Positions 1 through 64,000 of a DNA stretch of 64,000 bases are shown here, in pieces. The notes beneath the pieces were generated by a model. That model was not told the origin of the DNA and did not search any database. It saw only the letters and a program-made list of their open reading frames with translations. Each line of letters starts with the position of its first letter. The first letter of the stretch is position 1. The position numbers were made by a program, and so were the translations under genes. Location of the stretch: NCBI RefSeq assembly GCF_003966955.1, contig NZ_AP019367.1, positions 1,550,001 through 1,614,000 of the forward strand, read 5' to 3'. This stretch comes from Parolsenella catena. GTDB taxonomy: Bacteria > Actinomycetota > Coriobacteriia > Coriobacteriales > Atopobiaceae.

Positions 1-10
1 CGGGTCCCAG

Positions 11-1486
11 ATGGAGAGCTACCTGCCGGACAAGATTCGCGAGATGCGCTCCATGGCTCGCTCGCAACCCAGTCGCATCCGCTCTGACCAGCAGCTCTTC
101 TACGAGCAGGCTCGCTTCATGGAGGACTACGAGGACAGCATCGAGAGCTACTCCACGTTCAGCCACTACTTTCCCACATACGAGTCCATGGGCAACCGCG
201 ACCTGCGCCGCTACTTCTCCTGGCGCGCGCACGTGCGTGCGGGCAAGGTCATACCCACGAGCCTCTCGTTCGTGTTCGTGCTGTTCTACGAACTCATCTG
301 CGGCATTGGCGTCAGCAGCCCTAAGGAGGGCTTCGCAAAGATCGAGTCGCTGTGGCAGGAGTACCGCATCTTTGAGCCAAAGATCGACCGCCATGCAAAG
401 CGATGGCTGAGGGACTACGCCGCCTGGCACAACCTTCCCCGAGATCTCATCGCCCCCTACGTTGACCTTGGCTTTGACCAGGCAATCATCTGCCTGAGAG
501 ACTCCTTGGCCTCATGGCCCGGGGCCGACGACGGCGCAGACACCTCAGGCGAGGGCGAGGCGTTCGAGGCACTCGAGGAGCTCTCGAGCTACCGGCTCGG
601 CGCAAGCCGTCTCTACGCGGACAGGCCCGAGACACTCCGCCACGTTGCCCTGGGCACGCTCGCCAGGCTCTCCGCCTACTACGACAAGCATCGCAAGAGC
701 GGACTTCTCGACACGTTCTTCGGGTCACCCATCGCCAGGCCCTACCAGATGTTCGGCTCAGCCGTGTTCTTTGCCCCCGCACCCCACCCGGACGCAACCT
801 ACGGGCTCGACCCAGTCAACCGATACGTGTGTCGCAGCGGCTCGTGGTATCGCGAGGCGTACGTCGAGACGCGGGAACGCAACAGCAAGCTCGGCGCGAT
901 CCTGCGCGCTGTGGACCAGAGGCTCCGCAACGCCATTGGCTACGAGCACCCGCTCGTGGAGAAGGACGTGCCCAAGTACCTCGCAAAGATCATCGACGGG
1001 CAGATCGAGGCCCGCCTCGCGTGGGAGCATCAGCGAGAGGCTCGCATGGTGCGCGTCGACCTCTCCCAGCTCGAGGGCATTCGTGCCGCGGCAAGCGTCA
1101 CGCGCGAGGCCTTACTCGTGGACGAGGAGCGCGAGGACGCGCCCTCCGCGCCCACGACGGCAGCCGTCGCAGCGAATCCGACGCCAGATCACGATCTCGC
1201 GCAGCCACAGGCCGCCGCAACCAGCGTGCCCGTGGCCCCTACCGCGCCAGGCCCCAACGAGCCGAGCAGCGCGTTCGGCCTTACGGATGAGGAGGCCGCG
1301 CTCGTGACCGCGCTGCTCCAAGACAAGCCGGCGCCCACGGCCGCAACCTCGCTCGACATGCTCGTCGACTCCATCAACGAGAAACTGTTCGACCTCCTCG
1401 GAGATACCGCCATCGAGTTCGGCGAGAACGGCCCCGCCATCATCGAGGACTACCAGCAAGACGTGAGAGGAGCCCTTCTCCCATGA
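11..1486 (+). CDS. sngA: TerB-domain protein, Shango-like SngA (5' end probably outside window)
   Basis: The N-terminal ~180 residues resemble a TerB_N domain (LFYEQARFMEDYED, then a Y-x-PTYESM segment and an aromatic-rich YELICGIG stretch). The last ~60 residues resemble TerB_C (SINEKLFDLLGDTAIEF...IIEDY). A Pro/Ala-rich linker (about residues 370-420) separates them. TerB domains come from tellurite/phage-resistance operons, where they have been linked to membrane association. The reading frame is open to the window edge before the ATG at 11 and no RBS is visible, so the true start may lie upstream. The stop overlaps the next start by 4 bp (ATGA), which indicates translational coupling. With the following ATPase and helicase it forms the gene set of the Shango anti-phage system. 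The symbol follows that system's nomenclature from memory. Confidence 0.8.
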   Translation: MESYLPDKIREMRSMARSQPSRIRSDQQLFYEQARFMEDYEDSIESYSTFSHYFPTYESMGNRDLRRYFSWRAHVRAGKVIPTSLSFVFVLFYELICGIGVSSPKEGFAKIESLWQEYRIFEPKIDRHAKRWLRDYAAWHNLPRDLIAPYVDLGFDQAIICLRDSLASWPGADDGADTSGEGEAFEALEELSSYRLGASRLYADRPETLRHVALGTLARLSAYYDKHRKSGLLDTFFGSPIARPYQMFGSAVFFAPAPHPDATYGLDPVNRYVCRSGSWYREAYVETRERNSKLGAILRAVDQRLRNAIGYEHPLVEKDVPKYLAKIIDGQIEARLAWEHQREARMVRVDLSQLEGIRAAASVTREALLVDEEREDAPSAPTTAAVAANPTPDHDLAQPQAAATSVPVAPTAPGPNEPSSAFGLTDEEAALVTALLQDKPAPTAATSLDMLVDSINEKLFDLLGDTAIEFGENGPAIIEDYQQDVRGALLP

Positions 1487-2805
1487 CCCCAGAGACCCCC
1501 GCGAACCCCCGCGTTCCCAAGAGAATCGCCGCGGTTCTCATCAACTCGCTCAAGGGCGGCGTCGTCCCCAGAATCGGGCTGCCCTACGTCACCGTGGGCC
1601 GCAAGACCGAGATTGCGGCGCTCCTCCATGACCTTGACCTCATCGCGGACGGCGGCGCAAGCTTCCGCTTCCTCGTAGGCCGCTACGGCGCTGGCAAGAG
1701 CTTCCTGCTCCAGACCATCCGCACGCACGCCATGGGCAAGGGATTCGTCGTGGCAGACGCAGACCTCTCCCCCGAGCGCAGGCTCCAGGGAACGGCCGGG
1801 CAGGGGCTCGCCACCTACCGCGAGCTCATCCGCAACCTCTCGACCAAGACGCGTCCCGAGGGCGGCGCGCTCCAGCTCGTACTCGACCGCTGGGTGGCCA
1901 ACATGCGCGGCGGCGCCACGACCGGCGAGGTCGATGACTCCCAGGCACTCGCTCAGGCTATGGCTCCCCTCGAGGAGATGGTTCACGGCTTTGACTTTGC
2001 ACGCGTCATGCGCGCCTACCACGACGCCGCCATCAACGGCGACGACGAGCGTCGCAGCGCCGTGCTCCGCTGGCTTCGTGGCGAGCATCGAACCAAGACC
2101 GAGGCCCGCCAGGAGCTTGGCATCAACGTCTGCATCACGGACGACAACTGGTACGACTACCTCAAGCTCTTTGCCCAGTTCCTCAAGGGCGCGGGCTACG
2201 AGGGCATGCTCGTCCTCATCGACGAGCTCGTAAACCTCTACAAGATCCCGAACTCCATCACGCGTCAGTACAACTACGAGAAGATCCTCACGATGTACAA
2301 TGACACCCTCCAGGGCAAGGCCCACTACATCGGCTTCATCATGGGTGGTACGCCACAGTCCATCGAGGACCGCCGCCGTGGCGTCTACTCCTACGAGGCG
2401 CTCCGCAGCCGCCTCACCGAGGGGCGCTTCGCGCGCGAGGGGCTCGCGGACATGCTTGCGCCCGTCATCCACCTCAATCCGCTCACCTACGAGGAACTCC
2501 TCGTCCTCATCGAGAAGCTCGCGGACATCCATGCCGGCTACTTTGGCTACGGGCGCTCCCTGGGCACCGAGCAGCTCGTGAAGTTCCTCCAAATCGAGTT
2601 CGGGCGCGTCGGGGCAGAAACGCACCTCACCCCTCGCGAGGTAATCCGTGACTTCATCGAGCTGCTCGACATCATGTATCAGAACCCCGAGACAGACATG
2701 GAGGCGCTGCTGACCTCCAGCGAGTTCGCCCTGGTCTCAGGCGGCGAGTCCTCAGGCGAGGTAGACAAGCCCGGCGATCGCAACTTCGCTGAGTTCAAGA
2801 TCTAG
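1483..2805 (+). CDS. sngB: P-loop ATPase of Shango-like system (DUF2791/BrxD-type)
   Basis: 440 aa. A Walker A motif GRYGAGKS lies at residues 66-73 and a Walker B MLVLIDEL at about 242-249 (D247, E248). The overall layout matches the DUF2791/BrxD-like ATPases found in BREX and Shango loci. The start is fixed by the 4-bp overlap with the TerB gene. The helicase follows 33 bp after the stop, so the three genes are very likely one operon. Its probable role is the regulatory or motor ATPase of a phage-defence complex, by family analogy. Its substrate is not known from sequence. Confidence 0.82.
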   Translation: MTPETPANPRVPKRIAAVLINSLKGGVVPRIGLPYVTVGRKTEIAALLHDLDLIADGGASFRFLVGRYGAGKSFLLQTIRTHAMGKGFVVADADLSPERRLQGTAGQGLATYRELIRNLSTKTRPEGGALQLVLDRWVANMRGGATTGEVDDSQALAQAMAPLEEMVHGFDFARVMRAYHDAAINGDDERRSAVLRWLRGEHRTKTEARQELGINVCITDDNWYDYLKLFAQFLKGAGYEGMLVLIDELVNLYKIPNSITRQYNYEKILTMYNDTLQGKAHYIGFIMGGTPQSIEDRRRGVYSYEALRSRLTEGRFAREGLADMLAPVIHLNPLTYEELLVLIEKLADIHAGYFGYGRSLGTEQLVKFLQIEFGRVGAETHLTPREVIRDFIELLDIMYQNPETDMEALLTSSEFALVSGGESSGEVDKPGDRNFAEFKI

Positions 2806-2838
2806 CAGCCCGGCGCCAAGCATCGAGGAGGGAGGGCC

Positions 2839-5271
2839 ATGGGCACGTTCGACAGGTTTGCGCCGTTCATCCAGGACTTCATCTACGACCACGAGTGGGA
2901 GAGCCTGCGTGGCATCCAGGTCGCCGCGGCAGAGGCGATCTTCGACACGGATGACAACGTCCTGCTCACGGCCTCTACTGCCTCCGGCAAGACGGAGGCA
3001 GCCTTTTTCCCCATCCTCACCCTGTTTGATGAGGACCCGCCCGCGAGCATCGGCGCCATCTACATCGGCCCGCTCAAGGCCCTCATCAACGATCAGTTCT
3101 TGCGGCTCAACGACCTCTGCGCAGACGCGCACATTCCCGTCTGGCACTGGCACGGAGACGTCTCCTCCTCCCACAAGGCAAAGATGCTCAAGAGCCCTGG
3201 CGGCATCCTACAGATCACCCCAGAGTCCCTCGAGGCGCTGCTGCTGCACAAGCACTCCGCCATCTCAAGGCTCTTCTGCGATCTGCGCTTCGTCGTCATT
3301 GACGAGGTCCACTCCCTGCTTCGGGGAGACCGCGGAGGCCAGACCATCTGCCTCATCGAGCGCCTGAGCCGCATGGCCGGCGTGAATCCCCGACGCATCG
3401 GGCTCTCGGCGACCATCGGCGACCCAAGCGAGGTCGGCCGCTTCCTCTCAACGGGCACGGGCCGAGGCTGGGTCGTTCCCAAGGTCGAGGAGCCGCCACG
3501 AACCTGGCGCCTCTCAATGGAGCACTTCTACACGAGCGGTTCTCAAGCCTCAGACGCACTTGGCGGCCAGGCCGAGCAGTCCCTCGAGGGCATCGACTTC
3601 ATACGCAAGGCGAAGGCTGCAGACGCCGCGCAAACCATGGAGCTGGCACGCGCCACCGTCAGCGAGGCCACCAAGCCTGATGCCATCGAGGACGATGAGC
3701 CCGCCTCGCCCCAACCTGCACTCGATGGCCCCACAGACGCCGCCCCTCGCGAGGCAGACCCAGGCTATGCCTACATCTTTGAACACACCCGCGGTAAAAA
3801 GTGCCTCGTATTCGCCAACTCGCGAGAGGAGGCCGAGGCCGTCTGCACCGAGCTACGCCGCTACTGCGAGGCCCAACACGAGACAGATAGATTCCTCATC
3901 CATCACGGCAACCTATCCAGCTCTCTTCGCGAGTCTGCCGAGGAGCTCATGAGGGATGAGTCACAGGCGCTCACCACCATCACCACGGCCACCCTTGAGC
4001 TTGGCATTGACATCGGCAAGCTCGAGCGGGCATTCCAACTAGACGCACCCTTCACCGTCAGCGCATTCCTTCAGCGCATGGGTCGAACGGGAAGGCGAGG
4101 AACCCCACCCGAGATGTGGTTCGTCATGCGCGAGGAGCCCACACTGCCCCGCGCGCTCCTGCCCGAGACCATACCGTGGAAGCTAATTCAGGGCATCGCC
4201 CTTGCACAGCTCTACCGAGAGGAGCGATGGGTGGAGCCGCCGCGCCTCGACAGGCTCCCCTACAGTCTGCTCTATCACCAGACCATGGCCACGCTTGCAA
4301 GCGAGGGCGAGCTCACACCTGCCCAGCTTGCAAGCCACATACTCAACCTCGCCGTTTTTCACCGAATTACAGCCGAAGACTTCCGAGTACTGCTCAGGCA
4401 TCTGCTTCAGATTGGTCACATCGAGCAGACCGAGACAGGCGGGCTCATAGTAGGCATCTCAGGAGAGAGACTTACAAGCTCATACAAGTTCTATGCGGTC
4501 TTCCAAGAGAACATCGAGTACACGGTTCGCAGCGACTCCACTGAGCTCGGCACAATCGTGTCGCCGCCCCCAACTGGTGAGAAAATTGCCATAGCTGGCG
4601 CCACCTGGCTCGTCGAGGAAGTAGATCACAAGCGCCACGTCGTCTATGCCACAAAGGTGCGCGGACGAGTTCCCGCCTACTTTGGCGAGTGCCCCGGCGA
4701 CATCCACACGCATGTCCTCGAGCGCATGCTCAAGGTGCTTGAGGAACGTTGCACCTACCCCTATCTCATGAAGAACGCCGCAGGACGGCTTACGCTCGCT
4801 CGCCGCGCCGCGGCTGGGGCAGCGCTGGACCTACACCCACTTATCAACCTGGGTGGCAACACCTGGGGCCTCTTCCCGTGGCTTGGAAGCTACGCCTTCC
4901 TCGCGCTTGAAAGGCTTCTCAAGATCAAATGTGCCAAACAGCTCGGAATGAAGGGCATCGACTCATCGCGCCCCTACTACCTTACGTTCATCATGTCCTC
5001 TGGACCCATGGAGTTCTTTCAAACACTCATTAATGAGGCGAATAACCTAACAGATAACATGGAGCTCCTCTACCCAGACGAACTTCCGCTCTTCGAGAAG
5101 TACGACGAGTTCGTGCCTCCCGAGCTTGTATGCAAAGGGTTTGCAGAGGGAGTGCTCGACGTTGTAGGCATGAAACGCAGGGTGGCAGAGTGGGAGCCGT
5201 TTGCGCGCTCATATGAGCTTCCCGCCGGAGGCGGGGTGCCCGGCGTTGATATCCCCTGGTGTGCCAGTTAG
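2839..5271 (+). CDS. sngC: DEAD/DEAH-type helicase of Shango-like system
   Basis: 810 aa superfamily 2 helicase. Motif I is TASTASGKTE (44-53) and the DEVH box is at 155-158. A second RecA domain carries the helicase C-terminal motifs (LVFANSREEAE; TTATLELGIDIG; QRMGRTGRRG). The C-terminal ~330 residues are an Lhr-like extension without recognised motifs. The ATG follows a good SD (GGAGGGAGG, 2826-2834). This is the third gene of the TerB/ATPase/helicase unit. By family it would act on phage or stalled nucleic acid. The last 63 bp overlap the convergent methyltransferase-like gene. Confidence 0.85.
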   Translation: MGTFDRFAPFIQDFIYDHEWESLRGIQVAAAEAIFDTDDNVLLTASTASGKTEAAFFPILTLFDEDPPASIGAIYIGPLKALINDQFLRLNDLCADAHIPVWHWHGDVSSSHKAKMLKSPGGILQITPESLEALLLHKHSAISRLFCDLRFVVIDEVHSLLRGDRGGQTICLIERLSRMAGVNPRRIGLSATIGDPSEVGRFLSTGTGRGWVVPKVEEPPRTWRLSMEHFYTSGSQASDALGGQAEQSLEGIDFIRKAKAADAAQTMELARATVSEATKPDAIEDDEPASPQPALDGPTDAAPREADPGYAYIFEHTRGKKCLVFANSREEAEAVCTELRRYCEAQHETDRFLIHHGNLSSSLRESAEELMRDESQALTTITTATLELGIDIGKLERAFQLDAPFTVSAFLQRMGRTGRRGTPPEMWFVMREEPTLPRALLPETIPWKLIQGIALAQLYREERWVEPPRLDRLPYSLLYHQTMATLASEGELTPAQLASHILNLAVFHRITAEDFRVLLRHLLQIGHIEQTETGGLIVGISGERLTSSYKFYAVFQENIEYTVRSDSTELGTIVSPPPTGEKIAIAGATWLVEEVDHKRHVVYATKVRGRVPAYFGECPGDIHTHVLERMLKVLEERCTYPYLMKNAAGRLTLARRAAAGAALDLHPLINLGGNTWGLFPWLGSYAFLALERLLKIKCAKQLGMKGIDSSRPYYLTFIMSSGPMEFFQTLINEANNLTDNMELLYPDELPLFEKYDEFVPPELVCKGFAEGVLDVVGMKRRVAEWEPFARSYELPAGGGVPGVDIPWCAS

Positions 5272-6066
5272 TTTAAGATCACCATCACGAACTGGAGTGC
5301 CAAATGTATCAGCGTCGAATACCAGCGCATCATCTGGAATATAACTAGAATCTGTTGCCACCAGAATGTAGTTATCCTCAACGGCAAACTCGTCTTGTTC
5401 GCAAAGCTCGGCGTATACATTCGAGAACACGGCACCGAGGGAGGCCGCAAAGTCTCTCAAGAACGAAATATCAGAGCCCTCTTCAGCAGAGACAACGTTA
5501 GCAAGTACTGCGCCGCTAGGAGCCAAAATCTTCCTCAACTCAAAGGCACACTCAACGGTCGCAAGCGAAGCAACAGGCCTAGAGCCAGAAAACGCATCGA
5601 GAACGACACAGTCATAGGAGTTCTCTTGAGAGCTTTTAATGAAATGACGCCCATCGCAATCGTAAACACGAAGCACGCCGGGCATGAGCCGCTCCGCCTC
5701 GCCAAGATAGAAGCACGAGCGAGCAACCCTAGTAATCACGGGATCGAACTCAACAACATCAAGGGAATTAACCTGAACATCAGAACTCAAAACATGCTTT
5801 GGCCAAGCGAATCCCCCGCCACCAATCATTAAAAGCCGAGAACGCTCGTCACAATAATCAAAGGCTAAGTCAAAACCCCGAAAGTAAGAAAACACAGGCT
5901 CGAACCTACGAGAGCCCACGTATGTTGCGCTTTGGTAAGCGCCCCCAATTTGCATGACTCTGACCAAAGCGCCCGCATCATTCTTCACGGTTTTGACGAG
6001 ACAAAAGCCCTGCCTGGTGAGAAACAAGCGGGGAAGCAGATCCACGATATTGGAAAGCAGTCCCAA
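5209..6066 (-). CDS. Spermidine-synthase-fold SAM-binding protein
   Basis: Rossmann methyltransferase/aminopropyltransferase fold. It has glycine motif I LMIGGGGFAWP, an acidic strand-2 end (VVEFDP), YDCDGRHF and a YDCVVLDAFSG strand 4. An N-terminal beta segment (RVMQIGGAYQSATYVG) is typical of the uncharacterised spermidine-synthase-like family. I doubt polyamine activity because the usual D-SSDP catalytic segment reads DAFSG. The frame stays open to 6123, but that part lies in the rRNA terminator hairpin. The chosen TTG at 6066 follows a GGAGGG on the minus strand. Base composition is clearly AT-richer than its neighbours, suggesting transfer. Its 3' end overlaps the convergent helicase gene by 63 bp. 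Confidence 0.65.
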   Translation of the reverse strand: MGLLSNIVDLLPRLFLTRQGFCLVKTVKNDAGALVRVMQIGGAYQSATYVGSRRFEPVFSYFRGFDLAFDYCDERSRLLMIGGGGFAWPKHVLSSDVQVNSLDVVEFDPVITRVARSCFYLGEAERLMPGVLRVYDCDGRHFIKSSQENSYDCVVLDAFSGSRPVASLATVECAFELRKILAPSGAVLANVVSAEEGSDISFLRDFAASLGAVFSNVYAELCEQDEFAVEDNYILVATDSSYIPDDALVFDADTFGTPVRDGDLKLTGTPGDINAGHPASGGKLI

Positions 6067-6097
6067 AAAGCCCTCCGAGTTAAAGGCCTGCACCCAC

Positions 6098-6136
6098 AAA
6101 AAATGGCCCGTCGACCGCGCCAAGCGGTCGACGGGC
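6098..6136 (-). terminator. Intrinsic terminator of left rRNA operon
   Basis: Perfect 12-bp arms GCCCGTCGACCG (6106-6117) and CGGTCGACGGGC (6125-6136) with a 7-nt loop. In the minus-strand direction they are followed by a T6 tract (6098-6103) beginning 2 nt past the stem. It sits 24 nt beyond the 5S gene. Confidence 0.85.
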
Positions 6137-6159
6137 TGTCCACGTAAAATGCCCCTCGT

Positions 6160-6279
6160 TGGTCAGCGACGTCCTGCTCTCCCACGGACTCACTCCGCAG
6201 TACCATCGGCGCTGGGGGGCTTAACTTCCGGGTTCGGAATGGGACCGGGTGTACCTCCCCCGCCATGGTCGCTGACCAA
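6160..6279 (-). rRNA. rrf: 5S rRNA (left operon)
   Basis: On the minus strand the sequence contains the conserved 5S core (CCGAACCCGGAAGTTAAGC, then GCGCCGATGGTACTGC) and closing helix arms TTGGTCAGCGAC/GTCGCTGACCAA. The complementary flanks extend to 6150 and 6289, giving a processing stem. Ends were assigned by alignment from memory to E. coli 5S and may be off by a few bases. The 6280-6394 spacer to 23S holds no tRNA that I can see. Confidence 0.93.
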
Positions 6280-6394
6280 CGAGGGGCATTCTGCTGTCAG
6301 GGGCCGGCCCGGCCGGGCCCTCAGGGCCGCACAGCGCGCAACGGGAAAAGGCGTGACCGCGCCCGACGACGGGTGACGCACCGCCACCTGGGAA

Positions 6395-9345
<2,951 letters not shown>

Positions 9346-9562
9346 TACTCGACAAGATGGCGGGTCACGTCACATATCCATCGTACAGATGCGATCATGC
9401 TAGAAAATCTCGTTGCTACGCTATGCGGCTCTCAGGGTGCGGTCGGGGGCGAGCCCTCGGGACCGGACGCCGCGGCCTGCGGTCGCGCCAGTGGTAGCAG
9501 TTGGAGTGGACGGGCCGCCCCGTAGCAGGTGATGTTCCTTCTGGTGAGACGATTCTCCCTAG

Positions 9563-11079
<1,517 letters not shown>

Positions 11080-11335
11080 AGTATGGGGGCGTGAAGCCCC
11101 CACGCGTTTGAAAGCGGGTCCGACCCGTCGCTCCGATCGCTGCTATCGCTTCTCGGACTCATCTACCATTTAGGGAAAGGAATCGACGAGGCGCTTGTCG
11201 CGCACTCGCCAACCATCCTAGATAATAGTGCTGTCTGTAACTGGCGCGACCTCGTCGGTCGCGGTATCCGGTTCTCAGGGTTCGTCCCGCGCTCGGGCCG
11301 CCGGCATCTGCCGCCGCGCCGTCGCGCGAGGAGTT

Positions 11336-11364
11336 AATATACGCTCCCGCCCCGCCGCCCGCAA
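11336..11364 (-). promoter_or_regulatory. Putative rRNA promoter, left operon
   Basis: On the minus strand, -35 TTGCGG (11359-11364) and -10 TATATT (11336-11341) are separated by 17 bp, about 260 bp upstream of the 16S 5' end. The same promoter is present upstream of the right operon, but sequence upstream of the -35 differs: GC-rich here, AT-rich there. Confidence 0.6.
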
Positions 11365-11475
11365 GGGGCGCGGGGCGCCTCCACGGCTTGCACACAACTC
11401 GGGGGGCGGGGGGCGATCCGCGCGGGGCCGCCGCGCGCCGCCCCTCGGCACAGTCGTCAATTCCAACGCATACAA

Positions 11476-11513
11476 ATATACCCTGGTAGATTAGCGAATC
11501 TACCAGGGTATAT
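11476..11513 (-). terminator. Perfect 17-bp hairpin between the two rRNA operons
   Basis: Arms ATATACCCTGGTAGATT (11476-11492) and its exact complement (11497-11513) with a 4-nt AGCG loop lie 20 nt beyond the right-operon 5S gene. The position is that of an rRNA terminator. The downstream U-tract on the minus strand is poor (TTGTATG). Its sequence is unrelated to the left operon's terminator. Confidence 0.7.
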
Positions 11514-11533
11514 CCACGTAAAATGCCCCTCGT

Positions 11534-11653
11534 TGGTCAGCGACGTCCTGCTCTCCCACGGACTCACTCCGCAGTACCATCGGCGCTGGGGGGCTTAACT
11601 TCCGGGTTCGGAATGGGACCGGGTGTACCTCCCCCGCCATGGTCGCTGACCAA
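11534..11653 (-). rRNA. rrf: 5S rRNA (right operon)
   Basis: Identical to the left-operon 5S at an offset of 5,374 bp, with the same core motifs and processing stem. Ends are approximate. Confidence 0.93.
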
Positions 11654-11768
11654 CGAGGGGCATTCTGCTGTCAGGGGCCGGCCCGGCCGGGCCCTCAGGG
11701 CCGCACAGCGCGCAACGGGAAAAGGCGTGACCGCGCCCGACGACGGGTGACGCACCGCCACCTGGGAA

Positions 11769-14719
<2,951 letters not shown>

Positions 14720-14936
14720 TACTCGACAAGATGGCGGGTCACGTCACATATCCATCGTACAGATGCGATCATGCTAGAAAATCTCGTTGCTACGCTATGC
14801 GGCTCTCAGGGTGCGGTCGGGGGCGAGCCCTCGGGACCGGACGCCGCGGCCTGCGGTCGCGCCAGTGGTAGCAGTTGGAGTGGACGGGCCGCCCCGTAGC
14901 AGGTGATGTTCCTTCTGGTGAGACGATTCTCCCTAG

Positions 14937-16453
<1,517 letters not shown>

Positions 16454-16709
16454 AGTATGGGGGCGTGAAGCCCCCACGCGTTTGAAAGCGGGTCCGACCC
16501 GTCGCTCCGATCGCTGCTATCGCTTCTCGGACTCATCCATCATTTAGGGAAAGGAATCGACGAGGCGCTTGTCGCGCACTCGCCAACCATCCTAGATAAT
16601 AGTGCTGTCTGTAACTGGCGCGACCTCGTCGGTCGCGGTATCCGGTTCTCAGGGTTCGTCCCGCGCTCGGGCCGCCGGCATCTGCCGCCGCGCCGTCGCG
16701 CGAGGAGTT

Positions 16710-16738
16710 AATATACGCTCCCGCCCCGCCGCCCGCAA
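16710..16738 (-). promoter_or_regulatory. Putative rRNA promoter, right operon
   Basis: The same TTGCGG (16733-16738), 17 bp, TATATT (16710-16715) arrangement on the minus strand. The sequence beyond 16785 (upstream on the minus strand) is AT-rich (ACATACATATATAGG), unlike the left copy. It could contribute to promoter strength and to divergent transcription of the HD gene. Confidence 0.6.
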
Positions 16739-16880
16739 GGGGCGCGGGGCGCCTCCACGGCTTGCACACAACTCGGGGGGCGGGAGACATACATATATAG
16801 GTAAGAGAGTCTCGCGTTTCTCGCCCTACTAATATGTTTTGTCACGTGCAGGAGGCCTGAAACGTAAAAGGTGGGAGCAA

Positions 16881-17717
16881 TTGCGTATAGATAGAGAACG
16901 GGCCCGAAGGGCGTTCGCCGACTACGTGGCGGCATATGACCCGAACAGCCCGCGCATCGCGCTCAAGATAGCGCACACGTATCGTGTGGCAGACATCGCC
17001 GCGAGAATCGCAGGCGCCGAGGGACTGTCGGCAGAGGATGTTGACCTGGCCTGGCTATGTGGCCTCGTGCATGATGTCGGCCGCTTTGAGCAGGTGCGCC
17101 GTTGGAACACGTTTCGCGATGCAGACTCGGCAAGCCACGCGCTGCTTGGCGTGAGGGCGTTGTTTGGACCCCGCGAGCGCCTGGGCGTTCCTGTCGGTGG
17201 TACGGACGCCGGCATGCCTCGCATTCGCGACTTTGCGGCCGACAAAAGCGAGGATGAGCTCATCCGCACCGCGGTGGCGCTGCACAGCGACTACCGGCTG
17301 CCCAATGGGCTCGACGCACGCATGCGCACGTTTTGTGAGCTCACGCGTGACGCGGACAAGGCTGACATCCTTCGTACCGTAGACACCGATACGCCCGAGA
17401 CGCTCCTTGGCTGCACGGCTGACGAGCTTCTCGGCAGCAGCCTCTCCACAGAGGCCGTTGCCGCGTTTGACGAGCGACGCTGCATGTTGCGCAATGAGCG
17501 GTCGCAGCCGGCCGACTTCCTCGTAAGCTTCTGCTGCTTTGCCTTTGAACTCGCGTTCGAAGAGAGCCGCGCCATCATGCGCGAGCAGGGATACATATAT
17601 GAGCTTCTCGAGCGGCCGTTTGGCATCACGGAGCCGTTTCGCCGCGAGGGCACGCGCCACGAGCTTGGGCGCATGACCCGCGAGATGCACACCTACCTGG
17701 AGGGAGGCGCCTCATGA
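16881..17717 (+). CDS. HD-domain phosphohydrolase
   Basis: About 278 aa. The HD superfamily metal-binding signature is visible: an early H (IAHTYRVADIA), then LVHDVGRFEQ with the HD pair, followed by a later H (ALHSDYRLPNGL) and a D (RDADKADI). The fold usually hydrolyses phosphate esters or nucleotides. The substrate cannot be told from sequence. No ATG suits the start. The TTG at 16881, preceded by AGGTGGGAG, is chosen; the frame is open back to a TTG at 16839. The stop overlaps the asparaginase ATG (ATGA). The gene begins about 100 bp from the rRNA repeat and is divergent from it. Confidence 0.8.
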   Translation: MRIDRERARRAFADYVAAYDPNSPRIALKIAHTYRVADIAARIAGAEGLSAEDVDLAWLCGLVHDVGRFEQVRRWNTFRDADSASHALLGVRALFGPRERLGVPVGGTDAGMPRIRDFAADKSEDELIRTAVALHSDYRLPNGLDARMRTFCELTRDADKADILRTVDTDTPETLLGCTADELLGSSLSTEAVAAFDERRCMLRNERSQPADFLVSFCCFAFELAFEESRAIMREQGYIYELLERPFGITEPFRREGTRHELGRMTREMHTYLEGGAS

Positions 17718-18733
17718 CCAAGCCTCGCATACTTCTTGTTGCCACGGGCGGCACGATTGCCTCGGCAGAGGACGGCAACGGCCTGACGCCGCAGCTCACC
17801 GGCGAGCAGCTCGCCGGCTACGTGCCACAGGCCGCAGAGCTCGCCGACATCGACATCGTTCAACCGATGAACATCGACAGCACGAACATGCGCCCGGCGG
17901 ACTGGCAGGCCATAGGCGATGCGATTCTCGCGCGGTACGAGGACTACGACGGGTTCGTGGTGCTGCACGGCACCGACACGATGGCCTACACGGCGGCCGC
18001 CCTCTCCTACCTCATCCAGGACAGCCCACGACCCATCGTGCTCACCGGATCACAGCAGCCCATGGGCAGCCCGTTCACGGACGCGCGCATCAACCTGTAC
18101 CAGAGCGTCCTGTATGCGGCAGACCCGGCGTCGCACGACGTTGCCGTAGTGTTTGGCGGCAAGGTCGTGGCGGGCACACGCGCCCGCAAGCAGCGCACGA
18201 TGAGCTTCAACGCGTTCACGAGCGTGAACTACCCGGAGCTGGCGCTCATCCGCAACGATCGCATCATTCGCACGGCGCCGGCAGGCACGGGCGCGATACC
18301 CAACGGCGCACGCAAGGACCTGGAGCCGCGCGTCTACCACGACCTGGACGAGCGCGTGTTCGTGCTCAAGCTCACGCCCGAGGTGAACCCCTCCGTCTTT
18401 GAGCTGCTTCGCCGCGACTACGAAGCCATCATTCTCGAAACGTTTGGCATCGGTGGCATCCCAGACACGCTGCACGACGCCATCTTTGGCTGGGTTGACT
18501 CCGGCCGCACGCTCGTGGTGACCACGCAGGTGCCCGAGGAGGGCCTTGACCTGGGCGTCTACGAGGTGGGACGCGCCTACGCCGAGCATCCGGGCATCCT
18601 TAAGGGCGCGGACATGACCTGCGAGGCGCTCGTGGCAAAGACGATGTGGGCGCTGGGCCAGACGCGCGACCCCAAACGGCTGCGCGAGCTGTTCTATGAG
18701 CCAATCAACTGCGACAGGCTGCCGGAGGCATAG
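17714..18733 (+). CDS. ansA: L-asparaginase, type I
   Basis: 339 aa, the usual length for type I. The first catalytic threonine is in TGGTIAS (T14) and the second catalytic cluster is HGTDTMAYTA (85-94). No signal peptide, so a cytoplasmic enzyme converting asparagine to aspartate and ammonia. It is translationally coupled to the HD protein. A glutaminase side activity is possible, as in the family. Confidence 0.93.
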   Translation: MTKPRILLVATGGTIASAEDGNGLTPQLTGEQLAGYVPQAAELADIDIVQPMNIDSTNMRPADWQAIGDAILARYEDYDGFVVLHGTDTMAYTAAALSYLIQDSPRPIVLTGSQQPMGSPFTDARINLYQSVLYAADPASHDVAVVFGGKVVAGTRARKQRTMSFNAFTSVNYPELALIRNDRIIRTAPAGTGAIPNGARKDLEPRVYHDLDERVFVLKLTPEVNPSVFELLRRDYEAIILETFGIGGIPDTLHDAIFGWVDSGRTLVVTTQVPEEGLDLGVYEVGRAYAEHPGILKGADMTCEALVAKTMWALGQTRDPKRLRELFYEPINCDRLPEA

Positions 18734-18932
18734 CCATTCGGGACGATCGGGGGCTTGCCTGGCGGCAGAGCCGCATCGAGCCCGCCTCTCAAACGTTACA
18801 AGGTGGTTTCACCCCGCCGGGCGGCGCCGACGCATTGACGTGAATTCCCCCTCCAGCAGGTACTATTCAGCTATCACCATCGATTCGCGGGGCCCAGCAA
18901 ACGCCACGGCTCCGCGCAAAGGAAGGGGACCC

Positions 18933-19904
18933 ATGAATTCCATCTCCAGGCGCACGTTCCTGGCCGGCTCCGCCGGCGCGGCTGCCCTCGCCCTCACCGC
19001 GTGCGGCGGCTCCGGCAGCTCCGACGCCTCTGGCGACAAGACCTACAAGATCGGCGTCCTGCAGCTCACGCAGCACGCCGCGCTCGACGCCGCCAACGAG
19101 GGCTTCGTGGAGGCCCTCGACGCCTCGGGCATCAAGTACACCATCGACCAGCAGAACGCCAACAACGACCAGAGCGCCTGCGCCACCATCGCCTCGAAGC
19201 TCGTGGGTGACGGCGACGACCTCATCTTCGCCATCGCCACGCCGGCCGCCCAGGCCATGGCGGCCGCCACGAGCGACATCCCCATCGTGGGCTCCGCCAT
19301 CACCGACTACGCCGCCTCCGGCCTCGTCGCCGACAACGACAAGCCCGGCGGAAATCTCACCGGCACGTCCGACATGAACCCCGTCGACGACCAGATCGCC
19401 ATGCTGCAGAAGGTCCTGCCCGAGGCCAAGCACATCGGCATGCTCTACTGCACCGCCGAGTCCAACTCCCAGCTCCAGATCGAGATGGCCGAGGCCGCAT
19501 GCGACAAGGCCGGGCTCACCACCGAGCGCTTCACGGTCTCCAGCTCCAACGAGATCCAGAGCGTCGTGGAGTCCATGGTGGGCAAGGTCGACGCCGGCTA
19601 CTCCCCCACCGACAACACCATCGCCGCTGCCGCCGCGCAGGTGGGCCAGATTGCCAAGGAGGGCAAGCTGCCCTTCATCACCGGCGAGGAGAACATGTGC
19701 ATGGGCATGGGCATCTGCACTGTGTCCATCGACTACAAGGAGCTTGGCAAGATGGCCGGCGAGATGGCCGTCAAGATCCTGAAGGGCGAGGACACCCCCG
19801 CCAACATGGCCATCGAGACCGAGACGGGCGACCAGCTCCAGACCATCAAGAACGAGGAGATGGCCGAGGCCCTCGGCATCGATCTCTCCGTGCTCGACGC
19901 CTAG
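18933..19904 (+). CDS. ABC transporter substrate-binding lipoprotein (TrpX/COG2984 type)
   Basis: 323 aa. Start ATG 18933 with SD GGAAGGGG. The N-terminus SRRTFLAGSAGAAALALTAC contains a lipobox (LTAC) and an RR pair, so a Tat- or Sec-exported lipoprotein. The mature part (YKIGVLQLTQHAALDAANEGF...) belongs to the periplasmic-binding-like family paired with COG4120 permeases and COG1101 ATPases. In streptococci a member is TrpXYZ. The ligand here is unproven: an aromatic amino acid or related compound is possible. The 199 bp upstream include a TTGACG at 18835 but no convincing -10. Permease and ATPase follow. Confidence 0.88.
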   Translation: MNSISRRTFLAGSAGAAALALTACGGSGSSDASGDKTYKIGVLQLTQHAALDAANEGFVEALDASGIKYTIDQQNANNDQSACATIASKLVGDGDDLIFAIATPAAQAMAAATSDIPIVGSAITDYAASGLVADNDKPGGNLTGTSDMNPVDDQIAMLQKVLPEAKHIGMLYCTAESNSQLQIEMAEAACDKAGLTTERFTVSSSNEIQSVVESMVGKVDAGYSPTDNTIAAAAAQVGQIAKEGKLPFITGEENMCMGMGICTVSIDYKELGKMAGEMAVKILKGEDTPANMAIETETGDQLQTIKNEEMAEALGIDLSVLDA

Positions 19905-19981
19905 CCAGGCGGGCCCGTGCCACGGGCGCGCCGCCCCGACGCGGGCGGGCTCACGCTAAACTAGGGCGAGTTGTGCGTCGC

Positions 19982-20013
19982 GCGCCCCGGTGGGTAGGCA
20001 CCCGCCGGGGCGC
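19982..20013 (+). terminator. Hairpin between binding protein and permease
   Basis: GCGCCCCGG (19982-19990) pairs with CCGGGGCGC (20005-20013), extended by GGG/CCC after a 1x1 mismatch and followed by ATTTC. It lies 22 bp before the permease start, so it is probably a partial terminator or mRNA-stabilising hairpin that keeps binding protein in excess. Confidence 0.55.
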
Positions 20014-20034
20014 ATTTCAATGGAAGGAACGTTC

Positions 20035-20949
20035 ATGCTGACAGCAATGCTCGGCGCCGTCTCCCAGGGCATCCTGTGGGGCATCATGGTGCTCGGCGTG
20101 TTCATCACCTACAAGCTGCTCGACATCGCAGACCTGACGGTCGACGGCAGCTTCGCCACGGGCGGCGCGGTGTGCGCCGTGTGCGTGGTCGCGGGCGTCA
20201 ACCCGGCGCTCGCCGTCGCGGCCTCGATGCTTGCGGGCGCCATCACCGGCGCAGTCACGGGCTTTCTCGCCACCGCATTCGAGATCCCGGCCATCCTCGC
20301 CGGCATCCTGACGCAAATCAGCCTGTGGTCGGTGAACCTGCGCATCATGGGCAAGTCCAACACGCCGCTGCTCACCAACGAGACGGTGTTCACGCAGCTT
20401 GGCAACGCAACGGGACTGCCCGCGAACGTGTGTGCCATCATCGTGGGCCTCATCGTGGCCGTGGCAATCGTGGCGGGCCTGTACTGGTTCTTTGGCACCG
20501 AGATCGGCTCGGCCCTGCGCGCCACCGGCGACAACGAGGCCATGATTCGCGCGCTTGGCGTCCACACCAACACCACGAAGGTCATCGCACTCACGCTCTC
20601 CAACGCCCTCGTCGGCCTGTCCGGCGGCCTCATCTGCCAGCAGCAGAAGTATGCCGACATCGGCATGGGCACAGGCGCCATCGTCATCGGCCTGGCGGCC
20701 ATAGTCATCGGCGAGGTGCTCGGACGCATGCTGCCCGGCGGCCTCTCCAAGTTCGCGCACAGGCTCATCTCGGCCGTCGTGGGCTCGATCGTCTACTTCC
20801 TCATCCGCGCCATTGTGCTGCAGCTGGGCATGGACGCCAACGACATGAAGCTGCTGTCCGCCATCATCGTGGCAATCGCCCTGTGCGTGCCCGTCGTGAC
20901 GGAGCGCGTCCAGAGACGCCGGGCCTACTCGAAGGGAGGCGAGCAGTAA
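20035..20949 (+). CDS. ABC transporter permease (TrpY/COG4120 type)
   Basis: 304 aa with many hydrophobic segments (e.g. GILWGIMVLGVFITYKLL; ALAVAASMLAGAITGAVTG; IIVGLIVAVAIVAGLYWFF). It contains the branched-chain-type permease loop GSALRATGDNEAMIRALGV, which contacts the ATPase. Start ATG 20035 follows GGAAGGAACG. The stop TAATG overlaps the ATPase start by one base. It is the membrane component of the transporter begun by the lipoprotein upstream. Confidence 0.9.
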   Translation: MLTAMLGAVSQGILWGIMVLGVFITYKLLDIADLTVDGSFATGGAVCAVCVVAGVNPALAVAASMLAGAITGAVTGFLATAFEIPAILAGILTQISLWSVNLRIMGKSNTPLLTNETVFTQLGNATGLPANVCAIIVGLIVAVAIVAGLYWFFGTEIGSALRATGDNEAMIRALGVHTNTTKVIALTLSNALVGLSGGLICQQQKYADIGMGTGAIVIGLAAIVIGEVLGRMLPGGLSKFAHRLISAVVGSIVYFLIRAIVLQLGMDANDMKLLSAIIVAIALCVPVVTERVQRRRAYSKGGEQ

Positions 20950-21752
20950 TGACGACGATGCTCAAGCTCTCGCACGTCACCAAGACGTTCAACAAGGGCA
21001 CCGTGACCGAGAAGCGCGCGCTCACGGGCGTGAACCTCGAGCTTGTCGAGGGCGACTTCGTGACCGTCATCGGCGGCAATGGCGCCGGCAAGTCCACGCT
21101 GCTCAACATGATCGCGGGTGTCTACCCGCTCGACGCGGGCACCATCGAGCTCGATGGCACCGACGTCTCCCACATGACCGAGCCACAGCGCGCCAAGTTC
21201 CTGGGCCGCGTGTTCCAGGACCCGATGCGCGGCACCGCCGCAGACATGCAGATTGCAGAGAATCTCGCGCTGGCCAAGCGCCGCGGCCAGAAGCGCGGTC
21301 TTGCCTGGGGCATCTCCGCCGAGGAGAAGGAGGAGTACCCCAAGTTGCTCGCCACGCTGGGCCTGGGCCTGGAGACGCGCATGTCGGCCAAGGTCGGTCT
21401 GCTCTCCGGCGGCCAGCGCCAGGCGCTCACGCTGCTCATGGCCACGCTCACCAACCCCAAGCTGCTGCTGCTTGACGAGCACACGGCCGCCCTTGACCCC
21501 AAGACGGCCAAGAAGGTCCTCGACCTCACCGAGCAGATCGTCACCGAGCGAGGGCTCACGACGCTCATGATCACGCACAACATGAACGACGCGATTCGCC
21601 TGGGCAACCGCCTCATCATGATGCACGAGGGCAACGTCATCTATGACGTGCGTGGCGAGGAGAAGAAGAGCCTCACCGTGCCCGACCTTCTGCAGAAGTT
21701 CGAGGAGGTCTCGGGCGGAGAGTTCGCGAACGACCGCATGCTGCTGAGCTAG
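20949..21752 (+). CDS. ABC transporter ATP-binding protein (TrpZ/COG1101 type)
   Basis: 267 aa. Walker A GGNGAGKST, signature LLSGGQRQALTLLMA, Walker B LLLLDEHTAALDP and a switch histidine ITHNM are all intact. It energises the transporter formed with the two preceding genes. It ends 37 bp before a terminator hairpin, closing a three-gene operon. Confidence 0.95.
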   Translation: MTTMLKLSHVTKTFNKGTVTEKRALTGVNLELVEGDFVTVIGGNGAGKSTLLNMIAGVYPLDAGTIELDGTDVSHMTEPQRAKFLGRVFQDPMRGTAADMQIAENLALAKRRGQKRGLAWGISAEEKEEYPKLLATLGLGLETRMSAKVGLLSGGQRQALTLLMATLTNPKLLLLDEHTAALDPKTAKKVLDLTEQIVTERGLTTLMITHNMNDAIRLGNRLIMMHEGNVIYDVRGEEKKSLTVPDLLQKFEEVSGGEFANDRMLLS

Positions 21753-21789
21753 CGAAGTCGCAACGCACGGTTCAGCATGAGCATCCGAG

Positions 21790-21819
21790 AGGGCCTCGCC
21801 TTGCGCGGGGCCTTCTTTC
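21790..21819 (+). terminator. Terminator after ABC transporter operon
   Basis: Hairpin GGCCTCGC...GCGnGGGGCC (with one G-T pair) followed by TTCTTT, 37-65 bp past the ATPase stop. Confidence 0.65.
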
Positions 21820-21916
21820 GTTCATGCTATCCTCTACCTGTGCTTTTGGACGGGGCCGAATGAACATGCCAGACGTGGCCCCGCTATCAATCACGAGAAC
21901 AGGAGGGCGCAAGCCC

Positions 21917-22813
21917 ATGAGATCAGAAACCTCCGAGGCGCTGGGGCGTCTCGTCTCCATCTTCGTCGCGGCCATCGAGGGCGTAGGCGAGGTCATCCCG
22001 GACAGCGCAATCGACCAGCTCGCAGCCGACCCGCTGGGCACGTGCGAGAGGCTCAACGAGCTCGCACTGTCCTGCGGTGCCATCGACGAGGGCGTGGACA
22101 CCGCGCTTGCCGCCATCTACGAGTCCATGGACGCGGCGGACGCACGTGGCAACGTGGACGAGGAGTGCGTGGCCCACGTCGTTGCCGCCTGGACCAGCAC
22201 GCACGTCGAGCGTCCGGCTGAGGAGCCCGCAGCCGCCGAGGCAAAGCCCGAGTCCGAGGAGAAGCCCGCCGCCGAGACGCAGGCCGGCGCCGGCAGCGAG
22301 GAGGGCGAGCCAGCCGAGAAGCCCAAGCGCCGCCGCAATCGCAAGCGCCGCGAGGCGGAGGAGCCCGAGGCCGCAAACGAGCCCGAAACCCCCCGCGAGG
22401 AACAGCCCACCGAGAAGGCGGACGTCAAGCCGGGCCGCAGGTCTCGCGCCCGCGCCAGGGGAATCGAGCAGACTGAGAGCAGCGAGGGCCCCGAGAAGCC
22501 AAAGAGAGACAGGAAGCGTGCCGCAAAGACGGTTGAGGAGCGGGCGGAGGCGTCCGAAAGGCCGACTGGGCACGCCGGGACCGAGCCGGCCGCACGCGAG
22601 CAGCTCCCGGTACACGAGGCCTCGGCCTCCCCGGCAGACGCCGAGGCCAGCGCCCCAGAGACGCTCAGCGTTGACCAGGCTACGGCCATCCTTGGCGTGA
22701 GCAGGCCCACGATCTACAAGCTCATCGAGTCTGGCGAGCTACCGGCGCACAAGAAGGGCCGCTCGTGGCGCATCTCGGCCGCAGCCGTGGCAGACCGGGC
22801 GTCCGGCAAGTAG
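21917..22813 (+). CDS. Excisionase-type HTH protein with long disordered region
   Basis: 298 aa. Start ATG 21917 with strong SD AGGAGGG. Residues 1-95 form a helical, acidic N-domain of unknown family. Residues ~96-245 are low-complexity Ala/Glu/Lys/Arg sequence with basic clusters (KPKRRRNRKRREAEE), likely disordered. The last ~50 residues are a helix-turn-helix of the excisionase/MerR-like HTH_17 type (LSVDQATAILGVSRPTIYKLIESGELPAHK...SWRI). A DNA-binding role is likely but the target is unknown. It is monocistronic, followed by a bidirectional-looking hairpin. Confidence 0.75.
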   Translation: MRSETSEALGRLVSIFVAAIEGVGEVIPDSAIDQLAADPLGTCERLNELALSCGAIDEGVDTALAAIYESMDAADARGNVDEECVAHVVAAWTSTHVERPAEEPAAAEAKPESEEKPAAETQAGAGSEEGEPAEKPKRRRNRKRREAEEPEAANEPETPREEQPTEKADVKPGRRSRARARGIEQTESSEGPEKPKRDRKRAAKTVEERAEASERPTGHAGTEPAAREQLPVHEASASPADAEASAPETLSVDQATAILGVSRPTIYKLIESGELPAHKKGRSWRISAAAVADRASGK

Positions 22814-22846
22814 CCAAGCACCTCGGCACAGACACCAAGCGAACCA

Positions 22847-22874
22847 GACAGGCCCCCTATCCCAGGGGCCTGTC
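22847..22874. terminator. Convergent-gene hairpin
   Basis: GACAGGCCCC/GGGGCCTGTC-type inverted repeat between the HTH gene and the convergent PAP2 gene, overlapping the last codons of the latter. T-rich sequence (CCTCGTTT) follows on the plus strand. Confidence 0.6.
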
Positions 22875-23546
22875 CTCGTTTCCAAGGAAGAGCGGCACGG
22901 CGATGTGCGTGTAGAGGGCAAGCCAGATGACGGACAGGCAGAAGCCGCCAATGACATCGCTCGCGTAGTGGACGCCGAGGTAGATCCTGCTTACGCCAAT
23001 CATCACGATGACGAGGGCGAATGCCGCAACCAGAAGCGCACGCTGGCGGCGGTCCTTCTCGTAGCGCCAGACAAGCCAGGCAAGCAGGCCAAAGAACGCC
23101 ATGGCGGCCATGGAGTGCCCAGAGGGAAAGCTAAAGCCGCTCACTGTGGCAAGACGAAAGCCATCTGGCCTCGGGCGCTGAATGATGAACTTGAGCACCT
23201 GGTTGATGAGCACCACAAGGCCAAGGTTCACGGCGCAGCACCAGCCCGGCCTCTTGCCGGGGGCAAAGGCGGCCACGACCACGAGCACCACGAGCATGGA
23301 CACGGGCGTGGCAAGCGCAGAGAAGCTCTCCATCACGGGCGTGAGCCACGGCGTGCGCAGGTGCTGGACGATGAGCCAGTAGGCGGCGCGATCGAGCCGC
23401 ATGGACTCCGCCTCCGTCACGTCATCGAGAATCAGGAGGAACACGATGGCGCAGACGGCAACCACGACGAGCCGTGCGTTCTGCCTCACGAGCGAGGCGA
23501 ACCTCGCCATGGTTGTCCTCGCCCCCGCCTTTTCCTCGCACGCCAT
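22857..23546 (-). CDS. PAP2-family membrane phosphatase
   Basis: 229 aa. Start ATG 23546 follows AAAGGAGCGG; longer in-frame extensions lack an RBS. Several membrane segments are visible. The three PAP2 motifs are present in order: KFIIQRPRP, FPSGHS and SRIYLGVHYASDV (catalytic His). Typical substrates are undecaprenyl pyrophosphate, phosphatidic acid or phosphatidylglycerophosphate. Which one applies cannot be told. Confidence 0.88.
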   Translation of the reverse strand: MACEEKAGARTTMARFASLVRQNARLVVVAVCAIVFLLILDDVTEAESMRLDRAAYWLIVQHLRTPWLTPVMESFSALATPVSMLVVLVVVAAFAPGKRPGWCCAVNLGLVVLINQVLKFIIQRPRPDGFRLATVSGFSFPSGHSMAAMAFFGLLAWLVWRYEKDRRQRALLVAAFALVIVMIGVSRIYLGVHYASDVIGGFCLSVIWLALYTHIAVPLFLGNEDRPLG

Positions 23547-23732
23547 TTCCGCTCCTTTGTTTAGCCTACGGTAGCAACGATGATAGCCAACACACGAGGG
23601 TGGCGAGTTCGCGTCCAGAACCTGCGTCACGCGCCCGGCACACGACGAGATCTGGCCTCAATGCCCGCGCTCGATAATCCCCATTTCTCGCTAGGCTATT
23701 ATGGGAAGACCATTGCCAACGAGAGGAACAAC

Positions 23733-24650
23733 ATGACCCCCAACCACACCACGCCGGGCGGCATCGACCGCCGCGGCTTCCTCAAGCTCATGGCCGCCGG
23801 CGCAGCCTTCACCCCGCTCGCACTCGCCGGCTGCAGCTCCACGCAGCAGGCCGCCACAGCCGAGGCCGCCGCAAGCACGGGCACCGCGACAGACCTTGCG
23901 GGCGCAAAGCTCACCTTCGTGGGAGACGACGCCTTTGCCCCCTATCGCTACCTCGAGGTTCAGTCTGACGGCAGCCAGAAGGTCGTTGGCCTCGACATCG
24001 CCATCGCAGACGAGATGGCCAACCGCCTTGGCTTCACCTATGACTTTGAGCCGCAGGAGTTTGCGGCCACCCTCGCCTCCGTCCAGAGCAGCGACACCTC
24101 GTTCACCATGGCGATGTCGTCCAACCCCGAGCGCGAGCAGACCTACGACTTCACGCGCGGCTACTACCAGCCTCTCGTGGGCGTGCTCACGATGAACGAC
24201 GAGGTCAAGACCGTCGACGACCTCAAGGGCAAGTCCATTGCCTGCACAACGGGCACCGTCCAGAACAAGTTCATCTCCGCCGTGCTGCCCGACGCAGACA
24301 TCCACACCTACGACGGCGGCGACCAGTGCCTGCAGGAGGTGCTCGCCGGCCGCATCGACGCCTACCTGTGCGATGGCGCCGAGGGTCAGTCCATGCGCGA
24401 TGCCAACGAGGGCCTTGTCCTGGGCTTCCTCGACCGCGCCGAGACGAAGGACTACGTGGGCGTCTACCGCATCATGGCCTCGAAGGGCGCCTCGTTCGTG
24501 GGCGCGTTCGACGCCTGCGTCGCCGAGATGCTCGCCGACGGCACCATCGACTCCTTCATCGGCCAGTACGTGGGCGAGGACTTCAAGTGGGGCGACGACA
24601 CGAGTGCCTCCGGCCAGCCCACGACCGGCGTCGTCACCGCCGCCAACTAG
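23733..24650 (+). CDS. Amino-acid-type ABC substrate-binding lipoprotein
   Basis: 305 aa. Signal DRRGFLKLMAAGAAF...LALAGC with an RR pair and lipobox LAGC. The mature part matches family-3 solute-binding proteins (LTFVGDDAFAPYRY...VGLDIAIADEMANRLGF; TYDFTRGYY; GKSIACTTGTVQ). SD GAGAGG. The permease follows 30 bp downstream, but there is no ATPase gene next to it. An ATPase encoded elsewhere is presumably shared. Confidence 0.9.
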   Translation: MTPNHTTPGGIDRRGFLKLMAAGAAFTPLALAGCSSTQQAATAEAAASTGTATDLAGAKLTFVGDDAFAPYRYLEVQSDGSQKVVGLDIAIADEMANRLGFTYDFEPQEFAATLASVQSSDTSFTMAMSSNPEREQTYDFTRGYYQPLVGVLTMNDEVKTVDDLKGKSIACTTGTVQNKFISAVLPDADIHTYDGGDQCLQEVLAGRIDAYLCDGAEGQSMRDANEGLVLGFLDRAETKDYVGVYRIMASKGASFVGAFDACVAEMLADGTIDSFIGQYVGEDFKWGDDTSASGQPTTGVVTAAN

Positions 24651-24680
24651 CCGCGGCGCACAACCAGCGGGAGACGCGCG

Positions 24681-25325
24681 ATGAACTTCTCGGTCGTTGA
24701 GCCATATGCGTCCATGTTCTGGGGCGGCCTCGCCGTCACCCTCGAGGTGACGGGGACCGCCCTCGTGCTGGCGTTTGCCCTGGGAGCCGTCATCGCGGTG
24801 CTCAAGGTGCTCCCCTGTCGGCCGCTGCGACTGCTACTGGACTTCTACACCTCGATCTTCCGCGGCATTCCGCTCATCGTGCTGCTCTTCATCGCCTACT
24901 TTGCAACGCCGCAGCTCACGGGATTCAAGATATCGATGTTTGCGGCAAGCGTGCTCACGCTGGGCCTCAACGGCTCGGCCACCGTCTCCGAGACCCTGCG
25001 CGGCGGCATCGAGGGCGTCGACGCCGGCCAGTACGACGCCTCCCGAGCGCTCGCGCTGCCCTACACCACGATGATGGCGCGCATCATCATCCCGCAGGCA
25101 CTGCGCTCGGTGGCGCCCGCCCTCGTGAACGAGGTCATCACCGTGCTCAAGAGCTCATCGCTCGTGGCGACGATCGGCCTCATGGACATGATGCGCGCCG
25201 CCCAGAGCGTCCAGGCGCTCACGTACCGCGCGTTCGAGCCGTTCATCGTCGTGGCCGTCATCTACTACGTCATCGTCATGTGTCTCACGGCCGTGGCCCG
25301 CGTGCTCGAGAAGCGACTCCACTAG
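24681..25325 (+). CDS. Amino acid ABC transporter permease (HisM/GlnP family)
   Basis: 214 aa with five or so membrane segments. It has the EAA-type cytoplasmic loop (YDASRALALPYTTMMARIIIPQALRS) and the YTSIFRGIPLIVLLF segment typical of polar amino-acid permeases. It forms a two-gene unit with the lipoprotein just upstream. The next gene (helicase) starts about 110 bp later with its own RBS. Confidence 0.93.
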   Translation: MNFSVVEPYASMFWGGLAVTLEVTGTALVLAFALGAVIAVLKVLPCRPLRLLLDFYTSIFRGIPLIVLLFIAYFATPQLTGFKISMFAASVLTLGLNGSATVSETLRGGIEGVDAGQYDASRALALPYTTMMARIIIPQALRSVAPALVNEVITVLKSSSLVATIGLMDMMRAAQSVQALTYRAFEPFIVVAVIYYVIVMCLTAVARVLEKRLH

Positions 25326-25433
25326 CACCCGCAAGGGGGACGATCCCTGCAGGTCGCTCGCCAGCCGCCCCGTTGTCCGCCCCGTTCGATAAGATAGAGC
25401 CCGTGAATTCGATCGCAGCTCAAAGGACGCATT

Positions 25434-28112
25434 GTGGCAGACGAAGCAACTGAGACGCACGACAGGGACCCATTCGCGCCAGGCTCGCTCGGCGAGCTCG
25501 TGCCGGACCTGTGGTTTGACCCAAAGGCATGGCTGGACTATGAGCCCGAGGCCCCGCTGTCCGCGGACGAGACGCTCGAGCGCTACCTCGACTGGTGCGC
25601 GGACAGGGGCATGGAGCTGTGGGACCACCAGGAGGAGGCGCTTCTGGACCTCGCGGCGGGCGACCACGTCATCCTGGGCACACCCACGGGCTCGGGCAAG
25701 TCCATGGTTGCCCTGGGCCTGTGCTACCTGGCCATCTGCCAACACAAGCGCGCCTACTACACCGCCCCCATCAAGGCGCTCGTCTCCGAGAAGTTCTTTG
25801 ACCTCGTGGACGCATTTGGCAAGGACAACGTGGGCATGATCACGGGCGACACCCAGATCAACACCGACGCACCCGTCATCTGCTGCACGGAGGAGATTCT
25901 CGCCAACCAGGCGCTTCGCGAGGGCGCCAGCAGCGACGTTGCGGCCGTGGCCATGGACGAGTTCCACTTCTTTGGCGAGGCCGATCGCGGCTGGGCCTGG
26001 CAGGTGCCGCTGCTTGCGCTGCCCAACACGCAATTCCTGCTCATGAGCGCCACGCTCGGCGACGTCTCGGCCGTGACGTCGCTGCTCGAGCGCCAGACGG
26101 GCCGCACGGTTGACACGGTCACGGACGCCGAGCGTCCGGTGCCGCTCACCTACGAGTACGTGGACACGCCGCTCGAGGCAACCGTTGAGCTCGCGCTGCG
26201 CAACGGCGACGCCCCCATCTACATCGTGCACTTTGCGCAGGACGCTGCGCTCAACACGGCCCAGTCGCTCGCGAGCTATGGCGTGGCCACCAAGGAGCAG
26301 CGCGACGCCGTGAAGCAGGCATGCAAGGGCACGCGCTTCACGACCGCCTTTGGCAAGACGCTCCAGCGCCTGCTCTCCTGCGGCGTGGGCGTGCATCACG
26401 CCGGCATGCTTCCGCGCTACCGTCTGCTCGTGGAGAAGCTCGCCCAGCAGGGCCTTCTGCCCGTCATCTGCGGCACGGACACCCTTGGCGTGGGCATCAA
26501 CGTGCCCATCCACACCGTGCTGCTCACGGCGCTCACCAAGTTCGACGGCCACCGCATGCGCCGCCTGCGTGCCCGCGAGTTCCACCAGATCGCGGGTCGC
26601 GCGGGCCGCTCGGGCTTCGACACGGAGGGGCGCGTCATCGCCGAGGCCCCCGAGCACGAGATAGAGAACGCAAAGGCTCTGCTCAAGGCTGGCGGCGACC
26701 CCAAGAAGCAGCGCAAGGTCAAGAAGAAGCGCCCGCCCGAGGGCTTCGTCAACTGGAACCGCGACACGTTCGAGCACCTCTGCGGAGCCGAGCCCGAGAC
26801 GCTCACCCCGCGCTTGCGCGTCACGCACTCCATGGTGCTCGCCGAGACCGAGCAGGGCGGCGATTCCCACGCGCGCATCATGCGCCTCGTCGCGGACTCG
26901 CTGCAGACCCCGCTCGAGAAGGCCAAGCTCGTAGCCCGCACCGACGAGGTGTTCGCCACGCTCATGGACGCCGGCGTCATCACGCGCGAGCCGGCAGAGC
27001 CCACCGAACAGAGCGATCGGGCCTCCCTCGAGCTCGCCGAGCTGCTGCCGGCGGCCGCAACCTCGCCGCTCGCGAGCCCGGCGTCCTACTCGCTCACGGT
27101 CGACCTGCCCGAGGACTTCGCACTCGACCAGCCACTCTCGCCATTCCTGCTCGCCGCACTCGAGCTTCTCGACCCAGAGAGCGAGACGTATGACATGGAC
27201 CTCGTCTCCATGGTTGAGGCCACGCTCGAGGACCCCTGGCAGGTGCTGCGCGCCCAGGAGCGCGAGGCAAAGGGCCGCGCCATCGCCGAGATGAAGATGC
27301 AGGGAATTGAGTACGACGAGCGCATGGAGAGGCTTGAGGACGTCACCTACCCCAAGCCACTGGAGAGCGAGCTCGACGCCGCGTTCGCCACGTACTGCGA
27401 GCAGGTGCCCTGGGCACGCGACTACTGCCTGCGCCCCAAGTCGGTGCTGCGCGACATGCTCGAGACGATGTCTGACTTCAAGACCTATGTGCAGCGCTAC
27501 AAGCTCTCGCGCTCCGAGGGAACGCTGCTGCGCTACCTCTCGGACGCCTGGCGTGTGCTCGACAAGACCGTGCCGCTCGACAAGCGCACCGAGCGGTTGG
27601 ACGACATCGTGGCCTGGCTCGGGTTCGTCGTGCGCACGACCGACTCCAGCCTCGTGGACGAGTGGGAGGCGTCCGGGCAGGTCGGCGAGGAGCTGCCGCC
27701 AAGTGCAGCCGAGGCCGTCGTGCGGGACCGCCATGGCCTCACCGTGCTCGTGCGCAACGCCCTGTGGCGGCGCGTCCGTCTCTTCGCCGCCGAGGAGATT
27801 CCCACGCTCGGCGAGCTCGACCAGCCCTGTGGCATGGGCGAGCGCCGCTGGCGAGACGTTCTCGAACGGTTCCACGAGGCCCACGGCGAGGTCCTTCTCG
27901 ACGGGGACGCGAGGTCGACGGCATACTTTATCGTTGACGAGACGGACGAGCTCACGGACCATGTGTGGCACGTGACGCAGATCTTCCATGACGCGGACGG
28001 CGACAACGACTTCCGCATCGTGGCCGACGTTGACCTCGACGCCACGCAGGACGAGGGCGAGGTCGTGTTCAAGGGCTACCGCGCAGGTTCCATCGAGGAC
28101 CTCGCCGAGTAG
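25434..28112 (+). CDS. Ski2-like DEFH-box helicase with C-terminal DUF3516-type region
   Basis: 892 aa. GTG start (25434) after AAAGGA. Motif I is GTPTGSGKS, the DEFH box sits in VAMDEFHFFGEADRGW, and a motif II-III SAT is in LLMSATLGD. The second domain has GTDTLGVGINVPIHTVLLT and QIAGRAGRSGFDT. It resembles the Mtr4/Ski2/Dob1-like helicases common in actinobacteria, which carry a DUF3516 C-terminal half. A role in RNA turnover or repair is expected but not demonstrated. It is followed 54 bp later by engB. Confidence 0.88.
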   Translation: MADEATETHDRDPFAPGSLGELVPDLWFDPKAWLDYEPEAPLSADETLERYLDWCADRGMELWDHQEEALLDLAAGDHVILGTPTGSGKSMVALGLCYLAICQHKRAYYTAPIKALVSEKFFDLVDAFGKDNVGMITGDTQINTDAPVICCTEEILANQALREGASSDVAAVAMDEFHFFGEADRGWAWQVPLLALPNTQFLLMSATLGDVSAVTSLLERQTGRTVDTVTDAERPVPLTYEYVDTPLEATVELALRNGDAPIYIVHFAQDAALNTAQSLASYGVATKEQRDAVKQACKGTRFTTAFGKTLQRLLSCGVGVHHAGMLPRYRLLVEKLAQQGLLPVICGTDTLGVGINVPIHTVLLTALTKFDGHRMRRLRAREFHQIAGRAGRSGFDTEGRVIAEAPEHEIENAKALLKAGGDPKKQRKVKKKRPPEGFVNWNRDTFEHLCGAEPETLTPRLRVTHSMVLAETEQGGDSHARIMRLVADSLQTPLEKAKLVARTDEVFATLMDAGVITREPAEPTEQSDRASLELAELLPAAATSPLASPASYSLTVDLPEDFALDQPLSPFLLAALELLDPESETYDMDLVSMVEATLEDPWQVLRAQEREAKGRAIAEMKMQGIEYDERMERLEDVTYPKPLESELDAAFATYCEQVPWARDYCLRPKSVLRDMLETMSDFKTYVQRYKLSRSEGTLLRYLSDAWRVLDKTVPLDKRTERLDDIVAWLGFVVRTTDSSLVDEWEASGQVGEELPPSAAEAVVRDRHGLTVLVRNALWRRVRLFAAEEIPTLGELDQPCGMGERRWRDVLERFHEAHGEVLLDGDARSTAYFIVDETDELTDHVWHVTQIFHDADGDNDFRIVADVDLDATQDEGEVVFKGYRAGSIEDLAE

Positions 28113-28166
28113 CGCAACGCCAAGAATGCCCGCGCGGTCACACGTCGCGCAGAAACGGAGAGGCAC

Positions 28167-28754
28167 ATGATCAACTACAACCTCGTGAAGTTCACGATGA
28201 GCGCCGGCACGGCCGAGCAGCTCCCCAACAACGACCGCCCCGAGATTGCCTTCGTGGGCCGCTCCAACGTGGGCAAGTCCTCGCTCATGAACAAGTTGTT
28301 TGGGCGCAAGGACCTCGTGAAGGTCTCCTCCAAGCCCGGCAAGACCACCACGATCAACTTCTTCGCCATCGGTGGCATGGACTTCGTGGACCTGCCCGGC
28401 TACGGCTACGCGCGCGTGAACGCCACGGAGAAGCAGCGCTGGGACAACCTCATGGACGGCTACTTCGAGGGCGAGCGCAACATCAAGCTCGTCGTGGCAC
28501 TCGTGGACATCCGTCATGACGCGAGCCCGCTCGACGCGCAGATGATCGGCTACCTCGAGAGCCTTGGCCACCCCTACGCCATCGCATTCACGAAGGCCGA
28601 CAAACTCAGCCACTCCAGGGGCGTGGCGCAGGCAAGGCTTTTGCGCGAGCAGCTGTGCGTGGACGAGAGCGTCCGCAGCGTGCTCGTCTCGTCACTGAAG
28701 GGCACCGGCATCGACGACCTCAAGAAGGTCATCGAGGAGCGCCTCAACTTCTAG
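28167..28754 (+). CDS. engB: Ribosome-biogenesis GTPase EngB/YsxC
   Basis: 195 aa, typical length. G1 is GRSNVGKSS, G3 is DLPGYGYA and G4 is TKADK, with SSLKGTG near the C-terminus as G5. It binds GTP and acts in late assembly of the 50S subunit; usually essential. Start ATG 28167 with SD GGAGAGG. Confidence 0.96.
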   Translation: MINYNLVKFTMSAGTAEQLPNNDRPEIAFVGRSNVGKSSLMNKLFGRKDLVKVSSKPGKTTTINFFAIGGMDFVDLPGYGYARVNATEKQRWDNLMDGYFEGERNIKLVVALVDIRHDASPLDAQMIGYLESLGHPYAIAFTKADKLSHSRGVAQARLLREQLCVDESVRSVLVSSLKGTGIDDLKKVIEERLNF

Positions 28755-28755
28755 G

Positions 28756-28825
28756 ACCAAAGGGGACGGGTTCGTTTGGCGCCCCCCCTGTCCTCGGGGG
28801 ACCAAAGTAACCCGTCCCCTTTGGT
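28756..28825. repeat. Palindromic element, type ACCAAAGGGGACGGGTT
   Basis: Perfect 17-bp inverted arms ACCAAAGGGGACGGGTT (28756-28772) and AACCCGTCCCCTTTGGT (28809-28825) around a 36-bp spacer. It lies in the gap between the convergent engB and CDF genes. The same arm recurs at 45274-45375. Confidence 0.85.
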
Positions 28826-28835
28826 TCCTTTGGCG

Positions 28836-29801
28836 CTAACCGACGAGCTTGCCCCTGCCCTCGGGACGGGGACGCACGTCGTCGCACGCAATCGGGTCGT
28901 AGTGGAGCGTGAGCACGATGCCAAGCTCGCGCTCCACCTCCTTTTCAATGTCATCCAAGAGCGCATGGATACAAACGGGGTCTCCGCTCGCGGGCATCTC
29001 CACGTGGGCGCTCCCGAACTTTCGGCCGGGGCCATAGTCATGGATCATGAGGTCGTGCATGCCCAGCACGCCCGGCTTGCCGAGAATTATCTCGTGCACG
29101 CGGTTGACGACCTCCTCCGAGGGCGCCTGACCCAGCAGCGGGTTGACCGTGTCTCTCACGAGCCCCAGGCCGCTCACGAGAACGAACGCGCCAACGCCGA
29201 GCGCCACCCAACCGTCAAGTTGGACGTTCGTGGCATACGAGGCAGCCGAGCACGCAAGGACCGTGAGCGTCGAGATGGCGTCATTTCTCGAGTCGACGGC
29301 CGTGGCCTCAAGCGTCTCGGACTCGATGCGACGGCCAATCGTACGGTTGAAGCCCATCATCCACGTCTTGACGGCGATGGAGAGCAGCATGACCACCACG
29401 ACAGGCAGACCAAACTCAACCGGTTGGGGATCGATGATGCGCTCGATTCCCGAGCGAACAAGCTCCACGCCAACGGCCGTCACGAGAACGGCCACGACGA
29501 GGCCGGCGAGGTACTCGAAGCGCCCATGGCCATAGGGGTGGCCCTTGTCGGCGGGCTTGCTCGCGAGCTTGAAGCCGGCGAGCGTCACGATGTTGCTCGA
29601 GGCATCGGAGAGGTTGTTGAGGGCGTCCGCCACGATCGAGACGGACCCAGACGCAAGGCCGATGGCACCCTTTGCAAGGCAGAGGGCCACGTTGCAGACG
29701 ATGCCCACGACGCCGGCCATGAGGCCGTACGACGTGCGCACCTCGGGGTCGTTCACGCGCCCGCAGTTTTTCACGAACAGCCGCGACAACCAGTCAGTCA
29801 T
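28836..29801 (-). CDS. Cation diffusion facilitator (CDF) transporter
   Basis: 321 aa. Start ATG 29801 (MTDWLSRLFVKN). The N-terminal two-thirds is membranous with CDF motifs: GLASGSVSIVADALNNLSDASSNIV and a later HPYGHGRFEY. A C-terminal cytoplasmic domain (ILGKPGVLGMHDLMIHDYGPG) is the usual metal-sensing module. By family it exports divalent cations such as Zn, Mn or Fe(II) in exchange for protons. The metal is not determined. Confidence 0.93.
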   Translation of the reverse strand: MTDWLSRLFVKNCGRVNDPEVRTSYGLMAGVVGIVCNVALCLAKGAIGLASGSVSIVADALNNLSDASSNIVTLAGFKLASKPADKGHPYGHGRFEYLAGLVVAVLVTAVGVELVRSGIERIIDPQPVEFGLPVVVVMLLSIAVKTWMMGFNRTIGRRIESETLEATAVDSRNDAISTLTVLACSAASYATNVQLDGWVALGVGAFVLVSGLGLVRDTVNPLLGQAPSEEVVNRVHEIILGKPGVLGMHDLMIHDYGPGRKFGSAHVEMPASGDPVCIHALLDDIEKEVERELGIVLTLHYDPIACDDVRPRPEGRGKLVG

Positions 29802-29827
29802 GGCAAACAACACTCCCCCATACGCAC

Positions 29828-29864
29828 GAGGAGGGCACCCGAAGACCTCCGGGCACCCTCCTCG
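29828..29864 (-). terminator. Terminator after RGG-repeat gene
   Basis: GAGGAGGG...CCCTCCTC stem with inner CCCG/CGGG separated by CA/CA mismatches. It lies between the RGG gene stop (29904) and the CDF start. Confidence 0.55.
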
Positions 29865-29903
29865 CAACTTATACCCAGGCTCAAGACCTGGCCTCGCTAG
29901 ACC

Positions 29904-30980
29904 TTAGTAGCGGTTGCCACCGCGGTAGCCGCCGCGGTCGTTGCCGCCGCGGGAGTCACGGCCGCCAAAGCCGCCGCGGTCGTTGCCGCCGCGGTAGCCG
30001 CCACGGTCGTTGCCGCCGCGGAAGCCGCCACGGTCGCCGCCGCGGGAGTCACGGCCGCCAAAGCCGCCGCGGTCGTTGCCGCCGCGGTAGCCGCCGCGGT
30101 CGTTGCCGCCGCGGAAGCCGCCACGGTCGCCGCCGCGGGAGTCACGGCCGCCAAAGCCGCCGCGGTCGTTGCCGCGGAAGCCGCCACGGTCGTTGCCACC
30201 GCGGAAGCCGCCACGGTCGCCGCCGCGGTCGTTGCCGCCGCGGAAGCCGCCACGGTCGCCGCCGCGGGAGTCACGGCCGCCAAAGCCGCCGCGGCCGCCA
30301 CGGTCACCGCCGCGGTCGCCACCGCGGAAGCCGCCTCGGCCGCCACGGTCGTCGCGCTTGCCGCCAAAGCCGCCGCGCTCCTCGCGGTCCTCGTCCAGGC
30401 CGAGGGCCACGAGCGGGTCAATCACCTTGTCGAGAAGGGCGATGAGCTGGGCCATGTCGTCCACGCCAAGGCCGGGGACGAGGTCCTCGCCCTTGCGCTC
30501 GAGGGACTCGGCGCGCTCGATGGCGTCCTCGTCGGCCATGATGACGACCTTGCGCATGTCGGGCTCGGCCGGCTCGACGCGAGCGACGATGTCGTTCTTC
30601 TCGGCCTCGGCCATCATGGAATCGAGCTCGCGAAGGCGCATGCCGAGAAGCTCGGACATCTCCTTCTGCTCCATCTTGGGCTTGAGCTGCAGGAGCTTGA
30701 GCGCGCGCACGAGAGCGCTCGCCTTGCCACCCTTCTCCTCCTGCTCGCGGCGCATGACGGCGCGACGGCAGCGCAGCAGGCGGGCGGCCTTATTGGCCTT
30801 GTCGAACAGGACGTCGTTGGCGTCGGTCTGCTCGGCAGCCGCATCCTCGGCCTTGGGCTCGGAAGCCTCGGCCTCGGCATCGTTCTCGGCGTCGTTCTCG
30901 ACGGCCTCAACCTCGGCCGTCTCCTCCACGACCTCGGTCGTGGTCTCGTCTAGCATCTCGTCATTCTCGAACTGGGACAT
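29904..30980 (-). CDS. Winged-helix (MarR-like) protein with RGG-repeat tail
   Basis: 358 aa. The second of two ATGs (30980) is chosen because AAGGAG is 5 nt away from it. Residues ~1-55 are very acidic. Residues ~60-165 look like a MarR-type winged helix (ALKLLQLKPKMEQKEMSELLGMRLRELDSMM...NDIVAR). The last ~150 residues are a Gly/Arg/Asp repeat (RGGFGGRDSRGGDRGGF-type units). RGG tails generally bind RNA and can drive condensation. This combination suggests a nucleic-acid-binding protein, possibly with RNA. Its target is unknown. Confidence 0.75.
   Translation of the reverse strand: MSQFENDEMLDETTTEVVEETAEVEAVENDAENDAEAEASEPKAEDAAAEQTDANDVLFDKANKAARLLRCRRAVMRREQEEKGGKASALVRALKLLQLKPKMEQKEMSELLGMRLRELDSMMAEAEKNDIVARVEPAEPDMRKVVIMADEDAIERAESLERKGEDLVPGLGVDDMAQLIALLDKVIDPLVALGLDEDREERGGFGGKRDDRGGRGGFRGGDRGGDRGGRGGFGGRDSRGGDRGGFRGGNDRGGDRGGFRGGNDRGGFRGNDRGGFGGRDSRGGDRGGFRGGNDRGGYRGGNDRGGFGGRDSRGGDRGGFRGGNDRGGYRGGNDRGGFGGRDSRGGNDRGGYRGGNRY
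29905..30356 (-). repeat. Tandem GGxRGG-coding repeat
   Basis: About 450 bp of near-perfect direct repeats encoding GGNDRGGFRGG, GGNDRGGYRGG and GGRDSRGGDRGG units. Repeats are nearly identical at DNA level, so the tract is likely length-variable between strains. Confidence 0.9.
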
Positions 30981-31169
30981 CATGTCTCCTTCTTGCGCCG
31001 TCCATGGCGCTCGCTTGGCGCGTCCTCGCGCCCCATGCCGGATTCCTCAACTCAGATCATCTATGTCATTCGTCTCTTTGCCCCTCCCGGGGCGCCCGGC
31101 ACCAGCCGACTAGTTTAAGGCCCAAGCTGGGAGAACGAGGGCGCACTCCCACATTCACCGAAACGCCAA

Positions 31170-31202
31170 GGTGCCCGGAAGCGACTGGCGCTTCCGGGCA
31201 CC
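31170..31202 (-). terminator. Terminator after XRE-aminotransferase gene
   Basis: Perfect 14-bp arms GGTGCCCGGAAGCG (31170-31183) and its complement (31189-31202), 38 bp past the stop. A short T-rich segment (GTTTCGG) follows further downstream on the minus strand. The rest of the 31-kb gap (30981-31169) shows no gene. Confidence 0.75.
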
Positions 31203-31239
31203 CTGCGAACGCGGAGACGGGCCGTTCCCTGTCCCTCGC

Positions 31240-32736
31240 CTAATCCTGGTGATAGGTGGAGAGGAAGTCCGCAAGGTCGTCCATGCACTCGGCGAGGACC
31301 TCCATGCGCGGCAGGTACACGACGCGGAAGTGGTCCGGCTGCTCCCAGTTGAAGCCGCCACCACGCGTCACGAGGATCTTCTTCTCGTGCAGCAGGTCGA
31401 GGGCAAACTGCTCGTCGTCATGGATGTTGAACTTCTTCGCATCAATCTTCGGGAAGATGTAGAACGCCGCCTTGGGCTTCACGGCCGTGATGCCGTCGAT
31501 CTCGTTGAGCGCGCGATACACGAAGTCTCGCTGGTCGCACACGCGGCCGCCCGGGCGCACGTATGTCTCGACGCTCTGGTAGCCTCCAAGCGCCGTCTGC
31601 ACGATGGACTGCGCCGGCACGTTGGAGCAAAGGCGCATGTTGGAGAGCATGTTCACGCCCAGCAGGAAGTCGCTCATGCAGCGGGTATTGCCGGACAGGA
31701 CCATCCAGCCGATGCGGTAGCCGGCGATCATGTGGCTCTTGGACAGGCCGGAGAACGTGACGCACGGAAGGTCAGGCGCGAGCGAGGCAATCGAGACGTG
31801 CTCCACGCCATCCATGCACAGGCGGTCGTAGATCTCGTCCGAGAAGATCATGAGCTGGTGACGGCGCGCCACTTCCACGATCTGCTCGAGGACCTCGCGC
31901 GGGTAGACGGCGCCCGTGGGGTTGTTGGGGTTGATGATGACGAGCGCCTTCGTGCGGTCAGAGATCTTGGACTCCATGTCGGCGATGTCGGGATACCAGT
32001 CGGCTTGCTCGTCACACAGGTAGTGGACGGGATGGCCGCCGGCAAGCGTGGCACAGGCGGTCCACAGCGGGTAGTCGGGACTGGGGATGAGGATCTCGTC
32101 GCCGTCATCGAGCAGGGCGTGCATGGACAGCTGGATGAGCTCGGAGACGCCGTTGCCCGTGTAGATGTGCTCCATCTGGACGTTGGGCAGCCCCTTGACC
32201 TGGGAGTACTGCATGATCGCCTTGCGGGCGGAGAACAGGCCGCGCGAGTCCGAGTAGCCCTCGCACTCCGTGAGCTGCTGGCGCATGTCCTTCACGACCT
32301 CGTCCGGCGTGCGAAAGCCGAACGGCGCAGGGTTGCCGATGTTGAGCTTGAGAATGCGCTCGCCCTCGGCCTCCATGCGGGCGGCCTCGTCAACGACGGG
32401 GCCGCGGACGTCATACAGGACGTGGTCGAGCTTTGAGGACTTCTTGAACTCTCTCATAGTGCGCTCCCTCTCAGTATGAACTTGAACTTGGACACGAGGC
32501 TTGGCCGCAGCGACGTCCTGCTGGCCCGCAAGCCACTCGGCCGGCACGCCCAGAAGCCCGGCAAGCGTCCCAAGTGCCTCGCGGCGCGGCGTCACCTTGC
32601 CACTCACATATTGGCTGAGCTGGCTCTTTCCCAGCTTTTCCCCACGCTCGGCCGCCATGCGGACAAGGTCTGCCTGCTTGAGATGCGCCTTGCCCATGGC
32701 CTGTCTGAGGCGTTCCGAGAACTGCGACTGCTCCAT
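31240..32736 (-). CDS. XRE-type regulator fused to AlaA-like aminotransferase
   Basis: 498 aa from ATG 32736 (SD GGGAGGAG). Residues 5-70 are a Cro/CI-type HTH (LRQAMGKAHLKQADLVRMAAE...KSQLSQYVSGKVTP). A linker spans ~71-93, and residues 94-498 are a complete fold-type I aminotransferase close to AlaA/YfbQ (NPNNPTGAVYP; SDEIYDRL; SGLSKSH with PLP lysine K333). An internal ATG at 32457 (residue 94) has its own SD (GAGGGAG), so a stand-alone 405-aa enzyme may also be made. The enzyme half probably makes alanine from pyruvate and glutamate. The fusion suggests a PLP- or substrate-sensing autoregulator, analogous to MocR proteins but with an unrelated DNA-binding domain. Confidence 0.9.
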   Translation of the reverse strand: MEQSQFSERLRQAMGKAHLKQADLVRMAAERGEKLGKSQLSQYVSGKVTPRREALGTLAGLLGVPAEWLAGQQDVAAAKPRVQVQVHTERERTMREFKKSSKLDHVLYDVRGPVVDEAARMEAEGERILKLNIGNPAPFGFRTPDEVVKDMRQQLTECEGYSDSRGLFSARKAIMQYSQVKGLPNVQMEHIYTGNGVSELIQLSMHALLDDGDEILIPSPDYPLWTACATLAGGHPVHYLCDEQADWYPDIADMESKISDRTKALVIINPNNPTGAVYPREVLEQIVEVARRHQLMIFSDEIYDRLCMDGVEHVSIASLAPDLPCVTFSGLSKSHMIAGYRIGWMVLSGNTRCMSDFLLGVNMLSNMRLCSNVPAQSIVQTALGGYQSVETYVRPGGRVCDQRDFVYRALNEIDGITAVKPKAAFYIFPKIDAKKFNIHDDEQFALDLLHEKKILVTRGGGFNWEQPDHFRVVYLPRMEVLAECMDDLADFLSTYHQD

Positions 32737-32786
32737 GCGCTCCTCCCGCGGGCATTGGCCCAAGACCATTTGTTCCGTCACCGTAT

Positions 32787-32857
32787 GTTCAATCTAAATT
32801 GAACTTTTGCATTGGGAAGTTCAATTCAAGGCTCAGAGTAGCACATTGAATTGAACT
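32787..32857. promoter_or_regulatory. Operator cluster upstream of XRE-aminotransferase gene
   Basis: GTTCAAT-N4-ATTGAAC (32787-32804) is followed by AGTTCAATTCAA (32818-32829) and its exact complement TTGAATTGAACT (32846-32857) across 16 bp. The repeated GTTCAAT half-sites lie 50-120 bp before the regulator start and before the divergent dehydrogenase promoter. They are the natural candidate binding site for the XRE domain. Confidence 0.75.
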
Positions 32858-32927
32858 CGCACGCGTGTGTTGCGGCAGACGGCATCGCCGCACGAACGGC
32901 CCCGCGTCTATCCGCACGCAACAGTTG

Positions 32928-32956
32928 TTGACCACTTAACATGCGTGGCCTACAAT
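32928..32956 (+). promoter_or_regulatory. Promoter of alcohol/aldehyde dehydrogenase operon
   Basis: -35 TTGACC (32928-32933), 17-bp spacer, -10 TACAAT (32951-32956). It lies about 90 bp upstream of the start codon and about 70 bp from the nearest GTTCAAT palindrome. Confidence 0.7.
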
Positions 32957-33048
32957 CTCACGCCGTGAGCGAACGCCCGAAGCGCAGGGGTTTCTCGCCC
33001 CTTGCGGGGCGCGCGAGACCAACCCCATCGTCTCAGGTTAGGAGAGCA

Positions 33049-34329
33049 ATGAACCTGCTACGAAAAGCCTGGTGCCGCACGTACCAGACGGCATTCCGAA
33101 TTGTCCTGCCCGTACTGCCCTATCGCGAGCCACGCATCCTCGGCTCGGTCGAGGAGGTACCCGAGGTGCTGCGCGAGCATGGCATCTCCTCGGTGCTTCT
33201 CGTGACGGACCGCGGCATCGCCCAGATTGGCCTTACGCGCGGGCTCGAGGATGCGCTTGCCCGCGCGGGGATTTCGTGCGTCACGTACGACAAGACCGTT
33301 GCCAACCCCACCGTTGCCAACGTAGAGGAGGCTCGCGCCCTCTACCTCGAGAGCGCCTGCCAGGCCATCATCGGCTTTGGCGGGGGCTCTTCCATGGACT
33401 GCGCCAAGGCAGTGGGGGCACGCATCGCGCAGCCACGCAAGTCCGCGGGCAGCATGCGGGGACTCCTTCGCGTGCACCGCAGGCTGCCACTGCTCGTCGC
33501 CGTACCCACCACGGCGGGAACGGGAAGCGAGGTAACGCTTGCCGCCGTCATCACGGACGAGAAGACCCACCACAAGTACCCCATCAACGACTTTGCCCTC
33601 ATCCCAAGCGTCGCCGTCCATGACTGGCGCCTCACGGCCAACCTGCCCGCGCCCATCACCGGCCAGACGGGCATGGACGCGCTCACTCACGCGGTCGAGG
33701 CGTTCATTGGCCGCAGTACGACGCACCACACGCGCGAGATGGCGCTCGACGCCGTGGCACTTATCCATGACAACCTGCTCAAGGCATACGAGAACGGGAG
33801 CGACGAGCAGGCCCGACGCAACATGCTCGCGGCGTCGTACGAGGCTGGCATCGCATTCACACAGTCCTACGTTGGCTACGTTCACGCCATCGCGCACAGC
33901 CTTGGCGGACAGTATGGCACGCCGCACGGCCTGGCCAACGCGGTCATTCTCCCGCACGTCCTGCGCGCCTACGGAGACGCCGCCGCCCCCAAGCTGGCCA
34001 CTCTCGCACGCCACGCGGGCATTGCCGGCCCGCAGGAGACGGATGCCGCGGCCTCGGCCTCCTTCATCCGCTGGGTAGACGACATGAATGCCAGGCTGGG
34101 CATCCCGCGCCACCTCGGTGGCATCCTCGCCGATGACCTCGAGACCATGGCCGCACACGCTGACGCCGAGGCAAATCCGCTCTATCCCGTCCCCGTCCTG
34201 TGGGGACGCACGGCACTCGAGCACATGTATCGGGTCGTTGCCGGCGGGCGCTTCGCGGACGAGCCGGCGCCGGAGAGCCCGCATAAGAATGCCGGGGAAC
34301 TCGCGACACCACAGGGGGCCACCGCATGA
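33049..34329 (+). CDS. Iron-containing alcohol dehydrogenase
   Basis: 426 aa from ATG 33049 (SD AGGAGAG). Group III ADH. The nucleotide-binding GFGGGSSMDCAK and TTAGTGSEVT motifs are visible. The metal ligands sit in TGMDALTHAVEAF and HAIAHSLGGQYGTPHGLANA. It interconverts alcohols and aldehydes with NAD(P)H; butanol/lactaldehyde-type substrates are common in the family. It is translationally coupled (ATGA) to an aldehyde dehydrogenase, so the pair can interconvert acid, aldehyde and alcohol. Confidence 0.92.
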   Translation: MNLLRKAWCRTYQTAFRIVLPVLPYREPRILGSVEEVPEVLREHGISSVLLVTDRGIAQIGLTRGLEDALARAGISCVTYDKTVANPTVANVEEARALYLESACQAIIGFGGGSSMDCAKAVGARIAQPRKSAGSMRGLLRVHRRLPLLVAVPTTAGTGSEVTLAAVITDEKTHHKYPINDFALIPSVAVHDWRLTANLPAPITGQTGMDALTHAVEAFIGRSTTHHTREMALDAVALIHDNLLKAYENGSDEQARRNMLAASYEAGIAFTQSYVGYVHAIAHSLGGQYGTPHGLANAVILPHVLRAYGDAAAPKLATLARHAGIAGPQETDAAASASFIRWVDDMNARLGIPRHLGGILADDLETMAAHADAEANPLYPVPVLWGRTALEHMYRVVAGGRFADEPAPESPHKNAGELATPQGATA

Positions 34330-35705
34330 ACGAGCAGCAGATACGCGAGGTCGTGGAGCAGCAGCGCGCGTACTTCATGAGCCACGCCACCATGGATGTG
34401 AGCGCGCGCCGCGCCGCGCTTCGCCGCCTTCGCGAAGCTGTCCAGGCGCACGAGGACGACATCGCCCAGGCGCTGCACGCAGACCTCGGCAAGTCAGCCG
34501 ACGAGGGCTACATGTGCGAGACGGGCCTAGCCCTCTCCGAGATTCGCTACCAGCTGCGACACGTCTCGCGCTGGGCACGGTCCCGCCCGCGCGCGACAGA
34601 CCTCGCCAACGCCGTGGCCACGAGCCGCGTGAAGCGCGTGCCCTACGGCGTCACGCTCGTCATGGCGCCGTGGAACTACCCGTTTCTGCTCACGCTCGAG
34701 CCACTCGCGGGCGCCCTGGCGGCGGGCAACACCGTGGTCGTGAAGCCGAGTGCCTACGCGCCGGCATCCTCCGCGGTGCTGCGCCAAATATGCGAGGAGG
34801 CGTTTGAGCCCGAACTCGTGAGCGTCATCGAGGGCGGGCGCGCGGAGAACGAGGCGCTTCTCGACCAGCGCTGGGACAACATCTTCTTCACCGGTAGCGT
34901 TGCCGTGGGCAAGCTCGTCATGGCACGGGCGGCCGAGCACCTCACGCCCGTGACGCTCGAGCTGGGTGGCAAGAGCCCCTGCATCGTGGAGAGAAGCGCC
35001 AACCTGCGCGTGGCGGCGCGACGCATCGCCTTTGGCAAGTGGCTCAACGTGGGCCAGACGTGCGTGGCACCAGACTACGTGCTTGTGGACCGCGAGATAA
35101 AAGACGAGCTCATTGGCCTTATTCGCGAGGAGTGCGAGAACATGTACGGCTCAGATGCTCTCGCAAGCCCGGCCTTTGGCAAGATGGTCAACCGCAAGCA
35201 CTTCGACCGCGTCATGGGCCTCATCGACCCCACAAAGGTCGTCATGGGCGGACACGGCAACGAGCGGACGCTGCGCATCGAGCCCACCATCATGGACAAC
35301 GTGACGCCGGCCGATGCCGTCATGGGCCAGGAGATCTTTGGCCCCGTGCTACCCGTCATGGCCTACGACGGCCTCGAGGAGGCCCTGCGCTTTGTGGAGG
35401 AGAGGCCCACGCCGCTTGCGCTCTACCTGTTCACGGCCAGGCACGCGCTTGCCCGCCGCGTCATGCGCGAGGTTCCCTTTGGCGGCGGCTGCGTCAACGA
35501 CACGATCATGCACCTCGCCACGTCACGCATGGGGTTCGGCGGCATGGGGGCCTCGGGCATGGGCAGCTACCACGGCCGAAAGAGCTTCGAGGCGTTCACG
35601 CACGAGAAGAGCATCGTGGACAAGGCCACCTGGTTCGACGCGCCGTTTCGCTACCAGCCCTACGCGGCCTGGAAGCGCTTCTTTGTCCGAAAGTTCGTCC
35701 ACTAG
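34326..35705 (+). CDS. Aldehyde dehydrogenase (class 3-like)
   Basis: 459 aa. It has MAPWNYPFLLTLEPLAGALAAGN, VKPSAYAP, the GSVAVG cofactor motif, ELGGKSP with the general base, and the catalytic cysteine in NVGQTCVAPDY. The short length and HLATSRMGFGGMGASGMG near the C-terminus fit class 3/fatty-aldehyde types. It oxidises aldehydes to acids with NAD(P). It overlaps the ADH stop by 4 bp. Confidence 0.93.
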   Translation: MNEQQIREVVEQQRAYFMSHATMDVSARRAALRRLREAVQAHEDDIAQALHADLGKSADEGYMCETGLALSEIRYQLRHVSRWARSRPRATDLANAVATSRVKRVPYGVTLVMAPWNYPFLLTLEPLAGALAAGNTVVVKPSAYAPASSAVLRQICEEAFEPELVSVIEGGRAENEALLDQRWDNIFFTGSVAVGKLVMARAAEHLTPVTLELGGKSPCIVERSANLRVAARRIAFGKWLNVGQTCVAPDYVLVDREIKDELIGLIREECENMYGSDALASPAFGKMVNRKHFDRVMGLIDPTKVVMGGHGNERTLRIEPTIMDNVTPADAVMGQEIFGPVLPVMAYDGLEEALRFVEERPTPLALYLFTARHALARRVMREVPFGGGCVNDTIMHLATSRMGFGGMGASGMGSYHGRKSFEAFTHEKSIVDKATWFDAPFRYQPYAAWKRFFVRKFVH

Positions 35706-35727
35706 GCTTCCGGGGCGTTATAAACTA

Positions 35728-35798
35728 CGCGAGCGCTGCAAATCGGACACTTTGGCGGCCCCAGGAGCCCTGTGAGCGTCTGATTTGCAGCGCTCGCG
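35728..35798. repeat. Long intergenic hairpin, 17-bp arms
   Basis: CGCGAGCGCTGCAAATC (35728-35744) is exactly complementary to 35782-35798. After one mismatch, GAC/GTC adds three pairs. The 29-nt loop is GC-rich. It is located between aldehyde dehydrogenase and the ArsC-like gene. No T-run follows on either strand, so it is not a standard terminator. Confidence 0.7.
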
Positions 35799-35831
35799 AT
35801 ATGACAGGTCGAGAGGGCCCGGGAGACACAC

Positions 35832-36173
35832 GTGAACATCCAGATCTTTGGAACCAAGAAGAGCTTTGACACCAAGAAGGCCCAGCGCTGGTTCAAGGAG
35901 CGGCGCATAAAGTTCCAGTTCATCGACATGCGCGAGAAGGAGATGAGCAAGGGCGAGCTCAGGAGCGTGGCCCAGGCCGTCGGCGGGATTGATGCCCTGC
36001 TCAACCCAAAGCCCAAGGACGAGGACACGCTTGCGCTCGTACAGCATCTCGCGGAGAGCCAGCGCTTCGACAAGCTGCTCGAGAACCAGCAGCTGCTCCG
36101 CGAGCCAATCGTGCGCAATGGCCGCCAGGCAACCGTTGGCAACCGCCCGGACGTCTGGGCCACCTGGGAGTAA
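35832..36173 (+). CDS. ArsC/Spx-fold protein lacking the catalytic cysteine
   Basis: 113 aa. The fold is recognisable (MNIQIFGTKKSFDTKKAQRWFKER, then EPIVRNGRQATVGNRPDVW near the end). The C-x-x-C/C-x-x-S motif that normally follows the first strand reads KKSFDTKK, so arsenate-reductase or Spx-like redox chemistry is unlikely. It may be a regulatory or structural member of the family. Monocistronic. Confidence 0.75.
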   Translation: MNIQIFGTKKSFDTKKAQRWFKERRIKFQFIDMREKEMSKGELRSVAQAVGGIDALLNPKPKDEDTLALVQHLAESQRFDKLLENQQLLREPIVRNGRQATVGNRPDVWATWE

Positions 36174-36245
36174 AACGCGAGTGTAGCCTCCTGGTCACTA
36201 TGCGGACCCTTGGCCCCCCATAGTGACCGAACAGCTACACTCGCG
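36172..36245 (-). terminator. Bipartite hairpin terminator of deformylase-like gene
   Basis: Outer stem CGCGAGTGTAGC/GCTACACTCGCG (36176-36187 with 36234-36245), a 5x5 internal loop, then inner stem GGTCACTATG/CATAGTGACC (36193-36202 with 36219-36228). On the minus strand TTTT follows. It lies just past the ArsC-like stop, convergent. Confidence 0.7.
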
Positions 36246-36284
36246 AAATCGGGCGGTGCTGCGGGCGATGCGATGGGCGCGGCG

Positions 36285-36701
36285 CTAGACGAGCTTGCCG
36301 GCGCAGTGGTCGACGCAGTGCTGCACGACCTCGGCTACCCAGCCCGAGTACTTGCGCGTGCGAGCCTCGAACTTGCCGTTCACGAGCGCGTCGAACTTCA
36401 CGCGCACGAGCTGGAAGCGGCGCACCTCGGTGTCGCGGTCGAGCGAGAGGCAGCCCTCGGTGGCCTTGTAGGGAGCCATGGAGGCAACGATCTTGGGGTT
36501 GAACATGACCTGCGGACCCTTGGCGCCCTCGAACGCGATGATGGCCTTCGTGGAACCGATCTGGTTCGCCGCGAGTCCGGCGCAGTTCTCCGTGGCGCCC
36601 ATGGTGTCGATGAGGTCCTGGGCAACCTCGGCGTCCTCGACGGTGGCGGGCTCCGCCGGCTTGCTGAGGAACTCCTCGTCCTTCACGATGTCCTTGACCA
36701 T
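36285..36701 (-). CDS. Peptide-deformylase-like protein with altered HEXXH motif
   Basis: 138 aa from ATG 36701. Motif 1 is GLAANQIG (42-49) and motif 2 is EGCLS with the metal Cys (82-86). Motif 3, normally QHExDH, reads QHCVDH (127-132): both metal histidines (H128, H132) are kept but the catalytic glutamate is Cys129. The codon is TGC, not a one-step change from GAG. True deformylases remove formyl from nascent Met. This protein could bind metal but should lack normal catalysis, so it is either a diverged paralogue or an enzyme with another chemistry. Confidence 0.82.
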   Translation of the reverse strand: MVKDIVKDEEFLSKPAEPATVEDAEVAQDLIDTMGATENCAGLAANQIGSTKAIIAFEGAKGPQVMFNPKIVASMAPYKATEGCLSLDRDTEVRRFQLVRVKFDALVNGKFEARTRKYSGWVAEVVQHCVDHCAGKLV

Positions 36702-36830
36702 GACCTTCCCTTTCCTGCGAGGCCGCACGCCGCCTCTGCGGAGCACGGCCGGTTCTTTTGCCCCATCGATGATACGTGATTGGGCCAAGCCGCGCTTGCA
36801 GACACGGTGGCGGACAGCGGACGCACCGCC

Positions 36831-37478
36831 TCAGACGAGCTGTCTCATGTTCACGCTAGTGCGATACGCGCCATCGACGCCAAACACGTCATGGGCAAGG
36901 TCGAGCAGGCGCATGCCTGAGGTGGCTCCCTCGTCGTCAACGGGAACCCAGGAGGGATCGAATGGGCAGCGGTCGTACATGACGGTCTGCCCAACGGGCA
37001 GCCACACGTCATCGACGCAGCCAAGCCTGAGCGAGACGGTCCCCTCGTTCCAGTTGTCACGCCTCGCCAGGCGCGCGTCTCGCACCGTGCGCATCGCTCC
37101 GTCGTATATGTCGAGCAACTCGAGCGTCCCCGCGCCCGGGTCCCTGCGCATGATGGCGTACTCCGAGAACTCGTGGGTCTCGGCCACCTGGCGAAGCCTC
37201 GCCAGGCGAGAGTCGGCCACGCCAGCAGGCGGCTTTCTCACGTAGCGCTCGAGCAGCGTGCCACGCTCGTCAAGCATGCAGTCGAACAGCAGCCACTCCG
37301 TAAACGTTGCGTTCACCTGCGTCTCCACAAGCGGGTCGGGCTCGCTCTCGAAGTAGATCGCGGGACGCACGATCTGCTCGAAGGCAAGGGCCGGCTCCTC
37401 GATGAACTCGCGCTTCCTCCTGCCCCAGTACTCCGCGACGGACCTGACGTCTCGCTCGACCTTCTCGCCGATGCCCAT
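36831..37478 (-). CDS. Hypothetical protein
   Basis: 215 aa from ATG 37478 (SD GGGGAGAGG). I do not recognise the family. Soluble, Arg/Asp/Glu-rich, with no signal or membrane segment. The N-terminal half is helical (VERDVRSVAEYWGRRKREFIEEPALAFEQ) and the middle has TFTEWLLFDCMLDERGTLLERYV. Coding bias matches neighbours. The long in-frame extension to 37586 lacks an RBS. Confidence 0.65.
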   Translation of the reverse strand: MGIGEKVERDVRSVAEYWGRRKREFIEEPALAFEQIVRPAIYFESEPDPLVETQVNATFTEWLLFDCMLDERGTLLERYVRKPPAGVADSRLARLRQVAETHEFSEYAIMRRDPGAGTLELLDIYDGAMRTVRDARLARRDNWNEGTVSLRLGCVDDVWLPVGQTVMYDRCPFDPSWVPVDDEGATSGMRLLDLAHDVFGVDGAYRTSVNMRQLV

Positions 37479-37637
37479 AGCCTCTCCCCTCTCGCCGGAC
37501 GCGGTTGCGCCACCTTCGTTGCGAGAAGGGTATGGGCAGGCGAGGCGCATGCGAGCGCCGTTGCCGAGAAAGTCCCGCGCGGTCAAACGCAGACCTTGCG
37601 CAAATCAAACGAAAATTTGGCCCCTTTGGTGAAAATG

Positions 37638-37673
37638 GGCGCCAACCTGGGCAATAAACCGCAGGTTGGCGCC
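37638..37673 (-). terminator. Terminator after amidohydrolase gene
   Basis: Perfect 12-bp arms GGCGCCAACCTG/CAGGTTGGCGCC, 52 bp past the amidohydrolase stop, followed on the minus strand by CATTTTC. Confidence 0.7.
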
Positions 37674-37724
37674 TTGTGGCTCTCGAACGGGCGAAGCCGT
37701 GCCGAGACGAGAAAAACTCACCTG

Positions 37725-39062
37725 CTAGCGCTTGGCGGACTGGTCCATGATCCAGTCGAGCTCGCGGTCGAGCTCGGCGTTGCGGCGGACGCGCAGACGG
37801 TCTGCCATGACGCCACGGGCCATGACGTGGAGCGGCTCACGCAGGACGGAGAGGTCGTCGAGCGGGTTCTCGCGCGTGACGAGGATGTCTGCGTCGCGGC
37901 CAAGCTCGATGGTGCCCGTCACATTTCCCAGGCCCAGGAGCTGGGCGTTTACCTGGGTGGCCGTGTGAAGGGCAAACGCATTCGAGACGCCAACGTACTT
38001 GGCAAAGTAGGCCACCTCACGCCACATGTCGTACTGCGTGACATACGGGCAGCTCGAGTCCGTGCCAAGGCCCACGGGGATGCCGGCGTCGAGCGCCTCG
38101 CGGGCGCTGTCGATGATGCCGGCACACACGATGTCGCCGTTCGTCTTCTGGACGTCGGTCGAGTGGGTCTTCTCGGGGTCGAGAAGCACGAACGGCAGGG
38201 CCGGCGAAATGGTGCACGTCACGCTCGGGAGCCTACCGGGAAGCTGCGTGCCCGCCGAGCCGCGGTACAGGTCGAGAATCTCGGGCGTCATGGGGGCACC
38301 GTGCTCGATCGTGTCGACGCCGGCCGCCAGCGCCACGCGAACGCCCTCGGTGCTCTCGACGTGCGCCATGACGGGAAGCCCCAGCTCGTGGGCCGTCTTG
38401 CACGCGGCGGAGGCCACCTCGAAAGACATGCGCAGCACGCCCGGCTCACCAGGCTCCGTGGCGTCGAACACGCCGCCCGTCACAAAGAGCTTGATGACGT
38501 CTGCCCCACGGGCCATGTTCTCGCGCACCTGCTCGGACGCCTGCTCGGGGCTCTCGGCCACCTGGGCGAACAGTCCGGCGCCATGACCGCCCGGCACCGT
38601 GACGCCCGTTCCGGGGGCAACGATGCGCGGGCCCACGTACCTTCCGGCCTCGATGGCGTCTCGCACGGCGATGTCGGCGTAGAGGGGGTCGCCGGCGCCA
38701 CGAACGGTCGTGACACCGCTCGCAAGCTGCTGCCGGGCAGAGCCGCGGATGATGCGGCGCAGGATGGCCCGCCCCACGGGGTTGTCGAGCTTGGACATGA
38801 TCGATCCGGCGTCGCCCGAGCTCATGGGTTTGCCGGAGCCGCAGAAGTGCACGTGCATGTTCACAAGGCCCGGCATGAGGAACGCGCCGCCCAGGTCGAT
38901 GACGCGCGCGGTGGCGGGCGCCTGCGCCACGGCCGCGGGCTCTATTCGGGCGATCTTGCCGGCCTCCACCGTCACGGCCATGCCACGCTGGGGCTTCATG
39001 CTCTCCGTGCCATCCAGAATGGTAGCGTTCACGAACATGGTCACGTTGTCTCTGCTCGCCAT
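37725..39062 (-). CDS. Metal-dependent amidohydrolase (imidazolonepropionase/prolidase-like)
   Basis: 445 aa from ATG 39062 (SD AAGGAG). The amidohydrolase signature PGLVNMHVHFCG carries the HxH metal pair. Later histidines are in VMAHVES and IEHGAPM, with an Asp in GLGTDSSCPY. The C-terminal beta-sandwich (LGRDADILVTRENPLDDL) is typical. Members hydrolyse cyclic amides, Xaa-Pro dipeptides or N-acyl compounds. The substrate is not identifiable. No signal peptide, so cytoplasmic. Confidence 0.9.
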   Translation of the reverse strand: MASRDNVTMFVNATILDGTESMKPQRGMAVTVEAGKIARIEPAAVAQAPATARVIDLGGAFLMPGLVNMHVHFCGSGKPMSSGDAGSIMSKLDNPVGRAILRRIIRGSARQQLASGVTTVRGAGDPLYADIAVRDAIEAGRYVGPRIVAPGTGVTVPGGHGAGLFAQVAESPEQASEQVRENMARGADVIKLFVTGGVFDATEPGEPGVLRMSFEVASAACKTAHELGLPVMAHVESTEGVRVALAAGVDTIEHGAPMTPEILDLYRGSAGTQLPGRLPSVTCTISPALPFVLLDPEKTHSTDVQKTNGDIVCAGIIDSAREALDAGIPVGLGTDSSCPYVTQYDMWREVAYFAKYVGVSNAFALHTATQVNAQLLGLGNVTGTIELGRDADILVTRENPLDDLSVLREPLHVMARGVMADRLRVRRNAELDRELDWIMDQSAKR

Positions 39063-39155
39063 GGGAGCTCCTTGCCTGCGCGGGATTGTGCGTACAAGGT
39101 TACCCATTATGTAAAGCTGCGGGACAGGCGCATCGGCGGGCGGGACGACGGCCGG

Positions 39156-39190
39156 CGGTGACAGTTTGACCCCATCCCCATGTGTCACCG
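39156..39190 (-). terminator. Hairpin at end of rsmJ
   Basis: CGGTGACA (39156-39163) pairs with TGTCACCG (39183-39190), overlapping the final codons of rsmJ. Weak T content follows on the minus strand. Confidence 0.4.
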
Positions 39191-39868
39191 GCGGACGATG
39201 ACGTCAAAGCGGACGGCCTTGCCAGCGACGGAGTGGCTCGGCCTGACGCCTGCGAGTACGGGAGCCTTCACGGGGCGCTTCACAACAACCCTCCTCGGTC
39301 CCGCCGCGAGCGCGGCGTCCATGAGCGCGTCCTCATCGGCGCACGGGGCCTCGAGGTGGTGCAGCAGCTGGAACTTCTTCTTCACCGCGGCGCTCTTTGT
39401 CCGGCCCGGGAACATCGGGTCGAGGTAGACCACGTCCGGTGCATCGTCCATCCCGGCAAGCACCTCCACGCTGTCCGCCTCCACAAGCCTCATGCGAGAG
39501 ACGATGCCCGCAAGCTGCGGCTCGTTGCCCGCACGGCGCAGGGCGTCCGCGAGCAGCAGCGCGATCACCGGGTCGTTCTCGCACAGCGTCACCGAGAAGC
39601 CCGCCGCCGCAAGGAGCAACGAGTCCTCCCCGAGCCCTGCCGTGGCGTCGACGGCATGGGGGGCCTCGACACCCCTCACGCGGGCCGCGCGCACGAGCAT
39701 CTCCCGCCCGAGACGATCGTGCCTAAGGCGTGGCAGGAGCTCGCGGAAGTCCTCGCACAGGGACATCCCATCGGCGCACAGCGCAAGTCCGTCGTCAATA
39801 AATCGCAGCTCAACGCCCTCGGGAAGGGTGAGCTCGCGTGCGCGCCGCTCTATCTGTTCTCGCTCCAT
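39185..39868 (-). CDS. rsmJ: 16S rRNA (guanine1516-N2)-methyltransferase RsmJ
   Basis: 227 aa from ATG 39868. SAM motif DATAGLGEDSLLLAAAGF, a VTLCENDPVIALLL acidic loop, the catalytic-type VVYLDPMFPGRTKSAAVKK, and a VVVKRPVKAP strand, all matching RsmJ/YhiQ. It modifies the 16S 3' domain in the cytoplasm. It is divergent from the FNR-type regulator across a 107-bp gap. Confidence 0.9.
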   Translation of the reverse strand: MEREQIERRARELTLPEGVELRFIDDGLALCADGMSLCEDFRELLPRLRHDRLGREMLVRAARVRGVEAPHAVDATAGLGEDSLLLAAAGFSVTLCENDPVIALLLADALRRAGNEPQLAGIVSRMRLVEADSVEVLAGMDDAPDVVYLDPMFPGRTKSAAVKKKFQLLHHLEAPCADEDALMDAALAAGPRRVVVKRPVKAPVLAGVRPSHSVAGKAVRFDVIVRR

Positions 39869-39975
39869 GGGCTCCCCTCCCTCTTCTCCGACAATTCTAG
39901 CCGCAACGGCAGCATCTATAATCGCCAAGACGGCGGCCGCCGACATGACGGCCGCGCAAGAGGAGAGGTGGCCCC

Positions 39976-40710
39976 ATGGCAGAGGACAACATCCCCAAAG
40001 GCGAGCGCGTGTGCGCGGGAGTCGGCCATGACTGCGCGTTCAGCAGGGCCGGCAGCTCCTGCATGGACAACATCCGCCTGTTCGCGGGGCTCCCGCCCTC
40101 GGCAAAGCGCGAGCTTCTCGCACGGGCAAGGCACACGGCCCACGCAAGCGGGGACATCATCGTCCACGAGGGCGACCCGATCGAGTCGATCATCGTCGTG
40201 CGAACCGGGCGCATCAAGACCTATCGCAGCACCTCGGACGGCGAGCAGCACGTGCTCGACGTGCTGCACGACGGCCAGGCGCTGTGGCACGGGCTATTCC
40301 TCGACAACCGCACCTACGGCTACTCCGTCTCGTGCCTCACGCCCGTGCGCCTGTGTCTCATCCACCGCGCCGACGTGGAGCAGATGCTCGCGAACCACCC
40401 CGACGTCGCCATGGGCCTCATCCGCATGGTCTGCACCGAGCTCGACCGCGCCGAGGAGCGCATCATGATGTTGAGCATACGCGACCCGCGCCGGCGCCTC
40501 GCCGAGTACCTGCTCACGCGCGACCGCAGCTGCACGGGCCCTGAGATTCATCTCAAGCTCGATGACATCGCCAGCTCCGTGGGCCTGCGCCCGGAGACCG
40601 TCTCGAGAAACATCGCGCGATTCGACCGCGAGGGCCTCGTGAGACGCACGGGACGAGGCCGGCTGCTCGTGCTTGACCGCGAGGGCCTCGCCCGCGTGTC
40701 CGAGTCCTGA
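39976..40710 (+). CDS. Crp/FNR-family regulator, probable Fe-S oxygen sensor
   Basis: 244 aa. Three Cys cluster at the N-terminus (C13, C20, C29), resembling the FNR C-x(2-3)-C-x(5)-C arrangement though not identical. Further Cys lie in the beta-roll (VSCLTPVRLCLIH) and could complete a cluster. A cyclic-nucleotide-type domain is followed by a Crp HTH (LKLDDIASSVGLRPETVSRNIARFDREG), with the FNR-like E-x-x-S-R recognition residues. It lies directly upstream of pflA, which carries a near-perfect FNR box, so it likely activates fermentation genes without oxygen. Confidence 0.88.
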   Translation: MAEDNIPKGERVCAGVGHDCAFSRAGSSCMDNIRLFAGLPPSAKRELLARARHTAHASGDIIVHEGDPIESIIVVRTGRIKTYRSTSDGEQHVLDVLHDGQALWHGLFLDNRTYGYSVSCLTPVRLCLIHRADVEQMLANHPDVAMGLIRMVCTELDRAEERIMMLSIRDPRRRLAEYLLTRDRSCTGPEIHLKLDDIASSVGLRPETVSRNIARFDREGLVRRTGRGRLLVLDREGLARVSES

Positions 40711-40810
40711 CGCGCGACAAGGTGGCCCCGGCGCTCCTCCCGAAGCAAGACGCCCCATCCCGGGTGCCCTGCCTAAGAGTTTACCTTCTTTAACAATTTT
40801 TTCTCGCTAT

Positions 40811-40852
40811 TTGATTACGGTCAAGGAACTTCTCTCGCGCACCAACTACATT
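40811..40852 (+). promoter_or_regulatory. FNR box and class II promoter of pflA
   Basis: TTGATTACGGTCAA (40811-40824) has one mismatch to TTGAT-N4-ATCAA. A -10-like TACATT lies at 40847-40852. A start site about 7 bp later (~40859) would put the box centre at -41.5, the classic position for an FNR-activated promoter. The surrounding 40770-40820 is AT-rich. Confidence 0.75.
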
Positions 40853-40889
40853 TCACCCGTGGAAACAGGGCGCGGGAGAGGAGCGGGAA

Positions 40890-41672
40890 ATGACCAAGGG
40901 GCGCATACATTCCATGGAGTCGTTTGGCTCCGCGGATGGTCCGGGCGTACGCTTCCTCGTCTTTCTCCAGGGCTGCCCCATGCGCTGCCGCTACTGCCAC
41001 AACCCAGACACGTGGCGCACCGAGGGCGGCACGCTCATGGACGCGTCCGAGATTCTCGACCGCGCGGAGCGCTTCCGCAGCTACTGGGGACCCGAGGGCG
41101 GTATCACCGTCTCTGGCGGCGAGGCCCTCATGCAGGCCGAGTTCGTGGCGGAGCTCTTTGAGCAGGCACACGAGCGCGGCATCAACACGTGCCTCGACAC
41201 CTCGCTGGCGCCGTTCACGCGCGAGCAGCCCGCCCTCGCGACGTTCGAGCGCGTCATGGACGCCTGCGACCTCGTGATGGCAGACATCAAGCACGCAGAC
41301 CCCGCCGTCCACAAGCGACTCACGGGACGCACCAACGAGAACATCGTCGACTGCCTGCACTGGCTCGCGGAGCGCAACCAGCCGATGTGGATCCGCCAGG
41401 TCCTCGTCGAGGGCTACACGGACGATGACGCCTCGCTGGCACAGACGCGCGAGCTCATCGCCTCGCTCGGTGAGAGCGTGCGGCGCGTCGAGGTGCTGCC
41501 CTACCACACGCTTGGCGTCTTCAAGTGGGAGGAGCTCGGGATTCCCTACACGCTGGAGGGCGTCACGCCCCCCTCGCCCGAGCGCACCCAGCAGGCACAG
41601 GCGATTCTTCGCGGCGAGGTGCCGGCGCCCACGGCGGGCGCGGAGCGGCACGCGGCGCGGGCGCAACACTAG
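40890..41672 (+). CDS. pflA: Pyruvate formate-lyase activating enzyme
   Basis: 260 aa radical-SAM enzyme. The CxxxCxxC cluster is C29/C33/C36 in [14 protein letters not shown]. The glycine-rich SAM contact is [14 protein letters not shown]. It installs the glycyl radical on PflB using SAM and a 4Fe-4S cluster. The substrate gene follows 80 bp downstream. The order pflA-pflB is the reverse of E. coli. ATG 40890 has SD GGAGCGGG nearby. Confidence 0.96.
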
Positions 41673-41679
41673 GTAACCC

Positions 41680-41703
41680 ACCCGGGACACCCCCGCCCCG
41701 GGT
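41680..41703 (+). promoter_or_regulatory. Hairpin between pflA and pflB
   Basis: ACCCGGG (41680-41686) pairs with CCCGGGT (41697-41703). No T-run. It may adjust the relative amount of pflB mRNA by processing or protection. Confidence 0.4.
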
Positions 41704-41752
41704 CATAACGACGGCGCCGAGACTGCATGGCAGCGGCGCAAGAGGAGGAAAT

Positions 41753-44023
41753 ATGGCACTACGGGAAGAGTGGGCAGGATTTGCCGGCGGGCACTGGGTG
41801 GACGACATCAACGTCCGCGACTTCATCCAGCGCAACTACACCGCCTATGACGGCGACGAGTCGTTCCTTGCCGGCCCCACCGAGGCCACGGACAAGCTCT
41901 GGGGTCGCGTCCAGGAGCTCCAGGCCGAGGAGCGCGCCCACGACGGCGTGCTCGAGTGCGAGACCGAGGTCGTCTCCGGCCTCACCGCCTACGGCGCCGG
42001 CTACATCGACGAGCAGCTCAAGGACCTCGAGCAGATCGTGGGTCTGCAGACCGACAAGCCGCTCAAGCGCGCCTTCATGCCCTACGGCGGCATCAAGATG
42101 GCCCAGCAGGCGGCCGAGAACTACGGCTTCCACGTGAACGACAAGTACAACCAGATCTTCAACGAGTACCGCAAGACGCACAACCAGGGCGTCTTTGATG
42201 CATACACCCCCGAGATGCGCGCCGCCCGCCACTCCCACGTCATCACCGGCCTGCCCGACACCTACGGCCGCGGCCGCATCGTCGGCGACTACCGCCGCGT
42301 GGCCCTCTACGGCATCGACCGCCTCATCGCCGGCAAGCAGGACGACCTCAACAACTGCGGCGGCCGCACCATGACCGACGACATCGTGCGCCAGCGCGAG
42401 GAGATCGCCGACCAGATCCGCGCCCTCAAGGGCATGAAGGAGATGGCCAAGGCCTACGGCTACGACATCTCCCAGCCCGCCCGCGACGCCCACGAGGCCG
42501 TCCAGTGGCTCTACTTTGGCTACCTGGCCGCCATCAAGACGCAGAACGGCGCCGCCATGTCCGTGGGCCGCGTGTCCACGTTCCTGGACATCTACATCCA
42601 GCGCGACCTTGCCGCCGGCAAGATCGACGAGCAGCAGGCCCAGGAGCTCATCGACCACCTCGTGCTGAAGCTGCGCATCGTCAAGTTCGCGCGCATCCCC
42701 TCCTACCAGGCGCTCTTCTCCGGCGACCCCGTGTGGGCCACGCTTGAGGTCGCGGGCCTTGGCCAGGACGGCCGTCACATGGTGACCAAGAACGACTACC
42801 GCTTCCTGCACACGCTCGAGAACATGGGCCCGGCGCCCGAGCCCAACCTGACGGTGCTCTACAGCAAGCGCCTCCCGGACAACTTCCGCAAGTACGCCGC
42901 CAAGATCTCCGTCAACACCTCGTCCATCCAGTACGAGAACGACGACGTCATGCGCCCGGTCTGGGGCGACGACTACTCCATCTGCTGCTGCGTCTCTGCC
43001 ACCGAGACGGGCAAGGAGATGCAGTTCTTCGGCGCCCGCGCCAACCTCGCCAAGGCGCTCAACTACGCCATCAACGGCGGCAAGGACGAGAAGTTCCTCG
43101 ACAAGCAGGGCAACCACATGCAGGTTGGACCGGAGTACGCGCCCGTCACGAGCGAGTACCTCGACTACGGCGAGGTCATGCACAAGTTCGACCTCATGAT
43201 GGACTGGCTGGCCGACCTCTACGTCAACATCCTCAACCTCATCCAGTACATGCACGACAAGTACTACTACGAGGCTGCCGAGATGGCCCTCATCGACACG
43301 AACGTGCGCCGCACGTTCGCCACGGGCATCGCCGGCTTCTCGCACGTCGTGGACTCCATCAGCGCCATGAAGTACGCCCGCGTCAAGACCGTGCGTGACG
43401 AGCAGGGCATCGTCGTCGACTACGAGGTGGAGGGCGACTTCCCCAAGTACGGCAACGACGACGACCGCGCCGACGAGATTGCCGTGTGGCTGCTCAAGAC
43501 GTTCATGAAGAAGATCGCCAAGCACCACACCTACCGCAACTCCGAGCCCACCACCTCGATCCTCACGATCACCTCGAACGTGGTGTACGGCAAGGCCACC
43601 GGCGGCACCCCGGACGGCCGCAAGGCATTCACGCCGTTTGCCCCGGGCGCCAACCCCGCCTACGGCGCCGAGCAGAGCGGCCTTCTCGCCTCGCTCAACT
43701 CCGTGGCCAAGCTGCCCTATGAGTACGCCCTCGACGGCATCTCCAACACGCAGACGATCAACCCGTCCGCGCTTGGCAATGACCTCGGGCAGCGCGTCAC
43801 CAACCTCGTGAACGTCATGGACGGCTACTTCGTCAACGGCGCCCACCACCTCAACGTCAACGTCTTTGGCGTCGAGAAGCTCAAGGACGCCATGGAGCAC
43901 CCCGAGAAGCCCGAGTACGCAAACTTCACCATTCGCGTCTCAGGCTACGCCGTGAAGTTCATCGACCTCACGCGCGAGCAGCAGCTCGACGTCATCGCCC
44001 GTACCTGCCACACGAGCATGTAG
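41753..44023 (+). CDS. pflB: Formate C-acetyltransferase (pyruvate formate-lyase)
   Basis: 756 aa from ATG 41753 (SD AGAGGAGG). The catalytic cysteine pair lies in [12 protein letters not shown], here three consecutive Cys (411-413). The glycyl-radical site is RVSGYAV (G731). It splits pyruvate with CoA to acetyl-CoA and formate, strictly anaerobically. Activated by the adjacent PflA. Length and ends match the E. coli enzyme (760 aa). A terminator follows 29 bp after the stop. Confidence 0.97.
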
Positions 44024-44051
44024 TCCCGGCTCGCAGGCATCGCGACAGCGC

Positions 44052-44089
44052 AAGGCCCCGCAGTCCACGTTGGCTGTGGGGCCTTCTTT
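44052..44089 (+). terminator. Terminator of pfl operon
   Basis: AAGGCCCC-g-CAG/CTG-t-GGGGCCTT hairpin followed by CTTTG. Confidence 0.8.
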
Positions 44090-44091
44090 GT

Positions 44092-44214
44092 GGTCATCTC
44101 GTTGCGAATCTGGCCGTAGCGCAGCGTTCCCATGGAGCCCAGCACGCAGATGATGCGGGGCTTCCACCGGCCGCCAAAGACGTCAAGGCCAAAGCGTCGC
44201 GCAGCAGCGGCAAC
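44092..44214 (-). pseudogene. HxlR-family regulator remnant
   Basis: The minus-strand reading RRFGLDVFGGRWKPRIICVL, followed by GSMGTLRYGQIRNEMT, is the first half of an HxlR-type winged helix (compare the family's GGKWKxxIL...GxLRFxELxR). No start codon or upstream residues remain. The frame runs straight into the pfl terminator, so only about 41 codons survive. It begins immediately after the rlmH stop. Confidence 0.7.
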
Positions 44215-44215
44215 A

Positions 44216-44686
44216 CTACTTGTGGTAGGGCTCACCGCGGCTGATCTTGCAGGCGCGGTAAAGCTGCTCGAGCAGCACGACGCGCGCCAGGTTATGCGGC
44301 AGCGTGATGGGGCCAAAGGAGAACGTCTCGTTGGCACGGGCGCGCACCTCGGGAGACACGCCGTCCGAGCCCCCGATCACGAACGAGAGGTCGCTCTTGC
44401 CGCGCAGCACGAGCTCGTCGAGATGTGCCGAGAACTCCTCGCTGCCGCGCTGCTTGCCGTCGATGGCGAGCAGGATCACGTGGCTACGCTCGGGAATGGC
44501 AGAGAGGATCTCCTGCCCCTCCTTCGAGCGGCTCGCCTCGACGCCGCCGGCACGCGCCGGGTCGATGTCGGGCACCTCGCGCACGTCAACCTTGCCGTAG
44601 GCGCCCAGGCGCTTCACGTACTCGGCGCATGCCTGGACCCAGAACCTCTCCTTGAGCTTGCCCACGGCAACGATGGTGTAGCGCAT
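44216..44686 (-). CDS. rlmH: 23S rRNA pseudouridine1915 N3-methyltransferase RlmH
   Basis: 156 aa from ATG 44686. SPOUT-type knot: LLAIDGKQRGSEEFSAHL, FVIGGSDGVSPEVR and the C-terminal PHNLARVVLLEQLYRACKISRGEPYHK are diagnostic. It methylates pseudouridine 1915 in helix 69 of assembled ribosomes. The next upstream gene on the strand ends 7 bp before it, so the two are probably cotranscribed. Confidence 0.96.
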   Translation of the reverse strand: MRYTIVAVGKLKERFWVQACAEYVKRLGAYGKVDVREVPDIDPARAGGVEASRSKEGQEILSAIPERSHVILLAIDGKQRGSEEFSAHLDELVLRGKSDLSFVIGGSDGVSPEVRARANETFSFGPITLPHNLARVVLLEQLYRACKISRGEPYHK

Positions 44687-44693
44687 GCCCGTC

Positions 44694-44921
44694 CTACCTC
44701 GTCCTGAATGATGAATCGCCAACAAACTCAAGCTTGATGCCCTTGTTTGAGAAGAAGTACTCGGCCGTCTCGCGCACCTCGGCATCCCTCTCGCCCAGCG
44801 GATCCCACGAGAAGAACTGGCCTCCGCAGGCGTCGTGAAGATGGACGCGCGTGGGAAGCCCCGCCTGGGCGAGCGCCCGGTTGCAGTCCTCGACCTCGAA
44901 CGTGCTCACGATGCGAGCCAT
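44694..44921 (-). CDS. Small conserved hypothetical protein (RDAC-like)
   Basis: 75 aa. ATG 44921 follows AAGGAGGCTCCTT. Single compact domain with RVHLHDACGGQFFSWDPLGE and a C-terminal IKLEFVGDSSFRTR. From memory it resembles a small family annotated as RDAC proteins in gut actinobacteria and firmicutes; function unknown. It is likely in an operon with rlmH (7-bp gap). Confidence 0.7.
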   Translation of the reverse strand: MARIVSTFEVEDCNRALAQAGLPTRVHLHDACGGQFFSWDPLGERDAEVRETAEYFFSNKGIKLEFVGDSSFRTR

Positions 44922-44939
44922 AAGGAGCCTCCTTCAAAG

Positions 44940-44975
44940 TGGGACAATCCTCTTCCATGCATTCAGATTGTCCCA
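44940..44975. promoter_or_regulatory. TGGGACAATC/GATTGTCCCA leader palindrome
   Basis: 10-bp perfect arms at 44940-44949 and 44966-44975, ending 1 nt before the AGGAGG ribosome-binding site of the zinc-ribbon gene. A sister element with a compensated last base pair is at 55059-55089. Confidence 0.75.
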
Positions 44976-44987
44976 CAGGAGGCGATG

Positions 44988-45272
44988 ATGGGCAGCCAGA
45001 AGAGGTCGGCGCGCAAGGCACGGCGCAGTGCGTTCGAGAGGGGCCTTGGCGACGAGCTGGGCGACGTGTTCGCGCGCGAGGACGCGAGGCGCGCCCAGCA
45101 GCAAAAGCAACGCGAGGAGGCCCTGCGCTACAAGGCCTGCGAGCGCAAGAAGCGCTATGCGAGCGAGGCCGAGGCCAAGGACGCCATCCGCAGCTGCGAG
45201 CGCCACGGCTCGCGTGACCTGCACTGCTACCGCTGCCCCTACTGCAACGGCTGGCACCTCACGCACAGATAG
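44988..45272 (+). CDS. Small zinc-ribbon-like basic protein
   Basis: 94 aa. The second ATG (44988) is preferred because AGGAGG ends 5 nt upstream. A long, highly charged helix (DARRAQQQKQREEALRYKACERKKRY) precedes a C-terminal CYRCPYCNGWHLTHR with CxxC plus two His, likely zinc-binding. Its size and basic nature suggest nucleic-acid contact. Function unknown. Preceded by the TGGGACAAT palindrome. Confidence 0.7.
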   Translation: MGSQKRSARKARRSAFERGLGDELGDVFAREDARRAQQQKQREEALRYKACERKKRYASEAEAKDAIRSCERHGSRDLHCYRCPYCNGWHLTHR

Positions 45273-45375
45273 GGACCAAAGGGGACGGGTTCGTTTGGTC
45301 CCCGCTAAGAACCAGAGGGGACGGGTTCGTTTGGTCCCTCCAGAGGGGCGCCAACGGGACCCGTCCCCTTTGGCG
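45272..45375. repeat. Compound GGGGACGGGT palindromic element
   Basis: Two direct copies of AGGGGACGGGTTCGTTTGGT (first near 45279, second near 45316) and one inverted end ACCCGTCCCCTTTGG near 45359. It is the same family as 28756-28825. It fills the gap between the zinc-ribbon gene and the convergent bile salt hydrolase, starting and ending at their stop codons. Confidence 0.85.
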
Positions 45376-46344
45376 CTACCAGTCGCGGCCGGGCTCGGGG
45401 CACACGAGCTTGTCGGCGGGAGCGCCAGCGGCATCGGTCAGGCTCACGTGACGGATGGCGGGATCGTCATAGGTGGTGTAGTAGTACGTGCCCGTCTTGG
45501 CGGAGAAGCAGCTCGTGTAGAGCGTCTTCTCGAAGTCACCGTTGCCCATGCGAGCCGCGCCCTCGACCATCGCAACGCCCTCGAGCGTGCGCAGCATGCG
45601 GATGACGTTGTCATGCTCGCCGGACTTCTCGGGATAGTTGGCGTTGAGGTAGGCGGCCTTCACGAAGCGCGAGGGCGAGTAGCAGTCGCCAGGGATGCCG
45701 CGCATGCCAGCGCCCGCGCCGAAGGGAGCGAGGTCCGCCGCGCGCCACGTTGCCGTGGCCGGAAAGTCGTTCGTGGCCGTGATGTAGCCGCGCAGGTTCT
45801 CGAGATGCCACTCGAGCGAGGGCTGGTTCGTAAGCACGTCCACGGGGTCGTCGAGCACGTGAATGCCGTCCGCGCGGCTCTCCACCACGATGCTGCGTGC
45901 GGCGTCGCCAATGATCCAGTGCAGGTAGGAGACGCCCAGGCCCTCGCCGGCAGAGGCGCCCACGATCGTCACGTTGGCGAGCGCGGTCTGAACCTCATCG
46001 ACGCTCGAGAAGCTCGCGGCGACCCACAGCGGAAACTCGTAGGCGCACACGTTCGTGCGGCCCTGCTCTGGCGCGTCCGCATAGGCGGCATAGCCGGGGA
46101 AGTTGAGGCCCGCCACGGCAAGACCCGCATCGTTGCCGCAGTCGAAGAACATGGGGTAGTTGTTGTAGTCCACGCACATGCCGATGGCGGCGTGCGCGGC
46201 CGGGGCATCATCGAGGAACCGGTAGCTCGCGGGGAAGCCCTTGGGCATGATGCGGACTCGTTCGCCATAGCCGCAGCTCCAGTCCAGGTTGCGACCAAAG
46301 AACATGCCACCCTCGGCGCTCGTGAACCTTACTCCCGTGCACAT
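45376..46344 (-). CDS. bsh: Bile salt hydrolase / choloylglycine hydrolase family
   Basis: 322 aa. Ntn-hydrolase with Cys2 becoming the N-terminal nucleophile after Met removal (MCTG). R18 and D21 are in GRNLDW, N81 in AGLNFPGY, N173 in TNQPSLEWHL and the late Arg R226 in SPSRF. These match the catalytic set of bile salt hydrolases and penicillin V acylases. It deconjugates glycine/taurine bile acids or related amides. No signal peptide. The AGLNFPGY and TNQP features favour true BSH, but substrate must be tested. Confidence 0.88.
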   Translation of the reverse strand: MCTGVRFTSAEGGMFFGRNLDWSCGYGERVRIMPKGFPASYRFLDDAPAAHAAIGMCVDYNNYPMFFDCGNDAGLAVAGLNFPGYAAYADAPEQGRTNVCAYEFPLWVAASFSSVDEVQTALANVTIVGASAGEGLGVSYLHWIIGDAARSIVVESRADGIHVLDDPVDVLTNQPSLEWHLENLRGYITATNDFPATATWRAADLAPFGAGAGMRGIPGDCYSPSRFVKAAYLNANYPEKSGEHDNVIRMLRTLEGVAMVEGAARMGNGDFEKTLYTSCFSAKTGTYYYTTYDDPAIRHVSLTDAAGAPADKLVCPEPGRDW

Positions 46345-46501
46345 GATGGCTCCCTTCTTCGCCGGCGGGGCCCAAGCCGCCCCGTGCCCGCGGGGCCCTG
46401 CGCCCCACGACACACCTCTTGTACCCATCGCATGTGTGCCGGCCGTGGATGCGAAGGCGACCCCCTTTCGCTATGCTCGACCATTGGCGAAGGGAGGCCC
46501 C

Positions 46502-47221
46502 ATGACCATAGAGAACGAGAACGTCCGCGCTTGGCTCGGCGATGCGCCCGCACAGGTGCGCGAGACATGCAACCAGCTGCTCGCCGAGGTAGAGGCCATG
46601 CGCACCGAGCAGACGATCTACCCGCCGCAGGACGACATCCTGAACGCGCTTGCCTGGACGGGGCCGGCAGACGTTCGCGTCGTTATCCTCGGGCAAGACC
46701 CCTACCATGGGCCGGGGCAGGCCATGGGACTGTCGTTCTCGGTCCATGCGGGGTGCAAGCTGCCGCCGAGCCTGCGAAACATCTACAAGGAGCTCGTGGC
46801 GGACCTTGGGTGCGACATGCCCGCCACGGGAGACCTCAGCAACTGGGCGCGCCAGGGCGTGCTGCTGCTCAACACGACGCTCACCGTGCGCGAGCACGCC
46901 GCCAACTCACACGCCAAGCTGGGATGGAGGAAGGTCACGGACTACGTGGTGCAGCGCTGCTGCGAGCTGCCGCAGCCCGTGGTGTTTCTCGCCTGGGGCG
47001 CGCACGCCATCAGGCTCGTGGGCGATGCCATGGCGGCCGCGGGTGCCAACGTGCCCGGTTCCAACAAGTTCTGCCTTGCCTCGACACACCCCTCGCCGCT
47101 CTCGGCCACGCGCGCTGCCAAGGACGTATGCGCGTTCATGGGCTCGCAGCCCTTCTCGCGCGCCAATAGGCTGCTGGTAGACGCCGGTGCCGAGCCCATC
47201 GACTGGGCACGCGTAGGATAG
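46502..47221 (+). CDS. ung: Uracil-DNA glycosylase
   Basis: 239 aa from ATG 46502 (SD AAGGGAGG). Family 1 motifs: VVILGQDPYHGPGQAMGLSFSV with the catalytic Asp, and STHPSPLSATR with the catalytic His. Removes uracil from DNA in base-excision repair. Confidence 0.96.
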   Translation: MTIENENVRAWLGDAPAQVRETCNQLLAEVEAMRTEQTIYPPQDDILNALAWTGPADVRVVILGQDPYHGPGQAMGLSFSVHAGCKLPPSLRNIYKELVADLGCDMPATGDLSNWARQGVLLLNTTLTVREHAANSHAKLGWRKVTDYVVQRCCELPQPVVFLAWGAHAIRLVGDAMAAAGANVPGSNKFCLASTHPSPLSATRAAKDVCAFMGSQPFSRANRLLVDAGAEPIDWARVG

Positions 47222-47256
47222 ACGGACACAAACCAGAGGCATCAGCGGGGCCGACC

Positions 47257-47287
47257 ATGAGACAAGGGGACTGTCCCCTTGTCTCAT
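47257..47287. repeat. 31-bp near-perfect palindrome ATGAGACAAGGGGAC-t-GTCCCCTTGTCTCAT
   Basis: 15-bp arms with a single central base, abutting the prfC stop between convergent ung and prfC. It is matched by a sister element at 51166-51196 with compensated changes. Confidence 0.9.
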
Positions 47288-48900
47288 TAGAACGTGACGT
47301 TGCCAAACTCAGAGAGCTTGAGCCCCTCGTTGTGCTCCACGGCAAAGTTGAGGTTCCACTCGCTCGTGAACAGCAGCAGCTTGCCGCCACGCATGTCCTC
47401 CACGCGCATCGTGTCGCGCGTGAGCGAGAGGGCGCGCACGGCCTTCTCGTCCATGTCGCCCTCAATCCAGCGAATCTCGGAGAACGGCAGGGGCTGGCGG
47501 TAGACCTCGACGTGGTACTCGCTCTTGAGGCGCTGCTCGAGCACCTCGAACTGCAGCACGCCCACGACGCCCACCACGACGCTCTCCATGCCGGCGCCCA
47601 GCTCTCGGAAGATCTGGATGGCGCCCTCCTGGGCCAGCTCCTCCATGCCCTTCACGAACTGCTTGCGCTTGAGCGTGTCAACCTGCGAGATGCGCGCAAA
47701 GTGCTCGGGCGCGAACGTGGGGATGCCCGCGAAGCGCACGTGCTCCTTGCCGGCGCACACCGTGTCGCCGATGGAGAAGATGCCCGGGTCGAACAGGCCC
47801 ACGATGTCGCCGGCGTAGGCCTCGTCCACGATGGCGCGGTCGTCGGCCATCATCGAGGTGCCGGTCGCGAGCTTGAGATTGCGCTCGCCCTGCACGTGGT
47901 AGGCCGTCATGCCGCGCTCGAACTTGCCCGAGCAGATGCGCACGAACGCGATGCGGTCGCGATGGTTCTTGTCCATGTTGGCCTGGATCTTGAACACGAA
48001 GCCGCTGAAGTCATCGCGCGTGGGCTCCACAGGCTCGCCGGAGATGACGTCCGTGTAGGGACGCGGTGTGGGCGCGAGGCGCAGGAACTCCTTGAGGAAC
48101 GGCTCCACGCCAAAGTTCGTGAGCGCCGAGCCAAAGAACGCCGGGGAAAGCTTGCCGCAGGCAACGGCATCGAGGTCAAGCTCATCGCCGGCACCATCGA
48201 GCAGCTCGATGTCATCCATGAGGTTCTTGTGGTTCTCCTCGCCGATGAGCTCGTCCATGGCGGGGTCGCCCAGCTCGGCCTCGATCTCTGCCACCTTCTT
48301 GGAGGCGTTGGCGTGGCCGTCGCCCTCGAAGGCGAGCACGCGACGCGTCTGGCGGTCGAACACGCCGCGGAAGTTGCGGCCACTGCCGATGGGCCAGTTC
48401 ATGGGGTAGGTGTTGATGCCCAGGACGTTCTCGATCTCCTCCATGAGCTCGAAGGGATCGCGCGCGTCGTGGTCGAGCTTGTTCACGAACGTAAAGATGG
48501 GGATGTGGCGCAGCGTGCAGACCTTGAAGAGCTTCTTGGTCTGGGCCTCGACGCCCTTGGCGCCGTCGATGACCATGACCGCGGCGTCGGCAGCCATGAG
48601 CGTGCGGTACGTGTCCTCGGAGAAGTCCTGGTGGCCGGGGGTGTCGAGAATGTTGACGCAGGCCCCGTCGTAGGTGAACTGCAGCACCGAGGAGGTCACG
48701 GAGATGCCGCGCTCCTTCTCGATGTCCATCCAGTCTGACTTGGCGTGCTTGGAGCTGCTCTTGCCCTTGACCGAGCCGGCCGTCTGGATGCTGCCGGTGT
48801 AGAGGAGGAGCTTCTCGGTGAGGGTGGTCTTGCCGGCGTCAGGGTGCGAGATGATCGCGAACGTCCTGCGCGACGAGATTTCATCCGACAGGCTTGCCAT
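47287..48900 (-). CDS. prfC: Peptide chain release factor 3
   Basis: 537 aa from ATG 48900. Translational GTPase: G1 ISHPDAGKTTLTEK, G3 DTPGHQDFSEDTYR and G4 FVNKLDHDARDP, followed by domain II/III typical of RF3. It recycles RF1/RF2 after termination. Presence of RF3 fits, but is not universal in, this group. Confidence 0.95.
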   Translation of the reverse strand: MASLSDEISSRRTFAIISHPDAGKTTLTEKLLLYTGSIQTAGSVKGKSSSKHAKSDWMDIEKERGISVTSSVLQFTYDGACVNILDTPGHQDFSEDTYRTLMAADAAVMVIDGAKGVEAQTKKLFKVCTLRHIPIFTFVNKLDHDARDPFELMEEIENVLGINTYPMNWPIGSGRNFRGVFDRQTRRVLAFEGDGHANASKKVAEIEAELGDPAMDELIGEENHKNLMDDIELLDGAGDELDLDAVACGKLSPAFFGSALTNFGVEPFLKEFLRLAPTPRPYTDVISGEPVEPTRDDFSGFVFKIQANMDKNHRDRIAFVRICSGKFERGMTAYHVQGERNLKLATGTSMMADDRAIVDEAYAGDIVGLFDPGIFSIGDTVCAGKEHVRFAGIPTFAPEHFARISQVDTLKRKQFVKGMEELAQEGAIQIFRELGAGMESVVVGVVGVLQFEVLEQRLKSEYHVEVYRQPLPFSEIRWIEGDMDEKAVRALSLTRDTMRVEDMRGGKLLLFTSEWNLNFAVEHNEGLKLSEFGNVTF

Positions 48901-49037
48901 GCGGACCCTTTCTTGCATTGAGTGCATTACGTCGTTGTAACCGCACTATTGTAGCCGCGAAATCCCGCCCTAGGGCGCCTATCAGGACAAATTCATCAGT
49001 TGGGGCCTGCGTAGCCGGCTCAATCGGCATTTACCTC

Positions 49038-49088
49038 TTGCATAACTGTGCATAGTGTATATATACTGTGCTTACCGGTTATATACAC
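49038..49088 (+). promoter_or_regulatory. Promoter and operator of ytrA-type operon
   Basis: -35 TTGCAT (49038-49043), 16-bp spacer, -10 TATATA (49060-49065). The inverted repeat GTGTATATA (49055-49063) and TATATACAC (49080-49088) overlaps the -10. It resembles the TGTA...TACA operators of YtrA-type regulators and suits autoregulation by the next gene. Confidence 0.7.
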
Positions 49089-49115
49089 GTGTAGCCCAAC
49101 AGCTAAAGAGCCGCT

Positions 49116-49496
49116 GTGGACATCATCCTATCCAATTCGAGCGACAAGCCCATCTACGAGCAGATAACCTCGCAAGTCAAAGCTCAGATTTTATCGGGCA
49201 CGCTCGCTGCGGGAGCCAAACTCCCCAGCATCCGTGCACTCGCGAGCGATCTTGGCGTGAGCGTCATCACCACCAAGCGCGCCTACGCCGACCTGGAGCA
49301 GCTCGGGTTTATCTGCACCGTGCAGGGCAAGGGCTGTTTTGTCGCCGAGGGCAACCAAGAGCTTTTGCGCGAAAGCCAGCTCTGCCATATCGAAGAGCTG
49401 CTTACGCAGGCGGCAGAACAAGCCGAAGCTCTGGGCGTCACGCGCGACAAACTGCACGAGATGCTCGACCTGGTAGCCCCCGAAACCATGCAGTAG
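49116..49496 (+). CDS. GntR-family regulator, YtrA subfamily
   Basis: 126 aa, GTG start. The GntR winged helix (KPIYEQITSQVKAQILSGTLAAGAKLPSIRALASDLGVS...) is followed by a short helical tail (QLCHIEELLTQAAEQAEALG), which defines the YtrA group. These repress adjacent ABC-2 transporter operons and respond to cell-wall or lipid stress. First gene of the operon and somewhat lower in GC than its neighbours. Confidence 0.92.
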   Translation: MDIILSNSSDKPIYEQITSQVKAQILSGTLAAGAKLPSIRALASDLGVSVITTKRAYADLEQLGFICTVQGKGCFVAEGNQELLRESQLCHIEELLTQAAEQAEALGVTRDKLHEMLDLVAPETMQ

Positions 49497-49519
49497 CCAT
49501 CTGCAAGAAAGGCTATACC

Positions 49520-50401
49520 ATGCAAAACTTGTTAGAACTCAAAGGTGTCTCACGCCGCGTGAGCGACCGTTTTTCGCTGCGTGATGTTACGCTCGCCGTG
49601 GAGCCCGGCCAGATTGTTGGCTTTGTGGGCGCTAACGGTGCCGGCAAGACAACGACCATTCGCGCCGCGCTCGGGCTTATCAAGCTCGACGCCGGCGAGG
49701 TGCGCCTGTTTGGACAGCGCTGTGGCGCAGACGCGCCCGATGAGACACAGCGCTGCCTGCGCTCCCGCGTCGGTCTCGTCCTGGACACATGCCCCTTCCC
49801 TTCAACGCTCAAGGTGGGCCAGATCGAGCCACTCGTAGGCCCGGCGTACCCCACGTGGGACCGCAAAACGTTCGCCGGATTCATCGACCGATTTGGCCTC
49901 GATTCCAAGACAAAGGTCAAGGACCTCTCCCGCGGCATGGGTATGAAGCTGCAGCTCGCCTGCGCGCTCAGCCACAATGCCAAGCTGCTCGTTTTGGACG
50001 AAGCCACCGCGGGCCTCGATCCCATGGCACGCGAGGAACTGCTCGATGAGCTGCTCGCCTTTGTCGCCGACGGCCAGCGCAGCGTGCTGCTCTCGAGCCA
50101 CATTACGTCTGATCTCGATCGTGCTGCCGACCGCGTCATCTGCATCGATAACGGCTCGATTGTGTTTGACCTGCCACGCGAGGACATTACCGACCGCGCC
50201 GGCATCGCCCACTGCACCCAGGCACAGGCCGCCGAGCTCATGGCTTGCGTCGAAGGCACCCGCGCCGCCCGCCACGCCTACAGCGTGGACGTGCTCGTGC
50301 CCAACCACCGCGAAGTGCTCGAGGCCTTCCCCGAGATTCCCTGCGATCGGGCAACCATTGATGACTATCTTCGCTTCATGCTGAAAGGGGCTTTGAAATG
50401 A
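49520..50401 (+). CDS. ABC transporter ATPase (YtrB-type)
   Basis: 293 aa from ATG 49520. Walker A GANGAGKTTT, signature LSRGMGMKLQLACAL (degenerate), Walker B LLVLDEATAGLD and an H-loop SSHIT. A long variable C-terminal domain is usual for YtrB-like ATPases. It pairs with the following membrane protein and overlaps it by 4 bp. Confidence 0.93.
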   Translation: MQNLLELKGVSRRVSDRFSLRDVTLAVEPGQIVGFVGANGAGKTTTIRAALGLIKLDAGEVRLFGQRCGADAPDETQRCLRSRVGLVLDTCPFPSTLKVGQIEPLVGPAYPTWDRKTFAGFIDRFGLDSKTKVKDLSRGMGMKLQLACALSHNAKLLVLDEATAGLDPMAREELLDELLAFVADGQRSVLLSSHITSDLDRAADRVICIDNGSIVFDLPREDITDRAGIAHCTQAQAAELMACVEGTRAARHAYSVDVLVPNHREVLEAFPEIPCDRATIDDYLRFMLKGALK

Positions 50402-51099
50402 AACGCACCATTATGTCCGAGCTTGCCATCGTTCGCACGCTCGTCCCGAGCATCGCAGGTGTCGGCCTGTTCATCTTCGTCGTGCTGACCGCCGTCAGGG
50501 CATCGAATGGTGATTCCGATATGAGCGCCGCCGGCGCCTTCGCGATCAGTGCCATGTCGCCTATCATGGCCATGACGTCGCTGGCCGGGCTCGACAACCA
50601 AAACGGATGGGAGCGCTATCGGGCAACGCTGCCCATCTCACGCAAAGACATCGTCAGCGCACGCTACCTGTGCATCACTATTTTCTCGGTCATCATGACG
50701 TGCGCGGCCGTGCTGTTGAGTATCGTCGCCATCCCGATCTTAAACAGCGTGGGTATCCCCTCCACGGGAGAGACCGTCTTTGAGACCGCAATCGCCTCAG
50801 CAATATCGATGCTTTTCTCCCTCATGGCGGTGTTTTTGGTACTGCCTCTGTTCTTTCGATTTGAACACATGAAGGCACAACGCCTATCCGTTGGTCTGTA
50901 CGCCCTATACATGTGCCTTATCATGGGTACGCTAAACTCATTCATCCCCATCAGCAACCAGTTCATGTCGATTGCAGGGACGAATCCCGATCTTGCCGTC
51001 CTCGGTTGCCTGTGTGGTGCCGTCGCGCTGGCAACGGTCGTCCTTGGCGTTGTCAGCTGTGCCATCAGCACCAAGGTCTACCGGGCACGCAACCTATAG
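50398..51099 (+). CDS. ABC-2 type membrane protein
   Basis: 233 aa with about six membrane segments (AIVRTLVPSIAGVGLFIFVVLTAV; VIMTCAAVLLSIVAIPIL; LFSLMAVFLVLPLFF; LGCLCGAVALATVVLGVV). NGWERYRATLPISRKDIVSARY is the loop typical of the ABC-2 family in ytr-like operons. Probably forms an exporter with the ATPase. Regulated by the GntR gene. Confidence 0.88.
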   Translation: MKRTIMSELAIVRTLVPSIAGVGLFIFVVLTAVRASNGDSDMSAAGAFAISAMSPIMAMTSLAGLDNQNGWERYRATLPISRKDIVSARYLCITIFSVIMTCAAVLLSIVAIPILNSVGIPSTGETVFETAIASAISMLFSLMAVFLVLPLFFRFEHMKAQRLSVGLYALYMCLIMGTLNSFIPISNQFMSIAGTNPDLAVLGCLCGAVALATVVLGVVSCAISTKVYRARNL

Positions 51100-51165
51100 G
51101 CAAGCGCGGTATCATCGGACATGCGCCATAGATCTGGCGTACACCAAGCTCGCCCGCTAGCCAAA

Positions 51166-51196
51166 ATGAGACAAAGGGACAGTCCCTTTGTCTCAT
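51166..51196. repeat. 31-bp palindrome ATGAGACAAAGGGAC-a-GTCCCTTTGTCTCAT
   Basis: 15-bp arms with a single central base, same design as 47257-47287. It lies downstream of the ABC-2 operon in a convergent gap. Confidence 0.9.
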
Positions 51197-51256
51197 CGCC
51201 GAGCAGCTTGCCGAGGCGTGCGACGGCGCGGCAGTTGGCGAAGGGGCTGCCCCTCG

Positions 51257-51898
51257 TCAGCTCCTGGCGTGGACGAGGTAGCCGCCAACGCTGTAGTGGT
51301 CGGCCTCGTCGTCTGCGGGATAACCCTCGCCACCAACGGCACCAAGGTAGCCGCCCTCGGCCTTGTTGCCATCCTCATCGACCACCAGCGCGTACCAGTG
51401 GCCATACTCGTGCGCGGGCTTGCGCAGCTGGCAGGCGAGCGTCAGCTTGGGCTCGCCCTCCTTGCGGAAGAACGCGCCGCCATCGCGGACCTTCGCAAGC
51501 AGCTCGCCATCGAGCCAGAAGCAGATGAACGGCGTCTCATAGGCATCCGCGAGCGCATCGGCGCGGCTGTTGTAGACGTAGCAGAACAGGGCGCGATCGC
51601 GCGAGCGCGCAAGCAGGTCCACCTCGCTGGCCTTGAGCTTGAACTCGACCGTTGCAAAGGCGCCAGGGCGACCGTTTACCTCGCACACGCTCGTGACGGC
51701 CGTCTTCACCTGGAAGTAAAACGTCTCGGCGGCGATCTCGGGGTTGGCGAGGCGCTCCTTTAGGTTGAGCGACACCACGTCGATGCCCATGTCCGCCGGC
51801 GGGCGCAGGGCGTCCAGGCCGTTGCGATACAGCGAGCTCATGAGCTGGTACTCGCCGGTGTAGCCGGTGTAGAGCAGGTCAAAGAAGTCTTGGGCCAT
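51257..51898 (-). CDS. Possible PD-(D/E)XK nuclease-fold protein (DUF4365-like)
   Basis: 213 aa from ATG 51898. The N-terminal part (GEYQLMSSLYRNGLDALRPPADMGIDVVSLNLKER...ETFYFQVKT) looks like a restriction-endonuclease core: an E, then GxD, then a Q-V-K strand. The C-terminal half is unrecognised. Assignment rests on this pattern only. Last gene of a minus-strand cluster with an unknown protein, a VirD4-like ATPase and a ClpP paralogue. Confidence 0.6.
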   Translation of the reverse strand: MAQDFFDLLYTGYTGEYQLMSSLYRNGLDALRPPADMGIDVVSLNLKERLANPEIAAETFYFQVKTAVTSVCEVNGRPGAFATVEFKLKASEVDLLARSRDRALFCYVYNSRADALADAYETPFICFWLDGELLAKVRDGGAFFRKEGEPKLTLACQLRKPAHEYGHWYALVVDEDGNKAEGGYLGAVGGEGYPADDEADHYSVGGYLVHARS

Positions 51899-51949
51899 GG
51901 TTCCTCCCGTAGGTCTTGGATGATTGTTCAAACCATACCGCAGACGCAC

Positions 51950-51976
51950 GTGACAAGAGACCCGTCCCCTTGTCAC
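51950..51976. repeat. GTGACAAG...CTTGTCAC palindrome with GGGACGGGT core
   Basis: 8-bp arms at 51950-51957 and 51969-51976 enclosing AGACCCGTCCC, related to the GGGAC-core elements. Situated between two genes of the accessory cluster. Confidence 0.7.
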
Positions 51977-51988
51977 GCCCCGCCACAC

Positions 51989-52609
51989 CTAGTGCTTCCA
52001 CTCGGCAAAGTAGGGGCCAAGGGTGCCGGCCGCGGTGCGGACGAGTGTGCCCGCGCGCTCGAGCACAACCGCACGCAGCTCGTCGTCGCCCAGCACCGTC
52101 TGGACGATGAGGGCCTTCGCAAGCTCGGCCTCGCTCGCGGTGGGCTCTCCCTCCCACAGGTCGCAGACCCTGCTCGTGTTCTCGAGCGCCCAGTTGTACT
52201 CCCGCACGGGGCACTGGTTGAGCGTGCCCTGCGGGTTATGCTTGATCTCCCACACAAAGGTGCAGGCGGGGTTCTCGATGCGGGAGCGGGAGGAGGGGCC
52301 GGTCGCACCCGTGCCCCAGTCTCCGTTCGTACGCGCCTGATACTCGGCATGGCTCGGTAGCACACGAGCGAGCTCGCCCGTTATGGCGAGAAGCTCGTCC
52401 GCGTGGCCACGCAGCAGGGGCGATGCCCCAAACGCCTCGCGGCGGATGCGTTCGCGCTCCTCGCTGGGCAACCCGCGGCGCGCCTCCCGCCCGCTCCTCT
52501 CCCTCGCCCGCTCGAGGCGGTCGGCAAGGGAGACGCGCTGCGGGCTCGCAACAGCCTCGCCCGGCTGGTGGCCCATCTCGGCCACGCCCTTACGCAGCGT
52601 CTGCGGCAT
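51989..52609 (-). CDS. Hypothetical protein of the VirD4/ClpP cluster
   Basis: 206 aa from ATG 52609. No family recognised. The N-terminal half is charged and helical (LADRLERARERSGREARRGLPSEERERIRREAF). The C-terminal half has Trp-rich sequence (TFVWEIKHNPQGTLNQCPVREYNWALENTSRVCDLWEGE). It overlaps the end of the VirD4-like gene by 20 bp, so it is translationally linked to it. Confidence 0.6.
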   Translation of the reverse strand: MPQTLRKGVAEMGHQPGEAVASPQRVSLADRLERARERSGREARRGLPSEERERIRREAFGASPLLRGHADELLAITGELARVLPSHAEYQARTNGDWGTGATGPSSRSRIENPACTFVWEIKHNPQGTLNQCPVREYNWALENTSRVCDLWEGEPTASEAELAKALIVQTVLGDDELRAVVLERAGTLVRTAAGTLGPYFAEWKH

Positions 52610-54071
52610 GGGCGACCTCCCAGTTCTGCTCGAAGGTGGCCTCGGGGCCCTGGCAGCGGCCGACAAGGTCGCAGTCGGCGCACAGAATGACGTTGCCGAA
52701 GCGGTCGTCGCAGGACCGGGCAAAGTCGGGCTCCTCAAACGGCCAGAGCTCGTCGGGATTGGCCATCCCCATGCGCTCACAGGCAAGGCACGCCTCGTAG
52801 CTGGGGTGATTCTCGAGCGCGTAGGCCGGCTCGCACACGCCGCGCTTGCCGCGCTCGAAGTACCACCAGCTGCCGGCGGGCGTCTCGAGCAGGCTGCTCG
52901 GCGTCTTGTTGGCGCGCAGCGAGAAGTAGCGGGCCGTGGCTTCGTCCTGGAATCCCAGCACGAGCTGGCGGTCGCAGTTGCCAATGATAGAGTTGGCCTC
53001 GGCCTCGCCGTAGCGGGCCTCGAGCTGGCTCACCGTCTGGCAGATGGCGGTGCAGCTGATCTCGCGGCTGCGCACCACCGACAGGATGCGGTCGAAGCCC
53101 GGCAGCGACAGATTCGCGAAGTCGTCGAGCATGAAACGCACGGGCACGGGGAGGCGGCCGCCCTCGCACTCGGTGTCGGCAAAGTCGCACAGGACCGAGA
53201 AGGCCTGGCGCACGAACAGGCTCGTGAGCGGGGCGAGGCTGTCGTCGAGGTCGTCCATCTTCACGAAGACGGCGCACTTCGACGCGCCTAGCACGCGGAA
53301 GTTGAGCTGGGCGGGGTTGCTAAACGACGCCATGGCGCCCTCGAACGAGAGCGGCAGGAGGTTTGCCGCGATGATGCCCATGATGCTCGCGTGCATCTTC
53401 TCGGCACGCGCCGTGATCCTGGCGCGGCGGTAGAGCGAGACGGCGTAGGAGTCGGGGTCCTGCAGGCGCAGGTCACGGAAGAGCTCCTCGGCGTCGCCGG
53501 CGCAGGCGCACTCGAACACCTTCACGACCGAGGCCATGTTCCACTCGCGGTCGGGCAGGGCCTCGAAGACGTAGGCGATGTAGCTCGCGAGGTAGTTGGC
53601 GGCAGCAACGCCCCAGAAGGGGTCGTTGCCCATGTCGTCCTTGGAGCAGATGGTGCTCGCAATGGCGATGATGTCCTGCGCGAGGGGCTTGCCGCCCCTC
53701 CAGCGCACGGCATTGAGGGGGTCATAGCCGATGGTGCCCTCCATCGTGGTGAAGTCGATGACCTCGACCTCGTAGCCCTGGCTCTGCAGGCAGGGGCCCA
53801 TCTCGGCCGCAAGGCGGCCCTTCGAGTCGAGCACGACGTAGGAGCCGCGCGCCTCGAGCAGGTTGGGCTTGAGGTGGTTGCGGGTCTTGCCGCCGCCCGA
53901 GCAGCCCAGGACGAGCACGTTGTTGTTGAGGCCCGTCTCCCAAGAGTCGAGGGGCGAGGTGCGGCCCTCGGTGAGGATGAGCTCGCCGGCATAGGCGGAG
54001 CGGTCGGCCTTCTCGGCGGCCGTGGCCTCGGGGGCCGGGTCGAAGAGGCTCTCGGTGTTGGCGTTAATCAT
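52590..54071 (-). CDS. VirD4/TraG-like conjugation-type ATPase, soluble
   Basis: 493 aa from ATG 54071. Walker A GCSGGGKT (56-63) and DSKGRLAAEMGP, then a Walker B-like VRFMLDDFANLSLPGFDRILSVVRSR and the TCP-type ISCTAICQTVSQLEARYGEAEANSIIGNCD. These are the hallmark of type IV coupling proteins. The usual N-terminal membrane anchor is absent. Cys pairs near the C-terminus (CLACERM; CADCDLVGRC) may bind metal. Coupling proteins pump DNA into a secretion channel. No relaxase or VirB genes are in the window, so it is either part of a larger element or has been repurposed. Confidence 0.85.
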   Translation of the reverse strand: MINANTESLFDPAPEATAAEKADRSAYAGELILTEGRTSPLDSWETGLNNNVLVLGCSGGGKTRNHLKPNLLEARGSYVVLDSKGRLAAEMGPCLQSQGYEVEVIDFTTMEGTIGYDPLNAVRWRGGKPLAQDIIAIASTICSKDDMGNDPFWGVAAANYLASYIAYVFEALPDREWNMASVVKVFECACAGDAEELFRDLRLQDPDSYAVSLYRRARITARAEKMHASIMGIIAANLLPLSFEGAMASFSNPAQLNFRVLGASKCAVFVKMDDLDDSLAPLTSLFVRQAFSVLCDFADTECEGGRLPVPVRFMLDDFANLSLPGFDRILSVVRSREISCTAICQTVSQLEARYGEAEANSIIGNCDRQLVLGFQDEATARYFSLRANKTPSSLLETPAGSWWYFERGKRGVCEPAYALENHPSYEACLACERMGMANPDELWPFEEPDFARSCDDRFGNVILCADCDLVGRCQGPEATFEQNWEVAHAADAA

Positions 54072-54164
54072 GGTGGTTCTCGCTTTCTGCGCAGTGCTTG
54101 CGCGATGGTGTGCGGCAAGCCTGCCGCGTGGAATGTTCTTGCTGGTAGAGGCGTTGTCGGTTCG

Positions 54165-54758
54165 CTAGAGGGTGGTGATGATGCGGTCGGCGAGCCCGGC
54201 GTCGACGGCAGCCTGGGCCTCGAAGTAGGTGTCGCTCGCCGTGAGCTCGAAGACGCGCTCGAGCGGCATGCCGCTGTGGCGCGAGATGACCTCGGCCGTG
54301 ATGTCGCGAATGCGCATCAGGTCGTCGGCACGGGCCTTGACCGAAAGCGCGCTGCCGCCGATGCCGCCGCCGATGAGCGGGTCGTGAATCATCACGCGAC
54401 CGTGGGGCAGGATCTGGCGCTCGTCTCCGGCAATGAAGATGAGCGCGCCCATGCTCGCCGCCATGCCCAGGCAGACGGTATGGACGGGACAGGACGCGGC
54501 CTGCATCGTGTCGTAGAGGGCAAGGCCGCTCTGAACCTCGCCGCCGGGGCTGTTGACGTAGAGCGTGATGGGGGCCTTGGAATCCTGTCGCTGCAGGTAG
54601 ATGAGACCGCGGATGATCCCGGCACACGACTCGGCGTCGACGGCGCCCGTGAGCTCGAGCTCGCGGTTGGCGAGCATCTCGTCGCGGATGTCGAAGCGGT
54701 TGATGCCCTCGGCGCTCTCGCGCATGATCTGTGGGGTGTAGTAGAACTCGGTAGCCAT
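54165..54758 (-). CDS. ClpP-like serine protease paralogue
   Basis: 197 aa from ATG 54758. Catalytic Ser102 in GMAASMGAL, His125 in VMIHDPL and Asp176 in LTASDTYFEAQ are all present, with the YVNSPGGEV oxyanion loop. The sequence is shorter at the N-terminus and less conserved than housekeeping ClpP. It is not next to clpX or tig but heads a cluster with a VirD4-like ATPase. ClpP-like proteases occur in conjugative elements, so an element-specific role is likely. Confidence 0.85.
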   Translation of the reverse strand: MATEFYYTPQIMRESAEGINRFDIRDEMLANRELELTGAVDAESCAGIIRGLIYLQRQDSKAPITLYVNSPGGEVQSGLALYDTMQAASCPVHTVCLGMAASMGALIFIAGDERQILPHGRVMIHDPLIGGGIGGSALSVKARADDLMRIRDITAEVISRHSGMPLERVFELTASDTYFEAQAAVDAGLADRIITTL

Positions 54759-54896
54759 GACGGTTCCTTTCGTTGGCTGGGACGAATGGGTATGCGGCAT
54801 GAGGTCGACGGCGCACGATGCCTATGTGGCATCGCGGTATGCGTCATCGGCTCGCGCCATCTATGCGATTGGGTTCCTTAGGTTGTAGGGACGCGC

Positions 54897-54973
54897 CAAC
54901 TCCAGATGCCGACTTGCACCGTCGGGGCACGCCCAGCTCCCTCAACTCCATGCGCCGACTTGCGCCCTCGGGA
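54897..54973. repeat. Imperfect direct repeats upstream of the clpP-like gene
   Basis: CAACTCCAGATGCCGACTTG (from 54897) and CAACTCCATGCGCCGACTTG (from 54943), each followed by a CG-rich GTCGG/CTCGG end, 46 bp apart. The 54759-55058 region otherwise shows no gene. It is the shared 5' region of the minus-strand cluster and the plus-strand oxidase-fold gene, so these could be regulator sites. Confidence 0.6.
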
Positions 54974-55058
54974 GGGAGATAATGTGACTGCACTGTAGCA
55001 CGCCACCAGCGCGGTGTGCAACGAAAATTTGCCCACAATCGGACATTAAACCAACCAA

Positions 55059-55089
55059 TGGGACAATACCCCCGTAGGTTATTGTCCCA
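55059..55089. promoter_or_regulatory. TGGGACAATA/TATTGTCCCA leader palindrome
   Basis: 10-bp perfect arms (55059-55068, 55080-55089) with an 11-nt loop, ending 3 nt before the TTGGAG ribosome-binding region of the following gene. Sister of 44940-44975. Confidence 0.75.
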
Positions 55090-55103
55090 ACTTGGAGAAG
55101 ACC

Positions 55104-55586
55104 ATGACGGAGTTTAGGCCCCTGCGCAGGAAGAGTCGCGCCATCTCGGACGACGAGGCCCGCGAGCTGCTGCTCAACGAGAAGCGCGGCGTGCTCGCCG
55201 TAAACGGCGACAACGGCTACCCCTTTGCCATCCCGCTCGATTACCTCTATGAGCCGACCGAGAACCGCATCTACTTTCACGGCGCGAGGCAAGGCCACAA
55301 GGTCGATGCGCTCACCAAGAGCGACAAGGTCTGCTTCACCGTCTTTGGCGGCGACTTCCACAAGGATGGCGAGTGGGCGCCCTACGTGCGCAGCACGGTT
55401 GTCTTTGGCCGCTGCCGCCTCGAGAGCGACCCCACCCTCACGCTCGAGAAGATCCGCGCCCTCGCGCTGAGGTACTACCCCAGCGCGGAGGAGGTCGAGG
55501 CCGAGATTGCGCGCGACATCAGGGGCACGCAGCTCTACGTCATCGAGATCGAGCACCTCACCGGCAAGCAGATCAAGGAGAAGTAG
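55104..55586 (+). CDS. Pyridoxamine 5'-phosphate oxidase-fold protein
   Basis: 160 aa. Split-barrel flavin-binding family: FRPLRRKSRAISDDEARELL, KRGVLAVNGDNGYPFAIPLDYLYE, IYFHGARQGHKVDAL and KVCFTVFG. Often annotated as nitroimidazole-resistance or FMN-binding proteins. It probably binds a flavin or F420-like cofactor; the reaction is unknown. A truncated paralogue lies at 57120. Confidence 0.85.
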   Translation: MTEFRPLRRKSRAISDDEARELLLNEKRGVLAVNGDNGYPFAIPLDYLYEPTENRIYFHGARQGHKVDALTKSDKVCFTVFGGDFHKDGEWAPYVRSTVVFGRCRLESDPTLTLEKIRALALRYYPSAEEVEAEIARDIRGTQLYVIEIEHLTGKQIKEK

Positions 55587-55587
55587 C

Positions 55588-55653
55588 AAAACGCCGCCTC
55601 GTCCAAATTACGCATCCAGAAGCCTTGGAATGCGTAAAACGGACGAGGCGGCG
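55588..55653 (-). terminator. Bipartite hairpin terminator of manA
   Basis: Outer stem CGCCGCCTCGTCC/GGACGAGGCGGCG (55592-55604 with 55641-55653), a 5x5 internal loop, inner stem ACGCAT/ATGCGT (55610-55615 with 55630-55635) extended by CC/GG around a bulge. TTTT follows on the minus strand. Same architecture as 36172-36245. Confidence 0.7.
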
Positions 55654-55699
55654 AATCAATCAGGCTACGAGCGCCCGGATGCAATGCAAGCGCACAGGC

Positions 55700-56635
55700 C
55701 TAGTGCCTCATGCGGCTCGAGATGATGCGGCACGGACCGGTCACGGTGTAGGCACCGGCACTCGCGGGAACAAGACATGACTCCGTGAAGCCCAGGTGAA
55801 TGCTGCCCTCGGCAGAGGTCACGTCACACTCGCCCGCGGCGCACGTGAGCACACGGTACTCGTCACCCGTCACGTCGTCCCAGTTCTCGGGAACGTCCAT
55901 GATGTCGATGACGAACAGGTCGTCGTCGGCGGTACCGCGAACGGTGCGGGCAGGCGCCGTCGGGTCGAACTTGCCCAGGTGGATGGGGTCGGGCTTAGGC
56001 GCCACGTCGAGCACGTCGAAGCCCTTCTCCACGTGGAGCTCGCGGCCGCGGCCCCAGTCGCACAGGCGATAGGTCGTAAAGCCTAGCGTGCCGATCTCCA
56101 CGGCAAAGATTCCGGCGCCATAGGCGTGCAGCGTGCCCGACGGCACGACGATGAAGTCCCCCTCGGTCACGGGTACGCGGCGGCCGTACTTGTCACCGAT
56201 CGTGTCGTCTGCCGCGGCGGCGCGCAGGGCGTCCACGTCATCTGTGAGCGAGCCGGCGATGAGCGTAGAGCCCGGGTCTGCCTCGAAGACGTACCAGGCC
56301 TCGGCCTTCTCGTGGTCATCCTCGTGCTCGCGGGCGTAGGCCTCGTTGGGGTGCACCTGGACCGAGACCGTCTCGCGTGCGTCGAGCATGAGCGTCTGCG
56401 TCACGCCGTCATCGTCCGAGGTGCCGATGACCTCCTCGTGATGGTCTCGGATAAGCTCGTCGAGCGGGGTGCCATCGTAGGGACCACCCTTGACCGACGT
56501 CACCATGCCGCGATGCGCGGAGACGTCGAAGCCCTCGCCGTAGAGCTCGTTGCCCGCAAGGCCACGCGTCTTGTTGATGCGGTCGCCCGACCAGATGGGT
56601 GCGATGTAGTTGGTGTTGAAGAGAAGCGGACCCAT
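55700..56635 (-). CDS. manA: Mannose-6-phosphate isomerase, class I
   Basis: 311 aa from ATG 56635 (SD AGGAGG). The VSVQVHPNEAYA zinc motif and KAEAWYVFEADPGS are present, with the substrate-site VVPSGTLHAYGAGIFAVEIGT. It converts mannose-6-P and fructose-6-P. Ends with a bipartite terminator. Confidence 0.93.
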   Translation of the reverse strand: MGPLLFNTNYIAPIWSGDRINKTRGLAGNELYGEGFDVSAHRGMVTSVKGGPYDGTPLDELIRDHHEEVIGTSDDDGVTQTLMLDARETVSVQVHPNEAYAREHEDDHEKAEAWYVFEADPGSTLIAGSLTDDVDALRAAAADDTIGDKYGRRVPVTEGDFIVVPSGTLHAYGAGIFAVEIGTLGFTTYRLCDWGRGRELHVEKGFDVLDVAPKPDPIHLGKFDPTAPARTVRGTADDDLFVIDIMDVPENWDDVTGDEYRVLTCAAGECDVTSAEGSIHLGFTESCLVPASAGAYTVTGPCRIISSRMRH

Positions 56636-56718
56636 GAGTGCCTCCTGTGCTGGGGTTTGGCGACGCTCTGCGCGCCTGGTCTCCGTCAGTATAAGTCCAT
56701 ACATACAAGGTAATTATC

Positions 56719-56967
56719 TCAATGCATATGTAACATATCGATACCTCGGCGAGCGGCACGAGGCCTAGAAGAGCAAGGGTTCGTCCATACGAACCCCTCG
56801 ACGAGCTGGCCCACGACGAGGCTCTTCCAGACGTTTCCCACGTCGACCTTCGTGATCGTCGTGGCGGCATGGGCGCTTGTCGGCAACGCCAGACAGAGCG
56901 CCATCGCGGCAGCAACGCAGGCGAACGCGACGCGCAGTCGCCCCGCCCAGCTCATCCGATGACCCAT
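56719..56967 (-). pseudogene. Exported-protein fragment
   Basis: 82 codons from ATG 56967 with a strong SD (GGAGG). A complete signal peptide (RLRVAFACVAAAMALCLALPTSAHA, cleaved after AHA) is followed by only ~57 residues (TTITKVDVGNVWKSLVVGQLVEG...). The end (SSRPRAARRGIDMLHMH) looks like frameshifted or non-coding sequence. Probably the intact 5' part of a truncated secreted-protein gene; a short genuine exported peptide is possible. Confidence 0.5.
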
Positions 56968-57119
56968 GCGAGACCTCCTTCCCAAGAGATGAATCGACAT
57001 CATCACCTTGGGACACCTCGTGGCCCCACGCAGCTTCGTATGTGCGCACCCATGCCCTGAGCAGCAAAAACATGCGCGCGGTATAATCGCTGCCCAAACC
57101 GCAAGACCAGGAGGCAGCC

Positions 57120-57350
57120 ATGTTCAGGCCCATGCGACGCACAAAGAGGGCCATCAGCGACGAGAACGCCAAGCGCCTGCTCGAGCAGGGCCGTCGCGCG
57201 GTGCTGGCCGTCAACGGAGACGACGGCTACCCCTGCGCGAGCGCCGCCGTGTTCGGCGCGCGCCTGGGCAGCGCGCACGACAACTGGACCGAGCAGCTCA
57301 CGAACACCGCCAGCCAGGCATGCCTGCTCGCGGCGTCGCCGCTGGCGTAG
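57120..57350 (+). pseudogene. Truncated pyridoxamine-phosphate-oxidase-fold paralogue
   Basis: The first ~40 residues (MFRPMRRTKRAISDENAKRL...RAVLAVNGDDGYPCA) align with the start of the gene at 55104. After that the similarity stops and the frame ends at 76 codons without the flavin-binding core. Start ATG has SD AGGAGG. Most likely an internal deletion derivative of a duplicated gene. Confidence 0.75.
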
Positions 57351-57363
57351 GGGCGAGACCCGC

Positions 57364-58521
57364 ATGGAACTCAATAAGCAGCAGCTCAGACGCGTGCGCG
57401 ACCGTCACCATCGCCGCCACGGCATCAAGCCGGCGGCCGCTCGCGTCGCGCGCGACGCCCGGCGGTTCCTCGCACGCTCGTTCAACGTTCGAGAGGGCCG
57501 CGCGCCCTACCACGTCATACGCAAGCGCTTCGTGAGCGGCGCCCAGCTCAACGGCACGCACCTGTGCATCCTCATCGTGGCCATGACCATCGCCTGCATC
57601 GGCCTCGACACGAACTCCGACATCGCCATCGTGGGAGCCATGCTCATCTGCCCACTCATGGGCTCGGTGCTGGCCGTGGCATACGGCGTCGCCACGCTCG
57701 ACCGACGCCTCACCGAGCAGGCGCTCGCCGGACTGCTCCTCCAGATGGCCTTCTGCCTCGTGACCTCGACGATCTACTTCCGCCTCTCCCCCATCGCCTC
57801 CACGACAGCGGCCATCACGGACAACTCCACGCCCACCGTCTGGGATCTCGCAATCGCGCTCGCCGGTGGCTTCGCAGGCGGCCTCGGCAACACGCGCGAC
57901 CAGGAGCCGGCCACGCTTATCTCGGGCGTCGCGGTGGCAACGGCGCTCATGCCACCGCTGTGCGCCGCGGGCTACGGCATTGCCGCGGCAAGCCTGCCGC
58001 TGTTCCTCTCGGCGCTCTATGAGTTTGGCATCAACGTCGTGTTCATCGCGCTCGCCGCAGAGGGCGTGCTGCTTGCGCTGCGCGTGCCGCTCAAGCGCGA
58101 CCTCAACGACGACGGCATCGTCACGGACGAGGAGAGCCGCCTCGCCGACGAGCTCTCGCGCAAGGTGCGCAGGCGCGTCATTGCGGGGACCATCGTCTTT
58201 GCGATTCCCTGCATGCTGTTCACGGCGGGCTCGATCGGCTCCGCCTCGCAAGGCGTGCAGGACGGTTACGGCGTTGTCCAGACGACGCGCGAGCTTGCGG
58301 CCGTGCTGCCGGGGCTTGAGGACTACTCGGTTGGCTCGGAGGTCTCCGCGAACATGACGGGCGGCGCCACGGATGGCGGCGCGGGGTCTGCCACGCGCGA
58401 GGTCGTCGCACGCGTGTCCACGCAGCGCGAGCTCAGCGACGCCGAGAAGGAGACGGCCCGCAGACTCATCCGCCTCAACGTGCCCGAGCTCACCCGCGTG
58501 GAGTTCTCCTCGGCGTCATAG
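57364..58521 (+). CDS. DUF389 membrane protein (TIGR00341 type)
   Basis: 385 aa. Multiple membrane segments with the DUF389 hallmark AIVGAMLICPLMGSVLAVAYG and the GGLGNTRDQEPATLISGVAVATALMPPLCAAGYGIA block. A C-terminal soluble part has RLIRLNVPELTRVEF. Transport function is suspected for the family but unproven. It begins 13 bp after the truncated oxidase stop. Confidence 0.85.
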   Translation: MELNKQQLRRVRDRHHRRHGIKPAAARVARDARRFLARSFNVREGRAPYHVIRKRFVSGAQLNGTHLCILIVAMTIACIGLDTNSDIAIVGAMLICPLMGSVLAVAYGVATLDRRLTEQALAGLLLQMAFCLVTSTIYFRLSPIASTTAAITDNSTPTVWDLAIALAGGFAGGLGNTRDQEPATLISGVAVATALMPPLCAAGYGIAAASLPLFLSALYEFGINVVFIALAAEGVLLALRVPLKRDLNDDGIVTDEESRLADELSRKVRRRVIAGTIVFAIPCMLFTAGSIGSASQGVQDGYGVVQTTRELAAVLPGLEDYSVGSEVSANMTGGATDGGAGSATREVVARVSTQRELSDAEKETARRLIRLNVPELTRVEFSSAS

Positions 58522-58568
58522 CGCGCCGGGGCCGGGCCCCTCGGGCGCGGCCCCTACGAATCCAACGG

Positions 58569-59300
58569 CTACAGCCGCTTGACGCCCACCACGCGAAGCG
58601 CGTTGCCGTCGACGCAGAACGACACGTCAAGGCCGGCGTAGGCCAGGTGATAGACGCGCTCGGGCTCATGCTTGCTGCCGGCGCGGCGCGGGTCCTGTCG
58701 CAGCACCTCGACGAGGCCATCCGCCTTCTCGGCGGGCACCAGCGCGAGAAGCGCCTCCGGAAAGTCCACCGCAAGCTCGTGCCAGGGCGCACGCTCGATC
58801 CAGCCGCCCGTGGCATCCGTATGGCAGTCCGCGAACGGGATGTAGGGCTTGATGTCGAGGATGGGCGTGCCATCGCGAAGGTCGGCGCCCAGCACGTGGA
58901 TCACGGGACCGTCCTCGCGAAGCTCAACGCGCTCGAGGCGCACGCACGTGAGGCCAATCGGGTTTGGCCTGAACGGGCTGCGCGTCGCGAACACGCCCAC
59001 GCGCTCGGCCCCGCCCAGGCGAGGAGGGCGCACCGTGGGCCGCCAGCCGCGGCTCGCGACACCCGCAGTGGCACCCGCGGAGTCTGCCGCCACGTCTGAC
59101 GCCGCACCACCGGCCAGGCCGTTCTCGAACTGCCAGATGAGCCACAGGTGCGAGAACTCCTCAAGTCCGGCGACGGCCGCGGCACTTGCGAACTCGGGTT
59201 CAAAGCGAATCTCGCCGTGCAGGTGCGGCGCGAGCGACCCGTTGCGTGGGATGCCGAACTTCTGCGGCAGGTCCGTGCGGATGCGCGCGATGGGCCCCAT
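58569..59300 (-). CDS. trmO: tRNA m6t6A37 methyltransferase TrmO (TsaA)
   Basis: 243 aa. The TsaA beta-barrel signatures are IARIRTDLPQKFGIPRNG, HLWLIWQF, RPNPIGLTCVRLERV and DLRDGTPILDIKPYIPFAD. It methylates t6A37 of threonine tRNA using SAM. The start is 4 bp after the MerR stop, so the two are cotranscribed. Confidence 0.93.
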   Translation of the reverse strand: MGPIARIRTDLPQKFGIPRNGSLAPHLHGEIRFEPEFASAAAVAGLEEFSHLWLIWQFENGLAGGAASDVAADSAGATAGVASRGWRPTVRPPRLGGAERVGVFATRSPFRPNPIGLTCVRLERVELREDGPVIHVLGADLRDGTPILDIKPYIPFADCHTDATGGWIERAPWHELAVDFPEALLALVPAEKADGLVEVLRQDPRRAGSKHEPERVYHLAYAGLDVSFCVDGNALRVVGVKRL

Positions 59301-59303
59301 CGG

Positions 59304-59708
59304 CTACTCGCCGTCCTTCGGCAGCAGGTTGCCGTAGTACTCCGTGCGCCCGGCGAGGACGTTGTCGTAGAAGCCCTGCTTCCGGTCGATGTAGTCGATA
59401 CTCGCCTGCACCTCGGCCAGGCGCTCCACGAGCTTCTCGCGCTTCTCGGCCAAGAAGGCCTTGCGCGCGGGGATGGAGCTCTCGCCCTCGAGGCACATGT
59501 CCAGGTACTCGCGCATCTCCTCGATGGACAGGCCGCAGCGCTTGAGGCACCCCAGGCCGCGCAGCCACTCCACGTCTCGCTCGTCAAAGACGCGGCGGTT
59601 GTTCTTGTCGCGCTTGACGTTGGGGACAAGCCCCTGGTTGCAGTAGAACTTCAGCGTCTGGTAGGTCATGCCCAGCTCGCGGCAGGCCTGCATCATCGTG
59701 TACGTCAT
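59304..59708 (-). CDS. MerR-family regulator
   Basis: 134 aa. N-terminal MerR HTH (QACRELGMTYQTLKFYCNQGLVPNVKRDKNNRRVF) and a long coiled-coil dimerisation helix (EKREKLVERLAEVQASIDYIDRKQ). No metal-binding Cys tail. It is cotranscribed with trmO. The 182 bp upstream (59709-59890) show no other gene. Confidence 0.9.
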   Translation of the reverse strand: MTYTMMQACRELGMTYQTLKFYCNQGLVPNVKRDKNNRRVFDERDVEWLRGLGCLKRCGLSIEEMREYLDMCLEGESSIPARKAFLAEKREKLVERLAEVQASIDYIDRKQGFYDNVLAGRTEYYGNLLPKDGE

Positions 59709-59890
59709 GCGGAGAAGCCCTTCCCTCCCCTTCTTGCGTTTTTACCGATACGACTTCCTCCGCCGGCACGAGGGCATGCGCACGCTGTTGCTCGAGCTTG
59801 GCGTGGGCGGCAACACGCCCGGCATCATCAAGTACCCGTTCTGGCAGATGTGCGCGAGAAACCCGCATGCCACCTGCGCCCGCGCCCCGC

Positions 59891-60547
59891 TCACGCGCGC
59901 AGCAGCCAGGCAATGCCGCGAGCGGTACGCGCATCTGGCTCGCAGAAGTGGTTGCCGGGGTTGAGCTCGAGCGTCGTCTCCACCCCGCGCTCGCGAAGCA
60001 GCGCCTCGAAACCACGCGTTGCGTCAAGCACCCCGCGCATCATGCGGTTGGGCGTCTTATGCTCCCTCTTGCCCAGGGAGAGGTAGGCAACATCGGGACT
60101 CGCCGCCAGGGGTCGCCCTGTGCACCAATCGAGAAGCCCGGGGAACCACAGCGAGCCCGAGACGCTCGCCACGCGCGAGAAGGCCGGCGTCTCCCACAGC
60201 GACCACAGCGCAAAGAGCCCCGCAAGCGAGTACCCCGCGATGCCGCGCCAGGCCACGGGCCAGGGCAATCCATCCTCTACCTGCGGAATCACCTCGCTAA
60301 GGAGCTTCTCGAGATGCTCGCGCGCGCCTCCCGCAAACGGCTCATCGCTGCGCGTCGTGGCCTCGCACCCCCAGGGGCTGAGATCGCGGTTCCAGTCCAG
60401 GCCGCCCACCGCCACGAGCGCGAACGGCGGGCATCCGGCCTCCTGGCACGCCTCCCACACCGGCGCGCCATCCCCCTGGAACACGTTGAGGTAGACAACC
60501 GGGAGCGGACCCTCCGCCCGCTCAGGCTTCCACACGCTCACATCCAT
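59891..60547 (-). CDS. Alpha/beta-hydrolase esterase (IroE/esterase-D-like)
   Basis: 218 aa from ATG 60547. Nucleophile elbow GYSLAGLFALW (GxSxxG) and a C-terminal His in LNPGNHFCEPD. An acidic residue for the triad is not certain. Resembles siderophore/ferri-enterobactin-type or feruloyl esterases. No signal peptide, so cytoplasmic. Substrate unknown. Confidence 0.8.
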   Translation of the reverse strand: MDVSVWKPERAEGPLPVVYLNVFQGDGAPVWEACQEAGCPPFALVAVGGLDWNRDLSPWGCEATTRSDEPFAGGAREHLEKLLSEVIPQVEDGLPWPVAWRGIAGYSLAGLFALWSLWETPAFSRVASVSGSLWFPGLLDWCTGRPLAASPDVAYLSLGKREHKTPNRMMRGVLDATRGFEALLRERGVETTLELNPGNHFCEPDARTARGIAWLLRA

Positions 60548-60646
60548 GGCCGCTCCCCGTTCCTCTCGTCCTTTCGTAGGCCCCAGCCGCCTTCCGTTCG
60601 TCTATAAAAGAGTCTACGAGACGTTCCTGCGGGGAGGGGCCCAACC

Positions 60647-60784
60647 ATGACAGTCACACGCAAGGCGTTCATCGCCGGGGCCGCCGGCGGCATCGCAAGC
60701 CTGTTCCTCCCCTCGCTGCCGGACGCGCCGGACACCGGCGACGAGGGCCTGCTCGATCGCCTCGCCCGCACCCTAGGCATGTGA
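60647..60784 (+). CDS. Small 45-aa exported or membrane-anchored protein
   Basis: ATG 60647 with SD GGGGAGGGG. It encodes MTVTRKAFIAGAAGGIASLF followed by a Pro-rich LPSLPDAP and an acidic tail (DTGDEGLLDRL) ending ARTLGM. The N-terminus looks like a short Tat/Sec-type hydrophobic anchor. -10-like TATAAA is at 60603. The stop lies at the edge of the palindrome at 60788. No relatives recognised. Confidence 0.55.
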   Translation: MTVTRKAFIAGAAGGIASLFLPSLPDAPDTGDEGLLDRLARTLGM

Positions 60785-60787
60785 GTG

Positions 60788-60815
60788 GTGGAACAGGGGC
60801 AGCCCCCTGTTCCAC
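60788..60815. repeat. GTGGAACAGGGG/CCCCTGTTCCAC palindrome
   Basis: 12-bp perfect arms (60788-60799, 60804-60815) with a 4-nt centre. It sits between the convergent 45-aa gene and dus, abutting the dus stop codon. Confidence 0.85.
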
Positions 60816-61754
60816 TCACGCCCCCGCCAGGCGCTCGTCCTCAAAGACGCGGGCGGCGGCGGTCCTGTACTCATCAAGTCTCTTGCCCTTGCGCACGTGG
60901 CGCCACACCGCCACGGGATCGACGAAGGAGCCCTTGGCGTAGGACCACCACTCCTTCATGCGAAACACCGCGTTGCCGCCCATCTCCGCAGCGTAGGCCT
61001 CCAGCAACCCGTCATGGAACGCGCGCAGCTCGTCCAGGGAAAGCGGCGCTCCCGCGCGCAGCTCGCGAGGCAGCGCGGGATTGGCCAGCACGCCACGGCC
61101 CAGCATCACGTGGCGCGTCTCGGGCCAGGCCGCAAGGAGCGCGTCGTAGTCCGCCGGCGCAAAGACGTCGCCGTTGTATGCCACGGGAAACGGCGCCCGC
61201 TCGAGCGTCTTTCCGTAGAGCTTGCGGCGCGGCGAGCCGTCGTACTGGTCTGCCCGCACGCGTGGATGCACAATGAGCTCGGCCAACGGCAGGCCGCAGT
61301 AGATGTCGAGCAGGCGCTCGTACTCCTCGTCATGCTCGAGCCCCAGGCGCGTCTTGACCGAGACGGGCAGCGGCGAGCGCTCGCACACGTCTGCGAGGAA
61401 CGCCTCGAGCTCCTCGGGCCGCGCGAGAAAGCCGGCTCCCTTGCCCTTGGCGACCACGGTGCCAGACGGGCAGCCCAGGTTCAGGTTGACCTCGGCATAT
61501 CCCATGCCCGCAAGCAGCCCCGCAGCCCACACGAACTCGTCGGCGTCCTTCGTCAACAGCTGCGGGACCACGTCAAGGCCCTCGTTGGCCACGGGGTCGA
61601 GCTCGCGGACGGCCTTGCCCTTGAACGCGCAGCCCACACGCGGCGGAGCGATAAACGGCGTGTAGTAGCGGTCGAGCGCACCAAAGCAGTCCGCGTGGAC
61701 GCGACGGAACACGTGGCCCGTTATCCCCTCCATCGGGGCAAGGGACAAGATCAT
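60816..61754 (-). CDS. dus: tRNA-dihydrouridine synthase
   Basis: 312 aa. FMN-dependent TIM barrel: SLAPMEGITGHVFRR at the start, EVNLNLGCPSGTVVAKGKGAGFL with the catalytic Cys region, VSVKTRLG, LIVHPRVRADQYDG and FPVAYNGDVF, then MLGRGVLANPAL. It reduces uridine in tRNA D-loops with NADPH. The subfamily is not resolved. Confidence 0.93.
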   Translation of the reverse strand: MILSLAPMEGITGHVFRRVHADCFGALDRYYTPFIAPPRVGCAFKGKAVRELDPVANEGLDVVPQLLTKDADEFVWAAGLLAGMGYAEVNLNLGCPSGTVVAKGKGAGFLARPEELEAFLADVCERSPLPVSVKTRLGLEHDEEYERLLDIYCGLPLAELIVHPRVRADQYDGSPRRKLYGKTLERAPFPVAYNGDVFAPADYDALLAAWPETRHVMLGRGVLANPALPRELRAGAPLSLDELRAFHDGLLEAYAAEMGGNAVFRMKEWWSYAKGSFVDPVAVWRHVRKGKRLDEYRTAAARVFEDERLAGA

Positions 61755-61799
61755 CGGCTTTCCTCTCGTTGTGGAATGGGAGACGACCCCCGCTCCACG

Positions 61800-63404
61800 T
61801 TACTCCCGGATGGCCGCCGCGGCGATCAGGGATGTGGCACCAGCAGCAATCAGCGCGAGAAGCGCACCGGGGCCAAACGCGTCGGAGGTCTGGGGGAGCT
61901 GCGCGCCTTCCGAGCTCGCTCCGTCCGCCTTGCCGGCAGGATTGGCGCCAGCCGTCGCTCCGCCGTCGCCGGGCTGTGCGGGCGTCGGCTTTCTCGTGAA
62001 CTTCCAGGCGCCCGAGAAGTGCACGTTGCCCTCCTCGTCGGCGTTGTCCATGCTCGCCTCGGCGGTAGTGCGGTCATAGCCCACGAAGGTCCACGTGCCG
62101 TCAGCCGTCTCCACGCTCGTCTGCGACGGGGCGAGTGCGCTGATCTCGCTGCCGCGCGAATAGGGTTTGCTATCCGCGGGGAGCAACGCCAGCACCTCGT
62201 CGGGCAGCTGCTGGCCCGGCGTGGCGCTCTGGAACTCGTACTTGGCATGGAACTCGGAAAGAGACCCGCTGCCTGCCGCAATCAGACAGACTTCGTCCCC
62301 AGAGCCGATGTTGGCATAGTCGGGATACTTCCGACGCTTCTCCTTCGACTGGTCAAAGTAGCGAGAAGTTTCGTCGTCGACATACCAACCGTCGATCCTC
62401 TCGTTGGTCACGTCGTCCGGCTTGCTGCCAAGGTAGCGCTCACCCATGCTTTCGGCAGGAGACAGCCGTGCCGGAGTATTAGCAAGATAGACGTCCGATG
62501 CCGCGCCATTAGCGACGTTATTGCAGAGCTTCGCATTGTTCACGACCACTGCTCCGTCGTTTCCCACCGCAGCGAGTCCGCCGCCACATATCGTGGCCGT
62601 GTTGCCGGTGATGGAGCCTCCACCAATCTTCATCTCGGCGGAGTTGTCGGAGAGCATGACACCGCCACCCACGTCAGCACGATTGCCCGAGATGGTGCCG
62701 CCATTCATGGTGAAGAACGATCCATACGCTACGAACACGCCGCCGCCGAAGCTTTGAAAAGTCTGGTCAGGATCCGAAGGAGGAGCTATCGCGTAACAAT
62801 CCGTGATTTCGCCGCCATCCATAACGAACGTGCCGCCGTAGGCCACCCCGACGCCTCCGCCGTAGCAAACGGATCCGCCGTTTATGCCACAGTGCCTGAT
62901 GGTGCCACCATGCATGTGGAACGTGCCGCCATAGACAGTGACGCCGCCGCCGTAGTAGTTGTTGCCCTCGCGGCCGGCGAGCGTGACGCCCGCGTACATG
63001 TCGCAGGTGCCCTCAACGTAAAGCAGGCCCGGGACGTCGTTGTTCTGCTCGTCCGAACCCTTGATGGTCAGGGTGTCGCTGCCGTCCGCAGCGCCCAGGC
63101 TCAGGTGCGAGCCCTTCATGACTTGAAGGGAGCCGTACGTGCCAATCGTCAGCGTGTGCCCACAGCCCAGGATGGTGACCGGGCACGGCCCGGACACGCT
63201 GGCTTCCGACTCGATATCGGCCGCAAGCTTGATGACGTAATCTCCGTCCGCTTTCTCGTTGATGTCAGCAACGGCGTTCTTGAACTCCTTGCTATTGCCC
63301 ACCTCGTAGACGTTAGATTCCGTGGCAAACGCCAACGTGGGTGCCGCAAACACGCAAGATACGAGCATCGTCATAAGGGCAAGCGCCCTGCCAAACGTCT
63401 TCAC
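61800..63404 (-). CDS. Beta-helix surface protein with SHIRT domain and sortase-type anchor
   Basis: 534 aa. Signal peptide (RALALMTMLVSCVFAAPTLAFA). Residues ~90-310 repeat Gly-rich beta-helix turns (GGGVTVYGGTFHMHGGTI; GGGVFVAYGSFFTMNGGTI). Residues ~395-485 form a SHIRT-like domain (YEFQSATPGQQLPDEVLALLP...WTFVGYDRTTAEASM...FSGAWKFT). The C-terminus has LPQTSDAFG, a hydrophobic span and AIRE: a sortase anchor in which the usual TG is TS and the basic tail is very short. Likely a wall-anchored adhesin or glycan-binding protein. Confidence 0.88.
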   Translation of the reverse strand: MKTFGRALALMTMLVSCVFAAPTLAFATESNVYEVGNSKEFKNAVADINEKADGDYVIKLAADIESEASVSGPCPVTILGCGHTLTIGTYGSLQVMKGSHLSLGAADGSDTLTIKGSDEQNNDVPGLLYVEGTCDMYAGVTLAGREGNNYYGGGVTVYGGTFHMHGGTIRHCGINGGSVCYGGGVGVAYGGTFVMDGGEITDCYAIAPPSDPDQTFQSFGGGVFVAYGSFFTMNGGTISGNRADVGGGVMLSDNSAEMKIGGGSITGNTATICGGGLAAVGNDGAVVVNNAKLCNNVANGAASDVYLANTPARLSPAESMGERYLGSKPDDVTNERIDGWYVDDETSRYFDQSKEKRRKYPDYANIGSGDEVCLIAAGSGSLSEFHAKYEFQSATPGQQLPDEVLALLPADSKPYSRGSEISALAPSQTSVETADGTWTFVGYDRTTAEASMDNADEEGNVHFSGAWKFTRKPTPAQPGDGGATAGANPAGKADGASSEGAQLPQTSDAFGPGALLALIAAGATSLIAAAAIRE

Positions 63405-63648
63405 TAAAACCTACTTTCAAACGTGACCACAACCGTAGACAGAGCATCGAGCTCCCCGTGCGAACAAAAACGACGCTCGCGCTGCATCAAAGGTTCGTTG
63501 CAACTAAATTTGTCAGTTTATTAAATTCTTGTTGCCCGGTCCACAGCAATTCAGACTAGCTACACCGCTCAACAGCGCCACTACTCCCCCACGCACTTAT
63601 AGTGAACGAGACGCCATATCCACCCGAACAGGCTCGAAGGCAGGCCCC
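63405..63648. other. Divergent intergenic region
   Basis: 244 bp between the surface protein and the MFS gene. AT-rich around 63500-63530 (AAATTTGTCAGTTTATTAAATT). It must contain both divergent promoters, but I cannot place convincing -35/-10 pairs or any RNA gene. Confidence 0.5.
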
Positions 63649-64000
63649 ATGACCCCAGCGCAAAAGAAGATAGTCGTTACGCTCGGGTTTTGCGGGCTCG
63701 TCTCCGCCGCAGACAACTGGTTTGTCTCTCCTGCGCTCCCGGCGATCGCCCAGACGCTCGCCATCGCCCCGGCAACCGCAACGGTCATCCTCACCGCATA
63801 CCTCACGCCTTACGGGCTGCTGCAGCCCGTATGTGGCGCCATTGGCGATGCCGTTGGACGCGTGCGTCTCCTTTGCATCATCGTCGCGGGCCTTGCCGTG
63901 AGCACCGTGCTTTGCGCCGCAGCGCCCACGCTCGAAGCGCTCGTCGTGGCGCGAATCGTCACTGGCTGCTTCGCCGCGGGAATCATCAGCGTAAATCAGT
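63649..64000 (+). CDS. MFS transporter, N-terminal part (runs off window)
   Basis: 117 codons visible from ATG 63649. Residues 10-30 form the first membrane segment with a conserved D-N-W (SAADNWFVSPALPAIAQ). Helix 2 precedes the MFS loop motif GAIGDAVGRVRLL (G-x-x-D-x-x-G-R). Helices 3 and 4 follow, with GCFAAGIISVNQ at the cut. Probably a 12-14 helix drug or metabolite exporter. The substrate is unknown because the rest lies outside. Confidence 0.85.
   Translation, partial: MTPAQKKIVVTLGFCGLVSAADNWFVSPALPAIAQTLAIAPATATVILTAYLTPYGLLQPVCGAIGDAVGRVRLLCIIVAGLAVSTVLCAAAPTLEALVVARIVTGCFAAGIISVNQ

Follow-up and report, generated by a model that had tools for sequence, protein, structure and literature searches.

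A gene on the minus strand of the window (the whole 64-kb stretch of DNA that was analysed) joins a DNA-binding domain to an aminotransferase, which raises the question of whether a metabolic enzyme may also be the regulator of its own gene. An earlier note on this DNA had suggested as much, proposing an autoregulated sensor of alanine, pyruvate or glutamate.

Architecture and distribution of the fusion gene

The fusion gene runs from an ATG at 32736 to a stop at 31240 (31240..32736, minus strand) and encodes a long form of 498 residues in one frame, with a strong Shine-Dalgarno sequence (SD; GGAGGAG, 32740..32746) ahead of the ATG; the same fusion was present at all 80 named loci. The frame, the Pfam matches and the alignment to AlaA confirmed the note's description of a single-frame protein consisting of a Cro/CI helix-turn-helix (HTH), a linker and a complete PLP enzyme with K333. 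The domain search that it had proposed returned HTH_3/HTH_31 and Aminotran_1_2 in one protein, an architecture that recurs in relatives. The neighbouring minus-strand gene (29904-30983) encoded a protein of 359 aa whose N-terminus was acidic and whose C-terminus extended into a long tail of RGG / GGFRGGNDRGG repeats, such a tail being unusual in bacterial proteins.

The Cro/CI-type HTH occupied about residues 4-70 (32527..32727, minus strand), with KSQLSQYVS (37-45) as recognition helix. Taken by itself, the window protein matched HTH_31 (E = 1.3e-4) and HTH_3 (E = 2e-4), both just below the curated cut-offs; together with its relatives it matched the HTH_3, HTH_31 and HTH_19 classes, HTH_3 being found at E ≤ 1e-3 in 29 of 31 members. 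A profile built from 21 relatives matched phage CI repressors (E = 8e-18), and in the predicted AlphaFold model the domain formed five helices (pLDDT 90-96) with a lambda-repressor-like arrangement. Relatives, profile match and predicted fold together secured the assignment as a real HTH of Cro/CI (XRE) type. The nearest HTH with a solved structure was that of TP901-1 CI (3zhm, 5a7l, 6tri), and a fold search brought no gain over the sequence-based matches. A BurrH match in the profile search, with no stretch that passed alone, was regarded as an artefact of repeat proteins. Across fused relatives, the recognition region was near-invariant (KLGKSQxSQYVSGKTxPR), and dN/dS values of 0.24-0.36 across genera indicated purifying selection on the HTH, which is therefore translated. 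These values and the frames conserved open in relatives ruled out an untranslated 5' segment, one of the findings that the earlier note had named as fatal to its proposal.

The HTH was followed by a variable linker (residues about 74-93; 32458..32517, minus strand), predicted to be disordered (pLDDT < 50) and poorly conserved: the region equivalent to residues 71-93 spanned 12-86 aa among fused homologues with a mean identity of 18%, and its dN/dS, except in the comparison with the closest relative, was saturated or reached about 0.6 or more.

The remainder of the protein (residues 94-498; 31243..32457, minus strand) matched Aminotran_1_2 (E = 3.7e-55) and had E. coli AlaA (4cvq) as its best solved relative (E = 7e-164), to which it aligned without gaps from Met1 to the end, M94 corresponding to AlaA Met1 and the catalytic K333 to AlaA K240. 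Equivalents of the active-site residues named for E. coli AlaA (PMC4094517), namely the catalytic and substrate residues Y15, R18, Y68*, Y129, N, D, Y, K240 and R378, were kept in 124 of 124 fused homologues, Tyr15 and Arg18 being invariant, save for R378, which was found in 122 of 124 and fell in an alignment gap in the other two. Judged from these residues, the enzyme part is an apparently intact AlaA-type alanine:glutamate/pyruvate aminotransferase, and a degenerate enzyme serving as sensor was ruled out by the invariance of the active site. The NCBIfam alanine aminotransferase model PRK08363 gave the window protein a score of 357.9 against a cut-off of 534. As AlphaFold modelled the enzyme part poorly in places (mean pLDDT 68, pTM 0.49), the model was used for the HTH and the linker disorder only.

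The distribution of the fusion was followed within the Actinobacteria in two overlapping genome sources, which yielded about 105-112 distinct fused genes overall. Literature searches found no paper describing an XRE HTH-AlaA architecture; the CDD name PRK13355, 'bifunctional HTH-domain containing protein/aminotransferase', presumably denotes it, as an annotation that the searched libraries did not return. The fusion was present in most genera of the order (search of 60 relatives), the frame being open from HTH to enzyme in all fused genes. Strong same-order matches in a 396-genome sample of the phylum were fused, one locus (L051) having masked or missing sequence at the HTH position, and the matches examined from other Actinobacteria were unfused AlaA of about 57% identity or less. 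A scan of GTDB genomes with the HTH only retrieved 477 relatives, and the best 80 of these 477 were all AlaA fusions, 79 from Coriobacteriia or unnamed actinobacterial bins and one from Bifidobacterium thermophilum; genera among these 80 included Olsenella, Collinsella, Slackia, Enorma and Thermophilibacter. The protein occurred in 20 of 61 sampled Bifidobacteriaceae genomes (18 fused, 2 unfused), and the Bifidobacteriaceae fusions nested within the Coriobacteriia set in an enzyme-only tree, which weakly suggests acquisition by transfer. The same tree placed an unfused alaA from the same family (L033, genome G011) among the fused genes, so that the HTH was lost there. At L033, HTH and operators were gone together and the apparent gene start was the former internal ATG.

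Upstream half-sites and the predicted promoter

The palindromes that the earlier note had pointed to upstream of the gene were present as two perfect inverted repeats within 32787-32857. On the minus strand, this region contained four putative operator half-sites, one lying over the -35 and spacer (GTTCAAT, 32850..32856), one at the predicted transcription start (ATTGAAC, 32819..32825) and two further downstream (GTTCAAT, 32798..32804; ATTGAAC, 32787..32793). A predicted extended -10, TGCTACTCT (32835..32843), followed the pattern TGnTAnnnT, which 91 of the 111 distinct upstream regions contained. A consensus promoter scan returned no sigma-70 match on the gene strand, and the placement of the promoter is based on conservation.

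These half-sites were strongly concentrated at the fusion gene. The four copies of GTTCAAT/ATTGAAC in the window all lay upstream of it, as did every one of the three copies of the 9-mer AATTGAACT in its own 1.8-Mb genome. The 230 bp upstream of 44 fused genes held 147 copies, compared with 2.2 expected from dinucleotide shuffles; each of these 44 genes had at least one, and at least one site was found at all 79 named loci whose upstream DNA was complete. Conservation refined the half-site to AAATTGAACTT, and site density reached 16.7 per kb upstream compared with 0.17 per kb inside the enzyme region. In the set of 40 genomes, once an outlier was left out, the exact 11-mer gave 43 matches, of which 39 were located at the fused gene. 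The 11-mer was absent from seven genomes without the fusion, and the motif was found neither upstream of nine unfused alaA genes, L033 included, nor upstream of the two unfused Bifidobacteriaceae genes. Overall, the sequence comparisons essentially confine the sites to this gene, and a conserved footprint that goes together with the HTH would point indirectly to sequence-specific DNA binding by that domain.

Genome G018 had 11 scattered AAATTGAACTT matches, far above any relative, which may reflect a high AT content of that genome or a broader regulon. A wider regulon was considered and set aside, the off-locus sites that were fetched being in coding sequence or by unrelated genes, with no recurring target seen. 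About one gene in ten (L020, L025, L047, L101, L103 and others) also carried, ahead of the internal start, an ATTGAAC site within its linker; at 0.94 per kb in linkers against 0.17 per kb in the enzyme region, some of these may be internal operators.

The spacing between neighbouring sites followed multiples of about 10.5 bp in any orientation (vector strength 0.52, n = 273; no p-value is claimed, because the species are related), and the half-sites varied in order and orientation from species to species, as a fixed palindrome would not. The sites flanked the conserved extended -10 (TGnTAnnnT), being commonest at the presumed start of transcription and at positions farther downstream of the -10, and many of the genes also had an upstream site over the -35/spacer region. 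The TP901-1 CI operator OL, AGTTCATGAAACGTGAACT, contains an AGTTCA half-site (PMC4941734), as does its OR half-site AGTTCACG (PMC7250872), and this AGTTCA core is the one derived here from conservation alone. The upstream repeats are thus probable operators, and the proposal of the earlier note that the fusion regulates itself through them gains strong support from comparative genomics.

Internal start and the predicted enzyme-only form

A second start lay inside the frame. The ATG of M94 (32455..32457, minus strand), which corresponds to Met1 of E. coli AlaA in the 4cvq alignment, was preceded by an internal SD, AGAGGGAG (32464..32471), and would begin a predicted enzyme-only form of 405 aa. 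Both elements were conserved in relatives: an in-frame ATG (rarely GTG) with an SD right before the AlaA domain was found in 42 of 44 Coriobacteriia genes, two lacking it, and in 80 of 80 named loci. Every conserved internal start matched the SD over 4 nt or more, compared with 28% of other in-frame ATGs, the window's own 4-nt match being among the weaker ones.

The residues overlapping the internal SD varied (QRS, TKG, QE, KE), which indicates that it is the nucleotides that are kept. When codons were resampled with the amino acids fixed, 53.7 of 105 distinct genes were expected to match the SD over 4 nt or more, and all 105 did; arginine within the SD window was encoded by AGG in 83% of cases, compared with 4.6% elsewhere in the same genes. 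Such codon choice is evidence for selection on internal initiation, and with the conserved start it makes it probable that long and enzyme-only forms are both produced. The conserved SD and rare-codon patterns represent a clear case pointing to two products of one bacterial gene. The earlier note had held that the regulatory reading would fall if only the 32457 start were used; instead, both starts appear to coexist, HTH and internal start being conserved alike.

Among the 18 Bifidobacteriaceae fusions, 9 had no internal start and can evidently do without the short form; these loci (L164, L166 and L173-L179) kept HTH and operators and had lost the internal start codon. Relative to homologues, the window gene had diverged less at synonymous positions in its enzyme portion than in its HTH portion, a difference that would be consistent with stronger translation of the former.

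Proposed mechanism and comparison with known systems

The reading that we consider likely is that of a self-regulating enzyme, whose long form represses its own gene only, whose enzyme-only form is also made, and whose most likely signal is the state of substrate or cofactor. The long form would consist of an intact AlaA-type aminotransferase to which a flexible linker attaches an XRE domain resembling that of TP901-1 CI, and an AlaA dimer of long forms would bring two HTHs to paired AGTTCAATT half-sites on one face of the DNA. The variable, helically phased arrays would fit such a dimer gripping two half-sites at several spacings. The half-sites so bound would bracket the -10 of the gene's own promoter and repress transcription of the fusion gene, repression being the outcome predicted from sites at the -10 and transcription start. 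From the same mRNA, the second ribosome-binding site and the start at AlaA Met1 would yield the enzyme-only form, which could pair with the long form in mixed dimers expected to bind DNA more weakly.

E. coli AlaA is a dimer, with an N-terminal arm that forms part of the dimer interface; this arm contains Tyr15 and Arg18 and, in the presence of a bound substrate mimic, covers the active site in fully ordered form (PMC4094517). The HTH would be carried on an arm of this kind, which would order over the active site with bound substrate, and for this reason substrate or cofactor state is the most likely signal. By analogy with the E. coli structure, sensing of alanine, pyruvate or glutamate is plausible. 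What the sequences show is the fusion, the intact active site, the restriction of conserved sites to this gene and a conserved internal start with selection on its SD; direct binding, repression, mixed dimers and the ligand we infer. In its most specific version, the proposal is that, in Coriobacteriia and some bifidobacteria, a housekeeping alanine aminotransferase captured a phage-CI-type HTH and that the enzyme reads the occupancy of its own active site by way of the substrate-ordered arm and represses only itself, with the enzyme-only subunit tuning the response through mixed dimers; this version we hold tentatively, judging it slightly more apt to fail than to stand.

The same footprint of operators and fusion would be expected, and would fit equally well, if no ligand were involved and the long form repressed its own promoter according to its concentration, the enzyme serving as dimeriser and cargo. 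The long, variable and disordered linker, which argues against rigid allosteric coupling, favours this explanation, but the AlaA arm orders on ligand through a segment whose Tyr15 and Arg18 are invariant here (PMC4094517), though the enzyme needs these residues anyway; we regard it as possible, if on the doubtful side. Activation of its own promoter by the HTH in some states, as part of a mixed positive and negative switch or by itself, would be compatible with the upstream site over the -35/spacer in many genes, but is unlikely given that the commonest sites lie at the transcription start or downstream of the -10, where a bound protein blocks RNA polymerase. It is very improbable that a different regulator binds the TTGAAC sites and that the fusion HTH acts elsewhere, as the motif is essentially limited to the fusion locus genome-wide, is missing upstream of genes that lack the HTH, and includes AGTTCA, the half-site recognised by the nearest HTH that has been characterised. 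Least credible of all is an ordinary AlaA made from the 32457 start only, with the 5' segment untranslated: the conserved internal start and SD and the natural unfused alaA of the same family (L033) would suit it, but it is contradicted by the HTH dN/dS (0.24-0.36), the open frame in every fused gene, the strong SD at ATG 32736, the invariant recognition-helix residues and the occurrence of operators exactly when the HTH is present.

Read as a self-regulating enzyme, the fusion resembles the MocR/GabR/PdxR regulators, in which a GntR HTH is linked to a class I aminotransferase-like fold-type I PLP domain (PMC5320631): in both, a linker connects an HTH to a PLP domain of fold type I. Membership in the MocR/GabR family was rejected, as the class I aminotransferase fold was present but no GntR domain was among the Pfam matches. 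The fusion has a Cro/CI (XRE) HTH where MocR has a GntR winged helix; its PLP domain is an AlaA homologue with conserved catalytic residues, more than an aminotransferase-like sensor; and it appears to control its own gene only, with an internal start that predicts the enzyme alone. If the proposed reading is true, the fusion would represent a second, independent route from a PLP enzyme to a transcription regulator, combining an XRE domain with an apparently working enzyme, and its regulon would apparently be one gene. The setting is that of gut and oral bacteria, whose regulation is little known.

Compared with E. coli AlaA (4cvq), the fusion adds the N-terminal HTH and linker, and a putative operator array at its own promoter. 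The likeness to TP901-1 CI, by sequence only, lies in the closest HTH, the AGTTCA half-sites and a flexible linker to an oligomerising C-terminal part; in the fusion, however, this part is the AlaA enzyme and not a CI dimerisation/oligomerisation domain, and the half-sites are more variably spaced. PutA and BirA are autogenous trigger enzymes, in which an N-terminal DNA-binding domain on an intact metabolic enzyme represses the enzyme's own pathway. The fusion resembles them in that an enzyme which looks intact carries a DNA-binding domain and has putative operators at the promoter of its gene, but it differs in its folds and pathway, in an apparently single-gene target and in a predicted separate enzyme-only form.
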